A stretch of 30,339 bases of DNA from a virus: the IMG/VR virus record IMGVR_UViG_3300033816_001298, positions 1 through 30,339 of that record. One strand, 5' to 3'. Below the pieces are notes generated by a model, which made no database searches, was not told the DNA's origin, and was given only the letters and a program-made list of their open reading frames with translations. The first letter of the stretch is position 1. Every line of letters starts with the position of its first letter. Made by a program: the position numbers and the translations under genes. Positions 1 through 30,339 of the stretch are shown here, piece after piece.

Positions 1-647
1 CGCAACACACTCTTGAGCAGCACCTCGGCCTGGAAGACGTTGGACGGACCTGAAACGATCTTCTTCGGGGTGAGCCGAATGCGCTTGCCGTTGTTGTCAA
101 CCGCGTTGCGGATCTGGATCAGGATCTGCTCCAGCGACGTCTGGCTCAGCGCGGCCGCCGTGGTGAGCTGATTGCTGAACGTGCCGTTCACAATCGGGTG
201 GCTGCCGGAAACCAGAGACACACCGTCGCCGCCTGTGTACGAGCCGTTGAAGGCCCGGTTCAGGATGTTGGCGCACAGCGTCTCTTTCGTCTCGATCAGC
301 GACTGCGCGAGATGCTTCGCGTAGGTCTGACCGATACGAATGTGGTCGCCGTCCTCCACCAGCACCTTGGTGAGCGCGAAGGCCAGGCCGTACACCTTGT
401 ACAGGTAGCGCTGCAGGAACAGCACACCACCCGACTGGTACGACACAGCCATGCCGTCGGGCAGCTCCGGCGCCGCGCCGAACCCGTACAGGACGGGCTC
501 CTCGTGGTAGTTGCGCGGAATGCCCTTCTGCTCGCGGAAGACCATCTTCCACTCGTCAGCACGCTGCTCATAGACGCCGTCGAACACCTCGTTCAGGATC
601 GGCTCAACAACCGACCTAAAGTCGGTACTACGCATTGGGGTAGCCAT
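1..647 (-). CDS. Major capsid protein (partial, runs off left edge)
   Basis: This gene begins at an ATG (645-647) and stays open to the left end of the window, giving 215 codons of the N-terminal part. A strong GAGGAGG Shine-Dalgarno lies just upstream (about 656-662). The protein reads MATPMRSTDFRSVVEPILNE and onward. It contains the pattern seen in HK97-fold coat proteins of the Mu gpT-like or P22-like kind: a long helix with LAQSLIETKETLCANILNRA, then a GSHP(I/V)VNGTFSNQL segment, then a stretch ending NGKRIRLTPKKIVSGPSNV. Coat proteins of this kind often show 'S.HP...G...N' followed by a 'G..i...P..lvvp' segment. Its place downstream of the scaffold-like and decoration-like genes fits. 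The C-terminus is not visible. The family-level call is good; the exact subfamily is inference. Confidence 0.85.
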   Translation of the reverse strand, partial: MATPMRSTDFRSVVEPILNEVFDGVYEQRADEWKMVFREQKGIPRNYHEEPVLYGFGAAPELPDGMAVSYQSGGVLFLQRYLYKVYGLAFALTKVLVEDGDHIRIGQTYAKHLAQSLIETKETLCANILNRAFNGSYTGGDGVSLVSGSHPIVNGTFSNQLTTAAALSQTSLEQILIQIRNAVDNNGKRIRLTPKKIVSGPSNVFQAEVLLKSVL

Positions 648-660
648 GGTTCAGCCCTCC

Positions 661-1260
661 TCAAACCGAGTTGACCGCAGCCTTGTAGTGGTGTTCGTTG
701 ATACGAACAGTCGCTACGATGTAGGCGTCGGTGATGGAGTCATTGATGTTGTACGCGAAACCGGTGATCTGGAACTGGCCAGAAGTCGCCTGAATCACGC
801 CCAACTGCGTGTTGCTCAACCCGGTCTGGGTGGAGCCGCCGGGTGAAGCCACGGTCCAGTCGCACTCTTCGCCCACCGCGGTTTGCATCGTGGTGGAGCC
901 AGGGGTGCCCGGGTTCGTGTACTGCACGTCGAACAGCATTTCTGGGTCGTCGTACACCCAGGCCACGATCTCCGTGCCTGTGGCGCCAGAAGGCCAGAAG
1001 GGGCTGATCGTCGGCTTGCCGGTGGCGTCCAAGTACTGGCACCCGGCGAATATGCCGAGCAGCGAGATGCCGTCGGTTGTGCCGCTGCGGGTGCCATCAC
1101 TGGTCCCGAGCTGAATGACACCGTTGTCGGTCAACTTCACGGGGTCGCCCGAGAAGATGTTGGCCGCGTAGGTGGACGCGATAACGTAGGCCTTTGGGCG
1201 CATCTGTCCACTGTTGTGGAACGACGGCCTGAAGCCAAAAGGTGCGCTAGTCGAAGACAT
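661..1260 (-). CDS. Capsid decoration/head-stabilising-like structural protein
   Basis: This 199-aa protein starts MSSTSAPFGFRPSFHNSGQM and sits immediately upstream of the major capsid gene (13-bp gap), with an AAGGAG site about 8 nt before the ATG. The N-terminal 'APFGFRP..H.SG..RPKAY' followed by 'YA.NIF.GDPVKL...G.I', then 'LGIFAGCQYLDATGKP..SPFWP' and 'EIVAWVYDDPEMLFDVQ', matches a widespread family of phage proteins always found beside the coat gene. It is rich in beta-type sequence and has no signal peptide or membrane segment. The location and composition suggest a small capsid-associated (decoration or head-stabilising) protein. That role is inferred from gene order and has not been read from a catalytic motif. 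Confidence 0.7.
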   Translation of the reverse strand: MSSTSAPFGFRPSFHNSGQMRPKAYVIASTYAANIFSGDPVKLTDNGVIQLGTSDGTRSGTTDGISLLGIFAGCQYLDATGKPTISPFWPSGATGTEIVAWVYDDPEMLFDVQYTNPGTPGSTTMQTAVGEECDWTVASPGGSTQTGLSNTQLGVIQATSGQFQITGFAYNINDSITDAYIVATVRINEHHYKAAVNSV

Positions 1261-1305
1261 AGTGCCTGCTCCTTGTGGGGTTCAAGAGGGAAGATCGCTT
1301 GTGCG

Positions 1306-1836
1306 TCACGAGAGCTCGAAGAGCGCCTCGCGCTGCTGCCCCATTTCCATGTTGCCCTCGCCCACCATGAGCTTCGACTTGGAAGACCGCGCCTGCTGCT
1401 CCAGGAACTCGGCCGTGTCGGTGAGCTTTTCCTCTTCACGGAGCGGCGCGCTGTGGTGCGCCTCCTGCATGAAGCGGCTGTACAAGCTCATCGGCAACTT
1501 GAAAGCCAGCATCTCGTTCACGCCAATGAACCCCGCCCAGTCGCCGGTCTTCAGCGTGGCGTATTCCCAGCCGGGCACATCTTCCGGCTTCACAGGTTCA
1601 TATCCGAGACGAATGCGGCCCTGAATTGAGTCGCGTGGGTTGGTGGTGGTGAGCCAGCACATGTGCCAGCCCGGAATCTTGGGCAAGTCCGGTAATGAGG
1701 AATTGAAGAACTGCTGACGGAACATTTCAACCCGCTCGTCATCACTGAGCCCGCGATCATGCGTCACAGCGCGATCTTCCATCGCGCGGTTGGTGCGCAG
1801 GTCGCCTGCGGATTTCTTGAGTCGTTCGTCGTTCAT
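1306..1836 (-). CDS. Conserved head-module protein of unknown function
   Basis: I do not recognise a functional domain in this 176-aa protein. It starts with a charged, probably helical region (MNDERLKKSAGDLRTNRAME). It then has a compact Trp-rich core with IPGWHMCWLTTTNPRDSIQ, followed by a GYEPVKPEDVPGWEY segment, and ends in a glutamine- and glutamate-rich helix. The 'IPG..MCWLTT.N..D....R...GY.PV' core is one I associate with phage head modules. The gene is preceded by a clear AAGGAG site and by the best sigma70-like promoter in the window (1869-1897). It is therefore the first gene of a transcript that continues into the decoration-like and capsid genes. A minor virion or head-assembly role is likely but not shown. 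Confidence 0.7.
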   Translation of the reverse strand: MNDERLKKSAGDLRTNRAMEDRAVTHDRGLSDDERVEMFRQQFFNSSLPDLPKIPGWHMCWLTTTNPRDSIQGRIRLGYEPVKPEDVPGWEYATLKTGDWAGFIGVNEMLAFKLPMSLYSRFMQEAHHSAPLREEEKLTDTAEFLEQQARSSKSKLMVGEGNMEMGQQREALFELS

Positions 1837-1868
1837 GTGTGATCGCTCCTTCCAGCGATGGTGGGTGA

Positions 1869-1897
1869 ATTATAGGGCAGAATTGTGCGCGAGGCAA
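1869..1897 (-). promoter_or_regulatory. sigma70-like promoter for the capsid genes
   Basis: On the minus strand this reads TTGCCT (-35, 1892-1897), a 17-bp spacer, and a perfect TATAAT (-10, 1869-1874). Transcription would start near 1862 and give a leader of about 25 nt carrying the AAGGAG site of the gene starting at 1836. It lies in the only sizeable gap of the head module (1837-1920). Its -35 matches those of the other promoters proposed here (TTGCC followed by any base). Confidence 0.75.
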
Positions 1898-1920
1898 ACA
1901 CTTTGTGTGCCGGGTGCAAT

Positions 1921-2886
1921 TCACGCACGATTGGCGCGGTCATACTCAGCGTAGCGCTTCACATACTTCATGCGCAGCACCGGGTCGTCCCACACACCGG
2001 CGTCGACGAGCGCTTGCTTGCGCTCGGGGCTGATGTACACCTCGCGGCGGGTGGTGGCGGGGGCGTGCTCGCGGCCGGAACCCACCGCAGGGCCGCCGCG
2101 GGCTTCACGTGTGGGGGCGCCGTCGTCGCCGCGCTGCGGGGTGCCGAACCGCTCCGGCAACCGCCGCGCCGCCCGGCGCCGCAGCTCGGACCAGTAGTCG
2201 CCCGACTGGGGGTTGAACCCGTCCTTGACCAGCGCCTGGTCGATGGCGAGCACGATGGCCGAGTCCTCGTCGCGGCCCTGCGGGTCGTACCAAGCGTTCT
2301 GGCGCAGGAACTCCTGCGCGTGATGCATCGTCGCGTCGTCGATGGCGGGGGCGGGCGCCGGGCGCTGGAGCGCGCCCTGCTTGACGGCGTGGAGCTGGCG
2401 CGCCTTGTCGATCGCTTGGTCACGGTAGCGCATGGCCTGCGTGACGTCGGAGCCGTTGCCAGCCTCCACCGCCTTGGCAATCACCCGCTCGGCGGTCTCC
2501 GCGTCGCGCATGGCGGCTTGAATCTGCGCGTCCAGCGAGTTCATGTCCACCTGCACGGCGCGCTGCTCTTGCACCGTGAGCCGGCGCTCTAGGTCGTCGT
2601 TGCGCCGACGCAGAAAGTCCATCTCTAGCTTGTCGCGCTTGATGGCTTCGTCGCGGCGCTGCTTGCGCTCCAGTTTCTCCTGCCGGCGCCGGGCGCGGAT
2701 GTCGTCGCGGCCGTCGCCCGCGGTGCCTTCGTCCTCGTCGTCCTCGTCGTCCTCGCTGGCGCGGAGCCGCGCGTCCTGCGCCGCGTCGGGCACGCCCGTC
2801 GGCTCAGAGGGCACGTTGCCCTTGGGGGCGTCCTCGACGACAACGAGGTCGTCGGTGGGGTCTTTGTCGGTGAGCTTTTCAGCCAT
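1921..2886 (-). CDS. Scaffolding-protein-like, acidic and coiled-coil
   Basis: This 321-aa protein begins MAEKLTDKDPTDDLVVVEDA and is organised like a phage scaffolding protein. Residues 1-60 are very acidic, with a DDEDDEDE run. Residues 60-200 are a highly charged helical/coiled-coil region (repeated ARRRQEKLERKQRR and DDLERRL type sequence). A lower-complexity linker with Gly/Ala/Pro follows. The C-terminal ~40 residues (EVYISPERKQALVDAGVWDD and onward) are compact and helical, ending in basic/aromatic residues that in P22-type scaffolds contact the coat protein. It precedes the decoration and capsid genes, the usual scaffold position. No protease motif is seen. Scaffold is an inference from composition and position; sequence identity to a known scaffold was not tested. 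Confidence 0.7.
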   Translation of the reverse strand: MAEKLTDKDPTDDLVVVEDAPKGNVPSEPTGVPDAAQDARLRASEDDEDDEDEGTAGDGRDDIRARRRQEKLERKQRRDEAIKRDKLEMDFLRRRNDDLERRLTVQEQRAVQVDMNSLDAQIQAAMRDAETAERVIAKAVEAGNGSDVTQAMRYRDQAIDKARQLHAVKQGALQRPAPAPAIDDATMHHAQEFLRQNAWYDPQGRDEDSAIVLAIDQALVKDGFNPQSGDYWSELRRRAARRLPERFGTPQRGDDGAPTREARGGPAVGSGREHAPATTRREVYISPERKQALVDAGVWDDPVLRMKYVKRYAEYDRANRA

Positions 2887-2903
2887 GATGGGTCACATCT
2901 CCT

Positions 2904-3317
2904 TCAGATGAATGCGCGGATGGCCAGGGGGTCGCCCTCGACGCGGCCAATAATGTCGAGGTCGTTGAAGATGACGAACAGCGCGGTGCTGCCGTCGGGC
3001 AGCGGCACCTCCCACCGGTCGCCGCCGTACTTGGGCACGCGCACGTGGTCGCCCGGGTGCGCCCAGCTGCCTTCCGGCCAGGGTTCCAGCGTGTTGCGGT
3101 TGCGGTAGGCGACGGGGCCGTGCGACACCACCTTGGCGACCTGCGTGTTCCACTTTTCAGTGTCGCGCGAGCCGCTGTCGATGATGATGCCGGAGGCGGT
3201 CTTGGTCTTGGGTGTGCGAATCTGCACCAGAACGCGGCTACCGAAGGGCTGCACCCCGGCGTCTGCCGTCGGGAAAGCCTCCGCCATAGCGTTCTCATAG
3301 GTCTGGGTCACTGTCAC
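2904..3317 (-). CDS. GroES-like co-chaperonin (Cpn10 fold)
   Basis: This 137-aa protein uses a GTG start (3315-3317) preceded by AGAGGAGC. After a ~20-residue N-terminal extension it follows the Cpn10 pattern. VQPFGSRVLVQI (residues 22-33) is the first strand. A mobile-loop-like segment TPKTKTASGIIIDSGS (35-50) carries a hydrophobic tripeptide (I44-I46) where GroES has IVL. QVAKVVSHGP (59-68) matches the 'a.V.avG.G' strand, GDHVRVPKYGGD (89-100) the 'GD.V.f....G' strand, and FVIFNDLDIIGRVEGD (114-129) the terminal '...e.DIla.ve'. A 20-residue insert (about 69-88) replaces the short turn of bacterial GroES. Known phage relatives in function are T4 gp31 and RB49 CocO, which help GroEL fold the major capsid protein. 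Location in the head module upstream of the coat gene supports that role here. A structure prediction would settle the fold. Confidence 0.78.
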   Translation of the reverse strand: MTVTQTYENAMAEAFPTADAGVQPFGSRVLVQIRTPKTKTASGIIIDSGSRDTEKWNTQVAKVVSHGPVAYRNRNTLEPWPEGSWAHPGDHVRVPKYGGDRWEVPLPDGSTALFVIFNDLDIIGRVEGDPLAIRAFI

Positions 3318-3492
3318 GCTCCTCTTTCAACATGGTCAAGAGCACATTGATGGCGGCCTCGTAGCCTGCTACGGTGCCGACCCGATGCCCGTACTCAAAG
3401 GCATCACGGGTTTGGGGCCGCTGCATCGCCTGCAGCGCAAAGCTCGCCTGCTCGGCCTTGAGCCGAGCGAGCATCTGCTCCGGAAAGTTCAC
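3295..3492 (-). CDS. Small helical protein, unknown function
   Basis: This 65-aa protein starts at a GTG (3490-3492) that overlaps the stop of the upstream 45-aa gene as GTGA. Its 3' end overlaps the GroES-like gene by 23 bp, so it is embedded in a translationally coupled series. The sequence (MNFPEQMLARLKAEQASFAL, then QAMQRPQTRDAFEYGHRVGT, then VAGYEAAINVLLTMLKEERD) is alpha-helical, has no membrane segment and has no motif I recognise. The 'DAFEYGHRVG...G...A...L...L' pattern resembles small conserved proteins between portal and capsid genes in other phages. Its existence is supported by the overlaps; its function is unknown. Confidence 0.65.
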   Translation of the reverse strand: MNFPEQMLARLKAEQASFALQAMQRPQTRDAFEYGHRVGTVAGYEAAINVLLTMLKEERDSDPDL

Positions 3493-3626
3493 GCCGGGGT
3501 CTTAGGCATCGCCGGGGCGGCGGGCAGCGTTTGGCCGTTTTCCTTGCTGCCTGCGGCCATGCGGTGCTTCTGCTTCACAAGCGCGCCAGTCATAGGCACG
3601 GTGCCGGGGGTGGGTTTGTCAGCCAT
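3489..3626 (-). CDS. Very small protein (45 aa), unknown function
   Basis: A short reading frame starts at ATG 3624-3626 and ends with TGA at 3489-3491, giving MADKPTPGTVPMTGALVKQK followed by a short Pro/Ala-rich tail ending PAMPKTPA. A purine-rich AAAAGGAA sits about 10 nt upstream. The stop overlaps the next gene's GTG start (GTGA). It lies directly behind the portal gene (20-bp gap). The sequence is low-complexity and positively charged in the middle (KQKHRMAAGSKE). The evidence is gene packing and the ribosome site only; nothing indicates its function. Confidence 0.55.
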   Translation of the reverse strand: MADKPTPGTVPMTGALVKQKHRMAAGSKENGQTLPAAPAMPKTPA

Positions 3627-3645
3627 GGTTCAGGGTTCCTTTTGG

Positions 3646-6180
3646 TCAGGGGTTGGGGTTGATGCCGGTGCCGGTGCTGACCGCCACCTTCTCGCCAGAG
3701 GCGATCTCGGCCGCCGCGAGCCGCAGCGCGGTTTCGTTGTCGTCGGTGTTCATTTGGTAGCGCACCGCGTCGGACTGCTGCTGGCGGGCGTCCTCCGCCT
3801 GCTGACGCAGCGCCTCCCGCTGCAGCTCGGCGGCGCGGTCCTGCTGAGCGTCGGCGAGCTTTGCCTGATTGGTCTGCGCCTGCTGGGCGAGGCGAGCTTG
3901 GTCCGACTGCGCCTGCTGCGCCAACCGCGCCTTGTCGAGCTCGGCGCGCTGCTGCGCGAGCTGACCCTGCAGCTGCGCGTTGAGCTGCGCAACCTGCATC
4001 GAGTTGTCGGGCGGCATCGGGGGCTGCGGCTTGAACTGCTGCGCGGCCTGGTCCAGCTGCGCCAGCTCCTGCGCGAAGGCGCCCAGCTGCTGCTCGATGA
4101 GCTGCTGCACCCGCAAAATGACCTCGGCCTGCTGATCGGCGTCGTCGCGGATCAGCTCGTCCTCGGTGGCGCGCTTCACGGCGTCGTGCGACTCGGTGAG
4201 GTAGTAGTTGAGCAGGTGGTCGCGCACGTGCTGCGCCATCGGGAACAAGTACGTCTTCACGATCGCCGGGTTAGAGCCGAACAGCGGCGACTTGAGGAAC
4301 GCCAAGTGCGTGCGCAGGTGCGCCATGTGGTCCTGCCGGGGCAGCACGTACACGGGCCGGCCCATGGCCGCCGCGACGTTCTCGCTCACGGGGTCGACGT
4401 CGTCCTGGCCGGGTTGCGGCTGCAGCAGGTCAGCGGGCGCGAGCTTCAGCCCGCGGAGGAACATCTCCTCCACCTTGCGCGCGTCGTACATCTGCGGCAC
4501 GGCCGCGGCCCGCTGCATCACCGCCTGCGTCTGCGCAAAGCGCTGCGTCTCGCTGAAGATCGCCGGGTCGCTCACCGGCACCACGTCCAGCGGGCCGTCA
4601 AAGTCCTCGGGTTTCGCCTCCAGCCCGTTGTCGTAGGCTTTGAGCGCCTCGTGCGTCAGGTAGGCGCTGTTCAGCCGGTGCAATATCTTGAACACCCGCG
4701 CCATCGAGTTGTGCAGCCGCGAGTGGATCGAGCTGAACACCACCATGCCCTGCTCGATGAGCGCGAGCGTGGTGCCGACGGGTTGGTTGGGGTTGCTGTC
4801 GGCGAGCTTCTCGAACGAGGTCTGCACCACCCCCTTGCCCGCATCCACCAAGAACCCCAGCAGCTGGAACAGCACTGGGCTCGGCGGGTTGAACGGCATC
4901 GGCATGGCCAGCTTGCGCACGTCGTCGATGAGCGCCCCACCCTCCAGCTCCACCACCTCGGTGGGCTGCACGTTGAGCGTCTGGCCGTTGGGGCCGCCCT
5001 TGAGCTTCAGCAGCGTGGGGATGTTCTGAATGTGGGCCGAATCCAGCAGGGCGCGCAACGCGCCGGTGGCCGCCCCGCTGAGCCCGCCAATCATGTGCGT
5101 GAGCCCGATGGGGTAGGCACCCCGCCAAGGCACGAACGGAAACTCCACCACCCACTCGAGCTCCTTGCGCTGCGGGTCGTCGGGCTCCCAGTTGCGGTAC
5201 AGCCCGAGCGCCTGGCCGGAGGACTTGTCGATGCTGAGGATGTAGGGGGCGGGGTCGTCGTCTTCGCCGTCCTCCAGCGCCAGCGCGGTGCAGACCTCAA
5301 ACACGGTGCGGAGTCCGTCCTCGTTGTAGGCGGTGCTCTTGCGACCTTCGATCCGGTCGTTGGCGCGGGATGAGGCACTGAACTCGGGGTCCTCAGGGGC
5401 GCCCAGGTCCACGTCGCGGTACATGCCCGAGCGCACCCGCCGCGCGTACTCCGCGGCCGTCACGTACTGCACGTGCGTCTTGCGCTCGGCGGTGTAGAAG
5501 TTGGTGGCCGCGAACGGCAGGTACACGTCGTCAATCGGCACGAACTCCACCGTGGGGCGCTGCCGCTGCCGGCTCCACATGAGCTTCAGGTACTGGCCGC
5601 CGCCCAGCGGCAACTGCGTGCTCAGCTGCTCCAGCTCGCTGCGCAGCTCGGGCATCTGCTCGGTGCACTGCCAGTTCATGAAGTCGGTCTTGCGCTGCGC
5701 CTTTTCGACCTTCTTCTTGTCCTGGGTGCCGAGCACCTTGCTCTTCACCGGGCCGGCGGGCGGGAACATCTCCTTCATGAACCGGGCGCTGAAGTCCACG
5801 CACGCTTCCACCAGCATCGGGTGCACCACCTTGTTGGCGCCGGTGAACTGCGCCCCACCCGGCGCGTCGTCGCCCAGCCCCGTGCGGCGCAAGCCCTCCT
5901 CGTACTGCTTGTCGCGCTTTTCGCGGGCCTCTTTGTCCTTGTCGATCTTGTCGAGCAGGTCAGTCACTGCCGTGCTGAGCCGCGCGGGGTCCACGTCCTC
6001 GACGATGTTGTCGAAGTGCTGCTGCGCGCGGCGCGACTGCTCCTCGTTCTTCATGCGCACCACGGCGCCACCGTCCTCGGTGTCTTCGACTTCGAGCTCC
6101 TCTTCGCCGTCCAGCGAGAGCGTCTCGCCGACGGCCTCGCGCTCGTCTTCTTCGTCTTCGGGTCTGAGTTGGTCGGCCAT
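3646..6180 (-). CDS. Portal protein (head-tail connector)
   Basis: This 844-aa protein forms the dodecameric gate at the capsid vertex through which DNA is packaged and ejected. It starts MADQLRPEDEEDEREAVGET with an acidic N-terminus (about 1-60). The conserved portal core follows: QFTGANKVVHPMLVEACVDF near residue 110, then 'F..EMFPPAGPVKSKV', 'LPLGGGQYLKLMW' and 'VEFVPIDDVYLP'. The clip/wing-type segment PFVPWRGAYPIGLTHMIGGL is followed by a helical region (NQPVGTTLALIEQGMVVFSS). This organisation and length fit the P22-like portal class of podoviruses. The last ~150 residues are a long glutamine/alanine-rich coiled coil with repeated ARLAQQAQ units, probably a barrel extending into the capsid. 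It follows the terminase genes in the usual order. Confidence 0.88.
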   Translation of the reverse strand: MADQLRPEDEEDEREAVGETLSLDGEEELEVEDTEDGGAVVRMKNEEQSRRAQQHFDNIVEDVDPARLSTAVTDLLDKIDKDKEAREKRDKQYEEGLRRTGLGDDAPGGAQFTGANKVVHPMLVEACVDFSARFMKEMFPPAGPVKSKVLGTQDKKKVEKAQRKTDFMNWQCTEQMPELRSELEQLSTQLPLGGGQYLKLMWSRQRQRPTVEFVPIDDVYLPFAATNFYTAERKTHVQYVTAAEYARRVRSGMYRDVDLGAPEDPEFSASSRANDRIEGRKSTAYNEDGLRTVFEVCTALALEDGEDDDPAPYILSIDKSSGQALGLYRNWEPDDPQRKELEWVVEFPFVPWRGAYPIGLTHMIGGLSGAATGALRALLDSAHIQNIPTLLKLKGGPNGQTLNVQPTEVVELEGGALIDDVRKLAMPMPFNPPSPVLFQLLGFLVDAGKGVVQTSFEKLADSNPNQPVGTTLALIEQGMVVFSSIHSRLHNSMARVFKILHRLNSAYLTHEALKAYDNGLEAKPEDFDGPLDVVPVSDPAIFSETQRFAQTQAVMQRAAAVPQMYDARKVEEMFLRGLKLAPADLLQPQPGQDDVDPVSENVAAAMGRPVYVLPRQDHMAHLRTHLAFLKSPLFGSNPAIVKTYLFPMAQHVRDHLLNYYLTESHDAVKRATEDELIRDDADQQAEVILRVQQLIEQQLGAFAQELAQLDQAAQQFKPQPPMPPDNSMQVAQLNAQLQGQLAQQRAELDKARLAQQAQSDQARLAQQAQTNQAKLADAQQDRAAELQREALRQQAEDARQQQSDAVRYQMNTDDNETALRLAAAEIASGEKVAVSTGTGINPNP

Positions 6181-6233
6181 GAGTCAAAAGTCCTCAGCGC
6201 TGCTGCGCGTTTTGTTGGGCAAGGGATTGGGGG

Positions 6234-6851
6234 TCAACCTCCGGGAGGCGGTTGAATGGCGTAGCGAGCGGCAAGGCGCTCAAGCTCATCGACGTAGTAA
6301 TCACCACCGTAGCTGCCGTGCCCGCCGCCGTCATCACCCCGCGCACCGCTAAAGCCCCCGCCATCGGCACCCCTTCCCCAGGCGGGCGGTTGCTGTAGGC
6401 TGAGCAGCCCCTCCGCAGCAGGCATAAAGCCGCCCCCCGCCCCAGGCGGCGGCCACGGCGCGTCGGACGGATAGCCTTCAGGACGGGGCGGCAAAGGCTC
6501 TTGAAACCCGTACTCCCCGTATTGCGCTACGGGCTGGAACCCCGTCACGCCTTCGCCCGTGACCATGCGGTCACCGGCCAAGTTGTAAATCTCGCCCTGC
6601 GGACCCACGCTGTAGTCGTCGGGCAGGTTGTAGTTGGGTCGCTCCTCGGGCAGGAACCCCAGCAGCCGCCCCAGCGGCTCAACGCTGCTGGCGAGCTGCT
6701 CGCCCAGAGTGCGGTTGCTGTACAGCAACCGCGCCAACTCCGGGCTCAGCGTTCCGCTACCCAACCCGCGAATCGCCATCTCATTCATAATCGGTTGGGT
6801 GAGCTGGCTGCCCAGCAGCGCCCGCCCCACAGCAAACAACGGTCCTGCCAT
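6234..6851 (-). CDS. Pro/Gly-rich protein of unknown function
   Basis: I chose ATG 6849-6851 because it follows a GGAGG site with a 6-nt spacing and sits right at the end of the upstream gene (stop 6853-6855); the frame is open further upstream but without a ribosome site. The 205-aa product begins MAGPLFAVGRALLGSQLTQP, a modestly hydrophobic helix. Then comes a leucine-rich region (ELARLLYSNRTLGEQLASSV). The second half is low-complexity, rich in Pro and Gly (PPRPEGYPSDAPWPPPGAGG and a Gly/Asp-rich stretch), and it ends with a helical YYVDELERLAARYA. No known domain is visible. Position between portal and the 409-aa protein suggests a virion or assembly component. Confidence 0.6.
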   Translation of the reverse strand: MAGPLFAVGRALLGSQLTQPIMNEMAIRGLGSGTLSPELARLLYSNRTLGEQLASSVEPLGRLLGFLPEERPNYNLPDDYSVGPQGEIYNLAGDRMVTGEGVTGFQPVAQYGEYGFQEPLPPRPEGYPSDAPWPPPGAGGGFMPAAEGLLSLQQPPAWGRGADGGGFSGARGDDGGGHGSYGGDYYVDELERLAARYAIQPPPGG

Positions 6852-6852
6852 T

Positions 6853-8082
6853 TCAGGCCTCCATGAGTAGTTGCTCGGCCAGTGAATCAATGGCCAGCGG
6901 GTCATACTGCGCGGGGCCGGGCGGGGCGGTCACGACGCCGCCGCGGGCCTTGCCCTCTGGCTTCTTGGCTTTAGGCTTGTCCACCATGAGCGGCGTTTCA
7001 CCACTCACCTTGTACTGCACAACGGACGGGTCTTTGATCAACAAGTTGTCGGACAGCATATTTTCTGGCTTCAGACTCACTCCGTACAAGTCGCCGAGCA
7101 CGTCTAGCTCTTTCCGCAAGTCTAAGCCGCTGTCAAAAATGTCTTTCACCAATATAGACCGCACAGACGGATCGCGGATCATGCTCTTGAGCTCTTCATT
7201 CAACGGGTAGTTGTAAGTCCCGCGACCGTACTGCCCCGTTTGCGAAAAGAAACTCAACCAGGGCGCGCCCTTCGCGTTGAAGACAACATCCGGCTTTTGC
7301 AAAAGTCTCAGCGGCACCACCACAGACTCAGGTTCTTTAGCGAAGCTGGAGGCGGTCAATGGGTTGGAAGCCGCCCAAGCCGTTCCACGAGGGCTGTTGG
7401 GGTTTTTGATCAGCACATCCGGGCCACGACCGGGCATCAACAAAGAGGAAATTTCTGAGGGGCCTCCTGTGCTGCGGATGGCCCTGTAAAAGGTTTCCGG
7501 CCAATCTGCTGACTCGTAGCTTCCCGGTGTCGCAAATCTGTCTTTTTGACGCGCGGCAGCAGCCTCAGCTGCTTTCCTGTCAGTCTTGGCCAAAGCCTCT
7601 TCCAAAGAAAGCATCTCAGCTTCGCGGGACGGCTGAGTAGGCGCCTTGTCCAGCGTTCTGCGCAAATAATCCGTCCACCAGTCTCTTTCCGGTTTGACAG
7701 CAGCCGCGCCAGGCAAACCGGAAACGCCTTGTGCCGAACGAACGTAGTCGCGAATGGCTTCAAGGTCGGTGGCCCGCTTCACGGCGCCCAAAGCTCCGCG
7801 CGTCGCCCCAGGCAGCATGGGCGCCGTGGCCATCGCCGCCTCGGCCGTGTCGGGTCGCATCTTCGTGGTCCAGCCGCGACCGGTGGTCAGCGGCTCACCG
7901 TAGGCCGCCCGCTCCACCGTGCGCTGCACAGCCGGCAACCCTAGCAGCTCAGACAGCAGCGCCATCGGCGGGTTCTCGTAACCGAACGGCCGGGCGGCGA
8001 ACTCCTCGGCGCCCTTCAACGCCCGGGCCAGGGCAGCGAGCCCCGCCGAGCGGGGTGGGGTGGCTTGCATACGGTCAGCCAT
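6853..8082 (-). CDS. Virion-associated-like protein with ADP-ribosyltransferase-like C-terminal half
   Basis: This is a 409-aa protein. Residues 1-130 resemble the linker parts of large phage 'polyvalent' internal virion proteins ('PFGYENPPMALLSELLG', then a Gly/Ala-rich weakly hydrophobic stretch TAEAAMATAPMLPGATRG). From about residue 195 it changes character: ETFYRAIRSTGG (197-206), then GTAWAASNPLTASSFA (233-248), then SVVVPLRLLQKPDVVFNAKG (253-272), and VRSILVKDIFDSG (307-319). This order (aromatic-Arg strand, W..S(N/D)P..A..FA helix, a VVPL...P strand with 'D..G..W', and a late '..i.vKdi.d.G' strand) matches ART-like domains found in phage polyvalent proteins. The catalytic glutamate cannot be placed confidently. 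The DNA for this half is clearly less GC-rich than its flanks, suggesting recent acquisition. ADP-ribosyltransferase activity is inferred, not shown. Confidence 0.6.
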   Translation of the reverse strand: MADRMQATPPRSAGLAALARALKGAEEFAARPFGYENPPMALLSELLGLPAVQRTVERAAYGEPLTTGRGWTTKMRPDTAEAAMATAPMLPGATRGALGAVKRATDLEAIRDYVRSAQGVSGLPGAAAVKPERDWWTDYLRRTLDKAPTQPSREAEMLSLEEALAKTDRKAAEAAAARQKDRFATPGSYESADWPETFYRAIRSTGGPSEISSLLMPGRGPDVLIKNPNSPRGTAWAASNPLTASSFAKEPESVVVPLRLLQKPDVVFNAKGAPWLSFFSQTGQYGRGTYNYPLNEELKSMIRDPSVRSILVKDIFDSGLDLRKELDVLGDLYGVSLKPENMLSDNLLIKDPSVVQYKVSGETPLMVDKPKAKKPEGKARGGVVTAPPGPAQYDPLAIDSLAEQLLMEA

Positions 8083-8088
8083 TACAAC

Positions 8089-8340
8089 TCACCACTTAAC
8101 CTTGTCTGCCCAGTACGCGGCGGACATTTTGCCCTTGGCGATGTTCTTGGAGTGACGGGCCTTGAATGCATCGTTGCGCGCCGAGCCCTCGGGTGAACCC
8201 TTGACGCCTTGCTGGCCGAACCGGATCACCTTCTCAGTGCCGCCCGAGCACGCCTTGACGACGTGGCTCTTGGCGGGGTGGCCGGGCGTGCGCCGCGGCC
8301 GGTTGCAGCCCATCGCGGCCTTGTCGACTCTAGAGCTCAT
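8089..8340 (-). CDS. Small conserved basic phage protein
   Basis: I placed the start at ATG 8338-8340, which overlaps the stop of the preceding gene as ATGA; a longer in-frame extension would lie inside that gene. The 83-aa product begins MSSRVDKAAMGCNRPRRTPG, continues HPAKSHVVKACSGGTEKVIR and ends with AKGKMSAAYWADKVKW. The order 'M.CN.PRRTPGHP.KSHVVKAC..G.EK.IRFG.QG' then 'SFKARH.KNI.KGKMSAAYWA.KVKW' is strongly conserved in many podovirus and jumbo-phage genomes, usually next to the terminase or portal. It is basic, with two cysteines, and has no membrane segment. No function is established that I know of. Confidence 0.78.
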   Translation of the reverse strand: MSSRVDKAAMGCNRPRRTPGHPAKSHVVKACSGGTEKVIRFGQQGVKGSPEGSARNDAFKARHSKNIAKGKMSAAYWADKVKW

Positions 8341-8513
8341 CGCTTGCCCCTTGCCGCAGCGCGCATGTTGTCCACGAGGTTGGGGTACGGCCGGCCGGCG
8401 GCCTTCGCTGCCGCCTTGGCACCGGACTTCTGCTTCGCGCTCAGCGACTCGGACTCGCCGAGCGACTTGGGTCGGGCTTTGTCCCAAACGGGCTTCTTCG
8501 CTTTATGCGGCAT
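8337..8513 (-). CDS. Small basic conserved protein (DUF5872-like)
   Basis: The start ATG at 8511-8513 lies inside the 3' end of terL (11-bp overlap) and its stop overlaps the next gene as ATGA, so this 58-aa gene is tightly coupled. The sequence (MPHKAKKPVWDKARPKSLGE, then LSAKQKSGAKAAAKAAGRPYPNLVDNM split by a few residues) is Lys/Ala-rich and ends in the conserved 'A...AGRPYPNLVDNM.A'. That ending is shared by small proteins in many phages and large DNA viruses; from memory this corresponds to DUF5872. The role is unknown. The basic charge suggests nucleic-acid contact, but that is only a guess. Confidence 0.72.
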   Translation of the reverse strand: MPHKAKKPVWDKARPKSLGESESLSAKQKSGAKAAAKAAGRPYPNLVDNMRAAARGKR

Positions 8514-10086
8514 AGGGGTTGGCCCTCTCGGCGTTGGGCGTGCGGCGGCGCGGTTCGTCGCGGTCTTGCGCGGTGGGCAGCTCGAACCACCCGTCATTCT
8601 TCAGGAAGATTATAGCCTGAGTGAAGCAGTCCACGTACTCATCGTGCTCGGCGACGGGGAACTTCTCCAGCTGGCGCATGAACGCCGCAGCCCAGCTCAC
8701 GGGTTGGCCGGGGTTCTTGGCCGACTCAGGCACCCACAAGATGCCCAGCTCGAGCGTTGGCGCGGCTTGATGCGCCCGGCTCACCTTGTCGGCTGTCCCG
8801 GGGTTGTACCCCACGGCCGGCACACGTGCGAGCCGCAGGTCCTGCAGCAGCGACTGGCCTGAAGCCTTCGCCTCCACGAGGATGCGGCTCGGCCGCACCG
8901 CCCGCGTCACCTGCCCACGCTGGGCGCCGCTCGTGCCGCCGTACTCGGTGTTCCAGTCGCGGATGACGCGCTGCCGCAGCTCGGGGTAGGTGAGCCGCTC
9001 GTCCCACGCGTCGAGCAGCATGCCTTGGCGCGCGCCCTCGTAGGTGAACATGCCCCACACCTCGCACCCCGTTGGGTCGTTCTCGTCCTTCTGTCCGAAC
9101 GCGGTGTCGTAGCTCTGCAGAACGTACTCGAACTGGGGCAGCGGCTTTTCGGCGGGCCACAGCCGGAAGTGCTTGGTCTTCAGGATGCCGCCCTCGGCGG
9201 GCGAAGGCTCCTGCTGCAGCTGGCCCGCGGCGCCATACGTGCCGAGCAGCTGCTTCAGCTCGGTGACTTCCTTCTCGCCGAACCGCTCCGGACAGATCAG
9301 CTCGCCGCGCTTGGTGCGCGGATCATACGCGCCGAGCGAGGTCTTGCGCTGGCGCCCGTCCCACTCGGCCGGGATGCAGATGTGTTCCCAACCGCCAATG
9401 TCCTCGAGGATGTGTCCAGACACGTCGCGCTCGTGCAGCCGCTGCATGACGGTGACCATCGCGTCGCGCTTGGGGTCGTTCAACCGCGTCGACCACACAA
9501 CGTCGAACCACTCCAGCGCCGACTCGCGCATGGCGTCGGAGTTGGCTTCCTGGGCGCTGTGCGGGTCGTCGAGGATGAGCCTTGAGCCGCCCTCGCCCGT
9601 GGCCGTACCGCCCACGCTAGTGGCCAGGCGGTAACCCGTCTTGTCGTTCTCGAACCGCTGCTTGGCGTTCTGGTCGCCGGCCAGCTCGAACTGCGTGCCC
9701 CACCGCTCCTGGTACCAAGGCGACTGCACCAGCCGCCGGGCCTTCAAGTTGTCGCGGATACTGAGCGTGCCGGAGTAGCTGGCACACAGGTACTTTTCCG
9801 CCGGGTTGTGCAGCCACTCCCACATCGGCCACATGACACTGACGATCGTCGACTTGCTGTGCCGCGGTGGAATGTTGATGAGCAGCTTGCGCAGCTGGCC
9901 GTGAGTGATCGCCTCGAGGTGTTCACAGATCGCCTCAATGTGCCACGAGGCAATGAACTTCACGCCGGGCTCGACGGTGCTCCACGCTTGCTTCACGAAC
10001 GCGTACAAGCCGCGCTGCGCCGCGCGACGGTCTCGCTCGCGCTGGACCATGTCCAGCAGCACGGCGGGGCTGAGCGGCGCGTTCAT
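8503..10086 (-). CDS. terL: Terminase large subunit (packaging ATPase/nuclease)
   Basis: This 527-aa protein powers DNA translocation into the prohead through the portal and cuts the concatemer. The ATPase domain has a Walker A motif PPRHSKST (residues 73-80), typical of phage terminases, an adenine-binding-type region before it, and Walker B LILDDP (170-175). The C-terminal RNase H-like nuclease domain shows acidic residues at expected places: SYDTAF (D327), ILVEAKASG (E405) and the late EHDEYVDCFTQA. Length is normal for the class. It is directly downstream of the terS-like gene (11-bp gap) and ends inside the next small gene. The start ATG 10084-10086 has only a weak ribosome site, so coupling to the upstream gene is likely. 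Confidence 0.93.
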   Translation of the reverse strand: MNAPLSPAVLLDMVQRERDRRAAQRGLYAFVKQAWSTVEPGVKFIASWHIEAICEHLEAITHGQLRKLLINIPPRHSKSTIVSVMWPMWEWLHNPAEKYLCASYSGTLSIRDNLKARRLVQSPWYQERWGTQFELAGDQNAKQRFENDKTGYRLATSVGGTATGEGGSRLILDDPHSAQEANSDAMRESALEWFDVVWSTRLNDPKRDAMVTVMQRLHERDVSGHILEDIGGWEHICIPAEWDGRQRKTSLGAYDPRTKRGELICPERFGEKEVTELKQLLGTYGAAGQLQQEPSPAEGGILKTKHFRLWPAEKPLPQFEYVLQSYDTAFGQKDENDPTGCEVWGMFTYEGARQGMLLDAWDERLTYPELRQRVIRDWNTEYGGTSGAQRGQVTRAVRPSRILVEAKASGQSLLQDLRLARVPAVGYNPGTADKVSRAHQAAPTLELGILWVPESAKNPGQPVSWAAAFMRQLEKFPVAEHDEYVDCFTQAIIFLKNDGWFELPTAQDRDEPRRRTPNAERANPYAA

Positions 10087-10097
10087 TGATCAGCGGC

Positions 10098-10514
10098 TCA
10101 CTGCGCCGCCTTGCCCAACAGCCGCTGCACCTGCTCGAGCTCCACGTCCGTCAGCCCCTTCAAGTCGATCGCCGCGATGCTGACGGGGCCGCCGTTGGCG
10201 CCCGTGACCTCGCTGCGGGCGAGCTTGGGCACGTGGTACTCGATGACGTTGTTGAACATCGTGGCGGCCTTCTCGGGGTTGGGCGTGGTCAGGAAACGCG
10301 GTTCGCCTTCGTCGGTGTAAACTGGTTTGCCTTGCGCGTCGAGCATCGGAACACCATCAGCGATTTTGTCCAGCCACTCCTGCAGGCGGTGCGCGTTGTT
10401 GTCGACGAACGCCGCAATCGCTTCACGAGCCGCGCGGGTGGCTTTGTTGGGGATTCCTGGCGGTCTGCCGCCACTGCCCGGGGGACGACCACCGCGACCT
10501 TTCACACCAGCCAT
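10098..10514 (-). CDS. terS: Terminase small subunit-like protein
   Basis: This 138-aa protein begins MAGVKGRGGRPPGSGGRPPG, a Gly/Arg/Pro-rich, AT-hook-like DNA-binding N-terminus, followed by 'IPNKATRAAREAIAAFVDNN'. The 'GRPPGIPNKAT+.AREA...FVD.N' start is typical of phage proteins encoded right before terL (DUF5681-like or small terminase). The middle contains NPEKAATMFNNVIEYHVPKLAR, a helical oligomerisation-type segment, and the end has DVELEQVQRLL. In packaging, the small subunit recognises the viral DNA site and loads TerL. It is the first gene of the leftward late operon and has a matching promoter at 10568-10596. The role rests on position and the N-terminal motif. Confidence 0.75.
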   Translation of the reverse strand: MAGVKGRGGRPPGSGGRPPGIPNKATRAAREAIAAFVDNNAHRLQEWLDKIADGVPMLDAQGKPVYTDEGEPRFLTTPNPEKAATMFNNVIEYHVPKLARSEVTGANGGPVSIAAIDLKGLTDVELEQVQRLLGKAAQ

Positions 10515-10567
10515 TTCTTCAAGCCTCGAATTTTATTGAAGTTGCTACTGCAGCACTTCGCGCCGCG

Positions 10568-10596
10568 ATTATCGCTCACGCCGCGGCCGCAGGCAA
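10568..10596 (-). promoter_or_regulatory. Leftward promoter for the terminase operon
   Basis: On the minus strand this reads TTGCCT (10591-10596), 17-bp spacer, GATAAT (10568-10573; 5 of 6 to TATAAT). Transcription would start near 10561 and reach the terS-like ATG at 10514. It has the same -35 hexamer and spacing as the capsid promoter at 1869-1897, which makes chance resemblance less likely. Confidence 0.68.
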
Positions 10597-10652
10597 CACC
10601 TTCTTCCGAACGCCGCGCTCGAATATCCACGCTGCGTCGCAAAAAGATCGAA

Positions 10653-10661
10653 ATCTCGGGT
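10653..10661 (+). repeat. Nonamer ATCTCGGGT, copy 1
   Basis: This is an inverted copy relative to 10701-10709 and 10944-10952. All three copies are perfect nonamers within 300 bp of non-coding sequence. A regulator- or initiator-binding role is inferred. Confidence 0.5.
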
Positions 10662-10700
10662 TATGAACCGCCAAAATCCAGCTCGAGCCGCGCCAATCCG

Positions 10701-10709
10701 ACCCGAGAT
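10701..10709 (-). repeat. Nonamer ACCCGAGAT, copy 2
   Basis: Complement of the copy at 10653. It is preceded by CCGCGCCAAT (10688-10697), which is a perfect 10-bp inverted partner of ATTGGCGCGG at 10951-10960. Copies 2 and 3 therefore share a composite site. Confidence 0.5.
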
Positions 10710-10890
10710 CGCAAAGAGGCCCGAGTTTGCTATTGTTTCCTCTTTTTTAAATTAAATCCCTTATTCTACTCATTTAATTTTGTTTTTTTCCAACAATTAG
10801 TAGCTCGGGAAACTTCGGGAACTGCGTGATATCGACGCGAATTCCGGATTTGCGAAAATCACCCAAAACAGCGGCTTTTCGCACGAACGG

Positions 10891-10919
10891 TTGCCAAACG
10901 CCGAAGAAGCCGAGATAAT
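10891..10919 (+). promoter_or_regulatory. Rightward promoter for the gene at 10992
   Basis: TTGCCA (10891-10896), 17-bp spacer, GATAAT (10914-10919). The start of transcription would be near 10926, about 65 nt before the ATG at 10992. The nonamer and GCGCC-type repeat at 10944-10960 would fall in the early transcribed region, where a bound repressor could block the promoter. Confidence 0.68.
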
Positions 10920-10943
10920 CCAAAGAAGGCCGATCCGCCCACG

Positions 10944-10960
10944 ACCCGAGATTGGCGCGG
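10944..10960 (-). repeat. Composite site: nonamer copy 3 fused to ATTGGCGCGG
   Basis: The plus strand reads ACCCGAGATTGGCGCGG. It joins the ACCCGAGAT nonamer to the inverted partner of CCGCGCCAAT at 10688-10697. It sits about 20 nt downstream of the predicted start of the rightward transcript, a plausible operator position. Confidence 0.5.
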
Positions 10961-10991
10961 CGACCCCTCAATGAACCCAAAAAGGACACTC

Positions 10992-11447
10992 ATGGACCAC
11001 AAAAAGCCCAAGAAAACGCTGCGCGATCAGACCGCGCAGTCCTTGCTCAAGTCGGCCCGAATCGTTGGCGAGCGGCTGTTGGTGGAGGACCGGGCGGGCA
11101 ACGCCTACGCCGCCCAGCGTTCGGCCAGCGGTGGGGCGTTGACGCTCACGGACGTGGCCAGCGGATGGACCACGGCGTTGTTGATGGACGCGTGGTGCGC
11201 GGCGGAGTTGGCTTGGTGGGAGGCGGAGCTGGACGCGCTCACGCCGGGGAGGGAGGTGTGGTTGTTGGTGGACCCGGAGGGGGTCGTGGTGGGGCACTTG
11301 GCGGCCCGGGAATTGGCTCACGACCCGGACCGAGCGCACCCGTGGCGCGTCGACAACGCCGCGCGCCGTCCGTTGCCTGCGTTGGGCGAGCGGTACGAGC
11401 CTACGCCCGTCGCGCGTCCGCGCAGGACGCGGGGGCCGGCGCGCTGA
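10992..11447 (+). CDS. Unknown early protein
   Basis: I do not recognise this 151-aa protein. I selected ATG 10992 over an in-frame ATG at 10971 because AAAAAGGAC lies 5 nt before it, whereas the upstream ATG has no ribosome site. It starts MDHKKPKKTLRDQTAQSLLK (basic helix) and has a central segment with VGERLLVEDRAGNAYAA and a Trp-rich WTTALLMDAWCAAELAWWEA. A strand-like EVWLLVDPEGVVVGHLA follows, and the tail is basic and Pro/Arg-rich. No membrane segment or catalytic motif is seen. It is an isolated rightward gene that runs head-on into the primase-helicase operon, with its own promoter. Early host-takeover or regulatory roles are possible but unsupported. Confidence 0.62.
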   Translation: MDHKKPKKTLRDQTAQSLLKSARIVGERLLVEDRAGNAYAAQRSASGGALTLTDVASGWTTALLMDAWCAAELAWWEAELDALTPGREVWLLVDPEGVVVGHLAARELAHDPDRAHPWRVDNAARRPLPALGERYEPTPVARPRRTRGPAR

Positions 11448-11463
11448 GGGCTTCAGCCCTTTT
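11447..11463 (+). terminator. Weak intrinsic terminator between convergent genes
   Basis: AGGGC (11447-11451), loop TTCA, GCCCT (11456-11460), then TTT. A 5-bp stem with a short T-run at the end of the rightward gene (stop 11445-11447) would stop rightward transcription from entering the opposing operon antisense. It has no T-run in the leftward sense. Confidence 0.4.
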
Positions 11464-12928
11464 CCAGCGTCGCGCGGCCTCTTTCCTTCACCGCAGCGAC
11501 GGCCGCGGCCCCATCCCCGCCGAGCTCCGAGCGCACAAAGGCATACCTCGCGCGCAACACTTTCCCCGCGGCGCGGAACGTCCACCGAGGCTCGCCGTCC
11601 GGGGCGGGCACTTGCACGTAGCCGGCGCGGTTCATTCGGTGCGCGATCTTCCGCGGCGACTTCAGCATGCCGGCGACCTCTTCGTGGTGGTCGAATTGCG
11701 GGATGACGAGTTCTTGGCCGAAGACCGCGTCCGGGCGGCCGAGGTGGTCTATGGCCCAGGCCACGGCGTCTTCCGGCTCGCCCCAGCTGGCGGCCACGGC
11801 GCCCCACCCCGCGGTGCGCGCGGCTTGAGCCTTGGGGTCGAAGGCGCTCAGGTCCCGCGCCGCGAGCCACGCCGCAACGTGCTCGATGCCGCCGCGCTCG
11901 CACCAGCCGAAGAACTCACGGAAGTAGCTGTGCCGGCCCTCGACTTCGTGCCACTTTTGTTGCAGCGGGGAGTGCATGATGAACATGCGGCGGTCTTCGG
12001 GCGGGATGTACATGCTCATCCAGTCGTTGGTGGTGATGAAGACGCGGAGCCGGTTGATGATGTGGCGGAGCTTGGCGTACTTGTCGTTCAGCGGCAGTGT
12101 GTCGGGCGGCGCAACGATCATGGGCTTCAGAATGTTGTACGCGCTGCTGGCGTGGAACTCGTCCTTGTTCGGGCGCACCTCGTCGACGACGAGCATGAGT
12201 GTTTCGAGCCAGGGTTTGTACGGGCTGAACAGTTCGTCGGGGTCGATGTTCTTGGTGTTCCACGCACCGATCGCGGCCTTCACGGGCATGAGCGCGGCGT
12301 CCTTGCCGATGCCTTGCGTGCCGGAGAGCACCACCGCTGCGTTGCACTTTTCTTGGGGGCGCTGCACCATGTGCGCGCAGAAGTCGAAGAAGTACTCATG
12401 CTCGGCGGGGTCGGGCCAGAGTTTGCGGACGTGGTTGACCCACCAGCCGGCCTTTTCCGGGTCGCCGCGGTCGAACTGAGGCGGCGGGAGGTACTTGTTG
12501 TAGATGCGCCGGCCCGGGGCGGGGCGCCAGCCGTTGGCGTCGATGAAGATGTCTTGGATGATCTGCGGCTCGCCGGGCCACCACGTGCTGCCTTCGACGA
12601 ACTGATCATTTTCCACGCGCAAGATGTCGCGCGAGGGCGGGATGAGCCGTTCTCGACGGCGGCGTGGCCGCCCACGTTGGCGTCGACCTTCAGCTGGTGC
12701 CTCGTCGTCGCCTGCTCCTTCGTCCACCACCACGCGCCACAGCTCGACGGGGATGGACGCGTCGACGGCTTTTTCCGAGTGCTGGGTGCCGTCGCGCAGG
12801 TCCCAGAACGCTTCTTGCGCCTTGTCGAACACGTAGTCTTCCGGCCGGGCGAGCCGGCGGGCGTGAGCTATGCGTTGCAGCAGCGCGGCCTCCCGCGCCG
12901 CGGTGCGTTCGTCGATGGTGTTGGTCAT
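11453..12928 (-). CDS. SF3-type replicative helicase (DUF5906/D5-like)
   Basis: This 491-aa ATPase probably unwinds phage DNA at replication. The N-terminal ~110 residues are charged with an Arg-rich patch. The ATPase core has Walker A SGTQGIGKD (202-210), Walker B LMLVVDE (244-250) and an SF3 sensor/motif C-like RVFITTNDW (295-303), followed by the 'EDRRMF' arginine motif. This is the order of DUF5906/D5-type helicases usually found with AEP primases in phages and plasmids. Here the primase is a separate gene at the head of the same operon (15481-16416). The C-terminal part (about 420-491) may be a small winged-helix DNA-binding domain. The start overlaps the previous gene's stop as ATGA. 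It is the last gene of the operon. Confidence 0.82.
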   Translation of the reverse strand: MTNTIDERTAAREAALLQRIAHARRLARPEDYVFDKAQEAFWDLRDGTQHSEKAVDASIPVELWRVVVDEGAGDDEAPAEGRRQRGRPRRRRERLIPPSRDILRVENDQFVEGSTWWPGEPQIIQDIFIDANGWRPAPGRRIYNKYLPPPQFDRGDPEKAGWWVNHVRKLWPDPAEHEYFFDFCAHMVQRPQEKCNAAVVLSGTQGIGKDAALMPVKAAIGAWNTKNIDPDELFSPYKPWLETLMLVVDEVRPNKDEFHASSAYNILKPMIVAPPDTLPLNDKYAKLRHIINRLRVFITTNDWMSMYIPPEDRRMFIMHSPLQQKWHEVEGRHSYFREFFGWCERGGIEHVAAWLAARDLSAFDPKAQAARTAGWGAVAASWGEPEDAVAWAIDHLGRPDAVFGQELVIPQFDHHEEVAGMLKSPRKIAHRMNRAGYVQVPAPDGEPRWTFRAAGKVLRARYAFVRSELGGDGAAAVAAVKERGRATLEKG

Positions 12929-13134
12929 TGTGGTGTTGTGCTTTCAGGCGTCGCGCGCCGGTCCGGGCAAGGGCCATGCCCCACCCAGGGGCCTATCCAC
13001 CACTCCGGCCGGCGCAGCGGTGAGCGCGGGTCGGCGCGCCGGGAGCACGTGCCGCACTCGGTGCGCTCGGGGTTGCCCGCGCACCGCGCGAAGTCCCGCG
13101 GGTGGTACTTGTAGAGGTTGCTGCTCGTGATCAT
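12925..13134 (-). CDS. Small cysteine-containing protein, possible zinc site
   Basis: This 69-aa protein begins MITSSNLYKYHPRDFARCAG and contains C...(NPERTE)C..C (residues 18, 27, 30), followed by 'RR.DP..P....PEWW'. The 'YhPRDfarCa..pERtECGtC.RR.dPg' pattern is one I know from small proteins in other GC-rich phages, but without a function. Three cysteines and a nearby His could bind zinc. Both ends overlap neighbours by ATGA (start 13132-13134, stop 12925-12927), so it is probably translated as part of the replication operon. Confidence 0.6.
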   Translation of the reverse strand: MITSSNLYKYHPRDFARCAGNPERTECGTCSRRADPRSPLRRPEWWIGPWVGHGPCPDRRATPESTTPQ

Positions 13135-13346
13135 GCTTGCCCCCTTGCTCTGATCGCGGCTCTGAATTGCTCCGCGTAGGACTCCGAAACAAAGCCTTGC
13201 TCGATAGCCTGAGCAATCACGGCCTCGCGCTCCTGCGCGGCGACAAGGGCGGCGAAGCGTTCAAGCCCCGCCATTAGCGTCAACTCGGTATGCGCGGCAC
13301 ACACACCAGCCTCCCGCGCCATGCGGGTGATGTCGTCGCGGGTCAT
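13131..13346 (-). CDS. Small helical phage protein
   Basis: The start chosen is ATG 13344-13346, overlapping the upstream stop as ATGA; the frame continues open upstream but those residues are Arg/Pro-rich noise opposite another gene. The 71-aa product begins MTRDDITRMAREAGVCAAHT and continues with LERFAALVAAQEREAVIAQA. This 'MTR(D/E)DI.RMAREAG' plus 'LERFAALVAA.ERE' layout is common to small phage proteins of unknown role that appear in accessory parts of replication operons. It is helical, with no membrane segment. Confidence 0.65.
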   Translation of the reverse strand: MTRDDITRMAREAGVCAAHTELTLMAGLERFAALVAAQEREAVIAQAIEQGFVSESYAEQFRAAIRARGQA

Positions 13347-14176
13347 GTGTTCCCCTCCGCCCGTGCGATAGCGGCGCGGGCGCAGGCCCCGGCATCGTGA
13401 GCCGCCTCTTGGTGAATCTTGTGAAGCTCTTGATCCATCAGTCTCTTTGGGCAGCGCCGGTCTATCCAGCGCAACGCCTCCAGCAGTTCCCCGTTCAGGG
13501 CATGCAGGCGGCGCACCGCCTCCACCACATCCGCGTACTCGGCTACTTCGCCGCCGAGGTGGGTTAGCAGGCTGATGGCGACCAAGGCGTCGAACGCTGC
13601 GGGCTCCGTCTCGCGGCGGGGTGGGTGGGTGTAGAGGGCACCCTTGACCATGCCCTCCATATCCAATTCGTCCGATGCGCACCAGAAATCGACATCGGCT
13701 TCGGTGCCGATCAACTCTGTCTGTAGCTCACCGTTCTTGAAGCATGCCCACGCCACCGGCTCCTGCACCGTCTGCTCCCGCATCTCGTCCTCGGCCTTGA
13801 TGCGTCCCTCTCGCAAGCCCAACTTGAACCCATCGTTCACGCCACGCCGGTACTCGGACATGGGCATGTCTGCAATGCGCTGCGTCACTTGAGGGGAGGG
13901 GGCAGACTGCCACCCCCCTTCTGGCTCCTCCTGACCAACTTGTAAGGATTCCTTACCAGTTGCCTGCTCCGGCTGCTCCAGCTCTGACAGCTCTCGGATA
14001 GTTGGCCGGCGAGTGAACCCCGCATCCCGCATACGTTGCGCTCGGTCCGGTTGCTCCAGCGCGGACTCAAGCGTGGCGATCAGATCGTTCAGTTGCACAG
14101 CGTCTATGTCGCGGCCACTACTCCACTTGCCCAACGCCTCCAGCGCCTGCTGGACGGCGGTTCTCAGGTCGGTCAT
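13343..14176 (-). CDS. Mosaic phage protein of unknown function
   Basis: This 277-aa protein appears to be built from parts that occur in different combinations in other phages. An N-terminal helical segment (MTDLRTAVQQALEALGKWSS) is followed by a low-complexity middle. Then come MSEYRRGVNDGFKLGLREGR, a 'EPVAWACFKNGELQTEL...LYTHPPRRE' module, and a C-terminal helical/Cys-containing region. The PVAW...LYTHPP element is very widespread in phage accessory proteins and has no assigned function. A GGAAGGAG site precedes the ATG at 14174-14176, and both ends overlap neighbours by ATGA. It belongs to the accessory middle part of the primase-helicase operon. Confidence 0.65.
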   Translation of the reverse strand: MTDLRTAVQQALEALGKWSSGRDIDAVQLNDLIATLESALEQPDRAQRMRDAGFTRRPTIRELSELEQPEQATGKESLQVGQEEPEGGWQSAPSPQVTQRIADMPMSEYRRGVNDGFKLGLREGRIKAEDEMREQTVQEPVAWACFKNGELQTELIGTEADVDFWCASDELDMEGMVKGALYTHPPRRETEPAAFDALVAISLLTHLGGEVAEYADVVEAVRRLHALNGELLEALRWIDRRCPKRLMDQELHKIHQEAAHDAGACARAAIARAEGNT

Positions 14177-14487
14177 TTCATACTCCTTCCAATCTCAGCC
14201 GCAGCCCTGACGATGGCGCGGCGGGTGGCGGCGTAGGGGTCTTCACCATTACGCTCGATGAACACATCCTTTTGCGTAAACTCTTGCCCACAAAGAGTCA
14301 CATCGTCATACGAACAATTTGTGGTTAGCCGCAGCTTCACCGCCAGTTCAAAGGCATCGCCGGAATCTGTGATGGGGTTCCAAGGAGTCCAGCCCATTTC
14401 AGCGCGGATTCGTGGCGTGTCATGAATCCATCCAAACTCAATCCCAGCCGCCTTCGCAGCGGCCTCAAGCAGTTCACGATCTGTCAT
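14173..14487 (-). CDS. Phage protein of unknown function
   Basis: I set the start at ATG 14485-14487 (ATGA overlap with the upstream gene's stop); the longer in-frame extension lacks a ribosome site and lies inside that gene. The 104-aa product begins MTDRELLEAAAKAAGIEFGW, then has WTPWNPITDSGDAFELAVKL and ends with YAATRRAIVRAAAEIGRSMK. This 'ELLE.AAKAAGI......W.P..dsGDA..LAV.L......A.RRAI.RAAAEIG' pattern is shared with many small phage proteins, for which no activity is established. Confidence 0.68.
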   Translation of the reverse strand: MTDRELLEAAAKAAGIEFGWIHDTPRIRAEMGWTPWNPITDSGDAFELAVKLRLTTNCSYDDVTLCGQEFTQKDVFIERNGEDPYAATRRAIVRAAAEIGRSMK

Positions 14488-14660
14488 ACCAACACCCCCA
14501 CGACGAACGTTATCGCACCGACAAGGACAACAACGCACAACCCCAGCACCACCAGTTTGCCCAAGGATTCAGGGGCGTCATCAATGCCGATTTCAGTTGC
14601 CGCCTCGGCGGCTTCGGGGTAGCGGCCTTGCTGGTCAAGGCCTTTGGGTAGTTTCTTCAT
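14484..14660 (-). CDS. One-helix membrane protein, paralogue B
   Basis: This 58-aa protein starts at ATG 14658-14660 (ATGA overlap upstream). It begins MKKLPKGLDQQGRYPEAAEA, then ATEIGIDDAPESLGK, followed by one strongly hydrophobic segment (LVVLGLCVVVLVGAITFVVG, about residues 36-55) at the C-terminus. The soluble part is nearly the same as in the next gene upstream, so the two are a tandem duplication. A single C-terminal membrane anchor with a short cytoplasmic head could fit a small accessory or signal-arrest-type protein. Holin activity is not supported: there is one helix and no lysis neighbours. Confidence 0.65.
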   Translation of the reverse strand: MKKLPKGLDQQGRYPEAAEAATEIGIDDAPESLGKLVVLGLCVVVLVGAITFVVGVLV

Positions 14661-14911
14661 GCCGCACCCCCACCAAACACCAGCACCACAGCGCCAGCGC
14701 ACGCCACCAATCCGATGGCGAAGATCAGAGCGTCGATGACCTCCAACTTCCAGAACTCTAGCCCGTAAAAATTGGACTCGTCCTGACCGACCTCGGTTGC
14801 CGCTTCAGCGGCTTCGGGATACCGTCCCTGCTGGTCACAGCCTCGGGGCAGGCGACGAACGGTCGGCTCGGTGCCGTCGTCGAAGAGATATGTTGTCGTT
14901 TCGTCTTTCAC
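14657..14911 (-). CDS. One-helix membrane protein, paralogue A
   Basis: I chose the GTG start at 14909-14911 because GAAAGGA lies 7 nt before it and it sits just after the stop of the winged-helix gene (14914-14916); a longer in-frame ATG at 14962 would overlap that gene by about 50 bp. The 84-aa product has a short N-terminal extension (MKDETTTYLFDDGTEPTVRR). It then has LPRGCDQQGRYPEAAEAATE, nearly identical to the same part of the neighbouring paralogue, and then a C-terminal membrane helix (about residues 58-82, IFAIGLVACAGAVVLVF). The two paralogues also resemble each other at the DNA level across this motif. Function unknown. Confidence 0.62.
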   Translation of the reverse strand: MKDETTTYLFDDGTEPTVRRLPRGCDQQGRYPEAAEAATEVGQDESNFYGLEFWKLEVIDALIFAIGLVACAGAVVLVFGGGAA

Positions 14912-14913
14912 GG

Positions 14914-15240
14914 TTAGTCCTTTCGGTTGTTGTACGTGGCGCAGCGTTGCGCGTAGTGCCATACGCTGCTCGCTTGCTCAAGTAGGCGCAGGGCGGGGCC
15001 GGCCTTCGCTTTTACGGGCTCCTCGACCAGGCGCCAACGCGCAAACCGCCCCGCGCTGCTCGGCACAATCAACCCCCGGGCTCTGAGCTCCGCGGTGTAA
15101 GCCGCGGCCGTCGACGGCGAGCACCCCAGCCGCGACGCGAGCTCGGTGCGGTTCGGGTTGCGCAGCTCGCGGATGAGCCGCAGCGTTTCCGCCACACGCG
15201 GCACCAGCGCGGCCTCGTCGTCTTTGCGGTTGGTGGTCAT
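14914..15240 (-). CDS. Winged-helix DNA-binding protein (putative regulator)
   Basis: This 108-aa protein contains a clear MarR/ArsR-style winged helix in residues 15-70: AETLRLIRELRNPNRTELAS then RLGCSPSTAAAYTAELRARG and the wing LIVPSSAGRFARWRLV. The rest is a short basic tail. It overlaps the upstream gene by ATGA and lies in the primase-helicase operon. It could control phage transcription, for example at the repeats in 10515-10991, or act as a DNA-binding replication accessory. There is no ligand-binding domain. The fold is seen in the sequence; the target is inference. Confidence 0.72.
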   Translation of the reverse strand: MTTNRKDDEAALVPRVAETLRLIRELRNPNRTELASRLGCSPSTAAAYTAELRARGLIVPSSAGRFARWRLVEEPVKAKAGPALRLLEQASSVWHYAQRCATYNNRKD

Positions 15241-15443
15241 GGGGCACGCTGCTCGGCGCCTGTGTTGGCCTCCAACTCCAGCATGGCGCGGAGCCGATCG
15301 ATGCGGTTTTCGTGGTAGGCGACCATCGCCGTGGCGTAGTCCCTGGCGCTCTGCGCCTCCAGCAGCGCGCGGCGCGCGTCGTCCAGCTCGGTGGCCATCA
15401 GTGTGGCGGGTGCGGGCTTGCGCAAGATGTCGGTCAGCTTCAT
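15237..15443 (-). CDS. Small helical phage protein
   Basis: The start is taken at ATG 15441-15443; an upstream in-frame ATG exists (15474-15476) but would overlap the sequence just after the primase stop without a better ribosome site. The 68-aa product begins MKLTDILRKPAPATLMATEL and continues with a long helix (DDARRALLEAQSARDYATAM then VAYHENRIDRLRAML). The 'KLTDILRKP.P..MA..EL..A+R.LL.AQSA.+YA.AMV.Y.+.RI.RL' pattern is common to phage proteins of unknown function, apparently a short coiled coil. It follows the primase gene and overlaps the winged-helix gene by ATGA. Confidence 0.68.
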   Translation of the reverse strand: MKLTDILRKPAPATLMATELDDARRALLEAQSARDYATAMVAYHENRIDRLRAMLELEANTGAEQRAP

Positions 15444-15480
15444 GGTTCTAAGTTCTCCGTTCACGGTTGCAAACAACGGG

Positions 15481-16416
15481 TCACGCCTGCGCGGCGCGAT
15501 CCAACTCCTCGACCGACTGCTCGTTGACCCAGTCGGTGAGGTCTTTCCAGCCCTTGCCGAGGCAGTGGCCGTGGTGGCAGCGGAAGGCGCCGTACCAGTC
15601 GTTTTCGGAAGCCGGCTCGCGCACCGCCGCGCCAGAGTCGACGCCTCCAGTGTGGTCGTCCGTCCAGGGGCACCGCATCTCCGTCCACCCGCTCGGGTCA
15701 GGCTCGTGACGCTTCAGCATGTTGTGCTGGTCGAGCCACTTGTACGCGGCGGCGAACATGCGGTTGCGCTCCACAGCCTCAGCGGTGGGCAACTTCTCGC
15801 GCGCCACTCGGCGCCCCTGAATCTGCAGCCCGAACCCCTCCAGCAGCTGCTCCGGCGTCCAGCGTCGCCCGGTGCGCTCGACGGTCTTGGTGATCCAGCC
15901 GTTGTATGCCTTCTTGCCGTTCAGGTGCCCGGGGAGTCGGCCCACGCGCGTCACGCCGCTCATGCCGGGGTCGGCGCCGAGCAACTTGCCCGCGATGAAC
16001 GCCCGGATCAACCCGTCGAACCGCGCCACATCCCGCTCGGGGGCGGCGAGCATGAACCACCACTGCTCGTTGCCCGGCGAGGTCTCGATGCGCCAAGTCG
16101 GCTCCATGGACTCCACCGTCGCGCGGTCGACCTTGGTGCCCACATCGTCCACCATGAGCGCCAACCCCGCCGAGAACGTCTCCGTGCGCCGCCTGTACGT
16201 GCCGTCCGGCGCGCGCCGGAATGCCCCCACCGTGGCGTAGGCGTTGTCCTGGGGGCCGAAGGGCAACTCCTGCCCCGGCCGCCACACCCTCGGGCGCCAC
16301 GCGCTGGGCTCTGCGGCGTACGGGTCGCCCGGGAATCCGCACAGAATCACGCGCTCCTCCCCGGTGAGCCCCGCAGCCAAGTCCGCCAAGAACGCGGCGG
16401 AGTCGTTGGTGGTCAT
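15481..16416 (-). CDS. Archaeo-eukaryotic-type DNA primase (RepB/PrimPol-like)
   Basis: This 311-aa protein heads the leftward replication operon. The catalytic domain has the AEP motifs in order: MVDDVGTK (88-95, metal-binding aspartates), ETSPGNEQWW (111-120; the 'SPGN.Q' motif of RepB/PrimPol-type primases) and TRVGRLPGHLNGK (156-168). The C-terminal part carries a CHC2-like zinc site: C249-P-W, H255, then C280 and C285. This is the fold that DnaG-type and some AEP primases use to touch the template. It would make primers for the C-family polymerase at 23807 and work with the SF3 helicase at the end of the operon. The start ATG 16414-16416 follows AGAAAGGA, the same ribosome-site sequence used by several rightward genes. 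Confidence 0.85.
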   Translation of the reverse strand: MTTNDSAAFLADLAAGLTGEERVILCGFPGDPYAAEPSAWRPRVWRPGQELPFGPQDNAYATVGAFRRAPDGTYRRRTETFSAGLALMVDDVGTKVDRATVESMEPTWRIETSPGNEQWWFMLAAPERDVARFDGLIRAFIAGKLLGADPGMSGVTRVGRLPGHLNGKKAYNGWITKTVERTGRRWTPEQLLEGFGLQIQGRRVAREKLPTAEAVERNRMFAAAYKWLDQHNMLKRHEPDPSGWTEMRCPWTDDHTGGVDSGAAVREPASENDWYGAFRCHHGHCLGKGWKDLTDWVNEQSVEELDRAAQA

Positions 16417-16528
16417 GCTGATTTTCCTTTCTGGCGTCTAAGTTTCAGCTATTGTCGGGCGTCTCAGGACGGACGCCGCTCCCCGCAGCTCTGCGGCGCA
16501 CCAGGGATTTCCCTGTCTGCACCGGTGA

Positions 16529-16557
16529 TTGCCGTCATGGAGCTTTCGTGCGACAAT
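16529..16557 (+). promoter_or_regulatory. Rightward promoter, early operon
   Basis: TTGCCG (16529-16534), 17-bp spacer, GACAAT (16552-16557; 4 of 6). The match is weaker than the late promoters, but it shares the TTGCC -35 and exact spacing. It is followed by the AACTCAGAAAGGA leader and the ATG at 16588. Confidence 0.55.
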
Positions 16558-16566
16558 CCGCATCTC

Positions 16567-16580
16567 AACTCAGAAAGGAC
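16567..16580 (+). repeat. Leader motif AACTCAGAAAGGAC, copy 1
   Basis: This exact 14-mer recurs at 16953 and 18354, and 13 of 14 at 20187, always just upstream of a start codon. It contains an AAAGGA ribosome site, and the constant 5' part (AACTCAG) is not needed for ribosome binding. Confidence 0.7.
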
Positions 16581-16587
16581 CCTGACC

Positions 16588-16863
16588 ATGCTCATTGACA
16601 CTCGCATCGCCGGCATCCCTTGTCTCGTGCGCGCCACGTTCAGCGAGGACCGCTCGCGGCTGCACGGCCACCCGGACAGCTGGTGCCACGAGCCCAGCGA
16701 GCTGGACTACGTTGTGCTGGACCGGCGCGGCCGGCCGGCGCCCTGGCTGGAGCGGAAGATGGACAGCCGCGACCGCGCCGCGCTCGAGCGCACGATCGTG
16801 CGGTGCGCCCGCGAACTCGTCGCGTTCTACAATGCGCACGCCCGGGCCGGGGGCTACGAATAA
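16588..16863 (+). CDS. Conserved phage protein of unknown function
   Basis: The start ATG at 16588 follows the AACTCAGAAAGGA leader; the frame extends far upstream but only as the antisense of the primase gene. The 91-aa product begins MLIDTRIAGIPCLVRATFSE and has WCHEPSELDYVVLDRRGRPA and APWLERKMDSRDRAALER. The 'IPC.V.......................E.D..VLDRRGRPAPWLE+K.....+' pattern is known from phage proteins without a function. Its last 15 residues contain ELVAFYNAHA, which recurs almost letter for letter near the N-terminus of the next gene (27 of 30 nucleotides identical). Confidence 0.78.
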   Translation: MLIDTRIAGIPCLVRATFSEDRSRLHGHPDSWCHEPSELDYVVLDRRGRPAPWLERKMDSRDRAALERTIVRCARELVAFYNAHARAGGYE

Positions 16864-16895
16864 CCCTCCACGGCGCAAGGTCTTTCGAAAACGTG

Positions 16896-16925
16896 TTGCC
16901 GTCACTCCATTTTCCGTTCTAAAAT
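16896..16925 (+). promoter_or_regulatory. Second rightward promoter
   Basis: TTGCCG (16896-16901), 18-bp spacer, TAAAAT (16920-16925; 5 of 6). The first nine bases (TTGCCGTCA) are the same as in the promoter at 16529, which suggests that the promoter-leader unit was duplicated together with the ELVAFYNAHA segment. Confidence 0.55.
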
Positions 16926-16952
16926 TCAATCACGGTCGAATCAACGATCGCC

Positions 16953-16966
16953 AACTCAGAAAGGAC
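16953..16966 (+). repeat. Leader motif AACTCAGAAAGGAC, copy 2
   Basis: Identical to copy 1. The match to copy 1 continues downstream to the ATG (22 of 24 bases from the A of AACTC). Confidence 0.7.
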
Positions 16967-16973
16967 CCCGATC

Positions 16974-17555
16974 ATGAACTCCATCAACGTCTCCACCGCC
17001 AAGACCTCCGAGCTCGTCGCGTTCTACAACGCCCACGCCGTGAAGCCCGTCACCAAGTTCGCCGACCGCAAGACCGCCGAGCGCCGCGTCACCGAGCTGC
17101 TGGCGACGTTGAAGCCGGCCGCCAAGCCCGCCTACGTCGTCGGCACCTGCCCCAACTGCGGCGCCACCACCGACATCACTTGCGGCACCGTGGTCGAGTC
17201 TCACGGTCGCCAGCACGTCACCAACGAGCACGAAGCGCTGTGCCACAACTGCGGCCACGAGTTCAACTACGACACCGGCCGCGCTCTGAAGCGTCGCTCC
17301 GCCGCCGCCAACCCCGACCGCTCCGCCGCGATCGCCGCCAGCTGGAAGAACAAGGACGTCGCCGCCCGTCGCGCCACGCGCCACGCCGTGCGCGTCACCG
17401 ACCCGAGCAACGGCCAGGGCAACTACAAGTCCGTGCGCGAGGCCTTCCTGGTGCTCGCGCTGCCCCTCGGCCGGCACATCAAGTTCCGCGGCGCGCTGAA
17501 GGCCGCTGGGTCTGCCGAGATCCAGGGCTTCAAGTTCGCGATCGTGGCCGAGTGA
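16974..17555 (+). CDS. Zinc-ribbon protein with phage-specific C-terminal domain
   Basis: This 193-aa protein has three parts. The N-terminus (about 1-50) contains SELVAFYNAHAVKPVTKFAD, a motif frequent in phage DNA-associated proteins. The middle carries two CxxC pairs, CPNC (59-62) and CHNC (90-93), forming a zinc ribbon. The C-terminal part (about 118-193), AAIAASWKNKDVAARRATRH then SVREAFLVLALPLGRHIKFR and GALKAAGSAEIQGFKFAIV, is a conserved module in many phage proteins of unknown role; basic residues suggest nucleic-acid binding. It has its own promoter and leader, and it ends in an intrinsic terminator overlapping its stop codon. Its likely place in the phage is early DNA metabolism or regulation. 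The precise job is not known. Confidence 0.78.
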   Translation: MNSINVSTAKTSELVAFYNAHAVKPVTKFADRKTAERRVTELLATLKPAAKPAYVVGTCPNCGATTDITCGTVVESHGRQHVTNEHEALCHNCGHEFNYDTGRALKRRSAAANPDRSAAIAASWKNKDVAARRATRHAVRVTDPSNGQGNYKSVREAFLVLALPLGRHIKFRGALKAAGSAEIQGFKFAIVAE

Positions 17556-17566
17556 TCGGCCTTTTT
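17546..17566 (+). terminator. Intrinsic terminator overlapping the stop codon
   Basis: GGCCGA (17546-17551), loop GTGA (a GNRA-type tetraloop), TCGGCC (17556-17561), then TTTTT (17562-17566). The stop codon TGA (17553-17555) lies in the loop, so a ribosome finishing the gene covers the hairpin. Termination could therefore depend on translation. Confidence 0.7.
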
Positions 17567-17599
17567 CGAACAACACCCACCACCAAACAGGAGCCCACC

Positions 17600-18337
17600 A
17601 TGCTGCCTCGTTCCGCTCTCGCCGTGTCCCCCGCGCCCAACGTCAGCGCCCGGTACCAGTTCATCAACACCAACGCCGTCGTCGAGCGGCTCGGCGCCGA
17701 GGGGTGGCGGGTGGCCTCCACGCAGGTGGCCGCCCCGCGCAAGCGCGACCCGCTGTGGTCCAAGCACATGATCGACTTCCGTCACCCCGACCACGAACCC
17801 GTGCGCGGCGCCACGCCCCGGCTGATCTTCACCAACAGCCACGACGGCTCCTCGTCCGCCAAGCTCCTGGCCGGCGTGTTCCGGTTCGTGTGCAGCAACG
17901 GACTCGTCGTCGGCAACACGGTCGGCTCCGAGGTGGTGCGCCACTCGGGCGACGCGGCGGCGGACCTGATCCATCGCGTGCAGCAGCTGGCCAAGAACAC
18001 CAGCAAGCTCTACGAGTCGATCGACGCTTGGTCCAACAAGCAACTCACCAAGGCGCAGCGCCACGAGTTCGCGCGCTTCGCCGCACAGCTGCGTTGGGGC
18101 GACGCGCAGCGGTTCGCGCCCGAGGACCTGCTCATGGTGCGGCGCGCCGAAGACGACCACGGCGACTTGTGGTCGACGTTCAACCGCGTGCAGGAAAACA
18201 CCATCCGCGGCGGCGTCGAAGGCCTGAGCCGCTCGGGTCGCTCAGCCACCAGCCGTCCGCTCAGCGACATCACGCGCTCGGTGGACTACAATCAGCAGCT
18301 CTGGTCCCTCGCCGATGAGGTGGCCGAGACCTGGTGA
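17600..18337 (+). CDS. DUF932 family phage protein
   Basis: This 245-aa protein begins MLPRSALAVSPAPNVSARYQ at ATG 17600 after CAGGAG. It shows the features of the DUF932 family common in phages and plasmids. An N-terminal strand-rich domain has 'ARYQFINT..VVE.L..EGW.V', 'HMIDFRHPD' and PRLIFTNSHDGSSSAKLLAG. The hallmark VFRFVCSNGLVVGNTVGSEV (about residues 93-112) comes next. A helical region (LIHRVQQLAKNTSKL) and the C-terminal 'FNRVQENTIRGG.EG' follow. No biochemical activity is established for the family that I know of. It is downstream of a terminator and lacks the AACTCAG leader, so it probably depends on readthrough. Confidence 0.85.
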   Translation: MLPRSALAVSPAPNVSARYQFINTNAVVERLGAEGWRVASTQVAAPRKRDPLWSKHMIDFRHPDHEPVRGATPRLIFTNSHDGSSSAKLLAGVFRFVCSNGLVVGNTVGSEVVRHSGDAAADLIHRVQQLAKNTSKLYESIDAWSNKQLTKAQRHEFARFAAQLRWGDAQRFAPEDLLMVRRAEDDHGDLWSTFNRVQENTIRGGVEGLSRSGRSATSRPLSDITRSVDYNQQLWSLADEVAETW

Positions 18338-18353
18338 ACGCGCAACGCTTCTT

Positions 18354-18367
18354 AACTCAGAAAGGAC
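18354..18367 (+). repeat. Leader motif AACTCAGAAAGGAC, copy 3
   Basis: Exact copy of the 14-mer, 9 nt before the ATG at 18376. The whole gap to the previous stop is 38 nt, too short to hold a separate promoter; the motif therefore travels with the ribosome site, not with the promoter. Confidence 0.7.
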
Positions 18368-18375
18368 AACACATC

Positions 18376-18924
18376 ATGCCTACCATTCTCCGCGACAAGT
18401 CCGCCACGCTCACCGCGTCAATCGAGGACCTGAACCACACCTTCCGCGCCCTGCGCGGTGAGCCCGACCACCCCGGGTTCACGAACGTCGACGCCGCCCG
18501 CACGCAGGTGCAAAACGCCATCATGGCCGCCGAGGACGCGGTCGGGCACGTCGGCGTCCCGCCCAACACCCGCCCCCGCGCCAAGACCGTCGCCGAGCTC
18601 GGGCACAACCCGTACGTGCCGGGGTCGATGAGCCATGCGCTGCACGCCGCTGTGCACGCGCAGCAGCCCATCGCCCCGCGCACGGCGCTGCCGGCGCAGC
18701 CCCGCGTCAAGTTCTCCCGGGTCCGCGCCACGTTCGCCGGCACGTCTCGGCCGCAGGCAGGCTCCGTGCGTGCCGCGGTGCTAGCCTACGTGCAGGCGGC
18801 CCCCGACAACTGCTGCACCATCGAGGCGCTGGAAAAGCACTTCGCTCAGCCCGTGCGCGGCTACCTGCAGAAGCTGATCGAGAAGAACCACCTGAACCCC
18901 GTCACAGAGGAGACGCAGCAATGA
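18376..18924 (+). CDS. Phage protein with possible C-terminal winged helix
   Basis: This 182-aa protein starts at ATG 18376, after the conserved leader; an in-frame ATG upstream lacks a ribosome site. It begins MPTILRDKSATLTASIEDLN, and the first 60 residues are helical. The middle is low-complexity (APRTALPAQPRVKF). The last ~60 residues have SVRAAVLAYVQAAPDNCCTI then EALEKHFAQPVRGYLQKLIE and KNHLNPV, a helix-turn-helix-like arrangement resembling a small winged helix that could read DNA. The overall function is unknown. Its stop overlaps the flavoprotein gene as ATGA. Confidence 0.7.
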   Translation: MPTILRDKSATLTASIEDLNHTFRALRGEPDHPGFTNVDAARTQVQNAIMAAEDAVGHVGVPPNTRPRAKTVAELGHNPYVPGSMSHALHAAVHAQQPIAPRTALPAQPRVKFSRVRATFAGTSRPQAGSVRAAVLAYVQAAPDNCCTIEALEKHFAQPVRGYLQKLIEKNHLNPVTEETQQ

Positions 18925-19832
18925 CCATCACACCCACCATCGTCGGCGCCGGGCTCGCGGGGCTGATCGCGGCGCACGCGTGGCCCACCGCGACGGTCCT
19001 TGAGGCCGGTCCCGGCCCGCGGCAGGCGCACCGGGCGCTGCTGCGGTTCCGCACGGACGCCGTCGCGCGGCTGACGGGCATCGAGTTCCGCCGCGTCACG
19101 GTGCGCAAGGGGCTCTGGGCCGCGGGCGAGTTCTGCGCGCCCAACATTCGGCACGCCAACACCTACGCGCAGAAGGTGCTCGGCCCCGATCGGCTGCTGG
19201 GCGACCGTAGCGTCTGGAACCTCGACACCGTCGAGCGGTTCATTGCGCCGGAGACGTTGTACGAACAGATGATCGAGGCCGTCGGGCCGCGCATCCACTG
19301 GAACACCCCGGCAGACTTCGCCGGCATGCGCGGCGCGGTCGTGAGCACGGCACCGCTGCCCGCGACGCTGGCGGCGCTGGGCATGAAGCCGGAGTGCGAC
19401 TTCCCGCGGGCGCCGATCACGGTGTCGCGCTGGGTGGTGCCCGGGGCGGACGTGTTCCAGACGGTGTACTTCCCCGAGCCGCACCTGAGCGTCTACCGCG
19501 CCAGCATCACCGGCTCGACGCTCATCGTGGAGTCGGTCGGGCCGCTGGAGCTGGAAGACATCGGGGCGGTGGAGCACGCTTTCGGGGTGCGCAAGGACTG
19601 CTGGGTGAACAAGGAGCAAGTCCAGCAGTCCTTCGGCAAGATCGCGCCGATCGACGACGCGCTGCGCAAGCAGCTCTTGTTCCGGCTCACGCATGAGCAC
19701 AACGTGTTCTCGCTGGGGCGGTTCGCCACTTGGCGCAACATCCTGCTCGACGATGTGGTCGACGACATCGTGCAGGTGAAGCGGCTGTTGAAGTCGAGCA
19801 GCGCCTACGACCTGCGGAGGGCCGCAGCATGA
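18921..19832 (+). CDS. FAD-dependent oxidoreductase-like flavoprotein
   Basis: This is a 303-aa protein. The N-terminus has a dinucleotide-binding Rossmann motif IVGAGLAGLIAA (GxGxxG at 9-14) followed by an acidic residue at the end of the second strand (TVLEAG, E28), which binds the ribose of FAD. Later come VWNLDTVERFI, GAVVSTAPLPATLAALG (a second strand-loop typical of this class), and the C-terminal SLGRFATWRNILLDDVVDDI, the 'GR.a.Wr....Ddvv.d' flavin-contact end found in UDP-galactopyranose-mutase/amine-oxidase-like proteins. The substrate is unknown. It overlaps the genes on both sides (ATGA) and lies just before thyX, whose product also uses FAD. A link to nucleotide metabolism or base modification is inference. 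Confidence 0.72.
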   Translation: MTITPTIVGAGLAGLIAAHAWPTATVLEAGPGPRQAHRALLRFRTDAVARLTGIEFRRVTVRKGLWAAGEFCAPNIRHANTYAQKVLGPDRLLGDRSVWNLDTVERFIAPETLYEQMIEAVGPRIHWNTPADFAGMRGAVVSTAPLPATLAALGMKPECDFPRAPITVSRWVVPGADVFQTVYFPEPHLSVYRASITGSTLIVESVGPLELEDIGAVEHAFGVRKDCWVNKEQVQQSFGKIAPIDDALRKQLLFRLTHEHNVFSLGRFATWRNILLDDVVDDIVQVKRLLKSSSAYDLRRAAA

Positions 19833-20146
19833 TGATGAACTGTCCTGTTTGCGGCGTGGAGCGTAGCTCCGTGCTGCTGGTGGAAGCCTCTCCAGAAGTG
19901 CGCATGTGCTTGCGGCTGCGGCGGTGCGTGAATGGGCACGACTTCAGCACGTGGGAGGTGCATCCCTCGCAGCTGGCCAATGGGCGCGAGATGACCTCCG
20001 CGCTGCGCAAGATCGAGCGGCGCATCGCGCTGCACAAGCGTGATGTGGCGATCGCTCGGGACACTCGCCCCGCTGCGGTGATCGCCGCAGAACACTCCAT
20101 CAGCTCCGCCCGCGTGCGGCAAATCCGAGCAGCGATGCGCGCATAG
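19829..20146 (+). CDS. NrdR-like zinc ribbon plus helix-turn-helix protein
   Basis: This 105-aa protein starts at ATG 19829 (ATGA overlap; two further in-frame ATGs follow directly). Residues 1-45 resemble the NrdR zinc ribbon: MNCPVCG (C5, C8) with a downstream LRLRRCVNGHDFSTWEV (C33, H37), where bacterial NrdR has a second Cys pair and RFTT(Y/F)E. The ATP-cone domain of NrdR is missing. Residues 74-105 (DTRPAAVIAAEHSISSARVR then QIRAAMRA) look like a helix-turn-helix. In bacteria NrdR controls ribonucleotide reductase genes. Here it may act on phage nucleotide-metabolism genes next door (thyX), but this is inference. Confidence 0.6.
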   Translation: MMMNCPVCGVERSSVLLVEASPEVRMCLRLRRCVNGHDFSTWEVHPSQLANGREMTSALRKIERRIALHKRDVAIARDTRPAAVIAAEHSISSARVRQIRAAMRA

Positions 20147-20165
20147 CTCGCCACGCAACGCGGGG

Positions 20166-20171
20166 TATAAT
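20166..20171 (+). promoter_or_regulatory. Candidate -10 element upstream of thyX
   Basis: A perfect TATAAT in the 59-bp gap before thyX, but no convincing -35 at 16-18 bp. Either the promoter needs an activator or it is chance; the AACTCAGAAAGGA leader follows 15 nt later. Confidence 0.4.
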
Positions 20172-20186
20172 TCTCACCGTCCCCAC

Positions 20187-20199
20187 AACTCAGAAAGGA
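20187..20199 (+). repeat. Leader motif AACTCAGAAAGGA, copy 4
   Basis: 13 of the 14 bases of copies 1-3 (last base A in place of C). The AAAGGA is 6 nt before ATG 20206. Confidence 0.68.
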
Positions 20200-20205
20200 A
20201 ACGTG

Positions 20206-20931
20206 ATGAAGGTCTCTCTCATCAGCCACACGCCTCACGCGGCGGAGCTGCTCATCTTCACCAAGTCCACGCGACTGAACATGTCGCCGGGCTTGATGGA
20301 CGAGATCATGAGCTGGCCCGAAGACAAGAAGCTCGCCGAGCTCGAATACATGGCCGCCACTATCCCCAGCTCGTGGGAGTTCGTCGACTACGTGTTCATG
20401 ATCGAAGGCGTCAGCCGCGCCTTCACCCACCAGTTCGTGCGGAGCCGCAACGCCAGCTACGCTCAGCAGACGATGCGCGTGCTGGACATGGGCGAGTACG
20501 ACTACGTGCTGCCCGACCGGGTGGCGAACAATGCTGACGCGGCGGGCGTCGTGGGGCTGGTCAACCACCAGATCCGCAACGCCTACCGCCGGCTCATCCA
20601 GCTCGGGCTCCCGCCCGAGGACGCCCGCGGCATTCTCCCCACCAACATCGCCACCAACATCTGCGCCAAGTTCAATCTCCGCGCCTTGTCGGAGCTGGTG
20701 GCGAGCCGCACCGGCGGCCGTACGCAAGGCGAGTACCAGCGCGTGGCGCAAGCCATGGCCGACGCTGTGCTCGCCGTGCACCCTTGGGCGGCGAAGTTCC
20801 TGTTCAGGCAGGGGCGCGACCACTTCGCCGAGATCGAGGCGTGGGCTGAGGCGGAGTACGGCGGCGACCTGCTCAAGAAGGGCAAGTTGCTCAAGATCGT
20901 CGACGCCATGCGCAAGGACCGTCAATCATGA
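20206..20931 (+). CDS. thyX: Flavin-dependent thymidylate synthase (ThyX)
   Basis: This 241-aa protein probably makes dTMP from dUMP using FAD, NADPH and methylene-tetrahydrofolate. I chose ATG 20206 over a GTG just before it because of spacing from AAAGGAA. The ThyX layout is clear: VDYVFMIEGVSRAFTHQFVR then SRNASYAQQTMR, where the usual RHR..S motif reads RSRNAS (79-84). Then come ARGILPTNIATNICAKFNLR and ALSELVASRTGGRTQGEYQR, matching the 'LP....T.....N.R.L.hf...R....AQ.EI' substrate-binding end. The middle His of RHR is Ser here. The 3' end overlaps the denV-like gene by ATGA. The call is confident; whether dUMP is the only substrate is not known. Confidence 0.87.
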   Translation: MKVSLISHTPHAAELLIFTKSTRLNMSPGLMDEIMSWPEDKKLAELEYMAATIPSSWEFVDYVFMIEGVSRAFTHQFVRSRNASYAQQTMRVLDMGEYDYVLPDRVANNADAAGVVGLVNHQIRNAYRRLIQLGLPPEDARGILPTNIATNICAKFNLRALSELVASRTGGRTQGEYQRVAQAMADAVLAVHPWAAKFLFRQGRDHFAEIEAWAEAEYGGDLLKKGKLLKIVDAMRKDRQS

Positions 20932-21293
20932 CCCGCATCAACTGCGTCCCTCCCGAAGAGCTCTCGCGGCAGCACCTGCTGGCCGAGTACCGCGAGCTGC
21001 CGCGCGTTTTCACGCTGGCGGACAGGGCTTACCCCAAGCGCGCCGCGCTCGTGGCGCCTACGCAGTATACGTTGGGCGCCGGGCACGTTAAGTTCTTCTA
21101 CTCGCGGCTGGGCTACTGCTCACGGCGGTTCTTCCGGCTCAAGGAGGAGATGCTGCGCCGGGGGTACAAACCCAGCTACGCCTACCCGCCGATGGTCGAG
21201 GTGGGCACGGACTGGTTCCAAGACTGGGAGCCCACCGCCGACGCCCTCGCCATCAACCGCCAACGCATCTTAGAAAGGACAACCGCATCATGA
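20928..21293 (+). CDS. denV: T4 endonuclease V-like pyrimidine dimer glycosylase/AP lyase
   Basis: This 121-aa protein begins MTRINCVPPEELSRQHLLAE then YRELPRVF. It aligns from residue 1 with T4 DenV. Thr2 (the nucleophile after Met removal), Arg3, His16, Arg22, Glu23 (catalytic) and Arg26 are all in the same positions. The middle has PTQYTLGAGHVKFFYSRLGY (T4: 'PT.ILGAGHV.FFYDKL'). The enzyme cuts the glycosidic bond at cyclobutane dimers and nicks the strand, starting repair of UV damage. T4 DenV is 138 aa; this one is slightly shorter at the C-terminus and may lack the last aromatic helix. It overlaps thyX and the HAD gene by ATGA. Confidence 0.9.
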   Translation: MTRINCVPPEELSRQHLLAEYRELPRVFTLADRAYPKRAALVAPTQYTLGAGHVKFFYSRLGYCSRRFFRLKEEMLRRGYKPSYAYPPMVEVGTDWFQDWEPTADALAINRQRILERTTAS

Positions 21294-21781
21294 ACCACGT
21301 CATAGTCGACCTCGACAACTGCATCGCCGATGACGCTTGGCGCATTCCGCGGATAAACTGGCAGAAGGCCAACCCCACGGAGCGCTACCACGACTACCAC
21401 TCGCTGAGCGGCTTCGACGAGCTGCGCAACGAGGAAATTCTGCAGGACTCCAAGGGCAGCCTCATCCTCGTGTTCACCGCGCGCCCCGTGCAGTACCGGC
21501 CCATCACCGAGGAGTGGCTGCGGCGGCGCAAGGTGCCGTTCCAGCACCTCATCATGCGCAACAACAACGATCACCGCCCGTCGCTCGAGTTGAAACGCCA
21601 CATGTTGCACTGGCTGCCGGAAGTCTACGGCGTGCCCTGGGGTTCAATCATGGCGGCGTACGACGACCGGCCCGATGTGGTGGAGATGTACCTGAAGCAC
21701 GGCATCCACTCTGAGGTGCGCGCCGTGCACAACGTGTGCGCGTACACCCCGCCCACCACAACCACAGCGAGCGCAGCATGA
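21290..21781 (+). CDS. HAD-superfamily phosphatase (PNKP 3'-phosphatase-like)
   Basis: This 163-aa protein has all four HAD motifs: DLDNCIAD (D7, D9), FTARP (T63), LELK (K102) and AAYDDRPDV (D125, D126). It lacks a kinase domain. The short cap and the 'D.DN..aD..W' start are close to the 3'-phosphatase half of T4 polynucleotide kinase and to phage 5'/3'-nucleotidases. It is located directly after the DNA-repair glycosylase (ATGA overlap), and the upstream AGAAAGGAC site is inside that gene. End-repair of nicked DNA or nucleotide dephosphorylation are both reasonable; sequence does not decide which. Confidence 0.83.
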   Translation: MNHVIVDLDNCIADDAWRIPRINWQKANPTERYHDYHSLSGFDELRNEEILQDSKGSLILVFTARPVQYRPITEEWLRRRKVPFQHLIMRNNNDHRPSLELKRHMLHWLPEVYGVPWGSIMAAYDDRPDVVEMYLKHGIHSEVRAVHNVCAYTPPTTTTASAA

Positions 21782-22074
21782 ACACCGCAGCAGACATCCT
21801 CGACGACATGGCCGCCACGTTCCGTGAGCGCAACGCGGTGTACGGCGACAACTTCAAGATGGTCGGACGGATGATGGCGGTCTTGTTTCCCAAAGGGGCG
21901 CCGCCAGAGCTGTTGCACTCGGACCAATTCCATCTGTTCGAGCTGATCCTCGTGAAGCTGAGCCGGTACGCGATCAGCGGCTTGCAGCACGTGGACTCTA
22001 TCCACGACGCGGGCGTGTACTGCGCCATGTGTGAAGCCATCAATCTCAACAAGCAGCAGGAGAACTCACAGTGA
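21778..22074 (+). CDS. DUF6378-like phage protein
   Basis: The start is ATG 21778, overlapping the previous stop as ATGA. The 98-aa product begins MNTAADILDDMAATFRERNA followed by VYGDNFKMVGRMMAVLFPKG, and ends DSIHDAGVYCAMCEAINLNK. The '.ILD..A..FRERNAVYGDN....G.....LFP' opening, a DQFHLFELILVKLSRYA core and a late 'DS..D.G.Y.A' helix match DUF6378, a small helical phage family related in pattern to MazG-like folds. No catalytic proof is visible. Its setting between a phosphatase and the SDR suggests nucleotide housekeeping (inference). Confidence 0.78.
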   Translation: MNTAADILDDMAATFRERNAVYGDNFKMVGRMMAVLFPKGAPPELLHSDQFHLFELILVKLSRYAISGLQHVDSIHDAGVYCAMCEAINLNKQQENSQ

Positions 22075-22751
22075 GCAAGATATTGGTGACAGGGTCGGGC
22101 GCCGGGTTGGGCGCGGCCATCGCGTACGAGTTGCGCATCGCGGGGCACGAGGTGTTCGACTTCGACCGCAAGAAGGGGCACGACGTGCGCTTCCCGGCCA
22201 CGACTTACGGGCCGCCGCCGGAGAAGTTGGACATCCTGGTGAACTGCGCCGGCATCAACAAGACCGCGTGGCTGGAGGACCTGGAGCAGGACGTCTGGGA
22301 CGAGGTGATGGAGGTGAACGCAAAGGGCATCTACCGCATGGCCCAGTGGGCGCTGCCCGAGTTGATCAAGTCCCACGGCACCATCCTCAACATCGTGAGC
22401 AACGCGTCGCACATACCGATGACGACCTCTCTCGCCTACAACGCCAGCAAGGGCGCGGCGCACATCATGACGTTGCAGCTGGCGCGTGAGCTCACCAAGA
22501 AGCACGGCATCACCGTCTTCGGCATCAGCCCCAACAAGCTGCGCGGCACCGAGATGTCGCAGGACATCGAGGACCAAGTTGTTGCGCTGCGCGGCTGGAC
22601 CCGGGAGTACGCCGCGCAGTACCAGCTCAACGCGCTGCTCGCGGGCGAGGAGACCGACCCCGCACAGCTCGCTGACTTCGTCGCCCACCTTCTTTCAACC
22701 AAGCCCCGGCACAAATTCCTCACCGGGTGCGTCCTTCCCTACGGAGCCTGA
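22071..22751 (+). CDS. Short-chain dehydrogenase/reductase (SDR)
   Basis: This 226-aa protein starts at GTG 22071 (GTGA overlap; AGGAGA upstream). It has the classical SDR set: TGSGAGLG (7-14, nucleotide binding), NCAG (58-61), a VNAKG segment (82-86), the catalytic Ser region SNASH (110-114), and Y123-x3-K127 (YNASK). It is a complete, apparently active NAD(P)-dependent oxidoreductase of normal length. The substrate is unknown. A metabolic enzyme like this is uncommon in a phage of this size. It may act on sugars or nucleotides in a modification pathway together with the flavoprotein (18921), but that is inference from neighbourhood only. Confidence 0.88.
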   Translation: MSKILVTGSGAGLGAAIAYELRIAGHEVFDFDRKKGHDVRFPATTYGPPPEKLDILVNCAGINKTAWLEDLEQDVWDEVMEVNAKGIYRMAQWALPELIKSHGTILNIVSNASHIPMTTSLAYNASKGAAHIMTLQLARELTKKHGITVFGISPNKLRGTEMSQDIEDQVVALRGWTREYAAQYQLNALLAGEETDPAQLADFVAHLLSTKPRHKFLTGCVLPYGA

Positions 22752-22755
22752 AGCC

Positions 22756-23238
22756 ATGCAATTCTTCATCGAACAAATCGCCCTCTGCCCACCCAACCCC
22801 GAGCGCGCCCGGGCGCTGCTCGCCGAGCTGGGGCTCAAGGCCTGGACCACGGATACGGTCGTGGCCGCCGGCACGGTGTGGGGTCACGGCGGCACGAACG
22901 TCGCCGACCTCGCGTTCAACTACGAGAACACTCGCCCGGAAGGCAAGCCGCTCGAGCTCGAGGTGCTGCACTACACGGCGGGGCGCAACTGGATGGCCGC
23001 GCGGGTGCCGAGCGTGTCGCACCTCGGCATGCATTGCACCGCGGAGGAGCTGGACGCCTTCCGCCGCAAGTTCGCTGACCTGGACATCCGCGTGGCCCAG
23101 GAGGTGTTCACGGAGAGCCACACCAACCCGTTCCTGGTCGGCAACGGCCGCAAGTACCAGTACGTGATCTTCGACACTCGCGACGTGCTCGGGGTTGATT
23201 TGAAGTTCATTGTCCGGCGCGAAAAGGCCGACCAGTGA
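22756..23238 (+). CDS. VOC/glyoxalase-like phage protein
   Basis: This 160-aa protein starts at ATG 22756 (4 nt after the SDR stop); the frame is open further upstream but lies inside the SDR gene. It begins MQFFIEQIALCPPNPERARA, then has VADLAFNYENTRPEGKPLEL and EVLHYT, VSHLGMHCTAEELDAFRRKF, VAQEVFTESHTNPFLVGNGR and YVIFDTRDVLGVDLKFIVRR. Paired beta-alpha-beta units, a conserved His in SHLGMH and an acidic end strand fit the vicinal-oxygen-chelate fold. Enzymatic activity is uncertain because the metal ligands cannot all be placed. It overlaps the exonuclease gene by GTGA. Confidence 0.7.
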   Translation: MQFFIEQIALCPPNPERARALLAELGLKAWTTDTVVAAGTVWGHGGTNVADLAFNYENTRPEGKPLELEVLHYTAGRNWMAARVPSVSHLGMHCTAEELDAFRRKFADLDIRVAQEVFTESHTNPFLVGNGRKYQYVIFDTRDVLGVDLKFIVRREKADQ

Positions 23239-23810
23239 ACGCCGAGCCGCTCATCGTTGTTTTCGACACGGAGACCACGGGCCTCACGCTGCACCCGGAC
23301 GCCCCGCTCGCCAAGCAACCCAAGATCATCGAGCTCGGCGCGGCGCTCGTCGACCGTCGCGGGCAGGTGGTCGAAACGCTCAGCCAGCTCGTGCACCCCG
23401 GCGAGGAGGTGTCCGCCGAGATCACCAAGATCACCGGCATCACCAACGCCGACTTGGTCGGGGCGCCGCGGTTCGGGGCGTGCTTGCCGCAGCTGCGGCA
23501 CATCTTCGGTCAGGCGTGCGCCGTGTTCGCGCACAACTTGCCGTTCGACAAGGCGCTGCTGCACTACGACTTGGCGCGGTGCGGGGCGGTGGAGTTTCCC
23601 TGGCCCGCGGCACAGTTCTGCACCGTCGGGCTGCACCGCGGCGCCTGGGGCCGCAACCCGAAGCTCATCGAGCTGTACGAACACACGCTGGGCCGCCCGC
23701 TGCCGCAGACGCACCGGGCGCTGGACGACGTGCTGGCGCTGGTGGAAGTCGTCGTGGCGCTGGGGCTGCACGAGCTGGCGCTGGAACCTGTTGAAGAGGA
23801 GCAAGCGTGA
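23235..23810 (+). CDS. dnaQ: DnaQ-like 3'-5' proofreading exonuclease (DEDDh)
   Basis: This 191-aa protein starts at GTG 23235 (GTGA). Exo I motif FDTETTG (D11, E13), exo II HNLPFDKALL (D105) and exo III HRALDDVLALV (H160, D165) give the complete DEDDh active site of the epsilon-type family. It directly precedes the DNA polymerase gene and overlaps it (GTGA), so the two products are made together. It probably supplies proofreading to that polymerase, as DnaQ does for bacterial DnaE. No beta-clamp motif is obvious. Length is close to the catalytic domain of E. coli epsilon. Confidence 0.9.
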   Translation: MNAEPLIVVFDTETTGLTLHPDAPLAKQPKIIELGAALVDRRGQVVETLSQLVHPGEEVSAEITKITGITNADLVGAPRFGACLPQLRHIFGQACAVFAHNLPFDKALLHYDLARCGAVEFPWPAAQFCTVGLHRGAWGRNPKLIELYEHTLGRPLPQTHRALDDVLALVEVVVALGLHELALEPVEEEQA

Positions 23811-26629
23811 CGTTGCCGCAGCTGCGTTGCCGCACGGAGTTCAGCTTCCGGCAGGCGTTCGGCCCCGTGCCGCGCGTGGCCGCGGCTGTGCAGGCGCTGG
23901 GCGCCTCAGCCGCGGGGATCGTGGACGGAGGCACGTGGGGGCACGTCCGGTGGGCCAAGGCCGCAGCAAACGCCGGATTCAAGCCACTTTTCGGCACCGA
24001 GCTCACCGTACCCCTACCCGACGGGCGCAAACCACAGGCATGGGCGCTCGCTGAGGACGTGCGCGGGTTCTACAAGTTCAGCACGGCGCTGCGGCGCCCA
24101 GACGCGGACGCCGCGCGCTTGTTGCGCGAGAGTTCTGGCGTGTTGCGGTTCGCGGGGGAGGCGTTGACGGACCCGGAGTTGTTCGATTACGTCGACCTCA
24201 ACCCGGCGTCGCTCGTGGCGCAGCGCGCGGCGATCATGCTGCACCGCCGCACCGGCAAGCCGCTCGTGCTCACCTCCTCCAACAGCTTCCCCGCCGCGGC
24301 GGACGCGACTGCGGCGCTGGCGATCGGGGTGCGCGAGGCGGCGACGCCGCAGCACTTGTTGAGCGAGCAGGAGTTGCGCCGCGCGATCCGCGGGTTGAGC
24401 GACGCGGAGTGGGCGCAGGCTGTGCGCAACACTCACGAGGTTGCCGAGCGATGCGCCGGGACGTTGCGCACCGCGCCGATCATTCGTGTGCCCGGCGACT
24501 TGCGCGCGCTGGCCGAGGAGGGGCGGCAGCGGAGGTTGGCGCTCGGGCACTTGCCGGCGTGGCCGCGGGAGTACGAGGATCGGTTGCAGCGCGAGCTCTC
24601 CGCCATCGAAGCCAAAGCGTTCGAAAGCTACTTCATCGTCGTGGCCGACCTGATCGCTTGGGCCAAGCAGCGCATGCTCGTCGGCCCCGGGCGCGGCTCG
24701 TCGGCGGGGTCGTTGTTGTGCTACCTGCTCGGCATCACCGAAGTCGACCCCATCCCGCACGGGTTGTTGTTCGAGCGGTTCATCGACCTGACGCGCAAGG
24801 ACTTGCCCGACATCGACATCGACTTCAGCGACGTGAAGCGCGACGAGTGCTTCGAGTACTTGGCCGACAAGTACGGGCGCAGCTGCGTGGCGCGCATCGG
24901 CAACGTGAACACGCTGAAGCCGCGCTCCGTGATGGCCGAGGTGTGCAAGCGGTTCGGCATCCCCGACAAGGAGCGGTTCCAGCTGCTGAACGTGCTGATC
25001 GAGTATTCGTCGGGCGACAGCCGCTACGGCAAGGGGTTGGAGGACACCCTCAGCAACACCGAGATCGGGCGCGCGTTCATGAGCCGGTGGCCCAAGGCGG
25101 CGGTGATGAGCGAGGTGGAGAACCACGCGTGGCACACCGGCGTGCACGCCGCGGGCGTCATCGTCTGCAACGTGCCCGTGGACGAATACTGCACCGTGGG
25201 CGCCGACGGCGTGGCGCAGATCGACAAGCCCGACAGCGAATACCTGAACCTGCTCAAGATCGACGCGCTGGGGTTGCGGACGCTGGGCGTGATCGAGGAC
25301 AGCGGCGTGGTGACGGCGGAGACGTTGTATGGGCTGAAGCTCGACGACCCGCAGGTGCTCGATGTCTTCAATCAGCGCAAGTACACGGGTGTCTTCCAAT
25401 TCGAAGGCCAGAGCCAGCGCACCATCTCCGCGCAGGTGCACGTGGACAGTTTCCGCACCGTGGACCACCTCACCGCGCTGGCCCGCCCGGGGCCGCTGGG
25501 CGGCGGCGCCACGGGCAAGTACATCGCCCGCAAGGCCGGCTCCGAGCCCGTCACGTACACGCACCCCGCGCTGGAGGAGTTGTTGGCGGACACGTATGGG
25601 GTGGTGCTGTATCAGGAGCAGGTGATGCGCATCGTGCGCGACATCGGCAAGTTCTCCTGGGACGAAACCACCGTGATCCGCAAGGCGATGTCGGGCCGCA
25701 AGGGCAAGGAATACTTCGACCAGCAAGGCGCCAAGTTCATCGCCGGTGCCGCGCAGGACGGCATCGACGACCGCACCGCGCACGACATCTGGAACGAGAT
25801 CTGCAACTTCGGCGCGTGGGGCATGAACAAGAGCCACACGTGCGCGTACGCGGTGATCAGCTACTGGTGCGCGTGGATGAAGGCGTACTACCCGCTCGAA
25901 TACGCAGCGGCGTGCTTGCGCTCCGCCAAGGACGACGACCAAGCCACCGAGATCCTGCGCGAGATGGTGGCGGAAGGGGTGGGCTACGTCGCGTTCGACC
26001 CCGAGCTCTCCGACATCAACTGGTCCGTGCAGGACGGCAAGCTCGTGGGCGGGTTCATGAACTTGGTGGGCTTCGGCCCCGCGAAGGCTGTGGCCGCGGT
26101 GGAAGCGCGCCGGCTCGGGCGCACGGACGACAAGCTCCGCGCCCGCATCGCGGCGGCGGCGGTCAAGTTCTCCGACCTCTACCCCATTGGGCGCACGTAC
26201 GCCGCGCTCTACGCGGACCCCGTGGCGCACGGGTGCCGGGCGGGCTCGGTGGTGTGCACGGCGGACCGCTTGCCCGACCAGGGCGACGTGCTGTTCATCG
26301 GCAAGATCGCGAAGAAGGAGTTGCGCGACGAGAACGAGACCGTGCGCGTCGCGCGGCGCGACGGGCGCCGGCTCACGGGGCAGACGCTCTTCACCGATCT
26401 CTTCCTCAAGGACGACACCGGCATCCCGATCATCTGCCGCATCGACCGCTTCAAGTACGAGCCGCTCGGGCGCGTGGCGATGGAGCGGCTGCTGGCGGAG
26501 GAGGACGTGTTGCTGGTGCGTGGGCGCAAGATCCCGGGCTTCGGCATGATCAAGGTCGAACGCATCAAGGTCCTCAATCGTCAGGAGTTGCTCAGTGAGT
26601 CGCAGACCGGAACAGCGCTTGTGGGATAG
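23807..26629 (+). CDS. dnaE: C-family DNA polymerase (DnaE/Pol III alpha-like)
   Basis: This 940-aa protein is the phage replicase. It starts at GTG 23807 after AGAGGAGCAAGC. The N-terminal PHP region (about 5-65) is degenerate: where bacterial DnaE has HSDYS it reads CRTEFSF, so its metal site is lost. The polymerase core has GPGRGSSAGSL (293-303), LPDIDIDF (333-340; catalytic D337, D339), KIDALGLRTL (D486, third aspartate), FQFEGQSQR, ALARPGPLGGG and SHTCAYAVISYWCAWMKAYY. A tail with an OB-fold pattern (about 835-925) follows. It is shorter than E. coli DnaE (1160 aa), mainly at the C-terminus where tau binds. A linked exonuclease precedes it. Confidence 0.93.
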   Translation: MTLPQLRCRTEFSFRQAFGPVPRVAAAVQALGASAAGIVDGGTWGHVRWAKAAANAGFKPLFGTELTVPLPDGRKPQAWALAEDVRGFYKFSTALRRPDADAARLLRESSGVLRFAGEALTDPELFDYVDLNPASLVAQRAAIMLHRRTGKPLVLTSSNSFPAAADATAALAIGVREAATPQHLLSEQELRRAIRGLSDAEWAQAVRNTHEVAERCAGTLRTAPIIRVPGDLRALAEEGRQRRLALGHLPAWPREYEDRLQRELSAIEAKAFESYFIVVADLIAWAKQRMLVGPGRGSSAGSLLCYLLGITEVDPIPHGLLFERFIDLTRKDLPDIDIDFSDVKRDECFEYLADKYGRSCVARIGNVNTLKPRSVMAEVCKRFGIPDKERFQLLNVLIEYSSGDSRYGKGLEDTLSNTEIGRAFMSRWPKAAVMSEVENHAWHTGVHAAGVIVCNVPVDEYCTVGADGVAQIDKPDSEYLNLLKIDALGLRTLGVIEDSGVVTAETLYGLKLDDPQVLDVFNQRKYTGVFQFEGQSQRTISAQVHVDSFRTVDHLTALARPGPLGGGATGKYIARKAGSEPVTYTHPALEELLADTYGVVLYQEQVMRIVRDIGKFSWDETTVIRKAMSGRKGKEYFDQQGAKFIAGAAQDGIDDRTAHDIWNEICNFGAWGMNKSHTCAYAVISYWCAWMKAYYPLEYAAACLRSAKDDDQATEILREMVAEGVGYVAFDPELSDINWSVQDGKLVGGFMNLVGFGPAKAVAAVEARRLGRTDDKLRARIAAAAVKFSDLYPIGRTYAALYADPVAHGCRAGSVVCTADRLPDQGDVLFIGKIAKKELRDENETVRVARRDGRRLTGQTLFTDLFLKDDTGIPIICRIDRFKYEPLGRVAMERLLAEEDVLLVRGRKIPGFGMIKVERIKVLNRQELLSESQTGTALVG

Positions 26630-27017
26630 GTTGCGCAAGGTTGCCGCTGGGCGGCTGCACACCGAGCGCATCGAAAATCTCGTCGGAGCCGGTCGCCCGG
26701 ACCTCGACACGTTGGTGGGCGGGAGCTTCATGCCTATCGAGCTCAAGCAAATTGACGGTTGGCCCGCCCGGCCCGCCACCCGAGTGCTGGGCGACCGCGG
26801 GCTGAGCCAAGTGCAGAAGAACTGGCACCTGAACTGGCGCAATTGGGGCGGCCAGTCGCTCATTGTCGTCGGGGTGGCGGACGAGGTGTTCACGTTCAAC
26901 GGCGCGACCGCGGACCACGTCAACGAATACAACACAGCTCAGTTCCGCGCCGCCGCGATGCGCATCGGAGCCGAACCGCTCGTGGACATGCTGATCCAAC
27001 TCGGAGAACGAAGATGA
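26595..27017 (+). CDS. VRR-NUC-like PD-(D/E)xK nuclease
   Basis: This 140-aa protein starts at GTG 26595, about 35 bp inside the end of the polymerase gene. The nuclease core reads GAGRPDLDTL (D36) and GSFMPIELKQ (E49-x-K51), then 'LSQVQKNWHLNW', the VRR-NUC/Holliday-resolvase-like 'Q..w' end. A basic N-terminal helix (MSRRPEQRLWDRLRK) precedes it. VRR-NUC proteins in phages cut branched or recombining DNA. It lies between the polymerase and the SNF2 helicase (ATGA overlap), which supports a replication/repair role. Confidence 0.82.
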   Translation: MSRRPEQRLWDRLRKVAAGRLHTERIENLVGAGRPDLDTLVGGSFMPIELKQIDGWPARPATRVLGDRGLSQVQKNWHLNWRNWGGQSLIVVGVADEVFTFNGATADHVNEYNTAQFRAAAMRIGAEPLVDMLIQLGERR

Positions 27018-28492
27018 AAACTCAGGGCATGCAACACCAGCTGCAAGCCGTCCAACGCATGGTCGGGCGCCGCACCTATGCGCTGTTCATGGAACAAGGC
27101 ACAGGCAAGACCTGGACGTTGCTCGCGGACGCCGAGCGGCTGTACGCCAAGGGCTCCATCGACTCCGTGCTCGTCGTGGCGCCCAACGGCGTGCACCTGA
27201 ACTGGGTCACGCGCGAGATCCCCGCGCACATGGAAGGCACCATCGTCGCGCGTGCGTGGCGCTCGGGCGCCGGGGCGCGGGACATGCGGGCGCTCGAAGA
27301 GCTGTTTCAGCCGCGGCCGGTGGGTGCGCCGCCGCCGTTGCGGGTGCTGGCGATGAACATCGACGCGCTGGTGACCAAGAAGGGGTGCGCCTGCGCCGAG
27401 CGGTTCTTGCTCTCGGGCAAGGCGCTGATCATCCTGGACGAGAGCTCCCGCATCAAGAACCCGGACGCCGCGCGCACCAAGGCGCTCATGCGGCTCAGGC
27501 GCATGGCGGTCGGCGCGCGCATCGCGTCCGGCACCCCGGTGACGAACTCGCCGGTGGACATCTTCGCGCAGATGGAGTTCTTGGAAAGTGGCTTGCTCGG
27601 CACCACGAGCTACCGGGCGTTCGTGGCCGAGTACGCGGACGTGCTGCCCAACACGCATCCGCTGATCCAGAACATGGTCAGCCGCAACCCCAAGGCGGCG
27701 TACGCGCAAGTGATCGCCCGCAACCCTGACGGCTCGCCGCGGTGGCGCAACCTCGACAAGCTGCAGCGACTGCTCGAGCCGAATTCGTTCCGCGTGTTGA
27801 AGAAAGACTGCCTGGACCTGCCCGACAAGATCTACAAGACCATCACGTTCGAGCTCGACGCGCAGCAACAACGCGCCTACGACAAGATGCAAGACGAGCT
27901 GCGCATCGAGCTCGGCGACAACACCGAGCTACCCGTCAGCGAGCTGGCCGCGCTGATCAAGTTGCAGCAGATCACGAGCGGGTACGTGAACACCCCGATG
28001 GGCGTGCGCTACATCTCCGCGGACAACCCACGGCTCAAGACGCTGCTCGACGCGATCGAGGACGTGGAAGGCAAGTTCATCGTGTGGGCGCGGTTCCGCG
28101 AGGAGCTGGACGCGATCTCGGATGCGCTCACCGATGCGGGCGTCGCGTGTGTGCAGTATCACGGCGGGGTGAGCCGCGACAACCGTGAAGCTGCGGTCGA
28201 TCAGTTTCAGAACGGTGATGTGCGCGTCTTCGTGGGTCAGCCCCAGTCGGGCGGCATCGGGCTCACGCTCACCGCGGCGGAGACGGTGTTTTACTTCAGC
28301 AACGACTTCAACCTCGAGACGCGGCTGCAGAGTGAAGACCGCGCTCACCGCATCGGCACGAAGAAGAACGTCGTGTACATCGACATCGCCGCCGAGAACA
28401 CGATCGACGAACAGATCACCAAGAATTTGCGCCGCAAGAAGCGTACCGCCGCACTCGTACTGGGCGACCGCGTCGCGGCGACGCAAGGATAA
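27014..28492 (+). CDS. SNF2/SF2 helicase
   Basis: This 492-aa protein starts at ATG 27014 (ATGA overlap with the nuclease gene). Motif I is MEQGTGKT (26-33), Ia VLVVAPNGVHLNW, II LDESSRIKNP (D142, E143), III ASGTPVTNSP. The second RecA domain has FIVWARFREELDAI, VFVGQPQSGGIGLTLTAAE and the motif VI stretch LQSEDRAHRIGTKKNV. This is the small 'naked' SNF2-type helicase widely found in phages next to a VRR-NUC nuclease. Motif II is DESS instead of DEAH. It would remodel or unwind branched DNA in phage replication or recombination. No extra domains are seen. Confidence 0.9.
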   Translation: MKTQGMQHQLQAVQRMVGRRTYALFMEQGTGKTWTLLADAERLYAKGSIDSVLVVAPNGVHLNWVTREIPAHMEGTIVARAWRSGAGARDMRALEELFQPRPVGAPPPLRVLAMNIDALVTKKGCACAERFLLSGKALIILDESSRIKNPDAARTKALMRLRRMAVGARIASGTPVTNSPVDIFAQMEFLESGLLGTTSYRAFVAEYADVLPNTHPLIQNMVSRNPKAAYAQVIARNPDGSPRWRNLDKLQRLLEPNSFRVLKKDCLDLPDKIYKTITFELDAQQQRAYDKMQDELRIELGDNTELPVSELAALIKLQQITSGYVNTPMGVRYISADNPRLKTLLDAIEDVEGKFIVWARFREELDAISDALTDAGVACVQYHGGVSRDNREAAVDQFQNGDVRVFVGQPQSGGIGLTLTAAETVFYFSNDFNLETRLQSEDRAHRIGTKKNVVYIDIAAENTIDEQITKNLRRKKRTAALVLGDRVAATQG

Positions 28493-28493
28493 T
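28488..28493 (+). promoter_or_regulatory. Possible -10 element upstream of 28528
   Basis: GATAAT overlaps the stop codon of the helicase gene and is followed by TC, resembling the thyX upstream TATAATTC. No -35 of the TTGCC type is at the right distance, so support is weak. Confidence 0.3.
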
Positions 28494-28527
28494 TCGTCCT
28501 CAGAACCGCTAGAAAGGAAACTGTCCC

Positions 28528-28863
28528 GTGCCGAAAGTCTACGCTCCGCAGGTGCCGTCGAAGTACGACGGCGCCACCAAGTTGTGGGTGCCTTCCATCA
28601 ACGTCGATCACGCCAAGAATTTCGGCGAGGTGATCGTGATGTTGCCCCCGAATGCCAACCGCTTGCACATCGCGCCATTGGTGACCGCGTTGCGCGAACA
28701 GATGAAGGACTACGGTCCCGACGACCACATCATCGCTGTGGGCGACCCGTCGCTGATCGCGGCCGCGGCGTGCATCGCTGTGCGCAAGACGGGCGGGCTG
28801 TTGAAGGTTTTGAAGTGGGACCGGCAAACGTCGGCGTACGTCTCCGTGGAGGCACAGGTATGA
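28528..28863 (+). CDS. Conserved phage protein of unknown function
   Basis: This 111-aa protein uses a GTG start at 28528, preceded by AGAAAGGA (a variant of the shared leader). It begins MPKVYAPQVPSKYDGATKLW, continues with EVIVMLPPNANRLHIAPLVT, and ends with HIIAVGDPSLIAAAACIAVR then TGGLLKVLKWDRQTSAYVSV. The '.GDHIIAVGDPSLIAAAA.IA....GG...lLKWDR....Y' ending is conserved in many phages beside the next two genes, but no role is known. There is no membrane segment; it looks like a small globular alpha/beta protein. It overlaps the following gene by ATGA. Confidence 0.78.
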   Translation: MPKVYAPQVPSKYDGATKLWVPSINVDHAKNFGEVIVMLPPNANRLHIAPLVTALREQMKDYGPDDHIIAVGDPSLIAAAACIAVRKTGGLLKVLKWDRQTSAYVSVEAQV

Positions 28864-29369
28864 GCGACTTGAAGCGTGCGGTGCAGATGGCAGAGACGTT
28901 GCTTTCTGCGCGCAAGATCGTGGAGCGGCTGGAGTCTGAACTCGCCACGGCCAAAGCTGACGTGCAGCGCCTGGAGCAGGAAGACCTGCCCGACCTGATG
29001 CAGGAGCTTGGGCTGAGCAAGTTCGTGCTCAACACCGGAGAGACATTGGAGGTGCAGCCTGACGTCACCTGCGCCATCACCGAAGAGCGCCGCGCCGCCG
29101 CGCACAGCTGGCTGGTGGACCGCGGGTTCGGCGGCTTGATCAAGACGGAGGTGGTCGTTTCCTTCGGCCGCGGCGAGCACGGCGAGGCGGAAGACTTTGC
29201 CAACGCATGCGCCGAACAAGGCAAGCACCCCAACCTCATCGAGCGCGTGCACCCCAGCACGCTCAAGTCCTTCATCAAGGAACAGATGGCCGCGGGCACC
29301 GCGATTCCGTTCGACGTGTTCGGTGTGCATCCGTTCCAGCGCGTCAAGATCACGGCGCCCAAGCGCTAA
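28860..29369 (+). CDS. Phage protein with N-terminal coiled coil
   Basis: This 169-aa protein starts at ATG 28860 (ATGA). Residues 1-50 form a coiled coil (SARKIVERLESELATAKADV then QRLEQEDLPDLMQEL). The rest is a conserved globular part with LSKFVLNTGETLEVQPDVTC, AAHSWLVDRGFGGLIKTEVV and VHPSTLKSFIKEQMAAG and a closing 'PFDVFGVHPFQRVKI'. This 'D.P..M.E.G...F.L..G..+.V', 'A..WL...G.G.LIK..V...FGRGE' and 'VHP.TLK.F..EQ' set is common in phages, usually next to a protein like the one at 29435. A partner in DNA binding or recombination is a fair guess from the neighbourhood. Confidence 0.75.
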   Translation: MSDLKRAVQMAETLLSARKIVERLESELATAKADVQRLEQEDLPDLMQELGLSKFVLNTGETLEVQPDVTCAITEERRAAAHSWLVDRGFGGLIKTEVVVSFGRGEHGEAEDFANACAEQGKHPNLIERVHPSTLKSFIKEQMAAGTAIPFDVFGVHPFQRVKITAPKR

Positions 29370-29373
29370 CGCA

Positions 29374-29407
29374 AACCGCTCTGTGGGGCGGCGGTTCTGT
29401 GCCCCAC
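29374..29407 (+). promoter_or_regulatory. Predicted H-type RNA pseudoknot in the leader of 29435
   Basis: In the 65-nt gap between the stop at 29369 and ATG 29435, AACCGC (29374-29379) pairs with GCGGTT (29391-29396), and GTGGGGC (29383-29389) pairs with GCCCCAC (29401-29407). The two perfect stems interlock: the 5' arm of the second lies in the loop of the first, and the 3' arm of the first lies in the loop of the second. Loops are 3, 1 and 4 nt, which fits classical H-type geometry. The segment from there to the start codon looks unstructured and has only a weak ribosome site. There is no T-run, so it is not a terminator. Autoregulation is inferred. Confidence 0.6.
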
Positions 29408-29434
29408 GCAACGCAAGAAAGTGAGATCCTGATC

Positions 29435-30277
29435 ATGAGCAAGAAAAACACTGCTGCGGTCGCCGTGGCGCAAGAGACCTCCACCGCGCTGGCGCTGCCG
29501 CCGATGGACTTTGCCGCGGACGCGGGGCAGGGCATGGAAGGTGCGGGGCAGGATTCGTTCGCGATCCCGTTCCTGAGCGTGCTGCAGAAGGGTTCGCCGC
29601 AAGTCGACGAGGCGTCCGGTTCCGCCATCGAAGGCGCGCGCTCCGGCATGCTGTTCGAGAACGTCACCGGGCGCATGTTCCCGGGCAAGGACGGCGTGCT
29701 GATCGTGCCGTGCGCCTATCGCCGTGAGTTCCTGCGCTGGGGCGCCCGCTCCAACGGCGGCGGCTTCAAGGGCGCGTCCACGCCCGAGGCGGTGGCCGAC
29801 GCCCGCGCCAAGGGCCAGATCGTCGAGTTGAATGGGCGGCTCTACACGCCCGAGCCCGACGGCTCCGTCAACCCCGAGAAGAGCGACCGGTTCAACGACA
29901 CGCGCAACCACTACGTGCTGATCCTGGACGAAGCTACGGGCGGCTGGACCGAGGCGCTGCTGTCGCTCACCTCCACCCAGATCAAGAAGTCCAAGATGCT
30001 CATGTCGGCACTCGCCGCGGTGAAGCTCAAGAACGGCGCGGGGCAGATGTTCACGCCGCCCACATTCGCCAACTGCGTCCGCGTCACCACCGTCCCGGAG
30101 AGCAACGACAAGGGCACGTGGTTTGGCGTCAAGTTCGAGCTCGCCGGGCAAGTGACGCGCAACGAGGTCTACGCCGCGGCCAAGGCTTTCCACGCCAACC
30201 TCGCCAAGGGCGCCGTCAACGTCCGCTACGAGGACCAGGCGCCAATCGAAGAGGTCGCTCAGGAGTCGGGCTTCTAA
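29435..30277 (+). CDS. Candidate single-stranded DNA-binding protein
   Basis: This 280-aa protein starts at ATG 29435. It begins MSKKNTAAVAVAQETSTALA with a flexible Ala/Gly-rich N-terminus. The conserved core has SFAIPFLSVLQKGSPQVDEA, ARSGMLFENVTGRMFPGKDG, VLIVPCAYRREFLRWGARSN and GGGFKGA. Then come NHYVLILDEATGGWTEALLS, STQIKKSKMLMSALAAVKLK, and GTWFGVKFELAGQVTRNEVY. Beta-rich segments separated by loops, and an acidic tail ending in Phe (APIEEVAQESGF), are like phage or bacterial SSBs, whose acidic tips recruit other replication proteins. The family is widespread in phages and usually follows the 28860-type gene, but its biochemistry is not something I can name with certainty. The pseudoknot upstream strengthens the SSB idea. 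Confidence 0.6.
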   Translation: MSKKNTAAVAVAQETSTALALPPMDFAADAGQGMEGAGQDSFAIPFLSVLQKGSPQVDEASGSAIEGARSGMLFENVTGRMFPGKDGVLIVPCAYRREFLRWGARSNGGGFKGASTPEAVADARAKGQIVELNGRLYTPEPDGSVNPEKSDRFNDTRNHYVLILDEATGGWTEALLSLTSTQIKKSKMLMSALAAVKLKNGAGQMFTPPTFANCVRVTTVPESNDKGTWFGVKFELAGQVTRNEVYAAAKAFHANLAKGAVNVRYEDQAPIEEVAQESGF

Positions 30278-30339
30278 TCCCCGCGATCGTTGTGCCCTGG
30301 GCCTATATACGAACGCTATTGGGTCCGGGGCTCCACTGG
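30278..30339. other. Right-hand end, non-coding in view
   Basis: 62 bp after the last stop; no ribosome site, start or hairpin with T-run is visible. Confidence 0.5.

Follow-up and report, generated by a model that had tools for sequence, protein, structure and literature searches.

An H-type pseudoknot of conserved shape in the leader of a Pam3_Gp34-family, probably SSB-like phage gene, and its possible role in autogenous control

The window considered here is a virus record of 30,339 bases, taken at its full length, in which the gene for a 280-aa protein of the Pam3_Gp34 family follows a 65-nt leader bounded by the TAA of the preceding gene (29367–29369) and the ATG at 29435. The original prediction placed in such an intergenic leader an H-type pseudoknot of 6 and 7 bp with loops of 3, 1 and 4 nt, and the extent of the leader as well as the letters and coordinates of the pseudoknot match it exactly (Table 1). 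That preceding gene, which stops shortly ahead of the pseudoknot, belongs to PF23984 (Pam3 gp33-like, DUF7307). Its members in phages PB1 and F8 differ at one residue, R73 in PB1 and L73 in F8, which is also the single difference reported between the Gam proteins of PB-1 and F8; the accessible part of PMC12407980 describes Gam, there called orf54 (PB1_gp54 in the sequence record), as a GamMu-like DNA-end-binding protein that licenses Gabija. Because the family members differ solely where the reported Gams do, the gene in the window very likely codes for a diverged DNA-end-binding protein of the GamMu kind. Farther upstream lie a Pam3_gp32-like gene, a helicase-like gene and a DNA polymerase gene. 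Elsewhere in the window, the phage carries a ThyX thymidylate synthase (20203–20931), a short-chain dehydrogenase (22071–22751) and an open frame (18921–19832) that lacks a Pfam match and begins with a Rossmann-like motif, GAGLAGLIAA.

Table 1. Features at the locus in the window, and stem sequences in four of the more distant relatives
Feature	Position	Strand	Basis or remark
Helicase-like gene, phrog_62	27014–28492	+	Start codon chosen by analyst; frame open from 26759
Pam3_gp32-like gene, PF23992, no known function	28528–28863	+	Pfam
PF23984 (Pam3 gp33-like, DUF7307) gene	28860–29369	+	Pfam; ends just before pseudoknot
Stem 1, 5′ strand AACCGC	29374–29379	+	Sequence reading and alignment of close leaders
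Loop 1, TCT (3 nt)	29380–29382	+	Sequence reading
Stem 2, 5′ strand GTGGGGC	29383–29389	+	Sequence reading and alignment of close leaders
Loop 2, G (1 nt)	29390	+	Sequence reading
Stem 1, 3′ strand GCGGTT	29391–29396	+	Sequence reading and alignment of close leaders
Loop 3, CTGT (4 nt)	29397–29400	+	Sequence reading
Stem 2, 3′ strand GCCCCAC	29401–29407	+	Sequence reading and alignment of close leaders
A-rich linker, holds AGAAAGTGAG	29408–29434	+	27 nt, to ATG 29435
280-aa Pam3_Gp34-family protein, probable SSB-like	29435–30277	+	PF23977, phrog_2402
L112, 5′ strands of stems 1/2: AAGGGC/GCTCGC			
L116, 5′ strands of stems 1/2: AGGCG/GGTGTGC			Stop codon forms loop 1
L039, 5′ strands of stems 1/2: AAGCG/GTTGCGC			
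L135, 5′ strands of stems 1/2: CACGC/GCCCGGC			

The stems have duplex energies of −7.6 (stem 1) and −13.5 kcal/mol (stem 2). When both strands of the window are scanned for perfect pseudoknots (6–7 and 7–8 bp without G-U pairs, loops of 1–3, 0–1 and 3–5 nt), this pseudoknot is the sole match, and six dinucleotide shuffles of the window, one strand each, yield none. At a looser score of at least 37, there is one match in the window and 1, 1, 0 and 2 in four shuffles. Nested folding of the leader is likewise unremarkable, with a z of 0.33 and 120 of 200 shuffles at least as stable. Given the matches in shuffled sequence and the ordinary nested folding, the window by itself is insufficient to settle the pseudoknot, which is settled instead by its conservation, with compensatory change, among relatives.

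A protein search of IMG/VR returned 13 close loci, 12 of which reach the leader, and all 12 have the pseudoknot at the same place. The original prediction had proposed covariation in related leaders as a check on both stems. In an alignment of the window with seven close loci (eight rows, seven of them distinct, as L014 repeats L006), 97.8% of paired cells hold standard pairs, with both sides changed in five of the seven stem 2 pairs and one of the six stem 1 pairs; the two non-pairs are the outer stem 1 pairs of L006. None of 500 shuffles equaled the observed pairing, and sliding the partner columns by 1–3 positions lowers it to 34.9–59.1%. More distant relatives retain the topology with other letters in the stems (Table 1). 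L117 and L119 share GCCGCGC as stem 2 and have a stem 1 of 12 bp in which nine pairs are changed on both sides and one on a single side. Judged from these alignments, the pseudoknot in the window is confirmed at its predicted coordinates, and the comparison shows that shape rather than letters is conserved between the upstream stop and the ribosome site of the gene.

How widespread the pseudoknot is was surveyed under one scoring scheme, in which a leader passes at 29.5 or above with the 3′ end of stem 2 lying 8–40 nt before the start codon. The scorer permits G-T but not A-C pairs, so that wobble counts carry no information on strand. In a first set, 23 of 68 leaders pass; dinucleotide shuffles do so in 15 of 2720 cases, and GC-matched windows from the same loci in 74 of 2600. 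The searches for relatives were capped, one of them at 80 of 593, and the 68 leaders were hand-picked as distinct among the loci collected first, omitting near-copies, partial genes, loci with no clear start and most of a distant group at 33–36% identity (of L060–L111, only L060, L061, L062, L065 and L067 are included); phage F8 (L169) also lies outside the 68. As the cut-off was set after inspection of the first leaders, only a later set was scored after it had been fixed, and here 8 of 36 leaders pass against 20 of 3600 shuffles. Six of these eight are new, while L201 and L217 repeat the pseudoknots of L039 and L038. The later set derives from the best 80 of 148 relatives, of which 39 loci were tried and three had no start codon; the other 41 were judged from the listing, unaligned, to duplicate earlier contigs, to be near-copies or to hold partial genes.

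Thinning the combined 104 rows to less than 95% identity (identities here are crude global match fractions) leaves 97 representatives, and a strong pseudoknot is present in 26. Grouped by the distance between the genes, none of 44 representatives pass below 40 nt, 21 of 41 at 40–90 nt, four of nine above 90 nt, and one of three with no recognized upstream gene, which is the only case apart from leaders of at least 40 nt. At 55% identity or more to the protein in the window (n = 20), 19 representatives have a 40–90-nt leader and 16 of these pass; among the remaining three, L113 and L123 have a stem 1 rich in G-U, and L200 has no pseudoknot by eye. At 45–55% (n = 24), five of eight such leaders pass, and below 45% (n = 53) none of 14, with five of the 53 passing overall. 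L113 (28.0), L123 (25.0) and L199 (25.5) appear pseudoknot-like by eye, fall below the cut-off and are uncounted. None of the 17 named phages scored with a Pam3_Gp34-family gene has a passing pseudoknot; these comprise phages of Serratia, Pseudomonas, Escherichia, Salmonella, Xanthomonas, Dinoroseobacter, Vibrio, Luteibacter, Burkholderia, Bordetella, Stenotrophomonas and Aeromonas, and two uncharacterized ones. A DNA pattern scan of viral contigs found eight stretches. Seven lie on contigs already among the relatives, and the eighth, L025, seems by eye to be unrelated. A scan of genome contigs for the host matched 57 stretches, none of them a relative.

On a tree of the 68 proteins, in which L113 and L123 are labeled as having the pseudoknot although both lie below the cut-off, the label requires five changes, at least four of them forced by well-supported branches. 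One fork of 20 rows (support 92/99) unites 19 labeled members with L129, whose genes overlap by 1 nt, and its sister group consists of L051, L130 and L132, whose genes overlap by 4 nt. L041, L058 and the L054–L057/L156 group stand apart in the tree and may represent independent gains; the leaders of the last group differ in architecture.

Other leader elements came to light among the relatives. The leaders of L054, L055, L057, L148–L156 and L158 contain a hairpin, CTTCAAACT(GTGGCA)AGTTTGAAG, with a loop able to pair either with GGCCAT upstream of it or with TTGCCA downstream, some with an additional outer pairing, GGAGAGAC/GTCTCTCC; those of L054, L055 and L057 are 148–227 nt long, and the arrangement is a possible switch. 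In three Mesyanzhinovviridae (L021, L164, L165), gaps of 142–225 nt between the gp33 and gp34 genes hold no passing H-type pseudoknot; instead, the gp34-like gene is preceded by a common block resembling CTATC-GACCGGGGG ... CCCGCTCA, which may be a promoter or a further leader element. The gp34 leader of phage PB1 (L017) has, by eye, a hairpin with a GNRA-type loop, CAGTTA-GCGA-TAACTG, possibly a simpler form of control site.

What kind of protein is encoded behind the pseudoknot? The 280-aa protein matches PF23977 (Pam3_Gp34) with 252.1 bits (cut-off 27, E 8.1e-75), and Pfam gives nothing else for it at E up to 1; neither gp32 nor the classical SSB family PF00436 appears at that level, in agreement with the original view that the protein is unrelated to gp32. 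The corresponding phrog_2402 carries no assigned function, and tblastn finds the family in 503 of 50,697 phage records. A sequence search of the PDB returned nothing credible. AlphaFold2 models of the 280-aa protein (pLDDT 83.6) and of L059, a homolog of 298 aa encoded on a viral contig (80.4), are beta-rich, and Foldseek against the PDB gave no match at E 0.001 or better. For both models, the best VIA structural match is the phiC31 recombination directionality factor, with Z 8.5 over 155 residues at 4.3 Å and Z 7.8 over 152 residues at 3.8 Å, at 6–9% identity. Below it come many OB-containing proteins, among them BRCA2 (7.0 and 4.3), SsbA/SsbB, RPA, MCM, Rim1 and PRD1 P12, as well as a few others such as NusG and DNA polymerase epsilon. 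VIA cautions that a Z under 8 may reflect merely a common arrangement; since 8.5 and 7.8 lie near that level, the predicted fold, weakly scored, is called OB-like rather than proven OB. A search of a library of predicted viral structures gives 34 matches at E 0.001 or better; among those beyond this level are proteins named SSB (7.2e-3) and recombination directionality factor (3.2e-3). As a separate matter, the predicted gp34 fold resembles the phiC31 factor more than any other solved structure listed, which hints that this factor may derive from an SSB-like phage protein.

An acidic tail with a terminal phenylalanine is typical of SSB and T7 gp2.5, and such a tail, which the original prediction had noticed, is borne out in the window (EEVAQESGF) and across the family: among 68 relatives the last residue is F in 63, Y in three and M in two, and the last 20 residues have a net charge of −1 or lower in 59 (mean −2.8). 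The gene is single-copy in all 32 records searched, and PF00436 is found in none of these 32, 14 of which are virus records and possibly fragments, as compared with 10 of 14 control genomes. PF10991 (Enc34-type SSB) is equally missing from the 32 and has no match in the controls either, and is hence uninformative. Vibrio phage VP2 has, besides its gp34-like gene, a separate gene labeled SSB, which PHROGs also names SSB and which has no Pfam match; this counts against the gp34-like protein as "the only SSB". Taken together, we infer that the Pam3_Gp34-family product is probably the single-stranded-DNA-binding protein of the phage.

Between the pseudoknot and the start codon, AGAAAGTGAG at 29416–29425 begins 9 nt past stem 2, is conserved among close leaders and is likely the ribosome site. 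Across 20 pseudoknot leaders, the linker measures 14–34 nt (mean 21.9) and is A-rich (mean 40% against a locus background of 22%). The 27 nt first described as unstructured are of that length, but a special lack of structure is not supported: the linker in the window has a mean unpaired value of 0.56 against 0.59 in shuffles, and pseudoknot leaders as a group have 0.67 against 0.67. In 15 relatives with no pseudoknot, linkers are more A-rich (48%) and more unpaired (0.74). Neither UUAAA nor UAAA occurs in the linker of the window.

These observations can be assembled into a mechanism in which the pseudoknot is a cis-regulatory platform for the Pam3_Gp34-family gene. The leader of its mRNA would fold into the H-type pseudoknot, and the OB-like, acidic-tailed product would act as the phage SSB. 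Once in excess over the available single-stranded DNA, this protein would dock on the pseudoknot of its own mRNA and span the short A-rich linker to the AGAAAGTGAG ribosome site, blocking initiation, a feedback of the T4 gene 32 kind that would have arisen independently. In T4, according to the accessible parts of PMC535899 and PMC3014915, gp32 nucleates on the pseudoknot and then spreads across the ribosome site over less structured sequence. Because the linkers here are short and no less structured than shuffles, spreading along a long single strand is not supported, and it is more plausible that one or two proteins would block initiation. Covariation, enrichment over shuffles, the single-copy gene, the SSB-like C-terminus, the OB-like matches and the precedent of T4 and RB69 gp32 speak for such feedback; the weak fold scores, the features of the linker, the many relatives and 17 of 17 named phages with no passing pseudoknot, and the case of VP2 count against it. 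We consider it the best-fitting mechanism, with an even chance of being correct.

Comparison with known systems delimits the likeness. In the excerpted text of PMC535899 and PMC3014915, the gene 32 operators of T4, T2 and RB69 likewise open the leader with an H-type pseudoknot, followed by a stretch with the ribosome site, before a phage gene for a single-stranded-DNA-binding protein, here a probable one, and are also missing in some relatives, such as RB49. The protein family here is, by Pfam, unrelated, the linkers of 14–34 nt contrast with more than 40 nt in T4 (PMC535899, in part), the linker of the window lacks the UUAAA repeats of T4, and autoregulation, known for T4, is here a proposal. 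Of the T4-like feedback originally proposed, the conserved pseudoknot, the SSB-like C-terminus, the OB-like prediction and the replication and DNA-end neighbors are supported, while the linkers and the named phages speak against a close copy of the T4 operator. In E. coli rpsO, the pseudoknot overlaps the ribosome site, in contrast to the present one, which ends 14–34 nt before the start codon. The rpsO element, in a cellular ribosomal gene, is a translational-operator pseudoknot bound by the product of its own gene, S15 (PMC3014915, as excerpted), as is putatively the case here. The STAXI motif also comprises a pseudoknot near genes for single-stranded-DNA-binding and other DNA-handling proteins, but as described in the consulted part of Weinberg et al. 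(2010; PMC2864571) it has two or three repeats and frequent UUCG tetraloops, which sets it apart, by description, from a single H-type pseudoknot. The phiC31 factor gp3 is alike in fold only, as the top match of two predicted models, and no integrase role is indicated for the gp34 family.

Several other roles for the pseudoknot have to be weighed against feedback by the SSB-like product. First, it might act on translation with no protein ligand, either setting the Gam-like gene apart from the SSB-like gene by halting the run-on of ribosomes that terminate upstream, or fixing the rate of standby or initiation for the downstream gene. Its place directly after the upstream stop codon and its complete lack of passing examples where genes lie less than 40 nt apart would fit, as would a conserved shape with changing letters, yet a plain hairpin would suffice for this task and 20 of the 41 representatives with a 40–90-nt leader do without a pseudoknot. 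We regard this as unlikely, though less so than the next two readings.

Second, the pseudoknot might govern mRNA stability or processing, protecting the Gam-like message or setting its amount relative to the SSB-like message. The phage may require the products of the two flanking genes at different levels, and the accessible part of PMC3014915 reports processing close to the operator for T4 gene 32 mRNA too; against this, no terminator-like site was found on the plus strand of 28000–30339, and the idea seems improbable.

Third, and just as improbable, the ligand could be a different one, such as a host ribosomal or other RNA-binding protein, the Gam-like protein or, in the manner of a riboswitch, a small molecule. 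Some riboswitches use small pseudoknots. So do ribosomal-protein operators, S15 being an example (PMC3014915, in part). However, Rfam 15 gives no match at the gathering score in the window and 20 related loci, and the letters of the stems and of most loops vary among leaders, unlike a small-molecule pocket.

Finally, two explanations are refuted and retain a negligible probability. Programmed frameshifting or stop-codon readthrough from the upstream gene could be imagined in the window, where the downstream gene lies in the −1 frame, which is open throughout the leader, but the offset is not constant: among the 23 pseudoknot leaders for which an upstream gene was recognized it is 0 in 5, 1 in 14 and 2 in 4, and in several leaders (e.g., L004, L005, L116) the downstream frame closes within a few codons. 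Chance pairing in GC-rich sequence, compatible with the ordinary nested folding, the passing GC-matched windows and the 0–2 matches per shuffled window noted above, fails against the covariation with its slid-partner controls, the L117/L119 comparison and the recurrence in the later set.

Returning to feedback by the SSB-like product, a search of the open-licence PMC literature on the family and on pseudoknot control of phage SSB genes returned papers on T4-type gene 32, and nothing on the present motif was recognized there. In its most complete form, the proposal is that the pseudoknot is a new RNA motif, an operator for autogenous SSB control that is convergent with that of T4, belongs to a clade of uncultured phages, is lost together with the leader and was possibly gained repeatedly; we hold this tentatively, at slightly below an even chance. 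To find a covarying pseudoknot before an SSB-like gene in a family unrelated to that of T4 would suggest that evolution arrives repeatedly at knotted leaders as a means of SSB feedback. It would also propose a function for a large family that has no assignment in spite of its presence in those 503 phage records, and the natural variants of the leader would offer material on how such a protein may recognize RNA by its shape.
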